From a virus, in the IMG/VR virus record IMGVR_UViG_3300030098_003463, positions 1 through 52,563 of that record: a stretch of 52,563 nucleotides of DNA; one strand, given 5' to 3'. Below the pieces are notes generated by a model. The model ran no database searches. It saw only the letters and a list, made by a program, of their open reading frames with translations, and was not told where the DNA came from. The position numbers and the translations under genes were made by a program. Positions 1 through 52,563 of the stretch are shown here, in pieces (position 1 is the first letter of the stretch; each line of letters starts with the position of its first letter).

Positions 1-700
1 TCAGTGTTATTGTGTGCCGTTGATCCGATCAACACAATTGCATCTGACGTGCTGTATGTGTGCGGATCACCACCACCAATCCCTAATCCAACATCTCCAG
101 AGGATTCTGAAAAAGTAAGATTTGCTTCACCATTAAGCGTACCGCTGCCCGTTGCAGTTGCTATGCGATTGTCAGCGTCGTTAGCCAACAATGTTGTGCC
201 ACCGATTGTTAAAGCATCAGTTTCAAGTGTGCCGTCGATGTCTACATCGCCGCTGAAGTCGCCTGTGGCGGCGTCAAGTTCTCCTGAAAGTGTGAGATTA
301 GCAAACCCCGTGGCGTTATTAGAGTCGTCTATCGTGACGCCGCTGTTTTGCGCTGTTTTGCCGCCTGTGCCGTTGTATCGCACAATAGCATTATCAGTGC
401 TACTGGCAGGACCGCTGAAGTCGCCGCTACTAGCTGCCGCAGCCCAACTAATATCTGTGCCGTCAGACGTAAGGACCGTATTAGCCCCACCTTTTGTTAA
501 AACAGCAGTAGCACCACTAGCGTTGCCGTAAAGAATAGAACCACGACTAAGAGCATCTAAAAGGTTAATTTCTGCTGCAGTAGAAGATACGGCAGTAGAC
601 CCCAATGTCAGTTGTCCATCAGGAACAATAAGACCTGCACTGCCATTAAGAATCAAGTCGTCTGCTGAAGTATCCCATGTCATATTTGCAGATGCAGTGT
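1..700. repeat. Left copy of the imperfect end repeat inside the fibre gene
   Basis: Bases 1-95 match 52095-52189 with only a few differences, and about 420-700 match 52290-52563 closely. The middle of this copy holds 231 nt (77 codons) that the right copy lacks, and the flanking parts of the middle are diverged. The reading frame is kept in both copies. It is either an assembly overlap between population variants of one fibre gene or a true duplication. Confidence 0.85.
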
Positions 701-2045
701 CACCGTATAGTATTACATCGTGACCTGCATCATTAGCACCCACTGTGACTGTGTTAGTAAACGTCTTAGCTCCAGTAAAAGTTTGAGTACCAGTAAGGTG
801 TGCTGTGTCAGAATCAAGATATGCAGAAGCAATTGCGGTTCCCTGCCATGTCCCTGTTCCTATAGTTCCAACAGTGGTTATAGAAGAACTTCCTGCTATG
901 GGAGAATACAATGAACCCAAAGCTGTTCCATCTAAAGTAATTGCGTCTGCTTCTAATGTTCCATCAATATCTGCATCGCCTGAAATGTCAAGCGTTGCCG
1001 CATCTAATTCGCCTGTTAAAGTAATGTTTCTAAAAGAACCAATGTCTTTACTCGCATCTACTACAACACCTTTGCTAGCCGCTACTGTGCCAGCAGTAAC
1101 ACCGTCTAATACGTTAAGTTCAGCGGCTGTAGCAGTTAAAGCTGTAGACCCTAAAGTTAACGATCCATCTGCTATGGTAACAGTAGAATCAAACTTGGCA
1201 ACACCATCATCAACCCATAAAGCATAATTGCTTCCACCTTCTGTTGGCGCATTTTTTATGTAAAGAGTTGCCGCATTAGTTACGGTTCCCGTTGCTGTAA
1301 TATTAGGTTCTTCAATAGCAACGCTAGCAACCAGAGCAGTAGTTCCAGAAGGAATTGTTTGCGCCCCACCTGCGGCTACATGTAAGGCGTAGGTGTCGTT
1401 GGTTGCAGTATGAGAAGCAGCAGGAGGACTTATTGTAACAAACTTATCATCTGCTCCAGCAGCACCAAAAGCAAAAGTGTCTAATCCAGCATCTGCAACA
1501 AATCCATTTGCAATATTATTTGTTTCTATACGAAAGTCTATATCAGCAGATCCATCGTTAAACACAACTCTACCTGCTCCATCTGCTGGAGTTCCTGCTA
1601 CCATAAACTCAGCAACAGACCCTGCAATTAAAGCTTTGAGTTTTATTTCTGAATCTTCATCTCCATTATCGGTGTCGGTCATAATTACTTCTAATTCACC
1701 GATTGTTGCTACGTTTCCCTCATCGTCATCTGCATTAAATAAAAGCTCTACTCCATCTCCATCAGTTGCAGTTCCAGAAGCAGGGTCAATAGAAAAAACA
1801 GCAGCAGTTCGCACTCCCCCTGCAGCAGCAGATGTATTTTCAAAGGTTTTTAAGCCCGTTATTGTTTGAGCTTGTCCCATAACTACTATACCATCAGAGT
1901 TGGTATAGTCTACGTTGTTTTCATCAATATTATTGCCTTCTACGAAAGTGCGTAGATTGGTTATCCATCCATTAAGAGGTGCGGCAATAATGTCGCCGCC
2001 AGCAACTGGAAGCGTAGATGTTGTTGGAACAGTTACAGTAGCCAT
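1..2045 (-). CDS. Tail fibre protein, N-terminal and middle part (runs off the left end)
   Basis: The reading frame is open from an ATG at 2045 leftward to base 1 with no stop, so it is partial here. It begins MATVTVPTTSTLPVAGGD and continues as a Gly/Ala/Ser/Thr-rich modular chain. Two copies of a fibre module are visible, each with LTLGSTA, then TAAE(L/I)N.LD, then LTGELDAAT/LSGELDAAT and DIDGTLE.DA. This style is known from receptor-binding fibres of marine phages. The last residues before the contig edge are nearly identical to the middle of the fibre fragment at 50897-52563. Collapsing the shared stretch gives one in-frame gene of 1003 or 1080 residues. It follows the tail protein at 2054-3634 by 8 nt in the same leftward unit. 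Role inferred: host recognition at the virion surface. A pair of tandem paralogous fibres is the alternative. Confidence 0.85.
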   Translation of the reverse strand, partial: MATVTVPTTSTLPVAGGDIIAAPLNGWITNLRTFVEGNNIDENNVDYTNSDGIVVMGQAQTITGLKTFENTSAAAGGVRTAAVFSIDPASGTATDGDGVELLFNADDDEGNVATIGELEVIMTDTDNGDEDSEIKLKALIAGSVAEFMVAGTPADGAGRVVFNDGSADIDFRIETNNIANGFVADAGLDTFAFGAAGADDKFVTISPPAASHTATNDTYALHVAAGGAQTIPSGTTALVASVAIEEPNITATGTVTNAATLYIKNAPTEGGSNYALWVDDGVAKFDSTVTIADGSLTLGSTALTATAAELNVLDGVTAGTVAASKGVVVDASKDIGSFRNITLTGELDAATLDISGDADIDGTLEADAITLDGTALGSLYSPIAGSSSITTVGTIGTGTWQGTAIASAYLDSDTAHLTGTQTFTGAKTFTNTVTVGANDAGHDVILYGDTASANMTWDTSADDLILNGSAGLIVPDGQLTLGSTAVSSTAAEINLLDALSRGSILYGNASGATAVLTKGGANTVLTSDGTDISWAAAASSGDFSGPASSTDNAIVRYNGTGGKTAQNSGVTIDDSNNATGFANLTLSGELDAATGDFSGDVDIDGTLETDALTIGGTTLLANDADNRIATATGSGTLNGEANLTFSESSGDVGLGIGGGDPHTYSTSDAIVLIGSTAHNNT

Positions 2046-2053
2046 ATGTATCC

Positions 2054-3634
2054 TTATGCTGCCGTGTTAGCGGTTGTATCGTCTACGGTATACCAAATTT
2101 GATAGCCAACCAAGCTTACAGTTGAAGATCCAGTTATTCTAAAACCAGCGGTTAACGCTGTCCTGTTGCATCCCCACATTTTTCTGTCATTGCCTCCACC
2201 GGGATAACGCAATGCAGTGTCGTATTGATGCCCTTCATCGTATTGTAAATCAGTTCCAAGCTCCATTAGTTTTGTTCTTGAACCACGTATGCCTTCATCT
2301 CGTATAAGTTGCAGCGTAATAGACTGCGGTCCATCCCCTACATCTCTATAAAACAAAACTACATTGTGTATAGTTTTTTCTACACCGGGAAATCCTAAAT
2401 CATTAGGGGCAGTTTCTATTTCCCATTGAATAGCAGTGCCGTCATCGTCTGTGCCTGTATTTGATTTGTACATAAAACCACTACTGTGACCACCCAATAG
2501 ATCATATTCTATTCCACTGTCAAAAAAATGACTAATATAATTTATTTTTGTTGTTTCGTGTTTGTCTATAGAAATATCCCCGTTCTCCCAATCCCATGAT
2601 AAAATTAAATCATGCCCTGTAGTATTGCCAGTCGAAGACATTAACACACGAACTTGATGTTCTTTTTCTCTAATAGAAGAAACAGAATACTGAAGACGGT
2701 CCATATTAAACGTATCTTGAAAATCTATGTTTTTAGTAACAATAGAAAATTTTCCATCTGGAGTTACTACATACGCACCTTCTCTGGCAATGCCAAAAAG
2801 AAACTCAGGTCTTGCAACCATAGATGTTTTAGATACTGGATGAAACCCTTTTAAATTTCCTACTTCTTCATCTGGAACATATTCAATAAGCCCAGAATTG
2901 TATACTAATCTGCCGGGGTAAATTCCATCTGCTTTGGCTATCCACAATTTTCCCCAATTATCTATTCCTCCAATTATAGGCGCACTATTTTCTCCACCAA
3001 TTTCATACCGATTATTTGATGGATAACGGGAAATGTCGCCTGTAAAATCTTTTGTGTTTACATCAGACCAAAGGATGCGCGTAAGTTTTTTGTTTGATGA
3101 AATTGTTGGCACCAAAACAACTAAAGCATTGCTATGTTCTACAAGCTGTTCTGCTGCAGTAAACAAAGTTGAGTCTGAAGCAAAAGTAAAAGCCGCAGCG
3201 TTTCCTGTGCCAGTATACTTAAAACAATTGTCTTTCCCGTTAGTGCCAACTATAGTGTCTTGAACAAAATCTAATGTAAAATACTCATTGTCATTTCCTG
3301 TCAAAGAAACGCTGCCTGTTATATCAGATCTAGTAGTTCCATCATCTGTATATATTTTGTCAGGAGTGCAAAACAATCTTTTTGTTCCATGTGTTGCAAA
3401 AGTGTTTTCCGTAAACCCCATTACTGGCTCAGATGATGGAATTATAGTCGTGTTGTATTTTTCGTATCCATTTCTAGACGTAGCTAAGTTCTTTTCTGAA
3501 AAGTTAATATTAGAAACAACAATACAATTTTCTGGAGAAAGCTCTGGATGCGGATAAACCAACCGATCTTTAAGTCCTCGCAATCTATAAATAGGACTTT
3601 TTTCTAAAGAAGTTTTACTAAGAGGTTGAGCCAT
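2054..3634 (-). CDS. Putative tail stabilisation / tail-nozzle protein
   Basis: A 526-residue soluble protein with no signal or membrane segment. It is rich in short strands and aromatic residues, as in beta-propeller-like tail plugs. The N-terminus has RLRGLKDRLVYPHPELSPEN, and the rest has repeated short Gly/Asp turns. It lies directly downstream of a putative connector (1-nt overlap at 3634) and directly upstream of the fibre. Short-tailed phages such as P22 have an accessory protein of about 470 residues (gp10) in the matching place between connector and fibre. The assignment rests on size, order and composition, not on a motif I can name. A tail-tube or receptor-binding plug is possible. 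Confidence 0.5.
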   Translation of the reverse strand: MAQPLSKTSLEKSPIYRLRGLKDRLVYPHPELSPENCIVVSNINFSEKNLATSRNGYEKYNTTIIPSSEPVMGFTENTFATHGTKRLFCTPDKIYTDDGTTRSDITGSVSLTGNDNEYFTLDFVQDTIVGTNGKDNCFKYTGTGNAAAFTFASDSTLFTAAEQLVEHSNALVVLVPTISSNKKLTRILWSDVNTKDFTGDISRYPSNNRYEIGGENSAPIIGGIDNWGKLWIAKADGIYPGRLVYNSGLIEYVPDEEVGNLKGFHPVSKTSMVARPEFLFGIAREGAYVVTPDGKFSIVTKNIDFQDTFNMDRLQYSVSSIREKEHQVRVLMSSTGNTTGHDLILSWDWENGDISIDKHETTKINYISHFFDSGIEYDLLGGHSSGFMYKSNTGTDDDGTAIQWEIETAPNDLGFPGVEKTIHNVVLFYRDVGDGPQSITLQLIRDEGIRGSRTKLMELGTDLQYDEGHQYDTALRYPGGGNDRKMWGCNRTALTAGFRITGSSTVSLVGYQIWYTVDDTTANTAA

Positions 3635-4629
3635 TAAGTATTACTCGCATTAGGAATTTTTTCATGCGTACCGCGAGAAATATATCTGTTAGACACATTT
3701 TTAAATTGCCTTGAGCGCACTCCTTTGTGTTGCTTTCTTCCTAAATACGCTTCTTTTCTTAACAAATATTTTTGTCGCGCTGCTGCAGACGCAGACTCTT
3801 TGCCTTTTCCAGCCAACAAAATTGATTCTGGACCAAGCACTAATAAATCGTGATACTCTTCTGGTATTTCAGGCCAATCATCATCATTAATAAGCGGTGG
3901 TTTTTTAGCTAAACATCTTATAACATACGTCATTGCCGTATCGGGAATGTAATCAAACTCCCACCATTGATAAGAAGGCGACTTGCCATAGTAAGGTGGA
4001 ATTACGGCTAACGTATTGTCAGATACATCTTTAACTGTTACGTATCCAGAGAACTCAGCACTACTAGCATTAGAAAGAACAAGTCTTCGTATGCCTATAC
4101 CATTAGACCCTGCATCAAAACTGTTAGAAGACTCAACTTCAGTTGTTCCATTTATTTCAATTGACTCTCTGGTATCTACGCCAGAAGACATCCCGTTAAC
4201 AATAATATTAAAATTACCACCAGAAACATCAGAGGTGGACGATGAAACTACTGATATTTTTCCCGTTGTCACTGGTTGTTTTTGCACTCCATACTCACCA
4301 AACCAATACGCAGTAAGTGGAGTACCTGACTCTGAAAGGCCAGCGCGATTACGGTCAAATTCGTGTGGTCCCCTTAAAGGAATAGACCTATCGTTTGTGT
4401 CGTCTTCAATATTTAACAATTGAGATACATATATAGGCATTCCATACTTAGAAATACCAGAAACAGTGGTAAGAGTAAACTCTCGCCTTTCTAAATCACT
4501 GTCTCCTTCTGCGAGAATTTCTTTGTATGTAAAATTAATTTCGCGCTTTGCCATCATTTGAAAATCATCGCCATCTTCTTCAGAAGCGATTAAATTCAAA
4601 TGAGTATATAAGTCTTTAAATGTAGGCAT
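3634..4629 (-). CDS. Putative head-to-tail connector / adaptor protein
   Basis: A 331-residue protein. The N-terminus is helical (TFKDLYTHLNLIASEEDGDDFQMMAKREINFTYKEI). A middle part of about 100 residues is Ser/Gly/Val-rich and looks like an inserted beta domain. The C-terminal third is basic and helical, with EEYHDLLVLG followed by many Lys/Arg. The pattern of a helical start with EEY.D.L..G near the end is common in phage adaptor proteins that dock under the portal. Its place between the 283-residue protein and the tail protein agrees. It overlaps the next gene by one base, which suggests translational coupling. Exact family not proven. Confidence 0.45.
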   Translation of the reverse strand: MPTFKDLYTHLNLIASEEDGDDFQMMAKREINFTYKEILAEGDSDLERREFTLTTVSGISKYGMPIYVSQLLNIEDDTNDRSIPLRGPHEFDRNRAGLSESGTPLTAYWFGEYGVQKQPVTTGKISVVSSSTSDVSGGNFNIIVNGMSSGVDTRESIEINGTTEVESSNSFDAGSNGIGIRRLVLSNASSAEFSGYVTVKDVSDNTLAVIPPYYGKSPSYQWWEFDYIPDTAMTYVIRCLAKKPPLINDDDWPEIPEEYHDLLVLGPESILLAGKGKESASAAARQKYLLRKEAYLGRKQHKGVRSRQFKNVSNRYISRGTHEKIPNASNT

Positions 4630-4636
4630 TCGGCAA

Positions 4637-5488
4637 TTACTTTTTCTTAGATTTAATGCTGCCTTTAGAGTCTTTTGATTCTATTTCTTTAATAGCCTTT
4701 TCTTCTTGCGCTAACATTATTTTTTCTTCAGCTAATTCCGCTTCAGTCATTGGCTCTGGAATATCTGGAGCATCCATATCAATCCAAGCCTTCATTTGCT
4801 CTGGCGTATTGCTTTTTAACATTTCTTGCATAACAGACTGAGCATCTACCATGTTGCCATTGTTGATAGCAACTTTTGATGGATCATTTGAAACTACGCC
4901 TGTTTCATCTAAACGATTCATTAGCTTCCCAAAAAATTGCTCCATAGAACTGAACATTTCAGCTTGTTCCATGTTCTTTTGCCGCTCATACGTTTCTGCA
5001 AGCTTACGCCTTGCTTCTGGACCATTGGTTAATTTTACCCATCCAAGCCTGAAACACCACTCCGTGTAACGTGGAAGTTGAAGCTCCATTGTTTCTTCTA
5101 GCATTTCTGCTTCTTCTTCTTTAATAACCCTGCCATTAGCCATGTCAATAGCAACAGTAGACTCAGCGGTTCCAACAAAGTGCATAATTAATCCATCGTC
5201 TTCAGAAACGCCAACAACATCATCATCTAACAAACGCTCTTCCATTCCTAATATAGCTACTTTAGGATGAGCAACTACAGTAGTTTCCCACTCTTTATGG
5301 GAAGTATCAGACAAGTCTGGAGACTGTGCTTCATATTTACGATAAACTATTTTTGACTTATCTGACTTTGACAAAGGGAGGACAACGCCATCGTCCAAGC
5401 TTGAACGACCAGCGCGAACATCTTCCTCTATTTTTTTGGTCAACGTATTGTCAATGCTAACAATGGGCTTAGATGAGGGACTCAGCAT
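4637..5488 (-). CDS. Virion-unit protein of unknown function
   Basis: 283 residues, acidic, with a long Glu/Lys-rich helical tail from about residue 235 that ends SIKSKKK. The middle has YTEWCFRLGWVKLTNGPEARRKLAETYERQ, likely helical. There is no signal peptide, membrane segment or catalytic motif I recognise. It sits 11 nt below the 100-residue gene and 7 nt above the connector gene in the leftward unit, so a structural or assembly role is inferred from place only. The charged coiled tail could suit an assembly chaperone or a minor head or tail component. Confidence 0.55.
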   Translation of the reverse strand: MLSPSSKPIVSIDNTLTKKIEEDVRAGRSSLDDGVVLPLSKSDKSKIVYRKYEAQSPDLSDTSHKEWETTVVAHPKVAILGMEERLLDDDVVGVSEDDGLIMHFVGTAESTVAIDMANGRVIKEEEAEMLEETMELQLPRYTEWCFRLGWVKLTNGPEARRKLAETYERQKNMEQAEMFSSMEQFFGKLMNRLDETGVVSNDPSKVAINNGNMVDAQSVMQEMLKSNTPEQMKAWIDMDAPDIPEPMTEAELAEEKIMLAQEEKAIKEIESKDSKGSIKSKKK

Positions 5489-5499
5489 GATACGCTCCT

Positions 5500-5802
5500 T
5501 TAATTTCCGCTAATGGTTATTTGGCAATCTGCACTGGAAGATGCAATTGCACCTTCTGCTTTGTTGCCCATTCTACATGCTAAACTTAATCCAGAAAAAT
5601 GGAATGATGTTCCTTCTACGCTAACGTCAATTTTGCTTTCCCATACAATAGCCGTTCCATCTTTTACGGTTATTATAGAGTCAGTATCTACATGTCCAGA
5701 CACAGCAGTAACAACGTAAAACCTGTTTTCTTCTGCTGCTTTAGTTGCAGTAGCACCTGAATCTGTACCTGATTTTGTCACGCTCCAAAATGAATCCATC
5801 AT
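5500..5802 (-). CDS. Small beta-rich protein, possibly structural
   Basis: 100 residues, starting MMDSFWSVTKSGTD, with alternating hydrophobic/Thr/Ser patterns (FYVVTAVSGHVD, AIVWESKIDVSVEGTSFHFSGLSLACR, ADCQITISGN) that suggest a single beta-sandwich. A ribosome site (CGGAG) precedes the start. A similar Ser/Thr/Gly-rich style is seen in the 95-residue protein at 9634-9921 next to the capsid gene. It lies between the glycosyltransferase cassette and the connector genes. It may be a virion decoration or a tail spike accessory; function unknown. Confidence 0.5.
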   Translation of the reverse strand: MMDSFWSVTKSGTDSGATATKAAEENRFYVVTAVSGHVDTDSIITVKDGTAIVWESKIDVSVEGTSFHFSGLSLACRMGNKAEGAIASSSADCQITISGN

Positions 5803-5896
5803 AATCTCCGTTAAAATACTGCAATTATAAAAAGAGGTGGACCAATAAGACCCTCAAGGAAAGAGTTAAGCCCAAACTTATCAGCCCACCCCAACT

Positions 5897-6841
5897 TTAT
5901 GCTGCCACATTAAAATCATCTAAAATACGTTGCATCCGTTTGTGATACGTATGGCCTGATCTAACTTTTTCATGCCCAGATTGAGCTATCTTTTCTCGCT
6001 CTATAGGATTATCCAAATAATATTGGCTCTTGTTAACAAGATCCTCTTTGGTTTCGTATCCTATAAAATGAGTTCCATCTTCAAATCCAAGATCGTCAAT
6101 GCCTTCTACGTTTGTATTAGTAAGAAGACAAGTTCCAGTAGACAAGATTTCAAAAAATCGCATGTTTAAATCATTGCGAATGCTAATATTAAAACCTAAT
6201 CTTCCTCTAATAATTCGCACTGCCATGTCTTCAAAAAAACACTGCCACGCTAACCAAGAATTTGGAAAGTGCTTAAAAGCATAGTCTAACCAATCAATTC
6301 TATTATTAGATTCGTTAGTGCCATCTCCTTCATTAAGAAAACCAACAAACGACAAGTCGTATTGTTTGTCTAAGCCTTTTCCCCAAGTATGATTGTCTTT
6401 GTTTTTGTGCGCCATCATTTCAGAAAGATTAGGATGTGCCATTGGATTGCAAGCTAATGGCAACCAATAAACATTTTTAATCCCATCTTTTTTCATTTTT
6501 ACTACGCCTTCTTTTTGAGCGCAGTAAACTTTATCAAATTGCCGCGCTTTCCACAGCCTGTAATCATACCCCAAATGAGTGTCTATTGCCCAATATGCAG
6601 AAGGACCGGGACATTCCCAAGTTAAATCATCTCTGCCGTCATCTACATAAATATACAACTCTTTTTCAGGAAGCTTACCTTCAGGTCGCCACCTGTCTAC
6701 TTTATTACCCCAATTTAATTGATGTTTGACTGAATTAAAAGCTAAAGTAGCAGTGCCGTTATTGCGAATGTCGCTATTATAAACAAAAGAAATTCTTGAG
6801 TCGCTCACGACAACACCTCTTTTGTTTTTAATGTTCGACAT
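5897..6841 (-). CDS. Glycosyltransferase, CgeB/Glyco_trans_1_2-like
   Basis: 314 residues with the C-terminal half of a GT-B glycosyltransferase. The block from about residue 220 (LNMRFFEILSTGTCLLTN, then GIDDLGFEDGTHFIGYETKEDL, then ER..IA.SGHEKV.SGHTY..RM..IL) is the typical donor-sugar half of the CgeB/glycosyl transferases group 1 family. The N-terminal half has the family's YIYVDDGRDDLTWE and PSAYWAIDTHLGYDYRLW stretch. It overlaps the GT2-methyltransferase gene by 37 nt and is the last gene of a three-gene sugar cassette. It likely adds a sugar to a virion protein or to host surface glycan. Acceptor and donor are not evident. A plus-strand perfect palindrome (6028-6041) lies inside the gene. 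Confidence 0.8.
   Translation of the reverse strand: MSNIKNKRGVVVSDSRISFVYNSDIRNNGTATLAFNSVKHQLNWGNKVDRWRPEGKLPEKELYIYVDDGRDDLTWECPGPSAYWAIDTHLGYDYRLWKARQFDKVYCAQKEGVVKMKKDGIKNVYWLPLACNPMAHPNLSEMMAHKNKDNHTWGKGLDKQYDLSFVGFLNEGDGTNESNNRIDWLDYAFKHFPNSWLAWQCFFEDMAVRIIRGRLGFNISIRNDLNMRFFEILSTGTCLLTNTNVEGIDDLGFEDGTHFIGYETKEDLVNKSQYYLDNPIEREKIAQSGHEKVRSGHTYHKRMQRILDDFNVAA
6028..6041. promoter_or_regulatory. Dispersed operator-like palindrome, copy in the late unit
   Basis: TCTTGTTAACAAGA, a perfect 14-bp palindrome inside the glycosyltransferase gene, identical in core to those at 24291 and 36021. Confidence 0.55.
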
Positions 6842-8082
6842 TTAAGTGCAATGGTTCCGTGTATGTTTTCAATTAATTCTTCTACCCAAAAATCTTGCGA
6901 CTCCAACAAGGCTCTGGCTGAATCTGGCGTATAAGCATGGACATGAGTGTAGTCTATAAGCATTGTAGGCAAATACTCATGGTTTGGCATGGTTAACAAC
7001 AGCGTTCCAGAGGGACGCAATACTCGTTTCCACTCTGTTAGAGCTTTATATGGATCAACTAAATGCTCTAAAAGATGCGGTGCCATTATGTAGTCAATAC
7101 TATTGTTTTGAACAGGCAAATCGGAAGCATCGGCAGTAGTGTTTGGGTCTGCTTCTTCGTATTTGCGTCCTCCAGCCCCCCTCTCGCCAGTTTTAGCGCA
7201 ATCAATACCTATAGCCTCGTACGCACCTCCTTTATGACCACAGCCCAAATTAAGCCCTTTCTTGCCTTCAAGAGACTCAAGATGACTATCTAACCATTCT
7301 TCTTCCTGTAGTCCGCTGTCAATACGCTTAGTGCCAGATCCATAAGGTTGCCATCCCATCTGGAAACACCGATACCATTTTTTAACACCATGCTTGCGTA
7401 TAATGGCATTGTTGGTGGCTTCTTGATGTTGTTTTGAATCCCAATAGTTTTTATGAACTCTTTGTCCTGTTTGTTGTCCTATGTGATGCAAGTAAGCAGA
7501 CCTGTCTGCAATTAAAACAAAACCTTCCTCTTGCATTCTAATGGACGAATCTAAATCATCGCCACCCGGCAACGATTCATCTAAGCCACCAATTTTTTTA
7601 AGCAATTCTGTGCGAACAACCATACAAAAACCAATAAGTAAACTTGTTTCTAATTCAACTGGAAGGTTAATATTAAACAAGTTTTGGTTGCCAGAAACAA
7701 AATTTGAACATGGACCAACTGCTCCTACCTCTGGCCTATTGAAATGACGAATTAATGTGCGCCAAAACTCATTAGACTTTGGTGGAAACACAACGTCATC
7801 ATTCATCATGCAAAAATAAGGCGTGTTGGTTTTGAATAGGCCAATATTAATTGCGCCCATCCACTTCATATTGCTTCCCGGCTGAATAACTTCAATGTTG
7901 TCTACTTCAATAGATTTTACTAAAGAGCAAATATTGTCTTGCGACTCTATGCTTGGATCATTGTTAATGATCATTATGCTAAGTGGGTATTCTGTATTTG
8001 CCACAAGAGAATAAAGACACCATTGCAACTGCTGGTAATTTTGATACGTAGGAATACAGACTGTAAGAAGTGGGCTAGTCAT
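6805..8082 (-). CDS. Fusion of GT2 glycosyltransferase and SAM-dependent methyltransferase
   Basis: 425 residues with two domains. Residues 1 to about 220 are a GT-A family 2 glycosyltransferase: LLTVCIPTYQNYQQLQWCLYSL at the start, the DxD-like MMNDDVVFPP near 95, and GGDDLDSSIRMQEEG near 175. From about 265 follows a class I methyltransferase: the SAM-binding LNLGCGHKGG, an acidic strand end DASDLPVQNNSIDYI, then HLLEHLVDPYKALTEWKRVLRPSGTLLLTMPN (type 11 style). It overlaps both neighbours (4 nt upstream, 37 nt downstream), so the three sugar genes are translationally coupled. A likely job is transfer and O-methylation of a sugar on a surface polymer. The acceptor is unknown. Confidence 0.85.
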   Translation of the reverse strand: MTSPLLTVCIPTYQNYQQLQWCLYSLVANTEYPLSIMIINNDPSIESQDNICSLVKSIEVDNIEVIQPGSNMKWMGAINIGLFKTNTPYFCMMNDDVVFPPKSNEFWRTLIRHFNRPEVGAVGPCSNFVSGNQNLFNINLPVELETSLLIGFCMVVRTELLKKIGGLDESLPGGDDLDSSIRMQEEGFVLIADRSAYLHHIGQQTGQRVHKNYWDSKQHQEATNNAIIRKHGVKKWYRCFQMGWQPYGSGTKRIDSGLQEEEWLDSHLESLEGKKGLNLGCGHKGGAYEAIGIDCAKTGERGAGGRKYEEADPNTTADASDLPVQNNSIDYIMAPHLLEHLVDPYKALTEWKRVLRPSGTLLLTMPNHEYLPTMLIDYTHVHAYTPDSARALLESQDFWVEELIENIHGTIALKCRTLKTKEVLS

Positions 8083-8927
8083 GCGATTGCCTCCTTCTTT
8101 AGTCCATTATCTATTAAGTTTTCAAATACGTGAGGATTTAACTCTTTAAATGCCTCGTAGTATTCTTCGCTAATCCAGTCTTCTCCCCATTTTTTGTGGC
8201 GAGTTTTTGTTGAAGTATCAACGTATCGTTGAATGCCATATTGATGGCACTTAGTGCAAAAGAAAAAGTCTTCTCCTGCTCCAGTTGATTCAAACCAAGG
8301 CTGTGGCATTTGGCGAAATACATTCATATCGCACATAAAAACGCCAGTGCCAAATGCTAACGAACCTTCTACGTCAGCATTAGTAATTAGTTTGTCTTTT
8401 GGATAGTCTAAGACAAACTCACTGCTCATCATTGGTTTCCCAGACGTAGAATCTACAGATTCTTTGATCGTCATTATTACAGGATTGTATGGTTCTCTAG
8501 CCGTAAATGCTAATGCCGCTACTACAGGAACTTGGTGTCGCCACAATCTAAGAAACAAGCTGTGATCAAACATCATATCGTCATCCCACATTAAGCAGTA
8601 GTCAGCGTTCCATGCTAATGACGATTCAATAATCATTTCTCTCGCTTTTCCCGGCAACGAACAACGAGTGTAATCTAAAAGTCCAAGCTCTAAAATTCCA
8701 AGATTGTCCAAATCTTCTTTGGTTGGCTCTGCGCCCAACTCTTCTGGACTATCAGGCGACAGCTTGGGCAAATCGTAGGTTAGCATTTGTTCACCTACGG
8801 CATTGTACATAATCGTTCTTTGCCGCAATTCGCCCAAGTAAGTCATAAAGTCCATAAATCGTGCAAAGCAAGCTGTGTCTGGGCCGTTATACCAAGGCAT
8901 ACCTATAACTAGTCTCATTTTATCCAC
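8079..8927 (-). CDS. GT-A type glycosyltransferase-like protein
   Basis: 282 residues. The N-terminus MRLVIGMPWYNGPD resembles the nucleotide-binding start of GT-A enzymes. LMWDDDMMFD near residue 115 is a plausible DxD metal/nucleotide-sugar site, followed by HQVPVVAALAFTAREPYNPV. Late residues FESTGAGEDFFFCTKCHQYG and TRHKKWGED fit the acceptor side (an ED..F..K....G pattern). It starts the sugar cassette, overlapping the small 67-residue gene by 13 nt and the fusion gene by 4 nt. It probably works with the two genes downstream. It could instead be a hydroxylating or modifying enzyme with the same fold. Confidence 0.7.
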   Translation of the reverse strand: MDKMRLVIGMPWYNGPDTACFARFMDFMTYLGELRQRTIMYNAVGEQMLTYDLPKLSPDSPEELGAEPTKEDLDNLGILELGLLDYTRCSLPGKAREMIIESSLAWNADYCLMWDDDMMFDHSLFLRLWRHQVPVVAALAFTAREPYNPVIMTIKESVDSTSGKPMMSSEFVLDYPKDKLITNADVEGSLAFGTGVFMCDMNVFRQMPQPWFESTGAGEDFFFCTKCHQYGIQRYVDTSTKTRHKKWGEDWISEEYYEAFKELNPHVFENLIDNGLKKEAIA

Positions 8928-9118
8928 CCCATTTTCATTTTAAAAAACTCCCACAGGGTGGCATTCATAGCCATAGTATGCTTGTGTCCAACGTGTTTTT
9001 GTTTCACCTCAGAAGGTGAATCGCTCCAGAACAACGCATTGCACTGGCAACGATACAACCTTCTGGATGAAACAATTGGATCGTGGGGCTTAAACCACGA
9101 TTTAAATTTACTAAACAT
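8915..9118 (-). CDS. Small protein of unknown function with a Cys/His cluster
   Basis: 67 residues, with RLYRCQCNALFWSDSPSEVKQKHVGHKH in the middle. C-x-C followed by H-x3-H-x-H could form a zinc site, but this is only a pattern. It is preceded by an unusual ribosome-site leader, AACCCTCAAGGAGA, also found in front of the scaffold gene and of the gene at 49382-49795. It overlaps the first sugar gene, so it may belong to that cassette. Confidence 0.55.
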   Translation of the reverse strand: MFSKFKSWFKPHDPIVSSRRLYRCQCNALFWSDSPSEVKQKHVGHKHTMAMNATLWEFFKMKMGWIK

Positions 9119-9122
9119 AAAA

Positions 9123-9136
9123 TCTCCTTGAGGGTT
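9123..9136 (-). promoter_or_regulatory. Shared 14-nt ribosome-site leader, copy 1
   Basis: Minus-strand AACCCTCAAGGAGA lies just upstream of the ATG at 9118. The same 14 bases occur at 11872-11885 and 49802-49815, each just upstream of a late gene. It includes a strong AAGGAG ribosome site, but identity extends to AACCCTC upstream, which ribosome binding alone does not demand. Confidence 0.6.
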
Positions 9137-9150
9137 TTACTTGGACTTAT

Positions 9151-9621
9151 TTACAGCGCACGTAGAAAAACGTGGTCCGCATAGTTAATGCCACCCAAAG
9201 AGTGCAGGGTAGCAGTAACCGTGTCTAATGCTACAACTGGACCAAGTAGTCCTTGTGTTGCGCCTGTCGAGCCAAGACCCACAGACGCGCCTTGATTGCC
9301 CGGACCCAAAGGATGGCCGGGAATAACCGTTACCGAACCAACGATGCGGTAAATAAGAGCCGATTCATGGTATCCATAAACCTGAACTGCACCTACATCA
9401 TTGTTTGGAATATCTTCATACGACAAACCAATAAAACTGCCTTCGCCATTCAAGCAAGAATTGCTTTCCTGTGCAGCTTCGTTTGATCCAACCGAAGAAG
9501 TGTTCTTGTTGTTGGTCATCAGATACACTGGATAATGCGTAGTGATCGTCTTGCCATCAACATTTGTAATGTTCACCCAGACCTTTTCAGCGTCAGAGCG
9601 ATTAACCTGTTGAATTTGCAT
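9151..9621 (-). CDS. Putative virion protein downstream of the capsid gene
   Basis: 156 residues, soluble, with MQIQQVNRSDAEKVWVNITNVDG at the start and a Gly-rich stretch HPLGPGNQGASVGLGSTGATQG near residue 100. It is beta-rich by composition. It is the second small gene after the major capsid gene, 12 nt below the 95-residue gene. That place is typical of head decoration or head-completion proteins. I recognise no family. Confidence 0.5.
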   Translation of the reverse strand: MQIQQVNRSDAEKVWVNITNVDGKTITTHYPVYLMTNNKNTSSVGSNEAAQESNSCLNGEGSFIGLSYEDIPNNDVGAVQVYGYHESALIYRIVGSVTVIPGHPLGPGNQGASVGLGSTGATQGLLGPVVALDTVTATLHSLGGINYADHVFLRAL

Positions 9622-9633
9622 TTTTAGCCTCTC

Positions 9634-9921
9634 CTAAAATGCTCCAAGGACATGTGCGGTAAAAGTATACGTTCCACTGTCAGCAGTAGTCGATACCCGA
9701 ACACTTCCATTGGTCGAAGTGCCACCAGTTGATGTGTTTAGCACTACCTGTGGAGTAGCCGCATCTTCTGCTGGAGTGGAAATGCTGCAAGAGTATACAT
9801 ACCCTGTCTCTGGAACTAATACGATGTGACTATCGTCCTGTTCTCCCGTAAAAGAACCTGTTAAAACAACGTGTTCGCCTACAGGGGCAATAGTATCAAT
9901 AGTCGTAGTTAGTGCTGCCAT
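9634..9921 (-). CDS. Putative capsid decoration protein
   Basis: 95 residues, very rich in Thr, Ser, Val and Gly (MAALTTTIDTIAPVGEHVVLTGSFTGEQ at the start; TTADSGTYTFTAHVLGAF at the end). This suggests a small immunoglobulin-like or jelly-roll sandwich. It starts 17 nt after the major capsid gene stop, with a ribosome site AGGAGG. A short beta-rich gene directly downstream of the capsid gene is commonly a decoration protein; that is inference by place and composition. Confidence 0.5.
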   Translation of the reverse strand: MAALTTTIDTIAPVGEHVVLTGSFTGEQDDSHIVLVPETGYVYSCSISTPAEDAATPQVVLNTSTGGTSTNGSVRVSTTADSGTYTFTAHVLGAF

Positions 9922-9937
9922 GACAACCTCCTACCTA

Positions 9938-10933
9938 TTAAGAGATGCCAGCCAAAACACCAAGCTTGCGCCTGTTGTTGACTGCCAAATTGCCCTGAAA
10001 CAATATTTGAGCAACAAGGGCATCTTGGTCGATGGGCTTCTGGAAGCCTTCATCAGTCATAGCAAAATTAGCTTTGCCATGAATGAACATCATAATATGG
10101 GCAGAGTTTAGCATATACATTGTGCCGCTAGTGCAATAGTCATCAAAGACAACTTCTGCACCCTTAAACTTCAATGTATCAATGCCAGCGTCAGCACCAC
10201 CAGAAGGATTCTGTTCGTAACGTACGCGAGGCGAAATCAAGGCTTCCAAAGCTTCATGTACGGTCTGAGTTGTTACAATATAATCAGGCGTAGAAGAAAC
10301 ACCTTCTGAACCCTTAGAACAACTATTGTAAACAGTACGCATATTAGAAACTAAATTAGAAGCAGCAGCCCCCACGCTAGCCACTGAACGATTGCGCCAC
10401 GAAGTGTTTGTAGCAGGATCAATCGAAGCATACGTGGTTGTAGCAGGAGTCTGGTCAACAGCAGCAGTTAAGCCCGTAAGCTGCTTGCTGCCAGAACCAG
10501 TGCCATCGCTAAAAATACCAGTAGCAACGCCATCACCCAAGGAAAGTTCAGCTTGTCGAATCTTTTCTTGCATAATGTCGTTGATCTGAGCCGGACCTTG
10601 GTTTTGACGCAAAGTTAGACCGTCGATGGCAATGCCAACTGCGCCCTGCTTCCACGTATACCATGCCGTAGTCTGCCCAATAGAAGGAGTTATGCTTAGT
10701 GGATCAAGCCCATAATACCACTTAAAAGTGTTATTTTTTCCAGTCATAACTGGAATGCGAATGCGCTCACCACCTTGAAGAACCTTGATACGATTGCCAG
10801 ACTTAAACCAAGATAGCGTCTTAGCCATTTCATAGACGTTATCCTGAATGGCACCAGACGAAAGAATTTCGTCCAACGTCATCGTAAGCAAAGGTCCATA
10901 TGTGCGACTTAGGGTCGATTCTCCCGTAGCCAT
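9938..10933 (-). CDS. Major capsid protein (HK97 fold)
   Basis: 331 residues. The start MATGESTLSRTYGPLLTMTL is followed by an N-terminal arm and helical parts. ERIRIPVMTGKNNTFKWYYG leads an extended-loop region. The C-terminal axial-domain pattern LKFKGAEVVFDDYC, then MYMLNSAHIMMFIHG, then DQDALVAQI.FQGNLAVNNRRKLGVLAGI is typical of HK97-fold capsid proteins of marine phages. It lies 28 nt below the scaffold gene and above two small beta-rich genes, the usual head-gene order. It forms the icosahedral shell. Confidence 0.88.
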   Translation of the reverse strand: MATGESTLSRTYGPLLTMTLDEILSSGAIQDNVYEMAKTLSWFKSGNRIKVLQGGERIRIPVMTGKNNTFKWYYGLDPLSITPSIGQTTAWYTWKQGAVGIAIDGLTLRQNQGPAQINDIMQEKIRQAELSLGDGVATGIFSDGTGSGSKQLTGLTAAVDQTPATTTYASIDPATNTSWRNRSVASVGAAASNLVSNMRTVYNSCSKGSEGVSSTPDYIVTTQTVHEALEALISPRVRYEQNPSGGADAGIDTLKFKGAEVVFDDYCTSGTMYMLNSAHIMMFIHGKANFAMTDEGFQKPIDQDALVAQILFQGNLAVNNRRKLGVLAGIS

Positions 10934-10961
10934 AATGGAATTGCTCCCGTTCTATTAATTG

Positions 10962-11864
10962 TTAACTGTTAAAAGTCTTCCAAGACTTAAGGACTGCTTT
11001 CGATACAATATCGCTAAGGTCATCGTCCTCTTGTCGTATAGATGGTTCTTGCGCTGGAGCGTTAGAAGAACGATTGTGAGAACCAGAAGCTCTCGCTACT
11101 CTTTGCGCTCTATTGCCATTGCCACCTTCAGAAAGACCCCTTTCATACTCGCTTTGCATCATTTTATCGTGATTATAAAGGATGTAAAGTTGATTAGGCG
11201 TAATGCCCTCATCTGGCGAACGCATAGATTTAAAAAGGTCACGAACTCCTTCGTATATTTCAGGATTCCAAACAAATTTTTCTCCATCCATACTTCCAAA
11301 GTCCTCTCCCCATTTATCTACGCCTTCCGTAATTGCGCCCATAGTCATTTCCATAGAGCGTTTATTACGTTCTTCAGCATCCAATTCATCTTTAGATACA
11401 AGGCCAAGTTCTTCTACGTATGCGTCAAACATATCACGCTGTTGCTTGGGCATACGTTGCAACATTTGTTGCCGACGAACATCTGCAGGATCTGGCTTTT
11501 CAGGTTCTTTAACCGCATCTTCTAATTTAGCAAGTCGCTGTTCAAGTTCCCTATTTGCATTACCCTGCTGACTTATTGTTCTTTGAAACTGTTTAACCAG
11601 TTCCGCACCACCGGGAAGAGCGTCAGCATTCTTTTCCAGATAGTCCAGCAACTCTTGTCGGCTAGGAGTTTTCTCCGCACCATTAGAATGTTCTGAGGGT
11701 CCGTTGCCGGGATCAGGGTCATTCGATGCGTTACCGTTGCCGGGGGTAGTGCCATTCCCCTTTGCTGCTACTACGGAGTCAATTGCTTCTTTGTTCATGG
11801 CAGACTGAAGCTGCTCAAGCTCATCAAAAGCATTGGACGTATTAGCAGACGCGATTTCAGTCAT
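10962..11864 (-). CDS. Capsid scaffolding protein
   Basis: 300 residues with a disordered Gly/Asn/Pro-rich stretch (about 35-70), then long charged helices (SQQGNANRELEQRLAKLEDAVKEPEKPDPADVRRQQ, with QRMPKQQRDMFDAYVEELG after it). The C-terminus is again helical (LSDIVSKAVLKSWKTF). Coiled, charged proteins of this size directly upstream of the capsid gene are scaffolds, with the C-terminal helix usually binding the shell. The start has the shared leader AACCCTCAAGGAGA 7 nt upstream of the ATG. No protease motif is visible, so the scaffold may leave intact, as in P22. Confidence 0.72.
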   Translation of the reverse strand: MTEIASANTSNAFDELEQLQSAMNKEAIDSVVAAKGNGTTPGNGNASNDPDPGNGPSEHSNGAEKTPSRQELLDYLEKNADALPGGAELVKQFQRTISQQGNANRELEQRLAKLEDAVKEPEKPDPADVRRQQMLQRMPKQQRDMFDAYVEELGLVSKDELDAEERNKRSMEMTMGAITEGVDKWGEDFGSMDGEKFVWNPEIYEGVRDLFKSMRSPDEGITPNQLYILYNHDKMMQSEYERGLSEGGNGNRAQRVARASGSHNRSSNAPAQEPSIRQEDDDLSDIVSKAVLKSWKTFNS

Positions 11865-11871
11865 TTCTTGT

Positions 11872-11885
11872 TCTCCTTGAGGGTT
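11872..11885 (-). promoter_or_regulatory. Shared 14-nt ribosome-site leader, copy 2
   Basis: Minus-strand AACCCTCAAGGAGA, identical to 9123-9136 and 49802-49815, in front of the scaffold ATG at 11864. It overlaps the stop codon of the FmdB-like gene by two bases. Confidence 0.6.
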
Positions 11886-12342
11886 ACTTTATATTGGGCA
11901 AATCAGACGCACGTTTAACTTCTTCTACAGATTGTCCATCTTTGTTTTCTGTGCTTACTACAAAATTATGTTTGTCTTCTTCTCTTTTTTCTTCTTCTCT
12001 TCTATAGTCGTCTATGCTGCGCCCTGAAAGTTTTTCCACGGGCTTTATATTTTCAGGAGCAGAAGAATCATAATTTCTTGCCCCATGAACTTTGTCGCCA
12101 GCTTCAATAACATTTAAGGCTTTCATTACCTGTTGTTTATGTCTGCGCCCATGAATATCTACGTTTAGAGACTCATCGTAATACGACTCAAAAGGTTGAA
12201 ATCCTTTAATGGCACTGACAGGAAACTGCAAAGATGCAATGCTGCCGCACTGACATTTAATGTTTTGTTTTTTGTCTGCAAATGAAACTACAACTTCAAT
12301 AGTTTTATTGCAGGAATTGCATTTGTAATCATATAGAGGCAT
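11884..12342 (-). CDS. FmdB-like zinc-ribbon protein
   Basis: 152 residues. The first 40 are a zinc ribbon: MPLYDYKCNSCNKTIEVVVSF with C8 and C11, then C30 and C32 (KCQCGS). MP.Y.Y.C..C is the signature of the FmdB/putative regulatory zinc ribbon family (PF09723). The rest is charged and low-complexity (REEEKREEDKHN) without a known fold. Such ribbons occur in the head-gene region of many marine phages, between portal and scaffold. The role there is unknown; assembly or regulation of late expression are both possible. Confidence 0.75.
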   Translation of the reverse strand: MPLYDYKCNSCNKTIEVVVSFADKKQNIKCQCGSIASLQFPVSAIKGFQPFESYYDESLNVDIHGRRHKQQVMKALNVIEAGDKVHGARNYDSSAPENIKPVEKLSGRSIDDYRREEEKREEDKHNFVVSTENKDGQSVEEVKRASDLPNIK

Positions 12343-12346
12343 TAAT

Positions 12347-12820
12347 TTATCCTATGGGTAAGACTAAGGCACTCATGTCATTGTCAGCAGACTGCTGCAT
12401 AGAAGGACCACCACCAAAACCAGCACGTTCTTCTGCGCGATCACCATTAGGAAGAATGCCAGACTTTTCCATTTTTTGCAAAAGTCGCGGCATTACTTGA
12501 AGTTCTTCCATTGTAAATCCATTTAAAAGATCTGCTGGTATGCCAAAATTCTTTGTAATTTTGCTTTGCGCTGCATCCATAGCTGCTCTTGATTGATCTG
12601 CAGTGTCCATTCCTTGCGGTTTTGGTGTGCCAGCAGGAGCCATTCGTGATGGCGCAGCCATTGGCTTGCGTCTACCAGCAGGAGCTTTAGGCATTGGCCT
12701 CGCAGGTTTAGCTCGTTTAGCAGCAGGAGCCGCAGCAGGTCTTTGTGCAGAACGAGCAGCAGGGGCTGCAGGAGCAGATTGCCCACGTGCAGGTACTTGT
12801 ATCTTACGGCCATATGCCAT
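12347..12820 (-). CDS. Ala/Pro-rich virion-unit protein
   Basis: 157 residues. Residues 8-75 are a basic Ala/Pro/Arg/Lys repeat (APAAPAARSAQRPAAAPAAK and similar), probably disordered and able to bind nucleic acid. The C-terminal half is folded-looking (KNFGIPADLLNGFTMEELQVMPRLLQKMEKSG). The ATG overlaps the stop of the YkuD-domain gene by one base (TAATG), so the two are coupled. A minor head protein or assembly factor is inferred from place. Confidence 0.5.
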   Translation of the reverse strand: MAYGRKIQVPARGQSAPAAPAARSAQRPAAAPAAKRAKPARPMPKAPAGRRKPMAAPSRMAPAGTPKPQGMDTADQSRAAMDAAQSKITKNFGIPADLLNGFTMEELQVMPRLLQKMEKSGILPNGDRAEERAGFGGGPSMQQSADNDMSALVLPIG

Positions 12821-15012
12821 TATTTAGCTCCAACTCGTAAAGGCCCACGATTTAATGGGCGAGTAGTATATGGTAAAACTTCTACGCTAGACCCAACCTG
12901 CAAATAATTAGCAAGGTCTAATAAATCTTTTTCCATAAAACGCACACAACCATGAGAAACAAAACCTTGATTTTTAAAACCAGTGCCAGTTTCTTTTACG
13001 TCTTTAGCGGCATGAGGTCCATGCAAACCATAGCTATCCCAATCAAGCCCCATCCACACAGGTCCATAGCTGCCTTCTATTTTATCGTAAGAAACTTTAT
13101 TTATAATTTCAGAAGTGCCAGTAGGAGTAAAAAACTTTTTTCCATATCGGGTTCCTGTAGTGTCACCTGTTCCTACTGCGTATTCTTTAATTTTCATTCC
13201 TTGCGAGTCAAACAACTTAGCTATGTTTGTGTTTGGATTTATTTGTATTCGATATGGAGGCTCTGGTTCAGTAGATGCTTGTTCTTCAAAAGATTCGGAA
13301 GTTACAACAATTTGTCCTGTTGGCGATTTCCAATCTGCTCCAATTGCTTCTTGTGTTTTTATCACCATATCAGAAGCGACGGGATTATCTTTTACTCTAG
13401 ACGTATCCGTTAATTTGTCTGCTTTTGACTTAAACGGCAACTCTATAGGCTCTGGATTGTCTACTGGTGCTGGAGTTTTAGGATTAGTTAGTTGATCTAT
13501 AATTACTGGATCTTCTACATCAACCTCTAATTGCGGCGTTTCTTCTGTATCTAGATTTTCTGGTGGAGTGCCTTCAAATCTTTCGGATTCTATCTTTACC
13601 TTAGAATCCGCGTTTTCTTTTTCAGTGTCTGGAGTTGCTAGAAGTACATAGGTTTCATTTGTTTTGGGATCTATCCACATGCTTCTACGGCTAGTTCTTC
13701 CTTGTGCTTCTCCAACGACTTTGGCATACTGCGATCTAGCGTTTGACATAGCCTTATCAACGCCAATTTGAAGATCCCTGCTCTTGCCCTTTCCTACATA
13801 CATACCAGAAGGAGGACTATCAACCCAATTTGGCTTTGGCCCAGATGGATCTACCATCTGGGTTTCACCTTCGTAATCTTTTAGGCTTCGTGCTGGAGGA
13901 ACATCTGTCATATCCACTTCTGATGGCAATTCTTCTTTCTCTGGCTTGTATCTCATGTAAGTAGTGCCATCTTTAGGATCGGTCCAATATTCTTGAGCCG
14001 CAAACGACCCATACCCTTCTGCGCGATTCATTGCCATACTTCTAGCGGTGGAACGAAGTAGCCCCGGCTTACTTTTTCCTACACCGGGATCATTGATCCA
14101 TGCTGGTGGAGCATCCTCATCTTCCCCATCAAACATTCCAGCAACGCTTTTTGCTGCTCCTGCCACTGCCCCTCCCACTTTTCCCAAAAAACTTTTGCCC
14201 TTTTTTTCTGGCTTTCCGATAGAAGATGGCCTACGAATTACCTCTGTTTTTGGTGTTGCTTCTTCTTCCATGTCTACCCATTCGCCTCCTTCTCTACGAA
14301 CAGGCGTTTGAGTAAACTTGTAATCTGAAGGCTCTCCTCTTTTACGTCTATATTCAACCTTTACACTTGTAGCAGTGTCTCCTTCTTTATAGGGATCTAT
14401 GACAGGCGGCAAGTCTTCTTCCATTGGAACAACAGGCGACTTGTATCTTGCACTAGCCTTAGTTTCACGCGCTTTGGTTGAAGAAGCACCGCTAGACATT
14501 GTAGGCCGTCTTTTACTTATTACTTGTTGAGTAGCATCATCCGTATCCCGTCTACGGCTTATAACTGGCTCAGTGGTTGTAGGCTGTCTACGGCTTATAA
14601 CTGGCTTAGTAGTTGTAGGTTGGCTACGACTTATAGCTGGCTCAGTGGTTGTAAGTTGTCTACGGATGGAAGATGGCCTACGAAAATCTCTTTGCCCTTT
14701 AACAACAGCAGGTTTTGTTGTTTCTTCTTCTGTTTCTACTGGTTGTTTTACGGGCGGTTCTGGAGTAGAATCCCATTCTGTCCCTTCCCAAGGGTCAACG
14801 TATTTTTCTGGTTCTTTTGGTGCTACCGTGGTTGGAATAACCCGATTTGTTGTAACTCTTCCACCAGACACAATTTTAGCTGAAACCCCACCATCTTTGT
14901 TGCGATCTATAACCCATTCTTCGCCCTCATCAAGTGTTCCTAAGTTTTTTTCTAACCAAGGAAGTAAACCTTGTAGGTCTTCGTCAGACAAAGAATACGA
15001 CTTAAATCTCAT
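12820..15012 (-). CDS. Large repeat protein with C-terminal L,D-transpeptidase (YkuD) domain
   Basis: 730 residues. The N-terminal part is largely disordered and holds a tandem 12-15-residue repeat (RRQPTTTEPVISRR and variants, about residues 115-165). The last ~130 residues match the YkuD fold: PYRIQINPNTNIAKLFDSQG, a conserved H664-G665 in YGLHGPH, and the catalytic S-H-G-C-V-R at 686-691 with nucleophile C689. The spacing from H664 to the SHGC box is about 21 residues, a little longer than the usual 14-17. L,D-transpeptidases cross-link or cut peptidoglycan stem peptides. A place between portal and head genes suggests a virion-borne enzyme acting at the wall during entry, or a wall-modifying enzyme. 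The catalytic residues are all present. Confidence 0.8.
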   Translation of the reverse strand: MRFKSYSLSDEDLQGLLPWLEKNLGTLDEGEEWVIDRNKDGGVSAKIVSGGRVTTNRVIPTTVAPKEPEKYVDPWEGTEWDSTPEPPVKQPVETEEETTKPAVVKGQRDFRRPSSIRRQLTTTEPAISRSQPTTTKPVISRRQPTTTEPVISRRRDTDDATQQVISKRRPTMSSGASSTKARETKASARYKSPVVPMEEDLPPVIDPYKEGDTATSVKVEYRRKRGEPSDYKFTQTPVRREGGEWVDMEEEATPKTEVIRRPSSIGKPEKKGKSFLGKVGGAVAGAAKSVAGMFDGEDEDAPPAWINDPGVGKSKPGLLRSTARSMAMNRAEGYGSFAAQEYWTDPKDGTTYMRYKPEKEELPSEVDMTDVPPARSLKDYEGETQMVDPSGPKPNWVDSPPSGMYVGKGKSRDLQIGVDKAMSNARSQYAKVVGEAQGRTSRRSMWIDPKTNETYVLLATPDTEKENADSKVKIESERFEGTPPENLDTEETPQLEVDVEDPVIIDQLTNPKTPAPVDNPEPIELPFKSKADKLTDTSRVKDNPVASDMVIKTQEAIGADWKSPTGQIVVTSESFEEQASTEPEPPYRIQINPNTNIAKLFDSQGMKIKEYAVGTGDTTGTRYGKKFFTPTGTSEIINKVSYDKIEGSYGPVWMGLDWDSYGLHGPHAAKDVKETGTGFKNQGFVSHGCVRFMEKDLLDLANYLQVGSSVEVLPYTTRPLNRGPLRVGAK
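14524..14700 (-). repeat. Tandem repeats encoding RRQPTTTEPVIS units
   Basis: Four to five imperfect copies of a unit of about 45 nt, seen on the plus strand as CTACGGCTTATAACTGGCTC and variants separated by AGTGGTTGTAGG. They lie in the disordered linker of the YkuD protein. Copy number could vary by slippage. Confidence 0.75.
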
Positions 15013-15014
15013 AA

Positions 15015-17096
15015 CTATTGTCCTTCTGCAGTACCTCGCGCTATGGCACTATTAGGCCCAGTGCCGCCTCTGTCCACCCTCATAGCATCACCTTGAATAG
15101 CGGATTCCGTAGGAGGGGAGGATTCGGGTGAAGGGCTTTGTCCTCCACCTCCTGCGGCAAGGGCAGCTAAAGCAGATTGGTTGATGCCACCCCCTTCTGG
15201 ACTAGCACCGGGATCAATAACGTCAGGCGTAACATTAGCAAGAAAAGGCAAAATGCGCTCTGGGTCTTGTATACGGTAGCCCCGTATTAATAAATCTTTA
15301 ACCAGTTCCCCTACGTCAATTCCAACGCCATTATTTGCTTGCATAATTAACTGATTGACAGGACCAGCCGCTAAATTAATTAAATCTAAAAATTGTTTGC
15401 GTTCGACTGCTGTAGCAGTGGCGGCTGAAGAAACATTTATTTCAAATTGATACTCCCCTTGGGCAAGTTCTTCTGTAATGTTAGTAAACTCAGAAGAACG
15501 AGGATCTATTAGAAATAAACGATCTGGCCTAAACTCTGTAGTTAGTTGCCAAAACTTACGAGCTTTTCGCACTTGATAAGCAGCAAACTTTTCTGCTCTT
15601 TCATCTTCTCTAGCGGTGTTACGGCGATCTTGAATATTAGCTTCAGTTGCAGAGTCAGAACGTGGCATAGAAATAGGTTGCGGAGTGCCATTAGCTCTAT
15701 CAAACATTGATTGTACAATCCGTAATATTTCACCCTTTTCAGGTGGAATGTCTCCAAATTGTATTGCTTGAATTGCTCTGCCTTGCGCCTCTACCAACCC
15801 TTCAACTTCAAAAGACTCCATGTCTTCTGCTTCAAGAATAGCATCTATTTCTTCTTCTCTAATGTAGCGAGGATCATACAGAAATAGATTTTTTTGCTTG
15901 CGAATAACAGATAGATAAGAGTCAAGTATTTCATTTACAAGACTTTGCATAGAGTCAGCACCGCCCATAATTAGCGGTCCCTTAGTATGCCAGTCTACAA
16001 CGCCATCTGCTAACGAAAGAATTTCACAAGGAAAATCTTCTAATGAAGACATAGGCCACTCGTCTTCATAGCGCAAAAATTTATTGTGGGTTTTACAAAT
16101 GTCTAACCACAAATTTTGTTTTTGGTTTTGGCCTACAATGTGGCCTTTAGCAAAAATCTCATATCCTTCTACAAGGCCAAAGTCATCAACCTCCATACCA
16201 TCAGGTATTTCGGGCGCATCTTCCATGCGAAAATTTGGCTCTAATCCAGTTGTATCTAAACTGCCTTGATATACAATTTCATCAATGTGCTTTACATAAC
16301 GAAAAGCAATCCACTTGGCGTCACGCAATCCATCAGAAGCCATTGGATCAATGATAATATCTCCAGCTTTCCAATGAACTGCGTAAGGACACTCCCATTT
16401 AATAGTGGTGTTTTTATCTGGAGTGCTTAATTCAAGAAAGTGGCGATGATCTTTGATGTGAGACTCAAGGATAGCTGCTCGTTCTGGAGAAGTATTAGGC
16501 TGTTGCAGAAACCGTGTATGTGCTTCTATGTGAGCAACGTGATTCTGATCTGGCAAAACTGTTGTAATTTCACCAGAAATTAGAAACAACGACTCATCTA
16601 CAGGGTCATCTATAACTCTGCCGGGATTTATAGCAGGGTCTGAGATAACTAAACCTTCTATGTCTGCGATGTAACCTATTTTACTACCACCAAAAGGACA
16701 GACATAAGCATCCAGCAAAGTCTTTTTATCATGCACTAACTGGTCTGTTTCTCTATACCAATAGTCTGAAATTTTAGAAACAATGCGTTCAGAGCCTATA
16801 CCAGCCTTATTAAAAGGATGCGTAGTAAACGTAGGATCGTGAGCAGCTATGTTGGCAATTGATTGGTCTAGATAACCAAAAACAATATTGGCTTTGTTGC
16901 GAACACCGGGGTCAGTGGTGTCTCCCATATTGTATCTGACTTCTTCTTTTTCTCTAGTAGTTGCAGCTTCATTGTTATACTGCGCTACTAAAATTTTAGA
17001 AGGTTCAAACACAGGCCGCCAATATTCTATGGCATGGTCTAGCTTGCGTTTCCACCAGTTTAGCTGACCGCTTTTGTCTTTAGGGTATGTTACCAT
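15015..17096 (-). CDS. Portal protein
   Basis: 693 residues, the length of P22-like and related portals. The N-terminal SGQLNWWKRKLDHAIEYWRPVFEPSKILVAQYNNE is a helical clip-side start. A middle region has DPAINPGRVIDDPVDESLFL and YAVHWKAGDIIIDPMASDGLRDAKWIAFR. A stem/crown region has the VNEILDSYLSVIRKQKNLFLYD pattern and ends in a disordered Gly/Pro/Ser tail. Its position after terminase and before scaffold/capsid supports it. It forms the dodecameric DNA channel and docks terminase. It overlaps the small basic gene upstream by 7 nt. Confidence 0.8.
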   Translation of the reverse strand: MVTYPKDKSGQLNWWKRKLDHAIEYWRPVFEPSKILVAQYNNEAATTREKEEVRYNMGDTTDPGVRNKANIVFGYLDQSIANIAAHDPTFTTHPFNKAGIGSERIVSKISDYWYRETDQLVHDKKTLLDAYVCPFGGSKIGYIADIEGLVISDPAINPGRVIDDPVDESLFLISGEITTVLPDQNHVAHIEAHTRFLQQPNTSPERAAILESHIKDHRHFLELSTPDKNTTIKWECPYAVHWKAGDIIIDPMASDGLRDAKWIAFRYVKHIDEIVYQGSLDTTGLEPNFRMEDAPEIPDGMEVDDFGLVEGYEIFAKGHIVGQNQKQNLWLDICKTHNKFLRYEDEWPMSSLEDFPCEILSLADGVVDWHTKGPLIMGGADSMQSLVNEILDSYLSVIRKQKNLFLYDPRYIREEEIDAILEAEDMESFEVEGLVEAQGRAIQAIQFGDIPPEKGEILRIVQSMFDRANGTPQPISMPRSDSATEANIQDRRNTAREDERAEKFAAYQVRKARKFWQLTTEFRPDRLFLIDPRSSEFTNITEELAQGEYQFEINVSSAATATAVERKQFLDLINLAAGPVNQLIMQANNGVGIDVGELVKDLLIRGYRIQDPERILPFLANVTPDVIDPGASPEGGGINQSALAALAAGGGGQSPSPESSPPTESAIQGDAMRVDRGGTGPNSAIARGTAEGQ

Positions 17097-17362
17097 TTTA
17101 CTTTATTAGCCCAATAAGCAGCAGACATATTGCCTTTAGCAATATTTTTTGCGTGTCTAGCTTTGAAACTTTTGCGTCTAGCTTTTTGTTTTTTAGTAGA
17201 AGGACTACTGCCAGCACCGCTGACCCCTTGCTGCCCAAAGCGTATCAACTTTACTTTGTCACCCTTTTTTGCTAAAACAGCATGAGATTTTTTAGGATGT
17301 TTAGGAGTGCGCTTGGGTTTATTGTATCCCGAAAATGTTATGCCACCCCTTTTAATAGCCAT
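17090..17362 (-). CDS. Small basic protein of the DUF6321 type
   Basis: 90 residues, strongly basic, starting MAIKRGGITFSGYNKPKRTP and ending NMSAAYWANKVKW. I recognise this conserved form from many uncultured marine phages (DUF6321-like; the name is from memory), usually near the portal or terminase. It overlaps the portal start by 7 nt. Its function is not known. The charge suggests nucleic-acid contact in packaging or in the virion. Confidence 0.7.
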   Translation of the reverse strand: MAIKRGGITFSGYNKPKRTPKHPKKSHAVLAKKGDKVKLIRFGQQGVSGAGSSPSTKKQKARRKSFKARHAKNIAKGNMSAAYWANKVKW

Positions 17363-17367
17363 TGCTA

Positions 17368-17496
17368 TTAATATCCCATTTTCTTAGCTGATCTCTTAGG
17401 TGCCTTCTTCTTCTTTTTCTTCTTTTTCTTTGCAGCAGCCGCTGCCTTTTTTCCTGCAGCAGTATACGGATACATTTTATTTCCAACGCGAGGCAT
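17368..17496 (-). CDS. Very small lysine-rich protein
   Basis: 42 residues, MPRVGNKMYPYTAAGKK followed by an Ala run and nine consecutive lysines, ending KRSAKKMGY. The ribosome site AGGAG lies 7 nt before the ATG at 17496, and the stop at 17368 is 6 nt before the next start. The same MPRVGNK.YPYTAAGK start is familiar from ocean phages. Likely DNA-associated; function unknown. Confidence 0.65.
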   Translation of the reverse strand: MPRVGNKMYPYTAAGKKAAAAAKKKKKKKKKAPKRSAKKMGY

Positions 17497-17573
17497 AGCC
17501 AAACTCCTATTTATAGGTGGTTAATATAAATTATCTGTAAAACTCCCGGTCATCGCAACTATTATTTTTCTTG

Positions 17574-19181
17574 TTAGATGTCTACTAATGCCCAATAATC
17601 TTCGTCTGGCGGTAATTCTAACGGTTGATGATTACCAATGATAGGTGCCTCATTAAATACAAGCTTGCCCCTACTACGGCGTTCTGAGCGGTAAATGATC
17701 TCATCAAACGTATAATTTCGTGGAGTCCACTCTTCTCTGGGAGAAGCAGGGACGCTACCCCCTCTGAGTTTTTCTAATGCTAATCCCAACAAAGAAAAAC
17801 AATCTACTTCATCATCATGTTTAAAAGTTGGAAACTTGATAAGCGTTTCTTGTACGTCAGCAACCCAAAAACGATCTTTGGGAAAAAATACCTTTCCTTC
17901 TTGCGCCCTACCCTGTATTGCTCTAGCGCGAACTGTTTTATCTTTTGAGGGAGTAAACTGTTCCCTAAAACAATAAACGCCTCTTTCTTTCATGCGCTGC
18001 GAAAGGAAAGGGCCAATAGAGTTAAGTATCTGGCCTCGCTCTTCGCACCACATAACTGGCTTCCATTTTACCATGAGATCAATACAAGACTCTATCCACT
18101 CGACAGGCTTTGCTCTTTTTTTCCAGACATCGCAAACATAAATATTTTCTTCTGTGTCTACAGCAAATATTATGTGGACCGTAAAGTCTGACCCTTTACG
18201 TTCAGAGGTAGCGTAGTCAGAGCATCCATAAAATCGCAACTCCGAAATGGGCGGCATATCTATTAGTTCATTGCGCCCATACGTATTAAACCAATCTATC
18301 TGAAAGTAATCACCATGATCTACAGTAGGAGACTGTTGATAGAGAGCTTGAAACTCACGATTCTGAAGAACTGATTCTATTTCTTTTAGTGCGGTAGTGT
18401 CATACCAGTCAGGCCAAAGAGCTTCTCCCGGCATACGGCCTAAAGGATCATCCTCTTTTGCAATAGCTGGTAGGTTTAGCGTTTCCCAAGCAGGAATATT
18501 AGGATCGTCTTCAGCTTGTTTTAACAGTCGCCCTGCAAGGTCATCGTCATGCCAGCGAGTCATAATCACAACAATAGACGCATGGGGCATTAAGCGAGTA
18601 AAGGCAGTAGAGCGATACCAGTTCCAAACCCTTTCCCTTTCCGCAAGGCTGTCTGCTTCTTCTCTATTTTTATGTGGATCGTCTATAAGAAGAATTTTAG
18701 CACCACGACCCGTAGTAGCAGTGCCAATACCTACAGCAAAGTATTCGCCCCTATGCCCTTCAATTTTCCATTTATGAGCGGCAGCAGCGTCAGTAGCAAG
18801 TTCTATCTCTGGAAAAATGCGCTTGTATTCTTCAGAGTCTACAATATTACGTACGTCGCGCCCAAAGTCAGAAGAAAGGTCTTGGCCGTAAGAAGCGGTA
18901 ATAATGGGATCGTCTGGGTGTCGCCCCATATACCAAGCAGGAAAACGGCGAGAAGCTAGCTCGCTTTTAGTGTGACGAGGTGGCATCGTAATCATTAACC
19001 TACGGCACTCGCCTCTTTCTACGCGCTCTAAAGCACTTGCAATTAATTCGTGATGAGCAGCTTGCTCAAAGTCAGGAAAAGTAGTTTTAGTAAAAGACAG
19101 AAGTTTGTTGGCGGCTTCGCGTCTTTTAAGAATTAATTGTGCAGCTTTTACCGCATCAAGTTGTTTCTGCGTATTGCTCAA
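17574..19181 (-). CDS. terL: Terminase large subunit (ATPase and nuclease)
   Basis: 535 residues. The ATPase half has the Walker A-like PPRHTKSE at 67-74 (the usual PPRHGKSE with Thr for Gly) and Walker B ILLIDDP at 163-169. A coupling motif VVIMTRWHDDDLAGRL lies at about 204-219. The nuclease half has FYGCSDYATSERKGSDF at 317-333 with D322 and D332. A late acidic pair is in KHDDEVDCFSLLGLAL. It cuts concatemers and drives DNA into the prohead at the portal. It overlaps the small-subunit gene by 26 nt. The T for G in Walker A is unusual but the lysine and serine are kept. Confidence 0.93.
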   Translation of the reverse strand: MSNTQKQLDAVKAAQLILKRREAANKLLSFTKTTFPDFEQAAHHELIASALERVERGECRRLMITMPPRHTKSELASRRFPAWYMGRHPDDPIITASYGQDLSSDFGRDVRNIVDSEEYKRIFPEIELATDAAAAHKWKIEGHRGEYFAVGIGTATTGRGAKILLIDDPHKNREEADSLAERERVWNWYRSTAFTRLMPHASIVVIMTRWHDDDLAGRLLKQAEDDPNIPAWETLNLPAIAKEDDPLGRMPGEALWPDWYDTTALKEIESVLQNREFQALYQQSPTVDHGDYFQIDWFNTYGRNELIDMPPISELRFYGCSDYATSERKGSDFTVHIIFAVDTEENIYVCDVWKKRAKPVEWIESCIDLMVKWKPVMWCEERGQILNSIGPFLSQRMKERGVYCFREQFTPSKDKTVRARAIQGRAQEGKVFFPKDRFWVADVQETLIKFPTFKHDDEVDCFSLLGLALEKLRGGSVPASPREEWTPRNYTFDEIIYRSERRSRGKLVFNEAPIIGNHQPLELPPDEDYWALVDI

Positions 19182-19776
19182 TCTCGCCTTCCTGTGTGCC
19201 TATCTCTACACCTTCAGAAACATCAAACTCTGCAGGAACAGCATTTTGCTCTACAATTTTTAACAAAGCTTCTGTAGACATGTCATCCAGCGTTTTCTTT
19301 TCTTCTATTGTCTGATGAATAACCGCAGCTTTAGGAGCGTGTAAACCAAGTATTTTACAACGCTGGTCAATGCACCACTGGATTTTATCCAACCACTTGG
19401 TATCGCCAGCAGGACTAAAAGAATTAGTCTTTGAGGTAAAATTAGTATTGCCTGTGTTCATCTCTGTAGTAGAAGACTTGCCTTGCTGCGAAAGATGATA
19501 GCCTTCCCATGCTACTTTTTCTAAGTGGTCTACTTTCGCTAGCTGCGTAGCCTTGGCAGCATTAAAATCAAACAATGCTTGACTCTGCCACGTTTTTTGT
19601 AACTCTGCCAACGCTTTCTGCACTGTAGTGCGACTTATAGACAATTCTTCAGTCATTTCTTTTTGCGAACGACCTTTTAAATACATATCCGCTAATCGCG
19701 CTGTATCAAACGCTTTTTCTAAATTAGTTCGTTTTCTTTTTGGGTTAGTGCTAACAGGCTTTAGTCTACGAGGCAT
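19156..19776 (-). CDS. terS: Terminase small subunit
   Basis: 206 residues. The basic start MPRRLKPVSTNPKRKRTN leads to a helix-turn-helix at about 27-58 (LADMYLKGRSQKEMTEELSI then SRTTVQKALAELQ), then helical and acidic parts. The order small-then-large with a 26-nt overlap is typical. It recognises phage DNA and hands it to TerL. Identified by HTH and context rather than by a strict family motif. Confidence 0.7.
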   Translation of the reverse strand: MPRRLKPVSTNPKRKRTNLEKAFDTARLADMYLKGRSQKEMTEELSISRTTVQKALAELQKTWQSQALFDFNAAKATQLAKVDHLEKVAWEGYHLSQQGKSSTTEMNTGNTNFTSKTNSFSPAGDTKWLDKIQWCIDQRCKILGLHAPKAAVIHQTIEEKKTLDDMSTEALLKIVEQNAVPAEFDVSEGVEIGTQEGEIEQYAETT

Positions 19777-19990
19777 TGTCTATAACTCTTCTTAGGTCAC
19801 TGTAAGGAAAAACGGTTTGACAGGCTTTACAGACATACTCATACGTTTGTAGCTTCCATACGACTTGCGTTTCAGGATGATCGCAATCGTTAGACAAACT
19901 ACGCATAGCCATATGAGCATCAGGCCATTCTAAATAAACCTTACCTGCTGGATAAGATCCGTAAACATATGGAACGTATTTTTCTAACAA
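19766..19990 (-). CDS. Small zinc-binding protein
   Basis: 74 residues. C37 (NDCDHPETQ) and a later YVCKACQTVF (C54, C57) make a probable one-zinc ribbon, with H38 as the fourth ligand candidate. The start is YVPYVYGSYPAGKVYLEWPDAH. It overlaps the terminase small subunit by 11 nt and follows the 146-residue gene by 5 nt, so it is coupled to packaging genes. Function unknown. Confidence 0.5.
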   Translation of the reverse strand: MLEKYVPYVYGSYPAGKVYLEWPDAHMAMRSLSNDCDHPETQVVWKLQTYEYVCKACQTVFPYSDLRRVIDNAS

Positions 19991-19995
19991 AACAT

Positions 19996-20436
19996 TTAGC
20001 GTTGCGCGTATTTGCTTTTAGGCAACAATGTTTTAAGAGCCAACACCATTTCTTGTTGTCGCTCTGGACTAAAAAAAGAATCAGTGTCTTTTAGAAAAGA
20101 ATCAAACACTTCTAAAGCAACGTCAGCGCATGGTTGCATTAACACTATTGGAGTTGATTCTCCAACATACGATCCTAAAAAATTAACATCTACATATTCT
20201 TCTGCTTTCTCTTCGCTGCTTCCATTACATAACGACTTTGTAATTTCTACAAGCTTGCCGTAGTCATAGACAGCTACAGCTTTTGCACCGCACCGTTGCC
20301 CTACCCCTACTAAAGCCGCATCGTACGCTTCTGGCTCCCATACAACAGCTTCCGCATTATAATTGGAAACATAATCTCTTATTTTTTCAACATCGGAAGT
20401 AACAGGCTTTGGTTTAACGTCTTTAACCATTCCCAT
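19996..20436 (-). CDS. Conserved-looking hypothetical protein
   Basis: 146 residues, mixed alpha/beta, with RDYVSNYNAEAVVWEPEAYDAALVGVG and KAVAVYDYGKLVEITKSL. The tail is basic (LLPKSKYAQR). The sequence resembles small phage proteins with AVVWE.E.YD.ALVGV that precede terminase genes in marine phages; no function is established. The ATG overlaps the preceding stop (TAATG). Confidence 0.5.
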   Translation of the reverse strand: MGMVKDVKPKPVTSDVEKIRDYVSNYNAEAVVWEPEAYDAALVGVGQRCGAKAVAVYDYGKLVEITKSLCNGSSEEKAEEYVDVNFLGSYVGESTPIVLMQPCADVALEVFDSFLKDTDSFFSPERQQEMVLALKTLLPKSKYAQR

Positions 20437-20603
20437 TATTTAGACCTTTTGCGCTTCTTCTTTTTAGCTGTCTTAGCTGATTGTCTAAAAGCCTTGGCTG
20501 TTGGTGCGCCCTTAGTGCCGGGTTTTCTCATTTTTTCTCCTGAACCACCCTTAATCCTTTTACGCTTGGCGTGAATATTTGCATACAGTCCACGTTTAGC
20601 CAT
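20436..20603 (-). CDS. Small basic protein MAKRGLYANIHAKRK-type
   Basis: 55 residues, MAKRGLYANIHAKRKRIKGG then SGEKMRKPGTKGAPTAKAFR and a poly-Lys/Arg end. I recognise the MAK(R/K)GLYANI start from many marine phages, always as a tiny basic gene. It overlaps the next gene by one base (TAATG at 20434-20438). Likely nucleic-acid binding; role unknown. Confidence 0.7.
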   Translation of the reverse strand: MAKRGLYANIHAKRKRIKGGSGEKMRKPGTKGAPTAKAFRQSAKTAKKKKRKRSK

Positions 20604-20617
20604 TGCTATTATGCCTC

Positions 20618-20878
20618 CTACAAAATGGTAGCTATAGTAGTGCCGTCTTCCAAAGTTTCGTATAAAACTCCAAATTCCTCGTCCAAATGATCTTTGACTT
20701 TTTGCCCCATCGGAAAAACGTCTTCTGCCTTGCGTGTTGCAACTACTTTAACTTGCGGATGTTCCTGATCTAAAAATTGTGCAATGCGGTTATTGCTTGG
20801 CAAAAAAGATTCGTCATCGCCCTTAAGCTGGCGCATCAGACGTTCGTGGTCGTCTAAATTCTGATTTGGATCGGACAT
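20618..20878 (-). CDS. First gene of the leftward late unit, unknown function
   Basis: 86 residues, acidic: MSDPNQNLDDHERLMRQLKG, then KVVATRKAEDVFPMGQKVKDH and GVLYETLEDGTTIATIL. It has a ribosome site AAGGA and is followed by the basic small gene 14 nt on. The parS-like site lies 45 bp upstream of its ATG, so its promoter must be close to or overlap that site. No family recognised. Confidence 0.5.
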   Translation of the reverse strand: MSDPNQNLDDHERLMRQLKGDDESFLPSNNRIAQFLDQEHPQVKVVATRKAEDVFPMGQKVKDHLDEEFGVLYETLEDGTTIATIL

Positions 20879-20923
20879 TGCAATCCTTTCTTAGTAGGTG
20901 TCTGTCTATAGAATATACGTATA

Positions 20924-20939
20924 TGTTCCACGTGAAACA
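20924..20939. promoter_or_regulatory. parS-like ParB-binding site
   Basis: TGTTCCACGTGAAACA is an exact match to the widely conserved bacterial chromosomal parS consensus TGTTNCACGTGAAACA. It is the only copy I can find in the window. It lies 45 bp upstream of the first late gene and about 8.8 kb from the phage's own ParB-family gene. Confidence 0.8.
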
Positions 20940-21030
20940 TATAATTTTTTTTGTTAGGGGCAATAGTGGGGGAATTATGGTCTACAATGTGTAGGTGTAT
21001 TATATAATTTATTACATCACAGCGGGGGGA

Positions 21031-21070
21031 CGACGATTCCACGGCGGCATAATGCAACGCAAGAATCGTC
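21031..21070. repeat. Inverted repeat GACGATTC / GAATCGTC
   Basis: Perfect 8-bp arms at 21032-21039 and 21063-21070 around a 23-nt loop. It lies between the parS-like site and the 12-bp repeats. Confidence 0.6.
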
Positions 21071-21078
21071 TGTCAAAA

Positions 21079-21128
21079 ATCGGCCCAAAATCACTGTCAG
21101 CAAAGCTGTTTTGGGGTTTTGGGCCGAT
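21079..21128. repeat. 12-bp inverted repeat with nested hairpin
   Basis: ATCGGCCCAAAA at 21079-21090 is the exact reverse complement of TTTTGGGCCGAT at 21117-21128. The loop has its own CAGC/GCTG hairpin (21098-21108). A third copy of TTTTGGGCCGAT is at 21268-21279, and a near copy of the reverse complement at about 21834-21844. Confidence 0.75.
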
Positions 21129-21192
21129 CAGAGGCTAAACAGTGCGCGTCATAACGTGTGCTGTTCTGTTCAAGATTCTTTGAACACGTCTG

Positions 21193-21472
21193 ATGGATGG
21201 TATCCATTTGATTTGACACCGTAGACAGTAGATTGAACGTCGGACCCTGCTGTCCTACGGCTCTGTGTTTTGGGCCGATTCCAGCCAAGATCGGTCCCGT
21301 AGGCTCTCTGTTGGCTCTCTGTCGTGGCTTGTTGGCTGTCTCCCTGAATACCATTCAGTATGTGTGATAGATGGTATCTATGGCCTTGAGGATTGATCTG
21401 AGGTCGATGGATACCATCCATTACGCCTATATGTGCCAAATGGTATTTGGAGACTTGAGGTTTGGTCTTAGG
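21193..21472. repeat. Iteron-like repeats built on ATGGTAT
   Basis: ATGGATGGTATCCAT at 21193-21207 is the exact reverse complement of 21407-21421. ATGGTAT also starts two direct repeats of about 33 nt at 21371 and 21440, which share CTTGAGG 14 nt further on and end in AGG. Another inverted ATACCAT is at 21348-21354. Confidence 0.7.
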
Positions 21473-21473
21473 G

Positions 21474-21490
21474 AATAACCTCTGGTTATT
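21474..21490. repeat. Short perfect hairpin AATAACC-TCT-GGTTATT
   Basis: Seven-bp arms with a 3-nt loop, just after the second 33-nt repeat. There is no T-run, so it is not an obvious terminator. Confidence 0.55.
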
Positions 21491-21548
21491 AACGCGCACA
21501 AAGCAGAGCTTCATGTGTGTGGTTGTCGATTGTCGATGATTCTGGCAG

Positions 21549-21679
21549 TGCAAAATTTGCAGCATTTTTTCCTATGGAAAGATTGGCCTAACGTATACGC
21601 AACAACGTCGCGCTCGCGTAGGATGCACTTTTTGCAGGTCGATTTCGGTGATTTGTGGTGTTTTGCTGCAAAATTTGCA
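21549..21679. repeat. Two copies of TGCAAAATTTGCA
   Basis: The same near-palindromic 13-mer is at 21549-21561 and 21667-21679. With the upstream repeats, this makes the segment look like a replication or partition region. Confidence 0.65.
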
Positions 21680-22365
21680 CTTTTGGGGTGGCCTTGCGCG
21701 GAAGCAAAGCTTCTTATGCGCGTAATCGTAGGCCTGTGGGACGCACGTGGCTCTTTGAGCCTATTCGCGCGTTGGAGCTTTGGCTAATGCGTAGGCGCGA
21801 AACATATAGTCCGTATGCGTCGTTGGGCTAAAAATTCGGCCAAAAAATATTGTGCATTATGCGAGCGGGGATTTTTGGAGATCGGGGTTGGCACGGCGAT
21901 TGCAACGGTAAAAACTGGCGGCGATCCAGCCCATCGGGTCGTTGTCATCCTCCCATAGCGAGGTGCAGGGTTGTGCATAGGCATCACGATTCGGGGCCGA
22001 CAGAGCCTCCATCGTGGAAAGCTTGCCCAATCCCAAGACATAGCCAGCCGAGCCGAAGCTAAAGACTTCAGAGCAGCCGCTCGTATGAAGCAAAGCTGGC
22101 GGGTCATCCAAGGGAATACATGATTGGATGACTGTGAATAGGACAGGCCACAGTAGGTCGAAGCAGTGACGATTGTGACCAAGGCACACCACCCCGTAGC
22201 AGTTCATTTAGACTGCCGTGATCGGTGGAGCAACAGACTCCAGTAGTTAGGATGAGGTAAACGCCATTTAGGATTTCTTGGTTAACAGTCACGAAAGCCC
22301 TGCTGTCCAAAAGTTCAACGGGCCTGACCCCTATCAAATATGCCCATAGCCGAGCGGATAACCGC

Positions 22366-22395
22366 TTGACAGCGCGATCAATCAAGCGTTATAAC
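22366..22395 (+). promoter_or_regulatory. Strong rightward sigma70-type promoter
   Basis: TTGACA at 22366-22371, an 18-bp spacer, then TATAAC at 22390-22395. It points at the early unit whose first gene starts at 22546. This predicts a 5' leader of about 140 nt that has a GTGACT/AGTCAC hairpin before the ribosome site AAAGGAG. Confidence 0.7.
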
Positions 22396-22407
22396 GCGCA
22401 ATTGATC
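22376..22407. promoter_or_regulatory. 32-bp dyad operator over the -10 region
   Basis: GATCAAT (22376-22382) and ATTGATC (22401-22407) flank the perfect palindrome GCGTTATAACGC (22386-22397), all sharing one centre at 22391.5. The dyad covers the -10 box and the expected start point, so a bound protein would block the promoter. Confidence 0.65.
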
Positions 22408-22545
22408 AAGAGGCTGTGACAGTCCAATAGTGGCTGTCGGGTAAACCATCACCGATCTGTTAAAGCCTTGCAATTTACCATTAAGCAGATCACCTTTCAT
22501 ACACAGTGACTCATTAGAAGTCACGCCACACCAAAGGAGCCTATC

Positions 22546-23166
22546 ATGGCTAAGTTCAGCGTTCCTCAGATCAACATCAATCGCTCTGTTGCCCCTAACA
22601 AAAGCATAAAGGGCAAAGTCAACCCGAACAACCCCATGACCAAGGGGCAGGCTCGCCTGCTCTACTTCGCGGTCAAAGAACTGACAGGAGCGCGATTGGA
22701 TCTGTTCAGCGTCAACACTCCTGCTCTGGTCCACAGCGACATCACTGAGTTGTGCGGTATCCTCAACAAAGACAGCGGCGCGACTCAGGACGAACAGCAA
22801 CTCGCCATCGAGATCTTAGTGTCGGATCTGAGGGTGCCAGTCTTAGAATCGACGCCGCGCCCTGTATCCTCTGCTGGCCGCGCCGCCGCCGCTAAAGCCG
22901 CAAGCACGGCGGCACCAGAGGCAGGTAAGGTCGGCATCGGCACAGCGACAGAGAAAACAGAGCCGAAACAGCGAAAGAAGATGACGCCAGCCGAATCACT
23001 GGCTAAAGCTCGCGCCGCTAAGAAAGCCAAAGCTGATGCGGCTAAGGCGGCTCCAGTGGCTCCTGTGGCTCCTGAGACTTCTCCTGCGCCGTCTGAAAAG
23101 ACTGCGGATGAGAAGCTGGAACTGCTGGTCAGTGGCCTGTCGGCTCTGATCAAGGCAGTGGCGTAG
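22546..23166 (+). CDS. First early gene: folded N-terminus with histone-H1-like tail
   Basis: 206 residues. Residues 1-110 look folded (KFSVPQININRSVAPNKS, then MTKGQARLLYFAVKELTGAR). Residues about 115-190 are Ala/Lys/Pro-rich (AGRAAAAKAAST, KARAAKKAKADAAKAAPVAP), like H1-type or AlgP-type DNA-binding tails. It ends with a short helix, LELLVSGLSALIKAVA. The ribosome site AAAGGAG is strong. Base use is clearly more G+C-rich than in the following genes, which points to a different origin or strong selection. As the first gene behind the main early promoter it may act on host or phage DNA; no family recognised. Confidence 0.7.
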   Translation: MAKFSVPQININRSVAPNKSIKGKVNPNNPMTKGQARLLYFAVKELTGARLDLFSVNTPALVHSDITELCGILNKDSGATQDEQQLAIEILVSDLRVPVLESTPRPVSSAGRAAAAKAASTAAPEAGKVGIGTATEKTEPKQRKKMTPAESLAKARAAKKAKADAAKAAPVAPVAPETSPAPSEKTADEKLELLVSGLSALIKAVA

Positions 23167-23432
23167 CACCAGTACCTACCGTGTATGGTCTTATCAAGAC
23201 TATACATGGTAGGGGGGTCGGGCAGATCAGCACTGTCCCTGACGAAGACCATATGGTCGAAACTCCCGTCAGCTTGCTCCATAACCATGCCGTATAGACC
23301 ACCAAATCTATTCTTGGGGAGCAATGAATACACCACTGGTTCAGCAGTCTGACAGAGTCCCTTAAGGGATCTACGGTTCTTGTCCCATCAGACTGCTTGA
23401 CCAGTATTCACACCACAGAAGAGGTATCCTCT
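23167..23432 (+). ncRNA. Highly structured non-coding stretch in the early transcript
   Basis: 265 nt without a gene. A stem of up to 18 bp with G-U pairs (23176-23192 with 23196-23213, 3-nt loop) follows the stop of the first early gene. CTGACG/CGTCAG encloses the palindrome GACCATATGGTC (about 23238-23278). A 17-bp stem with one mismatch pairs 23336-23352 with 23388-23404 around CCCTTAAGGG. No T-run follows, so these are not simple terminators. It may be an RNA element or a processed small RNA. Confidence 0.5.
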
Positions 23433-23621
23433 ATGTACTACGCAATGGTAGTGCGAATTAATGCCGCTTACAGAGGGCAGGTGTGGGTTTATGTAGACTT
23501 ACACACCCACCGAATCGCCTTACCCTATGTCTTTAAGACACGGGATAAGGCAGTTGACACAATGGGATCGCCTGTTGTGTCATATGACCCCGACAATTAC
23601 TCTCACAAACTATCTCAATAG
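23433..23621 (+). CDS. Small early protein, unknown function
   Basis: 62 residues from the ATG at 23433 (MYYAMVVRINAAYRGQVWVY). A TTG start 12 codons earlier would lie inside the upstream stem and has no ribosome site, so the ATG is preferred. Two strong hairpins fall inside the coding sequence (about 23515-23551 and 23555-23582), so the message itself is structured. The protein is mixed and soluble. No family recognised. Confidence 0.5.
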   Translation: MYYAMVVRINAAYRGQVWVYVDLHTHRIALPYVFKTRDKAVDTMGSPVVSYDPDNYSHKLSQ

Positions 23622-23636
23622 GAGGAAAGTGAAAAC

Positions 23637-23792
23637 ATGATACCAACAGATCCCAACTTTTGGGACTGTGAATGTGACTGCGATTACATTCATCCCAAGA
23701 GCGAGGATAGCTGTCCAAGGTGCGACAGTTATCGGGAAGAAATGCCCGATAGCAGAATCAGTGAACTCAAAGAACACAAACTCATTCAATAG
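23637..23792 (+). CDS. Tiny cysteine-rich protein, probable zinc knuckle
   Basis: 51 residues with C11, C13 and C15 (DCECDCDYIHPKSED) and then C26-PR-C29, so a one-zinc site is likely. The ribosome site AGGAGG is 10 nt before the ATG. Its stop leads within 11 nt into the next start. Function unknown; small zinc proteins of this type often regulate early host takeover. Confidence 0.55.
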   Translation: MIPTDPNFWDCECDCDYIHPKSEDSCPRCDSYREEMPDSRISELKEHKLIQ

Positions 23793-23803
23793 GAGACATA
23801 ACC

Positions 23804-24004
23804 ATGCCAAAACTCAGCCACAGCCAACAGATAGCAATGGCCGTCATCATCGGCCAATCCAGTACCTCTAACGCCAAGGCAATCGCCAAAGAGGTAATAG
23901 AGGAAGCAGAGATTGCAGAAAAGCACAGCTTGAACACAGGATGTGAAACTCGCCCAGTCAGAATGATACAGAAAGCTGACGGCACAGTCTCTTTCACATT
24001 CTAA
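23804..24004 (+). CDS. Small early protein, unknown function
   Basis: 66 residues: MPKLSHSQQIAMAVIIGQSS, then an Ala/Glu helix (AIAKEVIEEAEIAEK) and a beta end (RPVRMIQKADGTVSFTF). The ribosome site GGAG lies 9 nt before the ATG. The stop overlaps the next ATG (TAATG). Confidence 0.55.
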   Translation: MPKLSHSQQIAMAVIIGQSSTSNAKAIAKEVIEEAEIAEKHSLNTGCETRPVRMIQKADGTVSFTF

Positions 24005-24186
24005 TGCAACCCTATATCAGAGGAAAAGTAAGTTCTGGTAAAAGAAGCATGTTGGCTTACAAAAAGTCAGACAGAAAATGGTTCGGAAGCCGTTTCAAAT
24101 TGCGGCCAGACAGATACAAAAACAAAAGGAGTCACAACACCACAGAAGAGTGGATACCCCGACAGCAAAACCTCTCAATCACTTAG
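24004..24186 (+). CDS. Small basic early protein
   Basis: 60 residues, strongly basic and aromatic (MQPYIRGKVSSGKRSMLAYKK, then RFKLRPDRYKNKRSHN). It starts by overlapping the preceding stop by one base. No family recognised. A nucleic-acid contact is possible from charge. Confidence 0.5.
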   Translation: MQPYIRGKVSSGKRSMLAYKKSDRKWFGSRFKLRPDRYKNKRSHNTTEEWIPRQQNLSIT

Positions 24187-24198
24187 AAAGGACAAATT

Positions 24199-24405
24199 AT
24201 GTTTAAATCTTTGTTTCAGATAGATCTAGTACAGACTGCCGTCAGAGACAGCAAGGGACGGTTTACGGGTGAGTATAAGATGGACTTTGTTTTCTTGTTA
24301 ACAAGAAACTGGAACATCGCTCCTAACAACAGAGGATTGTTCAAAGCACAGCTTGTCTTGTGTCCTCTGATATTGTGGTTAACTTATTATCTCGCAGGAG
24401 GTTAG
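24199..24405 (+). CDS. Small early membrane-associated protein
   Basis: 68 residues. The N-terminal part is soluble (FQIDLVQTAVRDSKGRFTGEY). The C-terminal LFKAQLVLCPLILWLTYYLAGG is one probable membrane helix. A perfect 18-bp palindrome TTTCTTGTTAACAAGAAA (24291-24308), one of the dispersed operator-like sites, lies inside this gene. Function unknown. Confidence 0.5.
   Translation: MFKSLFQIDLVQTAVRDSKGRFTGEYKMDFVFLLTRNWNIAPNNRGLFKAQLVLCPLILWLTYYLAGG
24291..24308. promoter_or_regulatory. Dispersed operator-like palindrome, copy in early unit
   Basis: TTTCTTGTTAACAAGAAA is a perfect 18-bp palindrome. Its 14-bp core recurs at 6028-6041 and 36021-36036, and with one changed base at the repressor switch (28790-28807). 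Confidence 0.6.
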
Positions 24406-24408
24406 ACT

Positions 24409-24720
24409 ATGGGAAACTTAGTGCATCTCGCAGAGAAACTCTCCAAGCCGCAGATCAAATCGAAAGCAGTAATAAAAAAGAAAGAGGTAAAGCCAGTGCC
24501 AAGAAAAAATTTAGTTGCGTCTAAGCCTGCATCAAACGACAGGCCTGCCACCAAAAAGCAAAGAGGTTGGATTTATTATAACCTCAAACTCAGCACCTAT
24601 AAAGTGTCTATTAGCAGGGCAGACATGTCGGTGTTGATAGAGAGAAGTCAACGAAGCAACAGTGAGAAAGCCAAAGTCAAACACAGACTGCTCCAGATGG
24701 GAGCAAAGGAGACAACATGA
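24409..24720 (+). CDS. Early protein with basic linker, unknown function
   Basis: 103 residues. It has a Lys-rich start (KPQIKSKAVIKKKEVKPVPRK), then KKQRGWIYYNLKLSTYKVSISRADMSVLIERSQ. The second half resembles a small helical domain. The stop overlaps the next start as ATGA. No family recognised. Confidence 0.5.
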   Translation: MGNLVHLAEKLSKPQIKSKAVIKKKEVKPVPRKNLVASKPASNDRPATKKQRGWIYYNLKLSTYKVSISRADMSVLIERSQRSNSEKAKVKHRLLQMGAKETT

Positions 24721-24932
24721 AGATTACGATTATCTTAGACGAAGATGATCTTCGCATTGCACGAAGTATCATATCCAATCAAACACACTTTGTCCTCAAC
24801 TCAGAGTGCCTTGAGGACGCAGTGATAACAGGAGTGTTCAAACAAATCTACGTTAACACCAACGTCTGGGACGCCGTGGAAAAACTTAACAGAAGGGAAG
24901 GATTCGATGCCAAAACAGAGCAACACAACTAA
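24717..24932 (+). CDS. Small early protein, unknown function
   Basis: 71 residues beginning MKITIILDEDDLRIARSIIS, soluble, with an alpha/beta pattern. It is coupled to its upstream neighbour by an ATGA overlap and overlaps the next gene by 26 nt, so four genes here are read as one block. Confidence 0.5.
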   Translation: MKITIILDEDDLRIARSIISNQTHFVLNSECLEDAVITGVFKQIYVNTNVWDAVEKLNRREGFDAKTEQHN

Positions 24933-25620
24933 GATCTGGCAAAAAGGCACAATCATGGCAACGCTGACGGGATTGATTCGCCCGTCAGCAAACAAAAAAA
25001 CAGGTCCGATGTTGCAGATAGCAACACTGGACACAAGGGACTCACCCACTCAGATCATAAAGAAGAAGCTCGATAGCAGTGTCTGTGGTGACTGCGCTCT
25101 TAAACGGACTGTCTGCTACGTCAATCCAATAAGCTTAAATGGTGTATGGAAATCAGCAGTTAACCAAGTAGTATCCAAATTGCCAGAAAAGCTTGGTGCT
25201 GTAAGGTTCGGCACGTATGGCAACCCAAGCAAACTGCCGCTTGCACTAATAAAAACAATAGCAAGCAAGGCAACATCATGGACAGGATATTGTCACGATT
25301 GGGAAACTGTCTCACCACAGTATGCCAAGTATTTTATGGCATCCATAGATGATCTCTCAGCTAAAAAGAAAGGAAGGTCAGCTATAGAAGACAAAGCTGT
25401 AGCAAATAAATTAGGCTACAGAACCTACAGAACCATCAGGTCAGTCAAAGAATTATTGCCTGACGAGATTCATTGCCCCCACGAAGAGAAAGGAGTGAAG
25501 TGCATAGACTGTAAGCTGTGCAGTGGGAACAATAGTAAGGCCAAGAACATTGCCATCACAATAGGTGGCCCATCAAACAAACAAGTTCATTACCACACCC
25601 ATTCAAAGGAGAACGGTTAA
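24907..25620 (+). CDS. DUF7227-like cysteine-cluster protein
   Basis: 237 residues. Conserved-looking parts are SSVCGDCALKRTVCYVN (three cysteines at about 79-89), RFGTYGNPSKLPLALIKTI, WTGYCHDWE, and a late CPHEEKGVKCIDCKLC. This arrangement is found in a phage protein family widespread in phages and plasmids (DUF7227, named from memory), with no proven function. The cysteines suggest a metal centre, possibly iron-sulphur. An ATG at 24955 (MATLTGL) is an alternative start and fits the family better, but the ribosome site GAAGGGAAGG favours 24907. Confidence 0.65.
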   Translation: MPKQSNTTKIWQKGTIMATLTGLIRPSANKKTGPMLQIATLDTRDSPTQIIKKKLDSSVCGDCALKRTVCYVNPISLNGVWKSAVNQVVSKLPEKLGAVRFGTYGNPSKLPLALIKTIASKATSWTGYCHDWETVSPQYAKYFMASIDDLSAKKKGRSAIEDKAVANKLGYRTYRTIRSVKELLPDEIHCPHEEKGVKCIDCKLCSGNNSKAKNIAITIGGPSNKQVHYHTHSKENG

Positions 25621-26160
25621 ATGGCATACTTTGAGACAGCAATTCAAATAGATACTGAAGTGGATGTAGCCTTAGAAATATCAGTAATTGATAGCTATAC
25701 AGGGTCAACGCTTGACTGTGATGTTGATGGCGTAGGCCCAGACATAGAAGTATCCATCGACACCTCTGATCTGCGTGACGAGATCAAAGAAGAATTTAGA
25801 GAGACACTCAGAGAGGAGCTTGTGTTAGAAATCAAGGAGGAGATAATCGAATCTATAGCACATGATAGTAACCCCTTCGCTAAGTTGGCGGCATTCGTCA
25901 GCCTCATTGATAGTCCTCATAAGCGAAACGTAGATTCTCGCATCGACAACGCAACATTATCATTTGGCAAAACACAGGAGAAACAAACAAACATAGAAAT
26001 AGAGCAGTTGAAAGAACACATCAAGAAACTGGAGAAGAAAGGAGAAGAGAAAGAAGACGAGGAATTTGGAGAAATGTCGTTAGGCGAAAAAAAGATGACT
26101 GTTAGTTTACTCCCACCGCAACCCGCATTCCCTAACAAACCTAACACGGAGGAGAAGTAA
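25621..26160 (+). CDS. Acidic coiled-coil protein, unknown function
   Basis: 179 residues. The acidic N-terminal part (VDVALEISVIDSYTGSTLDC) is followed by a Glu/Arg helix (DEIKEEFRETLREELVLEIK) and a second helix (IEIEQLKEHIKKLEKKGEEK). The ATG directly follows the preceding stop, and the next gene begins 1 nt after its stop. It probably forms an oligomer through the coils. No family recognised. Confidence 0.5.
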   Translation: MAYFETAIQIDTEVDVALEISVIDSYTGSTLDCDVDGVGPDIEVSIDTSDLRDEIKEEFRETLREELVLEIKEEIIESIAHDSNPFAKLAAFVSLIDSPHKRNVDSRIDNATLSFGKTQEKQTNIEIEQLKEHIKKLEKKGEEKEDEEFGEMSLGEKKMTVSLLPPQPAFPNKPNTEEK

Positions 26161-26161
26161 C

Positions 26162-27253
26162 ATGCGTAAAGGACTTGATGGAAGTCGTGGACCCGTAGTT
26201 GCATTAGCTGAGAAACTGGAGCAACAACGCAACAATATTGCAGACTACCGAGGCAACACCAAAGGTATGTCTGCTGTAGTAAACTACTCAGAAGATGGCA
26301 TCGACGGGATCGCACTGGCACTGGAAAACATCGGTGCCTTTCCCACCAACAAAATATGTGACTCGCAAATTGCTGCGCGTCTTAAGATTCCAAAGCTCTA
26401 TTGGGATCGTTGCCGTGACAACTCGCCAGAGTTGCTGACCACAAACGTCAACCACTGGCTACGCAACGAGCCAGAGGACAGATTGGTTCGCACCTTGTCT
26501 GGAACAGGCCGAGCCTTCCTGTCTAACCGCTATCGTAGCTTAGACAACTACGACTTAGCAGAAGCTGTGTTGCCGCCCATGATCGAAGCAGGATGCGAAG
26601 TCAAGTCTTGTGAGATCACGGATAGCCGCATGTATATCAAGGCTATTACCTATGAACGCCAAGCTGAGATCAAAGAAGGAGATACAGTAGCCGCAGGCAT
26701 CATGGTCAGCAACTCAGAGGTAGGACAAGGTGCTTTGTTTGCAGGAGCCTTCACAGAGCGTCTGATCTGCACTAACGGCATGGTCCACAATGATTGGGGC
26801 CAACGCAAGTATCATGTCGGTGCCAAGCAGACCTCTGGCAACACGGACCTCAACAGTGCTTGGGAGTTGTTCAGCGACAACACCAAAAGCCTGTCAGACC
26901 GTGCTTTCTGGGCGCAAGTATCTGATACGGTGCGTGGTGTGCTATCACAGGACGGCTTTGATCGCATCGTTGAGGACATGAGAGGTGCCGCAGGCGAATC
27001 TATCGACAGTGATCCTATCAAAGTTGTCGAGCGAACGCAGAAAAAGTATAAGCTTAACGACACAGAGAAAGGAGGTATACTACAGCACCTGTTACAAGGT
27101 GGAGAGATGTCGAAGTGGGGTCTGGCAAATGCTGTTACTCGCACAGCAGAAGACGCCAGTGAGTATGACCGCGCTACTGAGATGGAAGCTCTGGGCTGGA
27201 ACATCGTTAAGATGCCAGAACGCGAGTGGTCTTCTCTTATCGCCAAATCGTAA
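26162..27253 (+). CDS. DUF932 / phage-plasmid-like protein (TIGR03299 type)
   Basis: 363 residues. Typical marks are the early AIAARLKIPKLYW-like stretch (QIAARLKIPKLYWDRC), NHWLRNEPEDRLVRT, then GRAFLSNRYRSLDNYDLAEAVLPP and the later GQGALFAGAFTERLICTNGMV. DUF932 proteins are common on phages and conjugative plasmids, and their biochemical role is unknown. Codons are more G+C-rich than in neighbouring small genes. A strong terminator follows at once, so it closes the first early transcript. Confidence 0.88.
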   Translation: MRKGLDGSRGPVVALAEKLEQQRNNIADYRGNTKGMSAVVNYSEDGIDGIALALENIGAFPTNKICDSQIAARLKIPKLYWDRCRDNSPELLTTNVNHWLRNEPEDRLVRTLSGTGRAFLSNRYRSLDNYDLAEAVLPPMIEAGCEVKSCEITDSRMYIKAITYERQAEIKEGDTVAAGIMVSNSEVGQGALFAGAFTERLICTNGMVHNDWGQRKYHVGAKQTSGNTDLNSAWELFSDNTKSLSDRAFWAQVSDTVRGVLSQDGFDRIVEDMRGAAGESIDSDPIKVVERTQKKYKLNDTEKGGILQHLLQGGEMSKWGLANAVTRTAEDASEYDRATEMEALGWNIVKMPEREWSSLIAKS

Positions 27254-27260
27254 TCACCAT

Positions 27261-27297
27261 AGAGGGGCAGGGTCGAGTGGCTCTGCCCCTCTTTATT
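27261..27297 (+). terminator. Intrinsic terminator after the DUF932 gene
   Basis: AGAGGGGCAG (27261-27270) pairs exactly with CTGCCCCTCT (27283-27292), followed by a T-rich tail TTATTATA. It ends the first early block. Confidence 0.8.
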
Positions 27298-27310
27298 ATA
27301 GGAGATATCT

Positions 27311-27562
27311 ATGGCACAAACACCTGAAGATTTACTGGACAAATTCATAGAAGCTACAGCACAGGCACTCATCATTCATTGCCAAGAACAAGGTTGTAGC
27401 CTTGAGCTTGGCATAAAAGATTGGCAGGATGAGATGCCAGAGATACAAGAAAAGTTAACGGAAAGAGTATTAGACCAAGCTAAGTTTTTTATAGACTGCT
27501 ATCTACTTGACTTTCAAAGTAGATTCTCGCATCGACTATGGAGCAAACGCGATGACCATTAA
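27311..27562 (+). CDS. Small helical early protein
   Basis: 83 residues: MAQTPEDLLDKFIEATAQAL, HCQEQGCSLELGIKDW, then ERVLDQAKFFIDCYLLDFQSR. It is helical and amphipathic, with no membrane segment. The ribosome site AGGAG is 9 nt before the ATG, right behind the terminator tail. It overlaps the next start by 11 nt. Unknown function. Confidence 0.5.
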   Translation: MAQTPEDLLDKFIEATAQALIIHCQEQGCSLELGIKDWQDEMPEIQEKLTERVLDQAKFFIDCYLLDFQSRFSHRLWSKRDDH

Positions 27563-27905
27563 TGCAAATCAAAAGTTGTTTAGCCTTACTCAACTCTTAC
27601 ACACAATGAAACAAGACGATCCAGAGCAAGCAAGATACAGAAAGGACACACTAATAGAAGGACTTAAGAAAAGAAAAAGGACCGCTGTTAAAATTGCTAC
27701 GGCAATTCACGGTGCTACTACTGCACACCATCTAATGGAAGAAGGCAAAGACGATCCAAGTCTCAGCGAATTACATGCAGTTCAAGAAGGTATCAATCGG
27801 TCTTCTCAACTGTATCACACCTTCGAAAAGGTATGGAGAAACTATTGTGCAAAGTATTGGTCAGAGCAAATCTATGACAAAGATTATCTTTATGATTACT
27901 GTTAA
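27552..27905 (+). CDS. Early protein converging on the repressor module
   Basis: 117 residues from the ATG at 27552 (MTINANQKLFSLTQLLHTMK). An upstream TTG start at 27507 lies deep in the previous gene and has no ribosome site. It is helical with KKRKRTAVKIATAIHGATTAHH in the middle. Its stop shares TTAA with the stop of the leftward gene at 27902, so the two transcription units meet tail to tail. Function unknown. Confidence 0.5.
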   Translation: MTINANQKLFSLTQLLHTMKQDDPEQARYRKDTLIEGLKKRKRTAVKIATAIHGATTAHHLMEEGKDDPSLSELHAVQEGINRSSQLYHTFEKVWRNYCAKYWSEQIYDKDYLYDYC

Positions 27906-28504
27906 TGCTTGACCACTTTCATTTCAATGTAACCCCAATCGAAAGGCACCTGAAAAGACTGAGGTTTAATCTCCATTTCAGTGACCACCGAACAGAATTG
28001 ATTGACAGCATCCTGTAAATCGTAAGGGACTGTGTGTCGTGTAACTTCTGGCTCTGGCAATACTGGAAGATTCTGCCCCACAATTTCATTACGCATAGAG
28101 CGTAAGTATCCAGCAGACCACTCTTCCTCTTCTGCTTTGTCCAGTAAGTGGTCCCTGTCTGCCGTGTTCTCCATGCCAGCAACTTCAAGGTGATGGGTCC
28201 ACGACAGATCACGGCGTTCCACAGCAGGAAAAACAGACGCTACCCATGCACAGTTTCTAAGGGTAGTGTCTGATTTTCCTGTAAGAAAAACTGCTTGTGA
28301 GTAAGTATCTGGAAACTTGTTTTCGCCATACAAAATCCAATCTCCAATCCAAAAATTAATATGTTTATGTATGGCTTGAAGAACAACGCCAGCTTTAAAC
28401 CACTCTTCCCATGACGTATCTTCAGGAATCAAGTAGTGACTCTCCACAAAACTACCAGACAGACCAGACACTTTGCTTAAAGTGTCGCCAGACTCACTCA
28501 TCAC
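27902..28504 (-). CDS. Conserved regulator-like protein of the WWIGDW/LRNYAWV type
   Basis: 200 residues. The block FWIGDWILYGENKFPDTYSQ, then TLRNCAWVASVFP, then DLSWTHHLEVAGM and LDKAEEEEWSAGYLR is a form I know from phages and actinobacterial and proteobacterial regulators (consensus WWIGDWL.YGE..Y...Y, LRNYAWVA, LSWSHH.EVA, AE..GWS...LR). It is often found beside DNA-binding proteins and no precise role is known. It overlaps the XRE repressor gene by 11 nt and is co-transcribed with it, so it probably works in the same switch. Confidence 0.65.
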   Translation of the reverse strand: MMSESGDTLSKVSGLSGSFVESHYLIPEDTSWEEWFKAGVVLQAIHKHINFWIGDWILYGENKFPDTYSQAVFLTGKSDTTLRNCAWVASVFPAVERRDLSWTHHLEVAGMENTADRDHLLDKAEEEEWSAGYLRSMRNEIVGQNLPVLPEPEVTRHTVPYDLQDAVNQFCSVVTEMEIKPQSFQVPFDWGYIEMKVVKH

Positions 28505-28727
28505 ATCTCCTTTGACTTTGAAAACTCAACAAATCATTAGGCTTACAATCTAAAGCAACGCAAATTTTACCCAAAGTTTTAGCACTAATGTTTCGTTGGC
28601 GACTATTCCATATATCATTAACTAAGTTTTTGTCAGTGCCGCTTATCTCAGCAAGTTTTTTTTGAGAGCAAACGCCACGTGAACGTGCAGTATTTTTTAC
28701 GTTCCAGCAAAGTAGTAAATTGTTCAT
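28494..28727 (-). CDS. XRE-family (Cro/CI-type) repressor
   Basis: 77 residues, essentially one helix-turn-helix: CSQKKLAEISGTDKNLVNDIWNSR at about 20-43, then ISAKTLGKICVALDCKPNDLL. This is the XRE fold. There is no oligomerisation or protease domain, so it acts as a small Cro-like dimer. No ribosome site precedes the ATG, and the promoter -10 box ends 6 nt before it, so the message is predicted to be leaderless. It faces the divergent switch region with dyads, and it is the best candidate for the protein that reads the dispersed palindromes. Confidence 0.8.
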   Translation of the reverse strand: MNNLLLCWNVKNTARSRGVCSQKKLAEISGTDKNLVNDIWNSRQRNISAKTLGKICVALDCKPNDLLSFQSQRRCDE

Positions 28728-28733
28728 CTATTA

Positions 28734-28762
28734 AATATATCCATATAAATGTGGATCGTCAA
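28734..28762 (-). promoter_or_regulatory. Leftward promoter of the repressor module
   Basis: On the minus strand TTGACG (28762-28757), a 17-bp spacer and TATATT (28739-28734). The expected start point coincides with the repressor ATG at 28727. An inverted repeat ATCCA/TGGAT (28739-28756) covers the spacer. Confidence 0.7.
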
Positions 28763-28785
28763 CGATGCCGTGAGATGCTTGTATT

Positions 28786-28826
28786 TATAATTCTTGTTGA
28801 CAAGAATCCACATTGGAGCATATATT
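28786..28826 (+). promoter_or_regulatory. Rightward promoter and operator of the switch region
   Basis: TTGACA at 28797-28802, an 18-bp spacer and TATATT at 28821-28826 make one good promoter. TATAAT at 28786-28791 is a second -10 candidate. The near-perfect palindrome ATTCTTGTTGACAAGAAT (28790-28807) covers the -35 box, and TCCACATTGGA (28807-28817) follows it. Binding there would block rightward transcription. Confidence 0.6.
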
Positions 28827-28904
28827 GTGGGCGATAAAAATAGTATCTGGTGGATTTTGTTGGGAGCTATTATTTATACGTTAGCTCTTTTATTTTTTAC
28901 TTAA
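28827..28904 (+). CDS. Possible 25-residue membrane peptide
   Basis: GTG-initiated frame coding MGDKNSIWWILLGAIIYTLA and five more residues. It is one charged turn plus a single membrane helix. A GGAG lies 9 nt upstream. The -10 box TATATT touches the GTG, so this peptide would need the alternative upstream start at TATAAT. Too short to be sure. Confidence 0.3.
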   Translation: MGDKNSIWWILLGAIIYTLALLFFT

Positions 28905-28992
28905 CCTATGCTCTTGGAGAAAGCATAGAAGCAGCACATCGTAGCGGCAATAATGCCGTCCAATATTAATTGCAATTGAAAGGAAACTAATC
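28905..28992 (+). other. Leader with two hairpins
   Basis: CTATGCT/AGCATAG (28906-28912 with 28922-28928) and CGGCA/TGCCG (28945-28949 with 28954-28958) precede the ribosome site AAAGGAAA of the SSB-like gene. They may stabilise the message. Confidence 0.4.
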
Positions 28993-29658
28993 ATGGTAGG
29001 TGTACCCCTTCCCAAAGGCGACTTCGTTCCTCATCCTGCTGGTCAGCATGAAGGAACCATCTTTGAAGTAGAGGTTCGTCTTAATGAGGCAACTCAGTAT
29101 GGTCCAAAGAATCGGGTCATACTGAAAATTGAATCCGATACTAAAATGAAAGATGACAACGGCAATCCCATCTTAGATGATGATGGTTTTGAACGTGGAT
29201 TTGTCATTTGGGATTGGTTAACTGTTGCTCGTAAGCAAGGGTCGCGGTTTAGAGATCGCCGCGAAGCAGTGCTTGGCCGACCACTGAGTGAGGCAGAAAC
29301 ACGTGCCGATGAAATGGACCCCAACGAAGAGTTTGGGGGAAAGAAAATAGCTTATGTTGTCAAACATGCTCCCGGCAAAGAAGCTGGTCAAGTGTATGCT
29401 AACATACAAGCTATGTGGCTGGCTGGTGGAGCGGCTGAATATGATGAAGAAGCTCCAGCATCTGATGCCGTTACAAAGCGTATCAAGAAGCTTGAGTCTG
29501 CTTTAGACTTGAACACTGAAGAAGTTAGTGGTGTTCGTCAAAAATATTTGAAGACCGAATCTTTGGATAGCATATCTGGCAAGTTAGCCAGTAACTATAT
29601 CAAAGAATTAGAGAAGCAAATTCCCGTAGAAGACGAGGATGATGGTCTTCCTTTTTAA
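28993..29658 (+). CDS. SSB-like single-stranded DNA-binding protein candidate
   Basis: 221 residues. The first ~150 are beta-rich (GQHEGTIFEVEVRLNEATQY, NRVILKIESDTKMKDDNGNP, GFVIWDWLTVARK), like phage DUF669-type and SSB-like proteins. The C-terminal end is acidic and finishes DEDDGLPF, a close copy of the DDDIPF tip with which bacterial SSB recruits partners. It is single-gene, with its own leader and a strong terminator behind. Inferred role: coat ssDNA in phage replication and bring host enzymes. Confidence 0.55.
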   Translation: MVGVPLPKGDFVPHPAGQHEGTIFEVEVRLNEATQYGPKNRVILKIESDTKMKDDNGNPILDDDGFERGFVIWDWLTVARKQGSRFRDRREAVLGRPLSEAETRADEMDPNEEFGGKKIAYVVKHAPGKEAGQVYANIQAMWLAGGAAEYDEEAPASDAVTKRIKKLESALDLNTEEVSGVRQKYLKTESLDSISGKLASNYIKELEKQIPVEDEDDGLPF

Positions 29659-29691
29659 TAACCCATAAAAGTTCTATAAAATTTTTACCCC

Positions 29692-29729
29692 ACAGGGAGC
29701 AAGGCAATTCGGTCTTGCTCCCTGTTTTT
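29692..29729 (+). terminator. Intrinsic terminator after the SSB-like gene
   Basis: ACAGGGAGCAAG (29692-29703) pairs exactly with CTTGCTCCCTGT (29714-29725), followed by TTTTT. Twelve perfect base pairs. Confidence 0.9.
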
Positions 29730-29754
29730 AACCCAACCATAGGAGACTTGCCAA

Positions 29755-30573
29755 ATGGCAAAGCAACCTGAAGGTGTAAGCAAGAGCGACATGTTTTACG
29801 TAGACAACCCCGATATGATTCAAATTGTAGAGGGGTTCAATCACCGCGAAGACTTTTCAGACTTAAACAATCTGGTGGAGTCTATTATCCAGCGTGGCAT
29901 AGATACGCCACTACATGTCCGTAGGAACCGTGGCAACAAAGAACAGCCGTTTGCACTGGTAGCAGGAGAACGTAGGCTTAGAGCGGCTAAGATGGCCCAT
30001 GAAAATGGTGCTGGTCATATCCGCATTCCCGTCATCGTCAAGCAAGTAGATGACAAGCAAGCGTTTGAGGATAGCGTAGTAGAGAATATCGAACGCAAAA
30101 ACCTGAACCATGTCGAAGAGTCTAATGCTGTAGTTCGCATGGGACAGTTTGGATACAGCGTCAAAGAAATTGCCAACAAGTTCAGTCGCTCTGATCAGTG
30201 GGTAAGAGAGCGTCAAGTATTAGCAGAGGCGCACAGCGAAGTAAAGAAAGCTGTGATCAAGCGCAAGATTCCTACCGATGTAGCAGTAGGATTGGTCAAA
30301 GCCACAGACCTACCAAAGCAAGTAGGTGAGCTAAAAAAGATCCTTGTAAAAACTCAGGGATCAAAGAAAAATACTCGCAAAGCAGCAGCAACAATTATAG
30401 GAAAGAAGGTGCGTCCTGCAATAAAAGATTTAGAAAAAGTTAGGACAGCAGTGACTACTGCAGAGGGAATGGACGAAGCAAACCGAGAAATATTCTTAGC
30501 TGTATTAGAGTATACTTTAGGAGAGTTACCTGAAGAAGACCTTGGTCATTTCATTGATGTCCTCTGTGAGTAA
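29755..30573 (+). CDS. ParB-family DNA-binding protein
   Basis: 272 residues. The ParB/Spo0J N-terminal domain has LVAGERRLRAA at 68-78 (the GERR nucleotide box) and ENIERKNLNHVEE at 110-122 (matching EN..R.DLNPIEE). A helix-turn-helix at about 134-155 (YSVKEIANKFSRSDQWVRER) follows, then a basic linker and a C-terminal helical domain. Chromosomal and plasmid ParB proteins are CTP-dependent clamps that load at parS. No ParA gene is seen. An exact parS motif lies at 20924-20939. It has its own terminator-like hairpin downstream. It may serve segregation, replication or gene silencing. Confidence 0.85.
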   Translation: MAKQPEGVSKSDMFYVDNPDMIQIVEGFNHREDFSDLNNLVESIIQRGIDTPLHVRRNRGNKEQPFALVAGERRLRAAKMAHENGAGHIRIPVIVKQVDDKQAFEDSVVENIERKNLNHVEESNAVVRMGQFGYSVKEIANKFSRSDQWVRERQVLAEAHSEVKKAVIKRKIPTDVAVGLVKATDLPKQVGELKKILVKTQGSKKNTRKAAATIIGKKVRPAIKDLEKVRTAVTTAEGMDEANREIFLAVLEYTLGELPEEDLGHFIDVLCE

Positions 30574-30580
30574 GTAGACT

Positions 30581-30625
30581 AAATCAATGTGGTGGGTGCC
30601 TTGATTTTACCCACCACATTGATTT
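30581..30625 (+). terminator. 17-bp perfect hairpin after the ParB gene
   Basis: AAATCAATGTGGTGGGT (30581-30597) pairs exactly with 30609-30625. The T-run after it is short (TTTC), so it may be a weak terminator, a bidirectional one or a stabiliser of the 3' end. Confidence 0.65.
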
Positions 30626-30657
30626 CTAACTTAATTAATAACAAGGAGTTGCAATGA

Positions 30658-30990
30658 ATGAAGGTTTCTTTTAAACCCACACCTCAAGCACCAAGAAAGC
30701 CAATATTACAATACGATTGGGGCGACAATCCTGTTTGGCATATAGACATACCAAGTCATTCTAATCCAAGTTTTTTTTGGACCGTTACTTACTCTAAAAA
30801 CGGAATGTTTACTTGCAATTGTCCTGCACACAAAACAAAAAATAATTGCAAGCATATAAACCAAGTTATGATTAAATTAGGAGAAGAGTTTTTGTCTTTG
30901 TGCCTTACTAAAGACAATCAGTTGCCCTTGCTTTTGCTCAAAGAAATTTTTGCAAAAGCATTCGACAAGCATATATACTTCGATAGTTAG
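30658..30990 (+). CDS. SWIM-type zinc-finger protein
   Basis: 110 residues. C53-x-C55-x8-C64-x-H66 in FTCNCPAHKTKNNCKHINQV is the SWIM zinc finger (CxCxnCxH), used for DNA or protein contact. The N-terminal part is beta-rich (PVWHIDIPSHSNPSFFWTVT). Two ATGs overlap at the start. The first (30654) gives only a few codons before a stop, so the second is used, with ribosome site AAGGAG. Likely a DNA-binding or recruiting protein. Confidence 0.7.
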   Translation: MKVSFKPTPQAPRKPILQYDWGDNPVWHIDIPSHSNPSFFWTVTYSKNGMFTCNCPAHKTKNNCKHINQVMIKLGEEFLSLCLTKDNQLPLLLLKEIFAKAFDKHIYFDS

Positions 30991-31000
30991 GAATTGCCTT

Positions 31001-31258
31001 ATGAATGAGAACAATTTAATTAGCGACAAAGGAGAATTGCTTTGTAGTATACTTCCAAACCTTAACAAAGCCGATGCGTTTATATGCTTTGGGGTTACAT
31101 TCAATGAAACTGGCAATGACGAATTAGCCGTTGCAAGTTTTGGAGATCAAGAGGGTATCGTAGCTGCTATAGCCTACCTGTTAGCAGACACTACTTACAA
31201 CGACCTGTTGCCTGTTATACTTGAAACGATAGTTCGTATCAACTCAGAAAGTAGTTGA
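31001..31258 (+). CDS. Small protein of unknown function
   Basis: 85 residues from the ATG at 31001 (MNENNLISDKGELLCSILPN). A longer frame from 30950 overlaps the SWIM gene by 41 nt and has no ribosome site. It is acidic, alpha/beta, with AVASFGDQEGIVAAIAYLLA. The next promoter, TTGACA at 31255, begins inside its last codons. Confidence 0.5.
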   Translation: MNENNLISDKGELLCSILPNLNKADAFICFGVTFNETGNDELAVASFGDQEGIVAAIAYLLADTTYNDLLPVILETIVRINSESS

Positions 31259-31283
31259 CAAAATATGTAGATATATGTATATT
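31255..31283 (+). promoter_or_regulatory. Strong sigma70-type promoter of the small RNA
   Basis: TTGACA at 31255-31260, a 17-bp spacer and TATATT at 31278-31283. Only one base of the -10 box departs from the consensus. It overlaps the end of the preceding gene and fires into a non-coding stretch. Confidence 0.75.
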
Positions 31284-31289
31284 TGTAGA

Positions 31290-31452
31290 CAGACTTGAAT
31301 GATGAAGGCATTCATTGTAATTTCTTTGCTGCCTCCTTTACCTCCCCCAAGGCGGATTGGTGGACACCACACTGTCGCGGTTGTGGTAATAACTACAGCA
31401 AAGACAAACCAGTAAGCGTGTTGCCTTCATCAACATGCTTGCTGGTTTTTTT
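31290..31452 (+). ncRNA. Predicted free-standing small RNA of about 160 nt
   Basis: It starts about 7 nt after the -10 box above and ends at an intrinsic terminator. Inside, TCTTTGCTG (31323-31331) pairs exactly with CAGCAAAGA (31396-31404) and encloses short hairpins (CCAA/TTGG, GGTG/CACC, GTGGT/ACTAC). TGAATG/CATTCA forms a 5' hairpin. The only open frame (from 31295) has no ribosome site and runs through the terminator. Confidence 0.6.
31407..31452 (+). terminator. Intrinsic terminator of the small RNA
   Basis: 31407-31423 pairs with 31431-31447 along 17 bp including two G-U pairs, with a 7-nt loop, and ends in seven T (31446-31452). Confidence 0.9.
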
Positions 31453-31828
31453 GTTTACCTTGTGTGTTTTCGTAAGTCTCGACAGGGGAGTGGAGCTTAC
31501 GGAATTTAATGGGGAGATACCACACAAGGAGGTGAGTAGGAAGTAGCGAGATGGATAGCAAGTGTGCAGGGATACACTCTGCCGTCTGGGGATGTTTATC
31601 TTGCCGTGACCTTCCTACTCACCGCTTTTACTTGGGTCTGCGAAGCAGATCCAAGATATATACTTGCTTCGCAAGACAAGGGAAAAGGATAGGAAATAGA
31701 ATGCAGTCTTTAAAGCTTTACATACATAGGCGTAATCAGTACAGCCTGTACAGAATGCTTAAGCCTGTATATTGTCATCTCCCTACGGGAGATGCGCGTA
31801 CGCGCGTTATATAGGAGTCCTCTTAGTA
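31453..31828 (+). other. Second structured non-coding stretch
   Basis: 376 nt with a chain of stems. CCTTGTGTG/CACACAAGG (31458-31466, 31521-31529) encloses a 9-bp stem (31468-31476, 31496-31504). GGTGAGTAGGAAG pairs perfectly over 13 bp (31531-31543 with 31611-31623) and encloses GCAAG/CTTGC. An 11-bp hairpin with a GAA loop (31631-31655), a CTTGC/GCAAG hairpin (31663-31675), and an 8-bp hairpin with loop TAC (31776-31794) overlapped by the palindrome GCGCGTACGCGC (31794-31805) follow. Open frames across it are explained by the repeats. Confidence 0.5.
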
Positions 31829-32179
31829 ATGAAAATTCCTGCCAGAGAAGTATCTGCGCCATTGCCAGCACCACGCTGGAAAATGGAAGAGCTTGAAGCA
31901 GAGAAGCTTGTTGCCAAGCTTGTTGACAAAGTAGATTTGTCATACCCAAGAGCAGTCAAAGACAAGTCGATTAATTTACAGACTGCTCTTGCCATTGGTG
32001 TTGTTAAGGCCATGTTGAAGATGGCAGAAAAGGAGGGGTTATCACTTAAACAAGTAGAAAGTCTTGACTTGATGCAGTTAATGTTAGACCTCATATCCGC
32101 AGACAGAGACATTAACAAAGGAGAAATTTTAGACAAATACTTACAGCACAACTCAATTTATTTACCACCTAATCAGTAG
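31829..32179 (+). CDS. Helical early protein, unknown function
   Basis: 116 residues from the ATG at 31829 (MKIPAREVSAPLPAPRWKME). Helices follow: ELEAEKLVAKLVDKVDLSYP and LQTALAIGVVKAMLKMAEKE. AGGAG is 11 nt before the ATG; longer frames start inside hairpins. It leads the last early block, which probably handles replication and DNA ends. Confidence 0.55.
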   Translation: MKIPAREVSAPLPAPRWKMEELEAEKLVAKLVDKVDLSYPRAVKDKSINLQTALAIGVVKAMLKMAEKEGLSLKQVESLDLMQLMLDLISADRDINKGEILDKYLQHNSIYLPPNQ

Positions 32180-32189
32180 GAAGAAGCGT

Positions 32190-32972
32190 ATGCCACTGAC
32201 CAAAGAAGAAGAAGCTTTGAGTGCAGAATATTTTAAGGATGCAGCAGAGCTATTAGAAAAAACGTATCGCCGTTTTTATTCTGGTAAAAGAGAAACTTTA
32301 TTTGCAGAGGATCTGGATGTGTTGTGGAACAACGTCCAGCCTATGAATGGATACGAGTTTTTGTTGTCTTGCAAAAAGCATATTAGCGACTTTACTGGCG
32401 ATGACCGCAATGCTGGCGATTGGTTTCCTACGCCAGCTAACCTAAAGAAACATGCTGTGTCGGTTGAAGCAGAGCGCGTTGCTGAACATCAAAGGATGAG
32501 AGCAGAAGAAGCAGAAGCAAGAGGGCAAAAGGTTTCTCTTGGCAAAAACTTTACCACAGTTGCAATTGAAGACCCATACTTACAGGCTATGATGGGCAAA
32601 AAATTTGTTGAATGTTTGAGCGGAGACTCAGCACGTTGTCAGTTTTGTTATGACTCAGGGTATGTAAGGTTCTACTACTACCCTGAGAAAAAAACACACA
32701 TTTTTTTAGGAAAGGAGTGGTTAGATTTATGGGATAGAAACAAAAAACAAGCAGAAGAGTTTCGTATGGCATTAGCAATCTGCGATGAATGCGAAGCCGC
32801 AAAGGACGTTCTTTACAAAGAGAACGAAAAGGAAGAAAGGTTTAGGTTGCCTATGCTTTTTCACATTAGAAAGCTGGTAGCTCGTAGAAAAAATAAGCAC
32901 AAAGAAATATTACGCCGCAAAGATCTTGCGGCAGGAGATCGAACTCAATTGATTGGAGCAAGTTATGACTAA
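32190..32972 (+). CDS. Zinc-ribbon protein, possible replication initiator or helicase loader
   Basis: 260 residues. The N-terminal helical part has FTGDDRNAGDWFPTPANLKK at about 68-87; a W(F/Y)P.P stretch is seen in several phage replication organisers. Two cysteine pairs, C150-QF-C153 and C198-DE-C201, form a probable zinc ribbon. The C-terminal part is basic (IRKLVARRKNKHKEILRRK). The next gene starts by overlapping its end. With no other replication protein recognised, this is the most likely initiator or loader of a host helicase, but the family is not proven. Confidence 0.4.
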   Translation: MPLTKEEEALSAEYFKDAAELLEKTYRRFYSGKRETLFAEDLDVLWNNVQPMNGYEFLLSCKKHISDFTGDDRNAGDWFPTPANLKKHAVSVEAERVAEHQRMRAEEAEARGQKVSLGKNFTTVAIEDPYLQAMMGKKFVECLSGDSARCQFCYDSGYVRFYYYPEKKTHIFLGKEWLDLWDRNKKQAEEFRMALAICDECEAAKDVLYKENEKEERFRLPMLFHIRKLVARRKNKHKEILRRKDLAAGDRTQLIGASYD

Positions 32973-33873
32973 GCAAATAGCAATGGGAAAATTGCCACAT
33001 GACGTAGAGATATTTGAAGTTACTCCGACTGTAGCAAAAGAGTATTTGGACGGCACGTTTGACAGAAATCGTCCAATTGTAGAAAATGCAGTTGCTCACT
33101 ATACAGAACAAATGAGGCAAGGAAACTTTTTAGTTGCAACTCCTTTGATAGTAGCGATAGTAGAAACAACTAATCGCTGTGTGTTAGTAGATGGACAACA
33201 CAGATTGTCTGCAGTTATTCGTTGGAAAAACAAACTAACTTTTACTCTTCTTACATACTATCTAAAGGACGAAGATCAGTTGGCTGATCTATATGCTTGC
33301 ATAGACGTAGGTAGGAGTAGAAATCTTACTGACAATGTAAGAGCGCAAGGCTTTGAGCAAGAGTCTGGTTTAAGCAAAGTTGAGGCTACTCGTTTCGTTT
33401 CTTCTATTTTGTGGGCAGAAAGAAAAGACACTGCCTTTATGCACAAAACATCAATGGCTGGTAGCTATGCAGATCAAATCGAGAATGCCCGTGGTTGGCT
33501 AACCGAAGGCACTGAGTATTTTAGATGTGCAAGAGAAGCTACGGGATTGATGAAAAAATTAGGCCGCAGAAAACCTATAGTTGCTTGTGGTTTAATTACG
33601 TTTAGAGGACAACCCAATAGAGCTACTCAGTTTTGGCGTGGTGTATTTTCTATGGACAACATTGCAGCTAATGATCCAAGAGGTAAATTGCACCACAAGA
33701 TTATTGAAACATCACAAGACAGAACAGCACATGGCAGTGTCGGCGCAGTTTTATTAGCCAGAATTATATGCACGTGCTGGAATGCTTACATCACTAATCG
33801 CCAGTTGACCGTAATTAAACCTATCAAAAGACTTGCATTTCAACGCTGTAATTGGAGAGAGGAAATAAAATGA
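32965..33873 (+). CDS. ParB-fold (DGQHR-type) protein
   Basis: 302 residues from the ATG at 32965, which overlaps the preceding stop. RCVLVDGQHRLSAVIRW at 71-87 is the DGQHR motif of ParB/sulfiredoxin-fold proteins (as in DndB and related phage proteins). ADLYACIDVGRSRNLTDNVRAQG follows. It lacks a clear helix-turn-helix. Such proteins act on DNA or nucleotides; the exact activity is unknown. Its ATGA overlap with the peptidase gene shows coupling. Confidence 0.7.
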   Translation: MTKQIAMGKLPHDVEIFEVTPTVAKEYLDGTFDRNRPIVENAVAHYTEQMRQGNFLVATPLIVAIVETTNRCVLVDGQHRLSAVIRWKNKLTFTLLTYYLKDEDQLADLYACIDVGRSRNLTDNVRAQGFEQESGLSKVEATRFVSSILWAERKDTAFMHKTSMAGSYADQIENARGWLTEGTEYFRCAREATGLMKKLGRRKPIVACGLITFRGQPNRATQFWRGVFSMDNIAANDPRGKLHHKIIETSQDRTAHGSVGAVLLARIICTCWNAYITNRQLTVIKPIKRLAFQRCNWREEIK

Positions 33874-34454
33874 ATACATCAGATCATTCACAAAAAGATT
33901 GGGCAGCAAATATGTTTTGGGAAAATGAAACTCGTATTAGGAAAGAAGAGTTTGACTACCCAGATCACATTGACTTAGATGTCTTAGAAGCTTTAGCAGA
34001 AACAAGAGATATCATAGCAAAGCCTATGTATTTTACTTACCTGACTAAAGGCCCACTAAGGTCGCTGCGCCACCCGATGGGCGATGCTGTTGACCCACAT
34101 TCAAATAGTCACGCTGGCTTTTCTTTACACAAATGGGGTATAGACCACAGCAGGAGCAAAGAAGAAAATGCGATTATTGAAAACACGTTCTCAAAAGCCA
34201 AAGCTTTTGATTGGGATTGCAATTCTAATAGCGATGATGAGTTGTTTGAAGTTTATCTTTTGCTTGCTCAGAAAACAAGATGGACAGGAATCGGAGTCTA
34301 TCCGTTTTGGAACAACAAAGGGTTTCACACCGATATGAGAGATGTTGACCACCCATCTTTTAACGCACATTGGTTTAGAATGAAGGATGGTAGCTATCAC
34401 CGCCTTACTTGGCCTAACTGGAAGAGAGAAATCATTGGGTACTCTAGCCGCTGA
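33870..34454 (+). CDS. M15-type peptidase (D-Ala-D-Ala carboxypeptidase/endolysin-like)
   Basis: 194 residues from the ATG at 33870 (MNTSDHSQKDWAANMFWENE). A TTG six codons earlier is not needed. S85-L-H87-K-W-G90, then A-F-D114-W-D, and G-F-H153-T-D-M-R match the M15 zinc site (S.H..G.A.D and W...HVD.R patterns), so H87, D114 and H153 are the probable zinc ligands. The spacing from H87 to D114 is longer than in short M15 enzymes. No signal peptide, so it would need a holin. Role inferred: cut stem peptides in peptidoglycan at lysis. It is unusual to find it within the early unit. Confidence 0.6.
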   Translation: MNTSDHSQKDWAANMFWENETRIRKEEFDYPDHIDLDVLEALAETRDIIAKPMYFTYLTKGPLRSLRHPMGDAVDPHSNSHAGFSLHKWGIDHSRSKEENAIIENTFSKAKAFDWDCNSNSDDELFEVYLLLAQKTRWTGIGVYPFWNNKGFHTDMRDVDHPSFNAHWFRMKDGSYHRLTWPNWKREIIGYSSR

Positions 34455-34911
34455 AACTCCGAAAGGACAAGCTTATATTCAAAAAGAAAAGCTTTTAGCT
34501 GACTTTATTGCTAGTAAATTCAACGCTACGGCAATAGAACTTGGTAGCAATAACGCATATGTAGATAGATTGTTTTATCGAAACGGCAAATTAGTTTCTA
34601 TAGCAGAAATTAAAAACCGTGAGTTGTCTATTGAAAAACTGTATAAATATAATTCGTATCTTATTTCACATGACAAAATAAAACATGGCGCAAAAATTTC
34701 TGAGCTATTAAAAGTGCCTTATTTTATTTTTGTGCATCTGATAAGATCTGGTAAAATTGTTTATTTTCAAATTACAAATGAAGAGGGGTTAGAAATATCT
34801 GACTACACTATTAGGCAAACAGAAACAAAAGCAGACTGCAATGGAAGTCTTGCATTCAGATACAATGCTTTTTTAAGTTTAGATCAAATGACTGTGATAG
34901 ATGCTTTATGA
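34435..34911 (+). CDS. PD-(D/E)XK nuclease-like protein 1
   Basis: The frame is open from an ATG at 34387, but that ATG lies 68 nt inside the peptidase gene without a proper ribosome site. A TTG at 34435 with GAAGAGAG upstream is preferred, giving 158 residues. The core has NNAYVDRLFYRNGKLVSIAEIKNRE, with Asp 18 nt upstream of an E-I-K, the D...ExK pattern of PD-(D/E)XK nucleases. Its stop overlaps the next ATG (ATGA). Probably a DNA end- or branch-processing enzyme. Confidence 0.5.
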   Translation: MGTLAAETPKGQAYIQKEKLLADFIASKFNATAIELGSNNAYVDRLFYRNGKLVSIAEIKNRELSIEKLYKYNSYLISHDKIKHGAKISELLKVPYFIFVHLIRSGKIVYFQITNEEGLEISDYTIRQTETKADCNGSLAFRYNAFLSLDQMTVIDAL

Positions 34912-35450
34912 CAATAAAAGGGCGTTGGACTGAAAAAGATTTAAAGAAACTAAAAAAGAAACAGTCTAAAGCCCTGCGTAAAAACTCTCGCACAAGACGT
35001 AAAATATCTACTGAAACAGGAAACGCTATAGTGCCTAATGCTATGGGCGTTTTTGCTGGAAGACGTAAAGACATACAAGACAGTAGGACTGACAAGCGTC
35101 ATCCAGATGGTTTATATTTGCGATCTCGTTGGGAAGCAAACTACGCACGATACCTAATGTGGCTTGAGTCAAGGGGAGAAATACAACGGTGGGAATACGA
35201 GCCTGATACTTTTTGGTTTGAAAAAATTAAAAGAGGGGTTCGTTCATACCTGCCAGATTTTAAAATATGGAAAACCGCAGACTCCGAGCCTTATTACGTA
35301 GAGGTAAAAGGTAACATGGACAGCAAGTCAGCCACAAAACTTAAAAGGATGGCTAAGTACTACCCTGACGTTTCTTTAGAGTTATGTGATGCTCATGTTT
35401 ATAACACCATTAGAACAAACTTTAAAAAAATAATTCCTAATTGGGAATGA
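34908..35450 (+). CDS. PD-(D/E)XK endonuclease (phage endonuclease I-like)
   Basis: 180 residues. A basic start (MTIKGRWTEKDLKKLKKKQS) precedes RSRWEANYARYL at 72-83 (E76), WEYEPDTFWFE at 95-105, then SYLPDFKIW at 113-121 (P116-D117) and YYVEVKGNMDS at 129-139 (E132-V-K134). This is a complete PD...ExK site in the style of phage endonucleases related to T7 gp3/VRR-type enzymes. It follows nuclease 1 by ATGA overlap. Role inferred: resolve branched DNA or nick phage/host DNA. Confidence 0.75.
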   Translation: MTIKGRWTEKDLKKLKKKQSKALRKNSRTRRKISTETGNAIVPNAMGVFAGRRKDIQDSRTDKRHPDGLYLRSRWEANYARYLMWLESRGEIQRWEYEPDTFWFEKIKRGVRSYLPDFKIWKTADSEPYYVEVKGNMDSKSATKLKRMAKYYPDVSLELCDAHVYNTIRTNFKKIIPNWE

Positions 35451-36157
35451 TAAAAACAATACCTGCCATAATTTTATTTTTGCTTTATAGCAATGCAAAA
35501 GCTGACAGTGGCATTGCTATGTCTTATCGTTCTATTCCTGCTTACATTACCGAAAACAATGACATAAGCTACAGAACTATTGAAACTGCTATGTTTACTT
35601 GGTATATGGATGACACGTTTAGAGGAAGAGACAAACCCAAAAGCAAACCCATTAAATGGTTAGGTTGGCTTGACACGCGCAGGGGTGCGGGATACACCGT
35701 GGCGTTAAATTTTTTGTGGGGAAATTTAGATAGGACGTTAAACGTCTACGCCGCAGATCTTTTGATTGGCAAAAGGTTTTTTGTATTGCCGCACCTCTGC
35801 CATATTTACTGGAAAATTGGCCCATCTTTACTGAGCGAAAACTGGTATACTAAATCAAGGTCTGTGTATAGATTGGTTTCATCTAAAGAAAATGTATTGT
35901 TTGGCATGGTAGCTAACATAGGATTACAGCTACAAATATTCAAAGGCATTAAAGTTTTTACAGAAGCTGAATTTAGAAACTATGGACCTCTTACTAGTTA
36001 TAGATCAGCCAACAAAATAAATCTTGTTAACAAGATACCGTTTACTGAACGAGAAATTTCAGATCATTACAATGAATATGACCGTCACCAAGGAGTAACT
36101 GCTGCCAAAAAATTAATGCGCGAAAGTTTAAGGTTTGGTATTAGGTTTACTTTTTAG
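35447..36157 (+). CDS. Exported outer-membrane barrel-like protein
   Basis: 236 residues from the ATG at 35447 (ATGA overlap with the nuclease stop). The N-terminus MIKTIPAIILFLLYSNAKAD is a signal peptide with probable cleavage after AKA. The mature part is beta-rich with aromatic-ended strands (AGYTVALNFLWGNLDRTLNVYA, VFGM-like turns, RESLRFGIRFTF at the end with a terminal Phe). A final Phe after a strand is typical of outer-membrane barrels. It may alter the host surface or exclude other phages. A palindrome (36021-36036) lies in the gene. Its stop overlaps that of the leftward giant gene. Confidence 0.6.
   Translation: MIKTIPAIILFLLYSNAKADSGIAMSYRSIPAYITENNDISYRTIETAMFTWYMDDTFRGRDKPKSKPIKWLGWLDTRRGAGYTVALNFLWGNLDRTLNVYAADLLIGKRFFVLPHLCHIYWKIGPSLLSENWYTKSRSVYRLVSSKENVLFGMVANIGLQLQIFKGIKVFTEAEFRNYGPLTSYRSANKINLVNKIPFTEREISDHYNEYDRHQGVTAAKKLMRESLRFGIRFTF
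36021..36036. promoter_or_regulatory. Dispersed operator-like palindrome, copy near the end of the early unit
   Basis: ATCTTGTTAACAAGAT, a perfect 16-bp palindrome sharing its 14-bp core with 6028-6041 and 24291-24308. Confidence 0.6.
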
Positions 36158-39100
36158 AAAAAATCTTCATCCTGCATGTCTTCAATTGCTTCTTCCAAAC
36201 CCATTAACTTTGCTTTGTCAATAAGTCTTTGTTTCATAGCACGTGCTACATCTCTGCGTTTAAACCTTTCTGCTCTGACTACTGCATCAACGTCTACGCT
36301 TCTGAAGTTAAGACCTAAAACTTCTCGCAACGCCTGCTCACTAAATTTACCCTCAGTAGCTCTTTCCCCTAACCTTGCCGCTTTGCCCACAGAAGGTAGC
36401 AAGGTTTTAATAGCATGATATGTTTTCTCGTTAAATGGCAGTTCTAATTCTTCGCCAAAGAATCTGCCTACTGCTGCTTGGTCTTCATAGTCTTGAATGT
36501 TAGAATCCAGAAAATAACTGTACCCTTCATCAGGATAAATTTCTGCCCATATTTTAAGAAACGGAGTCATAGATGACACCATGTCTTTCATGTTGAGCCT
36601 GTTTAAATCTCCATAGGGTAAGTCTGGTGCAAAGTAAACTGGCATACCTTCAGCGTTTAACGGCATCTCTCCAGAGGTAAAAGGCATTCTAATAGCGTTG
36701 ATGTCTTGAAAGTAGTCTGGCGTAGGTATGTTTTCAAAGTCAGCCGACATTGCTTCAATATTATTTTGCAACTTTGGCAACATAGAATACCGTTCAGGGT
36801 GTTGTGCAATTGCTTGGAACTGAAGTGGAATGTTTTTTCGCATCCAAGTATAGAAAGGTATAATTGTTTTTAAATGGTCACGTTCAAAAGGTGTGAGTTC
36901 TCCGTAATCAAATAGGTATCGTTTTACAGATTCAGCAGCTTCATCTGCCGTCATGCCTCGTCCTATTTTCTTTTTATTCAGCAGACCGTTTCCTTTGATT
37001 TGTCCTTGGTCTGTAGTCAGCATTGTAATAAAATGAGCAAGGCGAGAATTGTTTTCCATTTGCTGGCCGTAGTTTCTATTAGCGCGAGTAAACATGTTAT
37101 CGCCAAGTAACTTGTAAGCCTTGCTAAAGAAACTATCTTTTTCAGAAGTCGCTGTGCCAAGAATAGCCTGTGCCGTACTTAAGGTTTCAGGTTCTGTTTC
37201 TACGCCACGCCCAAGGATGTTTTGAAAAAGATAATTTGTTTCTTCATCTGGAGTGAGTCCTACTGTACCACCGTTTGAAAAATCATAAACAGTATCCATC
37301 ATATCTTTAATGTAATCATACGTTCCCTGCATAGCCCTGCCAGTATTCTTGTCTGTAGCACCTTCTAATAAGTATTGTTCAAAACCTCTTGCAAACTTTT
37401 CCTCCCCGTCTACTGTCCAAACAAACCTTTCCATTAATTGTGTGGTCATCTCATCTATGTCTACGTCAGCATTAGGTGCAAGTCGTGCTGACTCCATAGC
37501 ATAATCCATCATTTCTGTGCGAACTTTTTTGTATTGATCTTCGCCAAGCAGCCAACGATGAATTATATCTTGATCGCCTTGATCTAACATCGTGCGTCTA
37601 ATTATATGAGCTAGTTCATGTATGTAAGTCGTAGGGTCAGCAGCTTCTGTAACCAATATGTCTGCTCTGCCATCATCTAAGAAACGTATAGCACCATGCA
37701 ACCCCCCTTCGCCATGTTGTTCCATAAATTTTGGAGTGTCTAAATTCCACGTGCCTACATTTTCTATAGATTTAACTTGGTTTGGATTGTATGCTATTCC
37801 AACCTGATGAAATAGATTTTCCGTGCTATCTGGTTGACCTGTAATCCCACCAGCATGTGAGAGTCCATCATATCCAATTTCTTTTAGGGCTTCAGCTATA
37901 ACTACGTCATGTATTTCTGGGAGATTAACATTTGCTGCACTTAAGTCTTTAGGTATAAAGGTTCCATAACCTAATTCTTGTAAAGCAGTGTTAAGTCTTC
38001 GTTCTGTTATGAAATCTGTTGCACCTAGTTCATGGCCGTTAAAAAGATCTACCTCATAACCTGCTTCCTCAATCCAAGCTGTCATGCCACCTATTACTTC
38101 ATCTCTAGTTCTGCCTAATCCTAAAAAAGAAACTTTTGAATAAGGCACTGTACCGAACAGAGCGGCTGTTCCGTTTTCAAATACTTCGTCTTCATAATCG
38201 GCTCTCGTAACTGGAGTGCCTTTTACTGCGGTAGCATAAGACTCGTTGTCAGTAATTAAGTCAAGGGCTTTTGCTTCCGAGTCAATCTCATAATCATAAT
38301 TTCTTATCCATTGCTTATAGTACTGATCTATTTCACGATTAAATTCGCTGTAGTAATGTTCATACAATTCTTTTTCTGTCGCAGCATCACCAAGCTGCTT
38401 AAAGGCATCCCTTGTGTATGCTGCTGCTAGTATATGTGATGAAGTATTTATTATATCAGTAGCTTCTTTTTCTGCCGCTTCTTTTGATGCAGTTGATTTC
38501 CATGCCCACATAGGGCTTTCAGGATCAGCAATTAATGTTTCGCCAAGACGCAAGTCTCTCCATCTTTTCCCATTGCCTGTTACCATGCTTACGACATAAG
38601 GGTTTTGGGCAAACCAATGAAAACCTAGTACTTCAGCCGACTCACTACTTGGAAGATAATCTGGTATGTCTTTTTCCCATCTAGTAACATACCTATCTAA
38701 TGCAACAATTTCCCTAAGTTTAGGATCGTCTGGTGGCTTAACGGCTAAATATTCTTCCCCTCCCATTTTAACATTTTCATCACCATACCTTTTACGACTA
38801 CGTGGCGTTTTACGTACTTCTAAGTCAACAAAAGCAAGATTTTTTCCTTGCAACCTGCCTTGTGTTTTGTATTCGTCTAAGTGGGCACCACTTAGCCGTG
38901 GTGGTGTTATGGGCGTAGTCATTCGTTGTGGCTGACCAAGCTCAAATCGCTCTCTTAAGTAAAGGTCGTATGATACACTAGTAGACTCATCAAGACCTTC
39001 TCTTAAACTTTCAATTTTATTTTTAGCTATTTCTATTTGCTCTTCTGTTGGCCCTACAGGTTTCCAAGGCGTACCTTGCATACCGCCTTCTGGTATTAGA

Positions 39101-42003
39101 TTGCCGTGACCAAATAGTCGCAGTTCTTCGTGTAGTTCCGGCAAGCTATCTATAAAGTAGTCCAGACCATGACCGCCAACCGCTAAAGATGTTCCACTTG
39201 TTTTTTGCTGTGACAGATAGGCTGCATTATATTGACGACCAGCACCCATATATCCTTCTGTTATTTGCGTTCCTCGTTCTGGATCATATGGAAGGTAATC
39301 CATAGTCATGTAATGACCTACGCCCATGAACGTGCTGTCGTTTATAGTGGTATCTATTTCGCCTGACTTTCTTATATCGCCTGTTGGTGTGCCATGAAAA
39401 AAAACTGGTGCTATATTACTGTCGCCAACTTTTTCTTTGAAATACGAATTATTTACAGCTTTTTGGAAGTTTGGATTAGTATAGTCAATAGCGTCTATGC
39501 CGGGAATCTTTGTTTGATATAAAAAATTAGAGCCTGAAGCTGGCAAACCAGCAGTAGGTACAGTATAAGCTTTAATTTCTCTTATGCGGTTTTCATACCA
39601 TTCTTCAGGGGTCTTCCAATTCCTCCACGCCCATGCTCTGGCAATAACATCATAAGCTTCTGCTGTTTTTTGTGCTTGATCTGCCGTGTAATCTGCTCCT
39701 GCATATTCTGCTGCATCGAATAAAGCTTCAGCAACATTTGCAATACGTGCGTTTCTATCTCCCCAATCTGACAACCCTTCAGATATTTCAGTAGTTGAAG
39801 GCTTACCTTCGCGCAATTGAAGATTTGTCATTAGCTCTTCGCCAATGCCAAGATCAGATTCATTATAAATCAACCCTGCTTGTGTTACGCCTCTTTCATC
39901 AGCCATCTTTTTTACTTCTGCGCCTGTAACCTTAGTTCCATCTGGCAAGTCAAATATGTAATTTTCTGTTGACCTGCGTCCACCTAATATTCTTTCTATT
40001 TTAGAGCGCACAGCCCTACTACCAATGTTTTTAGTATCACCAACCTGCAGCAGCATTGCTTCCGCATAACGCTTTGGATTGCTAACGCCTGCCAAATAAT
40101 TATTGAAGATATTAGAGTAAAGGTTCCGCATATGATAGCCGGGGCTAAGAAGTGCATACGACTTCCACAAGCCTTGCACTTGTCTGAACGTATCTAATAT
40201 TACGTTTGTGCCTTCACTGCCTTGTATTATTTTGGTCATGTCATCCATCTGTTCTTTCATAGCAGATGGAATGGCGTAATAAATGTTTTCTTCACCTGTA
40301 GTTTGTTTGGTTTGCTTGCGTACAGAAAGGGCGGGTGCTTTCCAAACGTCCATGCCGTTTTCTTTAAGCATTTGATGCGTTGGGTCACGCAAGTTTTCTG
40401 CTACAGATTGATCAATTGGCACCGCTATGCGAGTATCAGATATAATTGCGTCATAAAACTTTTGGGTATTAACTTTTTTTATAGACTCCATACCGCGCCT
40501 TGTTGCCATAAGAGCTACATTTGTTTCCGTAGGCACAAGGTCTTGAATGCGAGATTCTAACGTAGGATACTTTTTTGCATAAGATGCTTTTAATATGCCG
40601 TTTTCGGTTATTGTTGCAATGCCGTCTTGAGTTGCTTTCTCATACATAGCACTGCCAGCATCTTTGCCAAAACGAACTTTAAACATGTTTTCTACTATTG
40701 CACGAGACAGTTCAGTTACTGGTTCAAGACCAGCAGAATAATTGGCTCTGAACTGCGCCTTGTCTAACAATCCTACAGTTTCTTCTTCTTCAAATATTTT
40801 ATTAAACATGTCTTTCCACTCTTCCACCCCCTTGCTTATTACTTGCTTGGTAGCATCGTCTACCTTAAGCTGGTTAATCAACCCCTCTACTACTTTTGGT
40901 TGATCAAGATAAGCTCCCACAAGACGCAACTCTCCTTCGTTCATATCTGCAGCAATCTTAAGTATGTTTTCTCGCAAGGCTACTGTTTGCAACGACACAG
41001 CAGAATCTTTGCGTATTTGCTGCGCCATAAAATCAACAGTTCCGCTTTTAACATCTTCAGCAGTAACCAGTCTTGTGCCTTGATCTCCACCTAATCTATT
41101 TATTGTATCTGCAATTTCCTCTGCTTGATAACCTTCTTTTAAACCCTTTAACAAAGAATTAGGCATAAAGAGTCTGCGGTATTGTTGTCCAGCTTTTGAG
41201 TTAGTAATTAAATCACTGGCTCTACGCGCACCAGTAACAGCACCAGCAGCCTCATCTAGTTTTCCAATGCCTACTGCTACTTTGCCAAATCCAAAACCAA
41301 ACCAAGTTGTAGGGTCAAGAACTACATCAGCCACAAACCCTGCCGCAGCAATTGCGTATGGATTTGTGTCCTCCATCGTGAGCGCAGTCTCTCCCCGTTT
41401 GCCAGAAAAAATATCTGCAAATGTTGTACGCCTTGCACCCTCTTGGTCTATACCTATTGCGTTTATAAATTCTTCTCCTGCTTGTTCTAACGCCGCAATA
41501 GGACTACCTGTCAACAAATACTCTTCTAAACCACCAGCTACGGAATAATTAAACATTGAAAGAAAATCAGACACAGGCTCTATAACATCATCAAACCCAA
41601 TAGAATCATTTTGTTCAGCTACTTCATCAAGGTATTCATCATATAGCCCTGCTTGCTTAAACAACTCTACGTTTCTCTGAACTTCTGTTATAGCTCCCAA
41701 TTCAGCAGTGTCTTGTCGAGCCATTCGCGGTTTTGTTTGGAACTCAGACTCTGGCATTACGCGAGATGGTACTCTTGGTTCAGCTTGACCAAACGCTAAT
41801 TCTGATTCTTCCTCTTGATCTAACGGCTCTATTGCTTTACGAGACATAAAAGTTTCAACTATGTCATCATATGGCATTACAATACTTTCTTCATAGGCCG
41901 TGTCAAAAACATCAGAAAAAAAACTAGTTTGTTCAGGCTCATCAAAAAATGATTTGCTGCTTACACCTAAAGCTTCATCAAAAGTTTCAGAAAAAATATT
42001 CAT
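36154..42003 (-). CDS. Giant polyvalent virion protein with metalloprotease and ART-like motifs
   Basis: 1949 residues, last gene of the late unit. The N-terminal third is helical, with a hydrophobic stretch near 200-240. From about 864 PVFFHGTPTGDIRKSGEID and GVGHYMTMD resemble the start of ADP-ribosyltransferase (ART) domains. At about 1375-1410 GYDGLSHAGG and IAYNPNQVKSIENVG resemble the end of ART-PolyVal domains, with an unusually long insert between. H1462-E-L-A-H1466 is a zincin HExxH site. The C-terminal ~400 residues are helical and membrane-friendly (TIIPFYTWMRKNIPLQFQAI). Such proteins are packed in the virion and injected with the DNA to act on host targets. Enzymatic calls are from motifs only. 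Confidence 0.65.
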   Translation of the reverse strand: MNIFSETFDEALGVSSKSFFDEPEQTSFFSDVFDTAYEESIVMPYDDIVETFMSRKAIEPLDQEEESELAFGQAEPRVPSRVMPESEFQTKPRMARQDTAELGAITEVQRNVELFKQAGLYDEYLDEVAEQNDSIGFDDVIEPVSDFLSMFNYSVAGGLEEYLLTGSPIAALEQAGEEFINAIGIDQEGARRTTFADIFSGKRGETALTMEDTNPYAIAAAGFVADVVLDPTTWFGFGFGKVAVGIGKLDEAAGAVTGARRASDLITNSKAGQQYRRLFMPNSLLKGLKEGYQAEEIADTINRLGGDQGTRLVTAEDVKSGTVDFMAQQIRKDSAVSLQTVALRENILKIAADMNEGELRLVGAYLDQPKVVEGLINQLKVDDATKQVISKGVEEWKDMFNKIFEEEETVGLLDKAQFRANYSAGLEPVTELSRAIVENMFKVRFGKDAGSAMYEKATQDGIATITENGILKASYAKKYPTLESRIQDLVPTETNVALMATRRGMESIKKVNTQKFYDAIISDTRIAVPIDQSVAENLRDPTHQMLKENGMDVWKAPALSVRKQTKQTTGEENIYYAIPSAMKEQMDDMTKIIQGSEGTNVILDTFRQVQGLWKSYALLSPGYHMRNLYSNIFNNYLAGVSNPKRYAEAMLLQVGDTKNIGSRAVRSKIERILGGRRSTENYIFDLPDGTKVTGAEVKKMADERGVTQAGLIYNESDLGIGEELMTNLQLREGKPSTTEISEGLSDWGDRNARIANVAEALFDAAEYAGADYTADQAQKTAEAYDVIARAWAWRNWKTPEEWYENRIREIKAYTVPTAGLPASGSNFLYQTKIPGIDAIDYTNPNFQKAVNNSYFKEKVGDSNIAPVFFHGTPTGDIRKSGEIDTTINDSTFMGVGHYMTMDYLPYDPERGTQITEGYMGAGRQYNAAYLSQQKTSGTSLAVGGHGLDYFIDSLPELHEELRLFGHGNLIPEGGMQGTPWKPVGPTEEQIEIAKNKIESLREGLDESTSVSYDLYLRERFELGQPQRMTTPITPPRLSGAHLDEYKTQGRLQGKNLAFVDLEVRKTPRSRKRYGDENVKMGGEEYLAVKPPDDPKLREIVALDRYVTRWEKDIPDYLPSSESAEVLGFHWFAQNPYVVSMVTGNGKRWRDLRLGETLIADPESPMWAWKSTASKEAAEKEATDIINTSSHILAAAYTRDAFKQLGDAATEKELYEHYYSEFNREIDQYYKQWIRNYDYEIDSEAKALDLITDNESYATAVKGTPVTRADYEDEVFENGTAALFGTVPYSKVSFLGLGRTRDEVIGGMTAWIEEAGYEVDLFNGHELGATDFITERRLNTALQELGYGTFIPKDLSAANVNLPEIHDVVIAEALKEIGYDGLSHAGGITGQPDSTENLFHQVGIAYNPNQVKSIENVGTWNLDTPKFMEQHGEGGLHGAIRFLDDGRADILVTEAADPTTYIHELAHIIRRTMLDQGDQDIIHRWLLGEDQYKKVRTEMMDYAMESARLAPNADVDIDEMTTQLMERFVWTVDGEEKFARGFEQYLLEGATDKNTGRAMQGTYDYIKDMMDTVYDFSNGGTVGLTPDEETNYLFQNILGRGVETEPETLSTAQAILGTATSEKDSFFSKAYKLLGDNMFTRANRNYGQQMENNSRLAHFITMLTTDQGQIKGNGLLNKKKIGRGMTADEAAESVKRYLFDYGELTPFERDHLKTIIPFYTWMRKNIPLQFQAIAQHPERYSMLPKLQNNIEAMSADFENIPTPDYFQDINAIRMPFTSGEMPLNAEGMPVYFAPDLPYGDLNRLNMKDMVSSMTPFLKIWAEIYPDEGYSYFLDSNIQDYEDQAAVGRFFGEELELPFNEKTYHAIKTLLPSVGKAARLGERATEGKFSEQALREVLGLNFRSVDVDAVVRAERFKRRDVARAMKQRLIDKAKLMGLEEAIEDMQDEDFF

Positions 42004-42005
42004 TA

Positions 42006-44078
42006 TTAATCCCCAAAGGTTTGCACTGTAACGGGATTACCTGTGCCTACGCCATAACTGCGATATCTTGGATCAGGAGGAACTGAAGCAACAGCCTCGC
42101 CAACTAAACCTACACCTCTTCTTAAATAATCTGGTATATTTCTTACAAATTCTTGTATTCCTGCCTTACGCATCTGGGCTTTTTGAGATAACGTAAGCCT
42201 ACTCCAATCTCCATCTGCTGCTTCAGGAAATTGTTCAATTATTTCTTGAGCTTCTTTAGTAATTGGTCCAGAAACATTAGCTGTTACTTCTTCTTCTTGC
42301 GGTGCTTGTGGACTTGAAGCTGAAACTTCATCGGCGTCTATTAAAACAGGCACACTAGTGCTACCCATAAATTCATTTATTAGTCTTGAGTGTATTCTTT
42401 GTGTAGCACCAACAGGAACTTGTCCTATACGCTCTCTTCTTTCTAAGTCTATTCTTGCCGCTTCTATTAATTCAATTTCATTTTGTGGGCCTCCCGGCAA
42501 AGGAGTCCCATTAGCATCAGTGCCACCAGCAGCATTTATTATTTTATTCTTGCCATATTCAAACACCCTATCTTCTATTGCCGTTTTTTGATCCCACCAC
42601 GCAGGAAACCCTTGATGTATTTGAGTAAGAGTCTCACTGTCAAGAGCATCGCTTACCATCGTGTCTAAGCCAATGTCCTGTCCAACTGACTCAAAAAGTT
42701 GTATGGCTTTTGTTTTTTCTTCTAATGTTAACGCCTTGTCTGTTTGAATTGATTCTAATGCTACTTGTGGTGAAGATCCAAGGTTTACTTGTTGCAATGC
42801 CCCGATTGCTACTACATCAGATACGGTTAGATCGCCAATTAATCTATTATTGTACTGTCTTCTTTTAGCTATGTGTGGAAACGCAGCGTTTGCTTGTCTT
42901 ATTGCTTCTCTTCTAATAGAAGGATTTAAAGCAGTTACTGCGTCTTGTCTTTGTGTAGCCGTTGATTGCTGTTGCGTTTGTGAGTCGTTAATTACATTTG
43001 CCAGCGGATTTCTGTTTAGTCGCGCTTCTTGCGAAATAACTTTATTCTGGTCGTTTGCAATTTGTCTTGACAACTTTTCTACAGTCTCAGAGTATAAGGC
43101 TGCATCCCTTTCCATAATAGTCATACTTCGATCCATAAGTTGGCGCATTAAAATTGCTTTTTCTTGACCAGCATTATAGCCTTTGTTTACTAACTCATAA
43201 GCATGTTGTATTTGTGTTTGGTTTACTGCTTTAGAAGCAAGTTCTGCCCCACCTTTACGAGTTATCCCTAGCTCTGCTGTTGCTTGGGCCGAATCAATTA
43301 GGTCTAATAGAAGCGTCTTATCTTCTGCGCCATACTTATTGGCAAACTGTCGAGCTTTACGAAACCCACCCTGTTGGTTCATCATCTCTTGCACTACAAC
43401 TAATCTTTGTTCTGCATTAACTTGATCAACGTAATCTGGGTTGCCACCTAATTGTTGTTGAGCATTAGCATAACCTTCATATCCTATACCTGTGTAAACA
43501 CCGCTATAATTTACCAGCATAGCTTGCAAGGTAGGGTCTTGAGTATCTCTTTTGATTACCTCTGGTATTGTTCCTTGAAGCTTTTTTTGTTCAGCATTTA
43601 GTAAGTTAAGCTGATTTGTTAAATCTCCTTTTTGTTTTGGGGTTAAATATTGTGAGTTTACTTGTAAGTACGAAGACACTTCATTTTGTTTTTCAGTAAG
43701 AGCTAAAAGTTGAGTATTTAAAGTGTTTAAAGTAACATCTTCAACTATCTGTGATTGGCCTCTTTTTCCTTGGCCTGTTAGGTATTGAGTTTGAGTTTGG
43801 GTAATTAGGTTGTCAACATCTTGACCAAATTTATCTATCTCTGTTACTGTATAAACTGGATCTACATTGCCAACTTGAAGACCAGTGGCACCTCGTTCAC
43901 GTGGACCACTTGCTGCAGCATAAGCACTTCTAGCAATACTACCTTCTGCTTGCACTTGTTGACTTAAACGCAATTTACGTTCGTTTTCATACTGAGTAGA
44001 TAAGTCTTGCAGACCTTGTGTTAGTCCTGTGCTAAATCCAGAAGATATGCTACGGCCAAGTTTAGAAAAAATACTCAT
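42006..44078 (-). CDS. Putative internal (ejection) virion protein
   Basis: 690 residues, soluble, Gln/Ala/Leu-rich and mainly helical (QLLALTEKQNEVSSYLQVNS, TKQLL-like heptads). It starts MSIFSKLGRSISSGFSTGLT, an amphipathic helix, and ends in disordered YRSYGVGTGNPVTVQTFGD. It lies between the 332-residue and the giant gene, with a 2-nt gap. Short-tailed phages carry three adjacent helical ejection proteins downstream of the tail genes, and size and order here fit that scheme. No motif identifies it directly. Confidence 0.5.
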   Translation of the reverse strand: MSIFSKLGRSISSGFSTGLTQGLQDLSTQYENERKLRLSQQVQAEGSIARSAYAAASGPRERGATGLQVGNVDPVYTVTEIDKFGQDVDNLITQTQTQYLTGQGKRGQSQIVEDVTLNTLNTQLLALTEKQNEVSSYLQVNSQYLTPKQKGDLTNQLNLLNAEQKKLQGTIPEVIKRDTQDPTLQAMLVNYSGVYTGIGYEGYANAQQQLGGNPDYVDQVNAEQRLVVVQEMMNQQGGFRKARQFANKYGAEDKTLLLDLIDSAQATAELGITRKGGAELASKAVNQTQIQHAYELVNKGYNAGQEKAILMRQLMDRSMTIMERDAALYSETVEKLSRQIANDQNKVISQEARLNRNPLANVINDSQTQQQSTATQRQDAVTALNPSIRREAIRQANAAFPHIAKRRQYNNRLIGDLTVSDVVAIGALQQVNLGSSPQVALESIQTDKALTLEEKTKAIQLFESVGQDIGLDTMVSDALDSETLTQIHQGFPAWWDQKTAIEDRVFEYGKNKIINAAGGTDANGTPLPGGPQNEIELIEAARIDLERRERIGQVPVGATQRIHSRLINEFMGSTSVPVLIDADEVSASSPQAPQEEEVTANVSGPITKEAQEIIEQFPEAADGDWSRLTLSQKAQMRKAGIQEFVRNIPDYLRRGVGLVGEAVASVPPDPRYRSYGVGTGNPVTVQTFGD

Positions 44079-44100
44079 TAGATTATCCTTGTTTGTTTTT

Positions 44101-45099
44101 TTAACCTTCTGAATTTACACGTTCAGATAATTCTTCCATGTTTGTATCTACGTAATGCGACCTTTTAAATGTTCCCGATTCAAAGTCTTGATCAAAATAT
44201 AATACACCTTCGTCATCTACAATCATAGAATCTGGAAAATATTCATTTGTTAAGTCTAGTGCTATCATATCGTCTACTGAAAAATCTAACATCAAACCCA
44301 CTGCTAGTCGATCTAATCGACTTTTGTTTTTATCGTTTAGTTCTTCATAGGGCTTGCTTATAAGTGTGTTAAAATGGTCTAATTCATTCCAACGCCCTAA
44401 AGCATAAATTTCTTCAGCTTGTTGATCTAAACTTGAAAATTCTGGACTTAAAATTCCTTGTTGATAATCCTCGTCATATTCTGCAAAGTTTGTCATTAAT
44501 TCTTGAACAGCTTTACCAGCACCTGATGATTCTCCACTTGGAACATCCGTTGCTTCTATCAACGGTTCTGTAGGAATCATTCTTCTTCCTGTTCTTTGTA
44601 TAAATTCATCAAGAGGTTCTTTGTAAACGCCAAGTGTATCAGTGGCTTTAGCCCCTGCTGCATACCATATAGCCGCGCCTTGTTCAAAATTAAAATATAG
44701 ACCGGGAGCAGATCCTAAGTTTAATGGATCTCCATCTTTGTCTACTGGATTAGGAGGGTAGAAATTAAGCCCATACTGTCTTGGAACCGTTATTCCTTTG
44801 CTTTTCCATTGATCGGCTCTATCTCCACTAAAAAACTCCCATGTTTTGTAGGCAGCAACTGCAGTGCCAACAGCAACTGCAACTGGTCCAACATAAGGAG
44901 CTATCTTTGTTCCAAGGGCCGAAAGAGTTTCATTGCCTTCTAAAACATTTTGCACATAACTTTTGTTGTCATCCCACTGATACATTGAGTCTACGCCAAA
45001 CAGTTTTCCTTTCCATTCTAAATCTGGAATGTCACCCGGCAATGGTATCTCATCCAATGGTATCTCATCCGTTACGTCGCTAAAAAAAAAAATCCCCAA
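44101..45099 (-). CDS. Putative internal virion protein starting at an 11-T run
   Basis: 332 residues. There is no ATG at the start: the frame begins with TTG GGG ATT and a T11 run, and the next ATG is about 40 codons later. The N-terminal part is acidic (DEIPLDEIPLPGDIPDLEW). A hydrophobic segment IAPYVGPVAVAVGTAVAAYK lies at about 66-85. The rest is acidic and soluble. It overlaps the 1425-residue frame by 20 nt. It could be made by independent initiation at TTG, or as an extension of the upstream protein through a +1 shift or transcript slippage on the T run. Confidence 0.5.
   Translation of the reverse strand: MGIFFFSDVTDEIPLDEIPLPGDIPDLEWKGKLFGVDSMYQWDDNKSYVQNVLEGNETLSALGTKIAPYVGPVAVAVGTAVAAYKTWEFFSGDRADQWKSKGITVPRQYGLNFYPPNPVDKDGDPLNLGSAPGLYFNFEQGAAIWYAAGAKATDTLGVYKEPLDEFIQRTGRRMIPTEPLIEATDVPSGESSGAGKAVQELMTNFAEYDEDYQQGILSPEFSSLDQQAEEIYALGRWNELDHFNTLISKPYEELNDKNKSRLDRLAVGLMLDFSVDDMIALDLTNEYFPDSMIVDDEGVLYFDQDFESGTFKRSHYVDTNMEELSERVNSEG
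45080..45099 (-). promoter_or_regulatory. T11 slippery run at the overlap of two virion ORFs
   Basis: On the coding strand GGGGA is followed by eleven T and then AGCGAC. The upstream frame reads GAT TTT TTT TTT TAG and stops. With one T fewer (or a +1 shift) it reads on into the 332-residue frame, giving a fused protein of about 1755 residues. Confidence 0.65.
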
Positions 45100-48000
45100 A
45101 TTCTTCTTTTATTTTGCTTTCTATTGACTTGCCAATATCATCGCCAAATGTTTTAACTAACCAACTAGTGCCAAAACCTGTTATACTTTCTAATAACCCC
45201 GGTTGATTTTCAAACAATTGACCCTGACCACCGGGCAAACCTGTTGCACCATTCAACAAAGCCATGTGTGCAGAAAGATTTTTTATTGCATTTTCATCGT
45301 CCCAATCAAAGTCTTCCATCAACAACTCCCAAGTTTCATCTCTTTTTTGTTCTTCTTTGTTAAAAGCTGTCATTTTAGCTTTAATCATTTCAAATTCTTG
45401 TTGAGACAAATCGTTTTCTATTGCCATTGCGTTTAGCTGTTCTTCAAAGATAGCTGCGTCTTGCCTCAATGCTTGCAAAACCCTCTCTTCTTCTAAACCA
45501 AATTCGCTGGCCCATTGTGCAGCAGCATCATCTAGTGATTTGCCTCGCAATGCAATCTCTTGTTCAACTTGATATTTTAAAATAGCAAATTCATCTTCTC
45601 TTAAACCAAACTCTTGGGCAGCTTGTTGTGTAGAAAAAGCCCATTCTGTCTCCCAACGATCATTAAGCGTTTCAAATTCTTGCAAGGACAAATCCATTTG
45701 CTCTGAAAACTTGAACATATCATTTGCTCTATCCAAGTTTTGTTGTTCTATTTGTATGGCAAGTTGTTCTCGCCTAAATGCCATTTCTTCTTCAGTGGCT
45801 TCTCTACCAGCTTCTATTTCTACCCCTCGCAGTCGTAGATTCTCCCAACTAATAGCATTTTCATTGTCCATTTGCTCAATATTTGCTTTTAACCTTGCTT
45901 CTTGATCTGCTATATCAGCGTTTGTTCTAGCAATGAGAGCTTCAGTTTCACGCAAGTTAAGGTCGTTTGCTGCAGCCCATTCTTTTGTGGCTTGGTTAAA
46001 TGAAAGAGTAAATTGTTCCGTAGAAGCAGCGAGGCGATCTGCTTCTATGTTTAAACCTCTCTCTCTTAGCTCTATTTCTTGGGCTGCATTAGATGCCGCA
46101 AGAGTAGGAATAACTTCTCCGCTAGCATCAATGTAATAACCTAACCTATCTGCCAGTGCCATTTGTTGTTCAAACGCTTGCGCTGCTTGAACATTATCCA
46201 TTGAAGTCTTTTCAAGAGCCAAACGCTCTTCGCTGAGATTCATTTCACGATTCATTCTTTGAATTTCAGCAGCCGACATATCTTCTCTTATAACTAAACC
46301 ACGTTCTTCTAATGCCAGTCTTTTTTCGTCAGACAATTTACTATATTCAAGTTCTAATTCGTCTTGAGTAATACGAGCATTAGCAACTAGTTCTGCCGTT
46401 GCTAACTCTCTGTCTCTTTGATCAAGACCCCGTTCTGCTAGCAACTTGTCAGAATAATATCTTTTTTCTTCTAAACTATATTGTTGATTAAATTGAATTT
46501 CTTCAAAAGCTAATTGTTGAGTAGCAAGATCTAAGCGTCCTACTTCAACCATTTCATCTAAAAGAAGCTTACGCTCTTCAAGACTAATTCTTTCGCCTTC
46601 TTGTTCTAATCTTGCAAAACCTAATGTTGACTCATAATCAAGACGCGCTGTTTCTAATTCGCGTTGAAGCTCTAACTGTTGTTCTCGCAAAAACGCTTCT
46701 TGTTCTAATTCTTCTCGTCTAAAAGCAAATTCTTCGTCTGTTTCATCTGCTCTTTGCTCAAGCTCACTTCTTCTTAGCTCAAATTCTTCATCGCTCTGGG
46801 CTAGCCGCTGCGCCATTTCATCGCGTCGTATAGAAAACTCTTCTGCTGACTCATCTGCTCTTTGCGCTAATTCTGCTTCTACTAAGTCAATTCTTCTGCT
46901 TTCAAGATTTAACGACCTACCTTGTTGATCAACACGACTTCTTTCTATGTCTAATCCAACATTTCGCAACTCAATATCATTTGATGCTATAAATTGTTCT
47001 AAGTCTAATCGTCTAGTTTCTAAAGCTATGCGACTATTTATTTCACCTTCTTGTAATTGTAACTCTAAGTCTGCGCGTCTATCAGCGTTTTTTGCCAAAT
47101 AGTTGCTAACAGAAACTTGTTCTATCTCAGCAGCGGCAAGATCCCTGCGAACAGCTAATTCGCCTTCGCCTAACAATGTGTCAAGGGCAAGTCGCCTTTC
47201 GTCTACGCCTATACCTGCGCGGCCCATAATTTCATCTAATGCTACACGGCGTTCATTAAGATCTAATCCACCTAATCCTAATGCTTCTTCTAAGTTAAAT
47301 CTTTTGGCTTCAAGATTTAATTGCTTAACGCCAAGTAATTCATTTAAAGCTTGGGCTTTTTCTTGTATTGTTAGTTCTCTGTCAGAAATTTTTGCTTCTA
47401 AATCAAGGCGTTTCTTGTCAAGTTCAATGCGCGATAAAACCTCACGCATAGCCAATGTTTCTTCGCCATCTAGATTTCCAACAAGTTCAGCTTCTCGCAA
47501 TCTTTCGTCAGCTTTAGTTCGATAGTCTTCTAAGTCTAAAGACCTTGCCTCTAAGCCAAGTCGCCCTTCTGCTACATCAGCAGCGCGAGTCCCTAAACGA
47601 ATTTCTTCAAGAGAAACAACAAAATTTAACAACTGCTGCGTAGTGTCAATACGAACTCTTTGTTCGTCTATAGCTTCTTCTGCACGACTGCGTTTAATGT
47701 TTTCAAACAATTGCAAAGTTTCACGCAACTCAGCGCGATACTGTTGTCCTACGTCAAGCTCTGCTTGTATTAATTCATTAGCACGTGCAGTTTCTATTTC
47801 TTCTGCTTGACGAATAGTAACACCAGACGCAGTTATTCCTCCACCTTCAAGCAAACCTAATCGCCCTAATCGCTCTAAGGCATCATCGTATTTATTGTTA
47901 ATGAGCGTAGTAGTTTTTTCAAGAATTTCTTGTTCGTCAATGGCAATACTATTAATAATATTTTCCATTGAAATTTCTATTCCAGCTTCTGCTTCTCGAC

Positions 48001-49357
48001 CAAAAGTTAAATCTGCATCAGTATCTTCAAAAACTCTAGTAGATTGTGCTAAAGATTGAGATAAAATGTCATCTATGTAAGTGTCAATAATATTTGAAGC
48101 AGACTCTATGCTAAGAATGTCATTGAGGTCTGCTCCATAATCTTCAAAAACACCAACTATAGTACCTCTAACATCGTCTACTTGAGAAACATCAGAAAAA
48201 TCTACATCTTCTATTAACCGTAAAATTTCGTTTACGGCATTGTCCATATCTTCTACAGCATCGTTTGCAGGAATTACTTCATTTCCAGCAACGTCTACTA
48301 CGGTGTTTTGGTCTACTACTGGTTCTTCTGCTACTACTGGCTCTTCTGTAACTACAGGTTCTTCTGGCACTGCTGTCTCTTCTGGCACCACTGCTTCTGA
48401 AACATCTGGCTCTGGCTCTGGTTCTGGTTCTGGTTCTTCAACTGGATCTGGCCTTTGCGCTTCTGCTTCTTCATCTAATTCACGTTGCGCTCTACCAACC
48501 AAAAAAGACGCCAAGTCAGCAGCATTTGCCCTAGCATCTTCTATACTTGCCCCAGACTGCAATAAAATATCTGCAGCCCTTCCAGTTATATCTTGTCCTT
48601 CAGAAACAGCAGCTTTAACATTTTTATAATTGTTTTTGACTAAATCCCCTGCAACAGATAGGTAATTCCATGTGTAATCAGTCGGCGCAGACACTTCAGC
48701 ATCATCATCATCTGCGCTATCGCCACCGCTTTCTGCAGGTAAATCTACCTGTCGCTGCGCTTCAAAATAAGCATCAGAACTAAGGTAATTACTAACTAAT
48801 CTTCCTAATTCTGGATCTTCAGAAAAAAGACTATCTACGTTAATGTCCCTTCTATTAGGGTCTTCTTCAAGCAAGGCTACTATTTCATTGTATCTATTTT
48901 GACGAAGTGCTTCTGCTTCGCTAGGATCAGACTCTACCCCTTCTTCAAAATCTTCTTCAAAATCTTCTTCTACTATTTCACCATCTTCTACTACTGCTAC
49001 TTCATCCTCAAAATCATCTGCAACTACGTCTTCTGTAACATTTATTTCTTCTTCTTCTTCTTCTTCTATATCATTAAAAGTATCTGCCGTTGTAGTGCTA
49101 GAAGCTACAGCACCGGGAACAGCATCTTCAAAAGCTTGATCTTCAGGAGAAATAAAAGGCTTTGGAACATAAGCTCTTTCTATTATACCCTCTTTGTCAT
49201 ATAAATCTGATAGCCCTGCGCGACTATATAAAATTTCTAACTCTTGCCAATCACTTGAAATAGCATCTGGGCTAGTTCCTTTTTTAAGTTTTTCTTCTAT
49301 TTCACGCTTTTTCTTTCCTGCGCGATTACGCGGAACTGAACTTGTTGCCATTGTCAT
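45080..49357 (-). CDS. Long coiled-coil internal virion protein
   Basis: 1425 residues. Residues about 60-190 are very acidic (IEEEEEEEINVTEDV). About 290-350 is a Pro/Glu/Val tandem repeat (PEEPVVTEEPVVAEEPVV). From about 420 to 1330 there is almost unbroken Arg/Glu/Leu coiled coil with a recurring LDLE.RR(L/I).L(D/E) unit and the exact-style repeat QRADE(S/T).EEF..RR(D/S)E. It ends EFGDFFF at a T11 run. In size and composition it matches long fibrous core, scaffold-like or tape-measure proteins. With a podovirus-like gene set I favour an internal core/ejection protein. It follows the 137-residue gene by 24 nt. Confidence 0.6.
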   Translation of the reverse strand: MTMATSSVPRNRAGKKKREIEEKLKKGTSPDAISSDWQELEILYSRAGLSDLYDKEGIIERAYVPKPFISPEDQAFEDAVPGAVASSTTTADTFNDIEEEEEEEINVTEDVVADDFEDEVAVVEDGEIVEEDFEEDFEEGVESDPSEAEALRQNRYNEIVALLEEDPNRRDINVDSLFSEDPELGRLVSNYLSSDAYFEAQRQVDLPAESGGDSADDDDAEVSAPTDYTWNYLSVAGDLVKNNYKNVKAAVSEGQDITGRAADILLQSGASIEDARANAADLASFLVGRAQRELDEEAEAQRPDPVEEPEPEPEPEPDVSEAVVPEETAVPEEPVVTEEPVVAEEPVVDQNTVVDVAGNEVIPANDAVEDMDNAVNEILRLIEDVDFSDVSQVDDVRGTIVGVFEDYGADLNDILSIESASNIIDTYIDDILSQSLAQSTRVFEDTDADLTFGREAEAGIEISMENIINSIAIDEQEILEKTTTLINNKYDDALERLGRLGLLEGGGITASGVTIRQAEEIETARANELIQAELDVGQQYRAELRETLQLFENIKRSRAEEAIDEQRVRIDTTQQLLNFVVSLEEIRLGTRAADVAEGRLGLEARSLDLEDYRTKADERLREAELVGNLDGEETLAMREVLSRIELDKKRLDLEAKISDRELTIQEKAQALNELLGVKQLNLEAKRFNLEEALGLGGLDLNERRVALDEIMGRAGIGVDERRLALDTLLGEGELAVRRDLAAAEIEQVSVSNYLAKNADRRADLELQLQEGEINSRIALETRRLDLEQFIASNDIELRNVGLDIERSRVDQQGRSLNLESRRIDLVEAELAQRADESAEEFSIRRDEMAQRLAQSDEEFELRRSELEQRADETDEEFAFRREELEQEAFLREQQLELQRELETARLDYESTLGFARLEQEGERISLEERKLLLDEMVEVGRLDLATQQLAFEEIQFNQQYSLEEKRYYSDKLLAERGLDQRDRELATAELVANARITQDELELEYSKLSDEKRLALEERGLVIREDMSAAEIQRMNREMNLSEERLALEKTSMDNVQAAQAFEQQMALADRLGYYIDASGEVIPTLAASNAAQEIELRERGLNIEADRLAASTEQFTLSFNQATKEWAAANDLNLRETEALIARTNADIADQEARLKANIEQMDNENAISWENLRLRGVEIEAGREATEEEMAFRREQLAIQIEQQNLDRANDMFKFSEQMDLSLQEFETLNDRWETEWAFSTQQAAQEFGLREDEFAILKYQVEQEIALRGKSLDDAAAQWASEFGLEEERVLQALRQDAAIFEEQLNAMAIENDLSQQEFEMIKAKMTAFNKEEQKRDETWELLMEDFDWDDENAIKNLSAHMALLNGATGLPGGQGQLFENQPGLLESITGFGTSWLVKTFGDDIGKSIESKIKEEFGDFFF

Positions 49358-49381
49358 AGTATTAATGCCTGTTGTTAATTG

Positions 49382-49795
49382 TTACTCTTCGTCAGAAATT
49401 GAATCGCCTAAAAGCAGTCTCATTCGTCCGTACACTAAAGTATTCCATTGCTCTGAAACACAAGATAAAATTAGAGCTTTCTTTTTTTCTCCAATTTTTA
49501 CTGTATTATATGAATCCCCTTCTTCTGTTCTTATTTGTTCTGCTAATGAAAACTTTAACCACTTATCTTCTTCTGTTGTTTCTTCTGTATCCTTGCTGGT
49601 AGTTAAAGAAAACAACACTGCATGTCCTGCAGTTAAATCTACTGTATCAACTAGCTCTTCTTCCGTAAGTTTTTTTGGGTCTTTAGCTTCGTCAATTATT
49701 TTTTGAATATTTGGCTTATGAACTTTAGTGACTATAACTTCCCCATTAAAGTTCAATAATTTTTTGTTAAAATCTACTAAAATTGCTTCACCCAT
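49382..49795 (-). CDS. Late-unit protein of unknown function
   Basis: 137 residues: MGEAILVDFNKKLLNFNGEV, then PKKLTEEELVDTVDLTAGHA and KALILSCVSEQWNTLVYGRM. It is acidic and soluble. Its ATG has the shared 14-nt leader AACCCTCAAGGAGA, as the scaffold has. It lies between the small membrane genes and the coiled-coil protein. The LTEEELVDTVDLTAGHAVLFSL stretch resembles small chaperone-like or tail-assembly proteins in marine phages, but I cannot name the family. Confidence 0.5.
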   Translation of the reverse strand: MGEAILVDFNKKLLNFNGEVIVTKVHKPNIQKIIDEAKDPKKLTEEELVDTVDLTAGHAVLFSLTTSKDTEETTEEDKWLKFSLAEQIRTEEGDSYNTVKIGEKKKALILSCVSEQWNTLVYGRMRLLLGDSISDEE

Positions 49796-49801
49796 AATGC
49801 T

Positions 49802-49815
49802 TCTCCTTGAGGGTT
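49802..49815 (-). promoter_or_regulatory. Shared 14-nt ribosome-site leader, copy 3
   Basis: Minus-strand AACCCTCAAGGAGA before the ATG at 49795, identical to 9123-9136 and 11872-11885. Confidence 0.6.
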
Positions 49816-49825
49816 TTAAGTTAAA

Positions 49826-50059
49826 TCATGCTACATTTTTTTGAAAAAACTGTTTTACCATGTTTATAACTGTAGTCAATCCTGCCACTACGTACGGTAT
49901 AACGTCAGGAGTTTGTAAAGACTCAGGCATATACCCAAGGTTGCTAAGTATAGAATAAGCACAAGCACCCACTCCACCCACTGCTGCGCCTTTTGCAGTC
50001 TTTGCAGTCTCTTTTGCACCAAATCCAACTTGGATGTTTTTTTTGATTTTGCCAATCAT
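49826..50059 (-). CDS. Small membrane protein, holin-like
   Basis: 77 residues. A basic amphipathic start (MIGKIKKNIQVGFGAKETAK) is followed by a Gly/Ala-rich helix (GAAVGGVGACAYSILSNLGY) and a second hydrophobic helix (VIPYVVAGLTTVINMVKQFF). Two short helices with a charged end are holin-like (class II). It is grouped with two other small membrane genes, the usual arrangement of a lysis cassette. Not proven by motif. Confidence 0.5.
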   Translation of the reverse strand: MIGKIKKNIQVGFGAKETAKTAKGAAVGGVGACAYSILSNLGYMPESLQTPDVIPYVVAGLTTVINMVKQFFQKNVA

Positions 50060-50073
50060 TTTATCCTCGTATC

Positions 50074-50475
50074 TTAATCGTTCTCGTTAAGAGGCAATTT
50101 GTCTAATGGTCGCTCAATCCGCAAGCTTGGCAATTGAGCATTGGGCAACTTCATTAATGTGCCACCCGTAATTTTTTTATTACCATTGTCATCGACTTCT
50201 AAGTCGTAAAGATAAAATGTTGTTGACAACAAACCTAAATTAGTGATACGAGCAGGTCTTCGTGTGCCGTTGGTTTGCAACCAAACAACATCTGACTCAT
50301 CATAGTCTGTGCCTATCGACAACGCTAAACCAGCAATTAAATTTTGAATACTTTCTTTTAAAAACAACAATGCAAAACCAATAATTGCTAACCATGCATA
50401 CTCATTAAGCAGTGTTGTTAGGCCACTTTCTGCTCCAAACTGCCGTAACGCTTGCTCTGCCACTTGCTCGTTCAT
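50074..50475 (-). CDS. Miniature MscS-like channel protein
   Basis: 133 residues. Residues about 26-56 (YAWLAIIGFALLFLKESIQN, LIAGLALSIG) match the pore-lining TM3a/TM3b helix of MscS channels (..LG.ALQ..L.NLAAG..). Residues 57-92 match the following beta domain (D.V...GTRRPARITNLGLLSTTFY, compare G..G.V..I...ST). GGTLMKLPNAQLPS at 104-117 matches the ..V.IPNG.I.. box. The rest of MscS (TM1, TM2, C-terminal alpha/beta domain) is absent. It sits between two small membrane genes in the lysis region. It may act as a holin-like or tension-gated pore, or relieve osmotic shock during DNA entry. Confidence 0.65.
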   Translation of the reverse strand: MNEQVAEQALRQFGAESGLTTLLNEYAWLAIIGFALLFLKESIQNLIAGLALSIGTDYDESDVVWLQTNGTRRPARITNLGLLSTTFYLYDLEVDDNGNKKITGGTLMKLPNAQLPSLRIERPLDKLPLNEND

Positions 50476-50482
50476 GTTTTAT

Positions 50483-50893
50483 CTAACGCAATGGACGCAT
50501 AGCAAACGCTATTATGCCACCAATTATTACTTGCATTACGCCTATCGTAGCCTCATGCTGAAATACAGGCTCCCACTTGCCCCATCCTCCAGCGACTTCC
50601 ATTACTTGATAAAAAATAATGAGGATAGTAGCTGCTGTACTAGCATAAGCAGCACTTGATTTTTCCTGAGACTTAGCATGTTCTTTCTTGGTAAGTGTAA
50701 CAACTTCCGCATGAGCTTTTTTTGCTTCAGCTTTTGCTGATCGAACTTCTTTGCTACGCGCACGTGCTACGCTATCAGAGGCAGTTTGCATTCGTTTTGC
50801 TTGGTCAAGCTCCTTCCAAAGTTGTGTGTAGTACATACGCAACTCTGAAAAACTACCCACAGTTTTAGGATCACGTGGTGGTTTGCCCAACAT
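50483..50893 (-). CDS. Coiled-coil membrane protein of the lysis region
   Basis: 136 residues. Residues about 15-75 are a charged coiled coil (SVARARSKEVRSAKAEAKKA). Then come two hydrophobic segments, AAYASTAATILIIFYQVMEV at about 82-101 and TIGVMQVIIGGIIAFAMRPL at about 116-135. This could be a holin with a cytoplasmic coil, or an inner-membrane spanin-like protein. It starts 3 nt after the fibre gene stop. Confidence 0.5.
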   Translation of the reverse strand: MLGKPPRDPKTVGSFSELRMYYTQLWKELDQAKRMQTASDSVARARSKEVRSAKAEAKKAHAEVVTLTKKEHAKSQEKSSAAYASTAATILIIFYQVMEVAGGWGKWEPVFQHEATIGVMQVIIGGIIAFAMRPLR

Positions 50894-50896
50894 TTG

Positions 50897-52563
50897 CTAT
50901 CTCACTAAATACAAATCAACGCTTTCGCTGATTTGCTTCATTTTAATCCATGTTGGTCGCACTGGTTCATTAGCTTTAATTTGCACTTGTCCCAATAATC
51001 CAATCAGATTCCACTCTGTACGTTCTTCGCGTGGCGTGTATGTGCGCGATGCATCGTAATCTGGATTTAATTTGCGGACGCTTTGTTTTGAACTCGTCGC
51101 ACCCGTTGGCGGTGTCCACGAAGCGTCTTTGGCAAGCTCGTCGCGCTCGTAGCATGAGCCAGCTTCAACTTTAATATCGTTGATCTGTTTGTCTTCTGGG
51201 ACATCATCTCCATCGACATAACGCACTTCATCCCACTCCCACACTGTAACGTCTTCTCGCAGATACACGCCATAATCATTGGTCAAATATTTGTCGGTCC
51301 AATGATTCCACGCTGTATTGCCAATCACTGCGCTGTTTTTGTTTTCAGATTTTGGCCTGACTACGCCAACAATATTATCAGTGCTATCGGACGATGCGTT
51401 GTAAGCACGTACTTTTTCACCATCCATAACTACCGAAATGCCAATTTCTAACGCTGTTCCATCTGTTGATTCAAAAAACTCCTGATAGTCAGCACCAGAG
51501 CCTGAAAAAGAACCATCTGCGTACGCATTTCCATCCCCACGAAAAGCAAACTCAGTGTCTCCAAATCCAGACCCAGAATACATTTTAAAAAAATTATATG
51601 CAGAGTTAGCAGACCTTGAAGCATTAAGTCTAAAAACAGTGTCACCCTGAGTAGAACTTGTGTTAAAAAAATCAAAACTGCTACCTGCTGAACTATCAGT
51701 AAGCTCAAGTCGCTTGCTCGGGCTTGTTGTGCCAATGCCAACATTACCAGAACTTGACACTAAAAATACATTAGCGTTTGCGCCTATATCTATCGGCCTG
51801 TATTCAGTGCCTGTGTGGAGAGCATTAATCTGACCGTTGTTATTCGTGTTGTCATAGCTAAGTACAATGCCTTTTTGACCACTTGCAGGATTGCCATTTA
51901 CGGTTACGTGATTGCTGTTGGTGTCCGTAAAGTCCACACGATCAGCAGTTACCAACAGATCATCTTCAACCTCAATACCCATATCGCCCGTGGCGTGGTT
52001 GTAATAGATTCGGGATTGATAGCTTGTATCAGCAGAGTCTGAAAACGTAATCTGATTGACAGAGCCGCCACTGCTTGCTGATGCTAATGCGAGTTCAGTG
52101 TTATTGTGTGCCGTTGATCCGATCAACACAATTGCATCTGACGTGCTGTATGTGTGCGGATCACCACCGCCAATCCCTAAGCCAACATCACTTGAGTTTT
52201 CTGAATAAACAAGATTGGCTGATCCGTTAATTGTATCTGAATCGGTAAATGTAGCAATGCGCGTAGATGCGCCGTTTGTAGCATCTATACCGCTAGATGG
52301 AGTAGCCCAGCTAATATCTGTACCGTCAGATGTAAGGACCGTATTAGCCCCACCTTTTGTTAAAATGGCTGTAGCACCACTAGCGTTTCCATAAAGAATA
52401 GAACCACGACTAAGAGCATCTAAAAGGTTTATTTCTGATGCAGTAGAAGATACGGCAGTAGACCCTAATGTTAGTTGTCCATCAGGAACAATAAGACCTG
52501 CGCTGCCATTAAGAATCAAGTCGTCTGCTGAAGTATCCCATGTCATATTTGCAGATGCAGTGT
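50897..52563 (-). CDS. Tail fibre protein, C-terminal part with peptidase G2-type autocleavage domain (runs off the right end)
   Basis: The frame is open to the right edge (a Met at 52546, MTWDTSADDLILNGSAG, is internal, matching the left fragment). After fibre repeats, the C-terminal ~190 residues (YQEFFESTDGTALEIGISVV, NIVGVVRPKSENKNSAVIGN, then AWNHWTDKYLTNDYGVYLRE) match the peptidase G2 / IMC autoproteolytic chaperone family, which trimerises fibres and cuts itself off. The upstream part is the same gene as the fragment at 1-2045 or a tandem copy. It ends 3 nt before the coiled-coil membrane gene. Confidence 0.88.
   Translation of the reverse strand, partial: TASANMTWDTSADDLILNGSAGLIVPDGQLTLGSTAVSSTASEINLLDALSRGSILYGNASGATAILTKGGANTVLTSDGTDISWATPSSGIDATNGASTRIATFTDSDTINGSANLVYSENSSDVGLGIGGGDPHTYSTSDAIVLIGSTAHNNTELALASASSGGSVNQITFSDSADTSYQSRIYYNHATGDMGIEVEDDLLVTADRVDFTDTNSNHVTVNGNPASGQKGIVLSYDNTNNNGQINALHTGTEYRPIDIGANANVFLVSSSGNVGIGTTSPSKRLELTDSSAGSSFDFFNTSSTQGDTVFRLNASRSANSAYNFFKMYSGSGFGDTEFAFRGDGNAYADGSFSGSGADYQEFFESTDGTALEIGISVVMDGEKVRAYNASSDSTDNIVGVVRPKSENKNSAVIGNTAWNHWTDKYLTNDYGVYLREDVTVWEWDEVRYVDGDDVPEDKQINDIKVEAGSCYERDELAKDASWTPPTGATSSKQSVRKLNPDYDASRTYTPREERTEWNLIGLLGQVQIKANEPVRPTWIKMKQISESVDLYLVR
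52095..52563. repeat. Right copy of the imperfect end repeat inside the fibre gene
   Basis: Matches 1-700 at both ends but lacks 231 nt in the middle; third-position differences are scattered through the aligned parts. Position 52095 corresponds to base 1, and 52563 to base 700. Confidence 0.85.

Follow-up and report, generated by a model that had tools for sequence, protein, structure and literature searches.

A candidate phage small RNA with matching loops in its 5' hairpin and its terminator

The intergenic stretch at 31259-31828 of this virus contig raises the question of whether it produces an RNA of its own and, if so, what that RNA might do. The preliminary description had proposed a complete, free-standing unit with its own promoter and terminator. 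Our best reading is an early phage small RNA whose two hairpins kiss, either within the molecule or between copies. The window, i.e., the whole stretch of DNA analyzed here, is a 52.6-kb virus contig without a close isolate, its nearest terminase being 48% identical. Scans of viral contigs recovered one full-length relative, IMGVR_UViG_3300030419_003947 (55.6 kb, colinear, ~76% nucleotide identity), and two fragments, both without the small-RNA locus. No DNA relative of the small-RNA region was found in phage records (65 to 70% sensitivity), where searches at E up to 10 gave only short chance matches, and a plasmid search gave none. Protein searches with the genes adjoining the small RNA matched no phage record, and no portal relative was found in genome contigs.

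A conserved candidate transcription unit without a conserved protein

The locus lies in a + strand gene cluster with the following features:

29755-30573, + strand: ParB-like gene
From the ParB-like gene to the intergenic stretch, + strand: small genes, function unassigned
31259-31828: intergenic stretch holding the small RNA
31255-31283, + strand: sigma-70-type promoter, TTGACA-17-TATATT, 11 of 12 matches
31296-31314, + strand: 5' hairpin P1, 6-bp stem TGAATG/CATTCA, 7-nt loop ATGAAGG (31302-31308)
31302-31430, + strand: proposed kissing interaction of loop 31302-31308 with 31424-31430, 7 bp, conserved in the relative
31323-31404, + strand: P2, a 9-bp helix (31323-31331/31396-31404) around a variable arm
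31406-31452, + strand: P3, intrinsic terminator, 18-bp stem, 7-nt loop CCTTCAT (31424-31430), T7
31829-32179, + strand: first gene of the downstream operon, 116 aa, with codon rhythm in its mismatches
Past the intergenic stretch: genes including a PD-(D/E)XK-type nuclease and a Holliday-junction-resolvase/VRR-NUC relative

The promoter, described earlier as near consensus, is so and is kept in the relative (TTGACA-17-TATCTT, L002 7494-7522); its -35 element shares bases with the TGA that ends the gene upstream, and transcription is predicted to start at about 31288-31291. Only two promoters of 11/12 quality occur in the whole window, at 28797 and 31255, and since a Markov control yields 1.2 by chance, the hexamers alone are not significant. 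The 28797 promoter recurs in the relative too (TTGACA-18-TATATT); both sites keep their spacing there, and this recurrence is better evidence than the hexamer match. At the other end of the unit, the terminator has its counterpart at L002 7604-7644, with an identical loop and three one-sided, pair-preserving changes. The seven T reported previously are present, but the stem, previously put at 17 bp, has 18 pairs in the phage.

Three further observations concern the surroundings. At 28494-28826, a Cro/C1-type HTH gene on the minus strand faces the 28797 (+) promoter, with a divergent 10/12 promoter site at 28762; with its inverted repeats ATGTGGAT/ATCCACAT, the arrangement resembles a regulatory switch. 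TGTTCCACGTGAAACA at 20924-20939, some 9 kb away from the ParB-like gene, is conserved (relative L012 1484-1499) and fits the consensus of a canonical parS site; several palindromes such as ATGGATACCATCCAT, CTGAATACCATTCAG, and CCAAATGGTATTTGG at 21188-21450 might be bound by a partition, replication, or repressor protein. Finally, a 17-bp intergenic hairpin without a T run lies 3' of the ParB gene (30573-30640), and the same place in the relative (L002 6825-6862) holds a hairpin of equal strength and unrelated sequence.

From predicted start to terminator, the RNA folds at -61.2 kcal/mol (z = -6.1, 0/200 shuffles), and its counterpart in the relative reaches z = -4.3. In a GC-corrected minimum free energy (MFE) scan of the phage, windows at 31301-31550 rank first among 150-nt windows on both strands, with the minus strand at the locus folding worse than the + strand. 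The long-range 9-bp helix of the preliminary description is present in the MFE fold, but the three small hairpins that it was said to enclose are not: P2 instead carries one irregular arm of ~64 nt, which in the relative is different and ~25 to 30 nt long. Across P1, P2, and P3, 26 of 32 pairs are unchanged between the two sequences on which the evidence for conserved structure is based, those of the phage and its one relative; five are changed on one side, one on both, and none is broken. The two-sided change replaces an A-U by a G-C pair in P1, which reads TGGATG/CATCCA around an identical loop in the relative, and the small number of such compensations reflects the single relative that carries the locus. 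All five one-sided changes pass through G-U pairs, which hold only in + strand RNA and thus argue against a DNA cruciform. The proposed covariation check, as far as one relative allows, therefore came out in favor of structure.

Could these be ordinary intergenic hairpins that arose by chance? The promoter statistics on which the preliminary description relied would allow it, with two found and 1.2 expected. Conservation and folding, however, exceed chance: z scores of -6.1 and -4.3, the top-ranked windows of the phage, 0 of 32 pairs broken, and a loop complementarity that is conserved (see below) make this explanation very improbable.

We next consider whether the locus is a short coding unit. 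The frame from 31295, a conserved protein from which would have spoken against an RNA, does not survive in the relative, where a frameshift and stops interrupt it. A second frame opens at the ATG at 31299 (ATGATGAAGGCA) and would make a small peptide; in both genomes it begins ATG-ATG and stops at the terminator foot. Yet its length is 38 aa in the phage and 24 aa in the relative, the two products have in common only an initial MMKA and a final NQ and are otherwise without similarity, and the conserved DNA is read in different frames in the two genomes. In addition, the phage window has no Shine-Dalgarno sequence for it. Mismatches per codon position number 15/8/10 at the small-RNA locus, compared with 100/28/16 in ParB and 48/23/5 in the next gene, so the codon rhythm of the neighboring genes is absent here. 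The small-peptide reading is close to refuted, and we consider it extremely improbable; the earlier judgment that the stretch holds no plausible gene is borne out.

With no conserved protein, and with promoter, terminator, and stems all conserved, the sequence comparison gives good support to a free-standing structured small RNA, and a real structured RNA is very probably made at this locus.

Complementary loops and a possible role in trans

A feature not noted in the preliminary description is P1 and its match to the terminator: the P1 loop is the exact reverse complement of the P3 loop. With the closing pairs, the match extends to 11 bp (31300-31310 with 31422-31432). Both loops are unchanged in the relative, where they lie inside uninterrupted identical stretches of ~13 and ~23 nt. 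Of the 132 pairs of + strand 7-nt-loop hairpins no more than 400 nt apart, no other is fully complementary, against an expectation of 0.008. As a plain duplex, the loop pairing is worth about -7.3 kcal/mol, and the 11-bp form -16.8 kcal/mol. The terminator loop is predicted to be fully open in both RNAs (1.0 in the phage), and in the relative the openness of the two loops is 0.84 to 1.0; P1 in the phage is weak (-3.4 kcal/mol), with its loop 52 to 99% open and a competing register.

Given this exact complementarity, the RNA could clasp itself or another copy, and we think it probable, from the sequence, that the two loops pair with each other in one way or another, within or between molecules. 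A kiss within one molecule looks strained, since linkers of only 8 and 6 nt join P1 and P2 and P3 has 18 or 17 bp, as judged from rough helix lengths. This favors, without proving, pairing between copies.

Trans-acting base pairing is the role most often seen for free-standing RNAs of similar length that end at an intrinsic terminator. It fits the open, conserved terminator loop and would be the most likely use here. In the mechanism that we propose, the promoter would drive an RNA of ~160 nt that ends at the intrinsic terminator and would fold into the short P1, the 9-bp P2 with its variable arm, and the terminator hairpin P3. Kissing between the P1 and P3 loops would then either close a single molecule or link two copies head to tail. 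The exposed terminator loop may act as a seed, its core CCUUCAU being able to pair with AUGAAG start-codon regions, while P1 may serve as a built-in anti-seed that masks or organizes it. For the full combination of a stand-alone phage sRNA with kissing loops and a base-pairing regulatory role in trans, we regard the case as about evenly balanced.

The search for targets gives leads at most. Two conserved matches of 10 to 11 nt occur at 2289-2299 and 10046-10055, inside the coding sequence of two late genes, in a number near that expected by chance, and one of them covers Asp-Glu-Gly codons. ATGAAGG, which matches the loop complement exactly, also opens the gene at 30658, and the relative's version of that gene begins with GATGAAGA; because ATGAAG starts are common, we take this only as a lead. 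The earlier suggestion of an antisense regulator finds little support in its cis form: no gene overlaps or opposes the RNA, and no opposite-strand gene with codon rhythm was found over 31259-31453.

The same complementary loops would also suit an architectural RNA, in which they join copies into dimers or rings and assembly, not mRNA pairing, is the function. The exact and conserved complementarity fits this possibility, as do the short linkers (8 and 6 nt), which by our estimate ease a kiss between molecules over one within. Moreover, phage assemblies held by kissing loops are known, namely, phi29 pRNA (PMC7357161) and GOLLD and ROOL (PMC12286853). However, the RNA is small, its central arm is not conserved, and functional RNA oligomers are seldom observed (PMC7357161); judged from sequence features, a purely architectural role appears improbable.

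Several other identities were considered. An anti-Shine-Dalgarno sRNA was suggested by CCUCC in the central arm of both genomes, a reading that we do not press because the arm is not conserved. A CsrA decoy, with scattered GGA motifs, was dropped, and the earlier, broader guess of a decoy for a host protein has little support; 6S-like, tRNA-like, and tmRNA readings were dropped with no Rfam or ARAGORN match. The earlier guess of a host-RNA mimic drew no support from Rfam, and of 91 matches to the 17-base terminator tip in genome contigs, none had the partner hairpin. Likewise, in viral contigs no other match to the 15-base tip had the partner hairpin among the matches listed.

RNA-B and possible attenuation of the downstream operon

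The description of the small RNA as a free-standing unit stands up well but is incomplete, as a second structured element adjoins it and an operon begins at 31829. The relevant features are as follows:

31458-31623, + strand: RNA-B, second structured noncoding element, directly 3' of the terminator
31458-31466/31521-31529: closing helix P4 of RNA-B
31468-31504: P5, long hairpin of RNA-B
31531-31623: P6, long hairpin of RNA-B
31631-31655, + strand: hairpin P7 (CTTGGGTCTGC/GCAGATCCAAG), followed by a hairpin at 31663-31675

RNA-B folds with z = -4.5 and -6.9 in the two genomes, and we find no credible coding and no Rfam family for it. Compared with the relative, 11 pairs are changed on both sides, nine of these in P5, as counted on a hand alignment that favors structure, P5 being misaligned by MAFFT. 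In P5, 14 of 15 pairs are kept in the phage and 15 of 15 in the relative, though almost every base differs.

RNA-B and the operon together raise the possibility that the unit also works as a leader or attenuator, which we see as a serious rival to the stand-alone small RNA. Here the promoter would serve the operon from 31829 onward, the terminator at 31448 would let some transcripts through, and these read-through transcripts would carry RNA-B; the short RNA would be a by-product of termination, which the P1-P3 kiss would tune. A noncoding element with 11 two-sided compensatory changes directly downstream and in the same orientation, followed by a gene on the same strand, speaks for such a leader. 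No good promoter was found between the terminator and RNA-B, so RNA-B probably arises by read-through or processing, which keeps this reading alive. On the other hand, the terminator is strong (18 pairs, T7), no alternative antiterminator fold was seen, and a weak promoter-like site at 31673-31702 (9/12) could serve the operon instead. On balance, attenuation seems rather unlikely, and the stand-alone small RNA remains our preferred reading.

A broader variant is that the terminator hairpin is a docking loop for P1 of a second copy, that the RNA self-assembles into dimers or rings, and that RNA-B, and perhaps the region at 21.6 to 22.5 kb, belong with it to a set of structured RNAs; we offer this as a speculative and doubtful proposal. 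That region is part of a long stretch without credible genes (~21040-22540, best 21650-22480), with large blocks 70 to 90% identical to the relative and no codon rhythm over 21500-22545. At 21650-22480, folding gives z of -4.7 on the + strand compared with -2.2 on the minus strand, and the region is a candidate large structured RNA with no Rfam match.

Other observations concern the DNA in and beyond RNA-B. At 31526-31535, AAGGAGGTGA is conserved in the relative and buried at the P4/P6 junction, with no conserved gene behind it; by eye, all 10 nt are complementary to the usual 16S rRNA 3' end. The hairpins at 31631-31675 are strongly conserved in the relative and contain TGCGAAGCA and TGCTTCGCA, which are exact reverse complements. 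Further on, at ~31701-31814 (L002 around 7900-8003), a possible small protein, MQSLK.YIHRR...LKPVYCH.PTGDARTRVI, is conserved by eye and overlaps two conserved hairpins.

Comparison with known RNAs

The RNA-family check returned no credible match: in Rfam 15, no family reaches the gathering threshold for the small RNA. We are looking at a phage small RNA whose loops complement each other in an unusual design; the principle is known, but the RNA matches no known family. Fully complementary 7-nt loops occur in ColE1 RNA I and RNA II, where they lie on a sense and an antisense RNA; in the present case a single transcript carries both, and we found no antisense promoter.

In size, phi29 pRNA is about the same as the phage small RNA. 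It likewise has two complementary hairpin loops in one RNA, through which copies can be joined head to tail (PMC7357161). Four complementary base pairs link its copies (PMC7357161), compared with 7 here, and the two further differ in that our phage has no Rfam pRNA match and an ordinary terminase large subunit (phrog_38) in place of a phi29-type packaging motor. GOLLD and ROOL are phage or prophage RNAs of unknown function held by kissing loops, with which they build cages (PMC12286853). They are far more elaborate, GOLLD often exceeding 800 nt, and often lie near tRNA islands, whereas the small RNA has ~160 nt, no covariance-model match, and no tRNA gene in the 52.6-kb window.

OOP of lambda, sar of P22, and c4 of P1 are also short phage transcripts, OOP with its own promoter, and act on a phage mRNA; for c4, this action probably depends on complementary loop sequences (PMC12197685). 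They are antisense to a phage gene, whereas we found no target gene opposite or overlapping this RNA, and unlike them the phage sRNA has two complementary loops within the same molecule.

The locus adds one structured phage RNA, and a neighboring second, to those described, neither being covered by an Rfam model. Since functional RNA oligomers are seldom seen in nature (PMC7357161), a small one that could be tested on a gel would be useful, and a 5' hairpin loop that is an exact, conserved match for the loop of its own terminator offers a simple design, open to testing, for small RNAs that clasp themselves or self-assemble.
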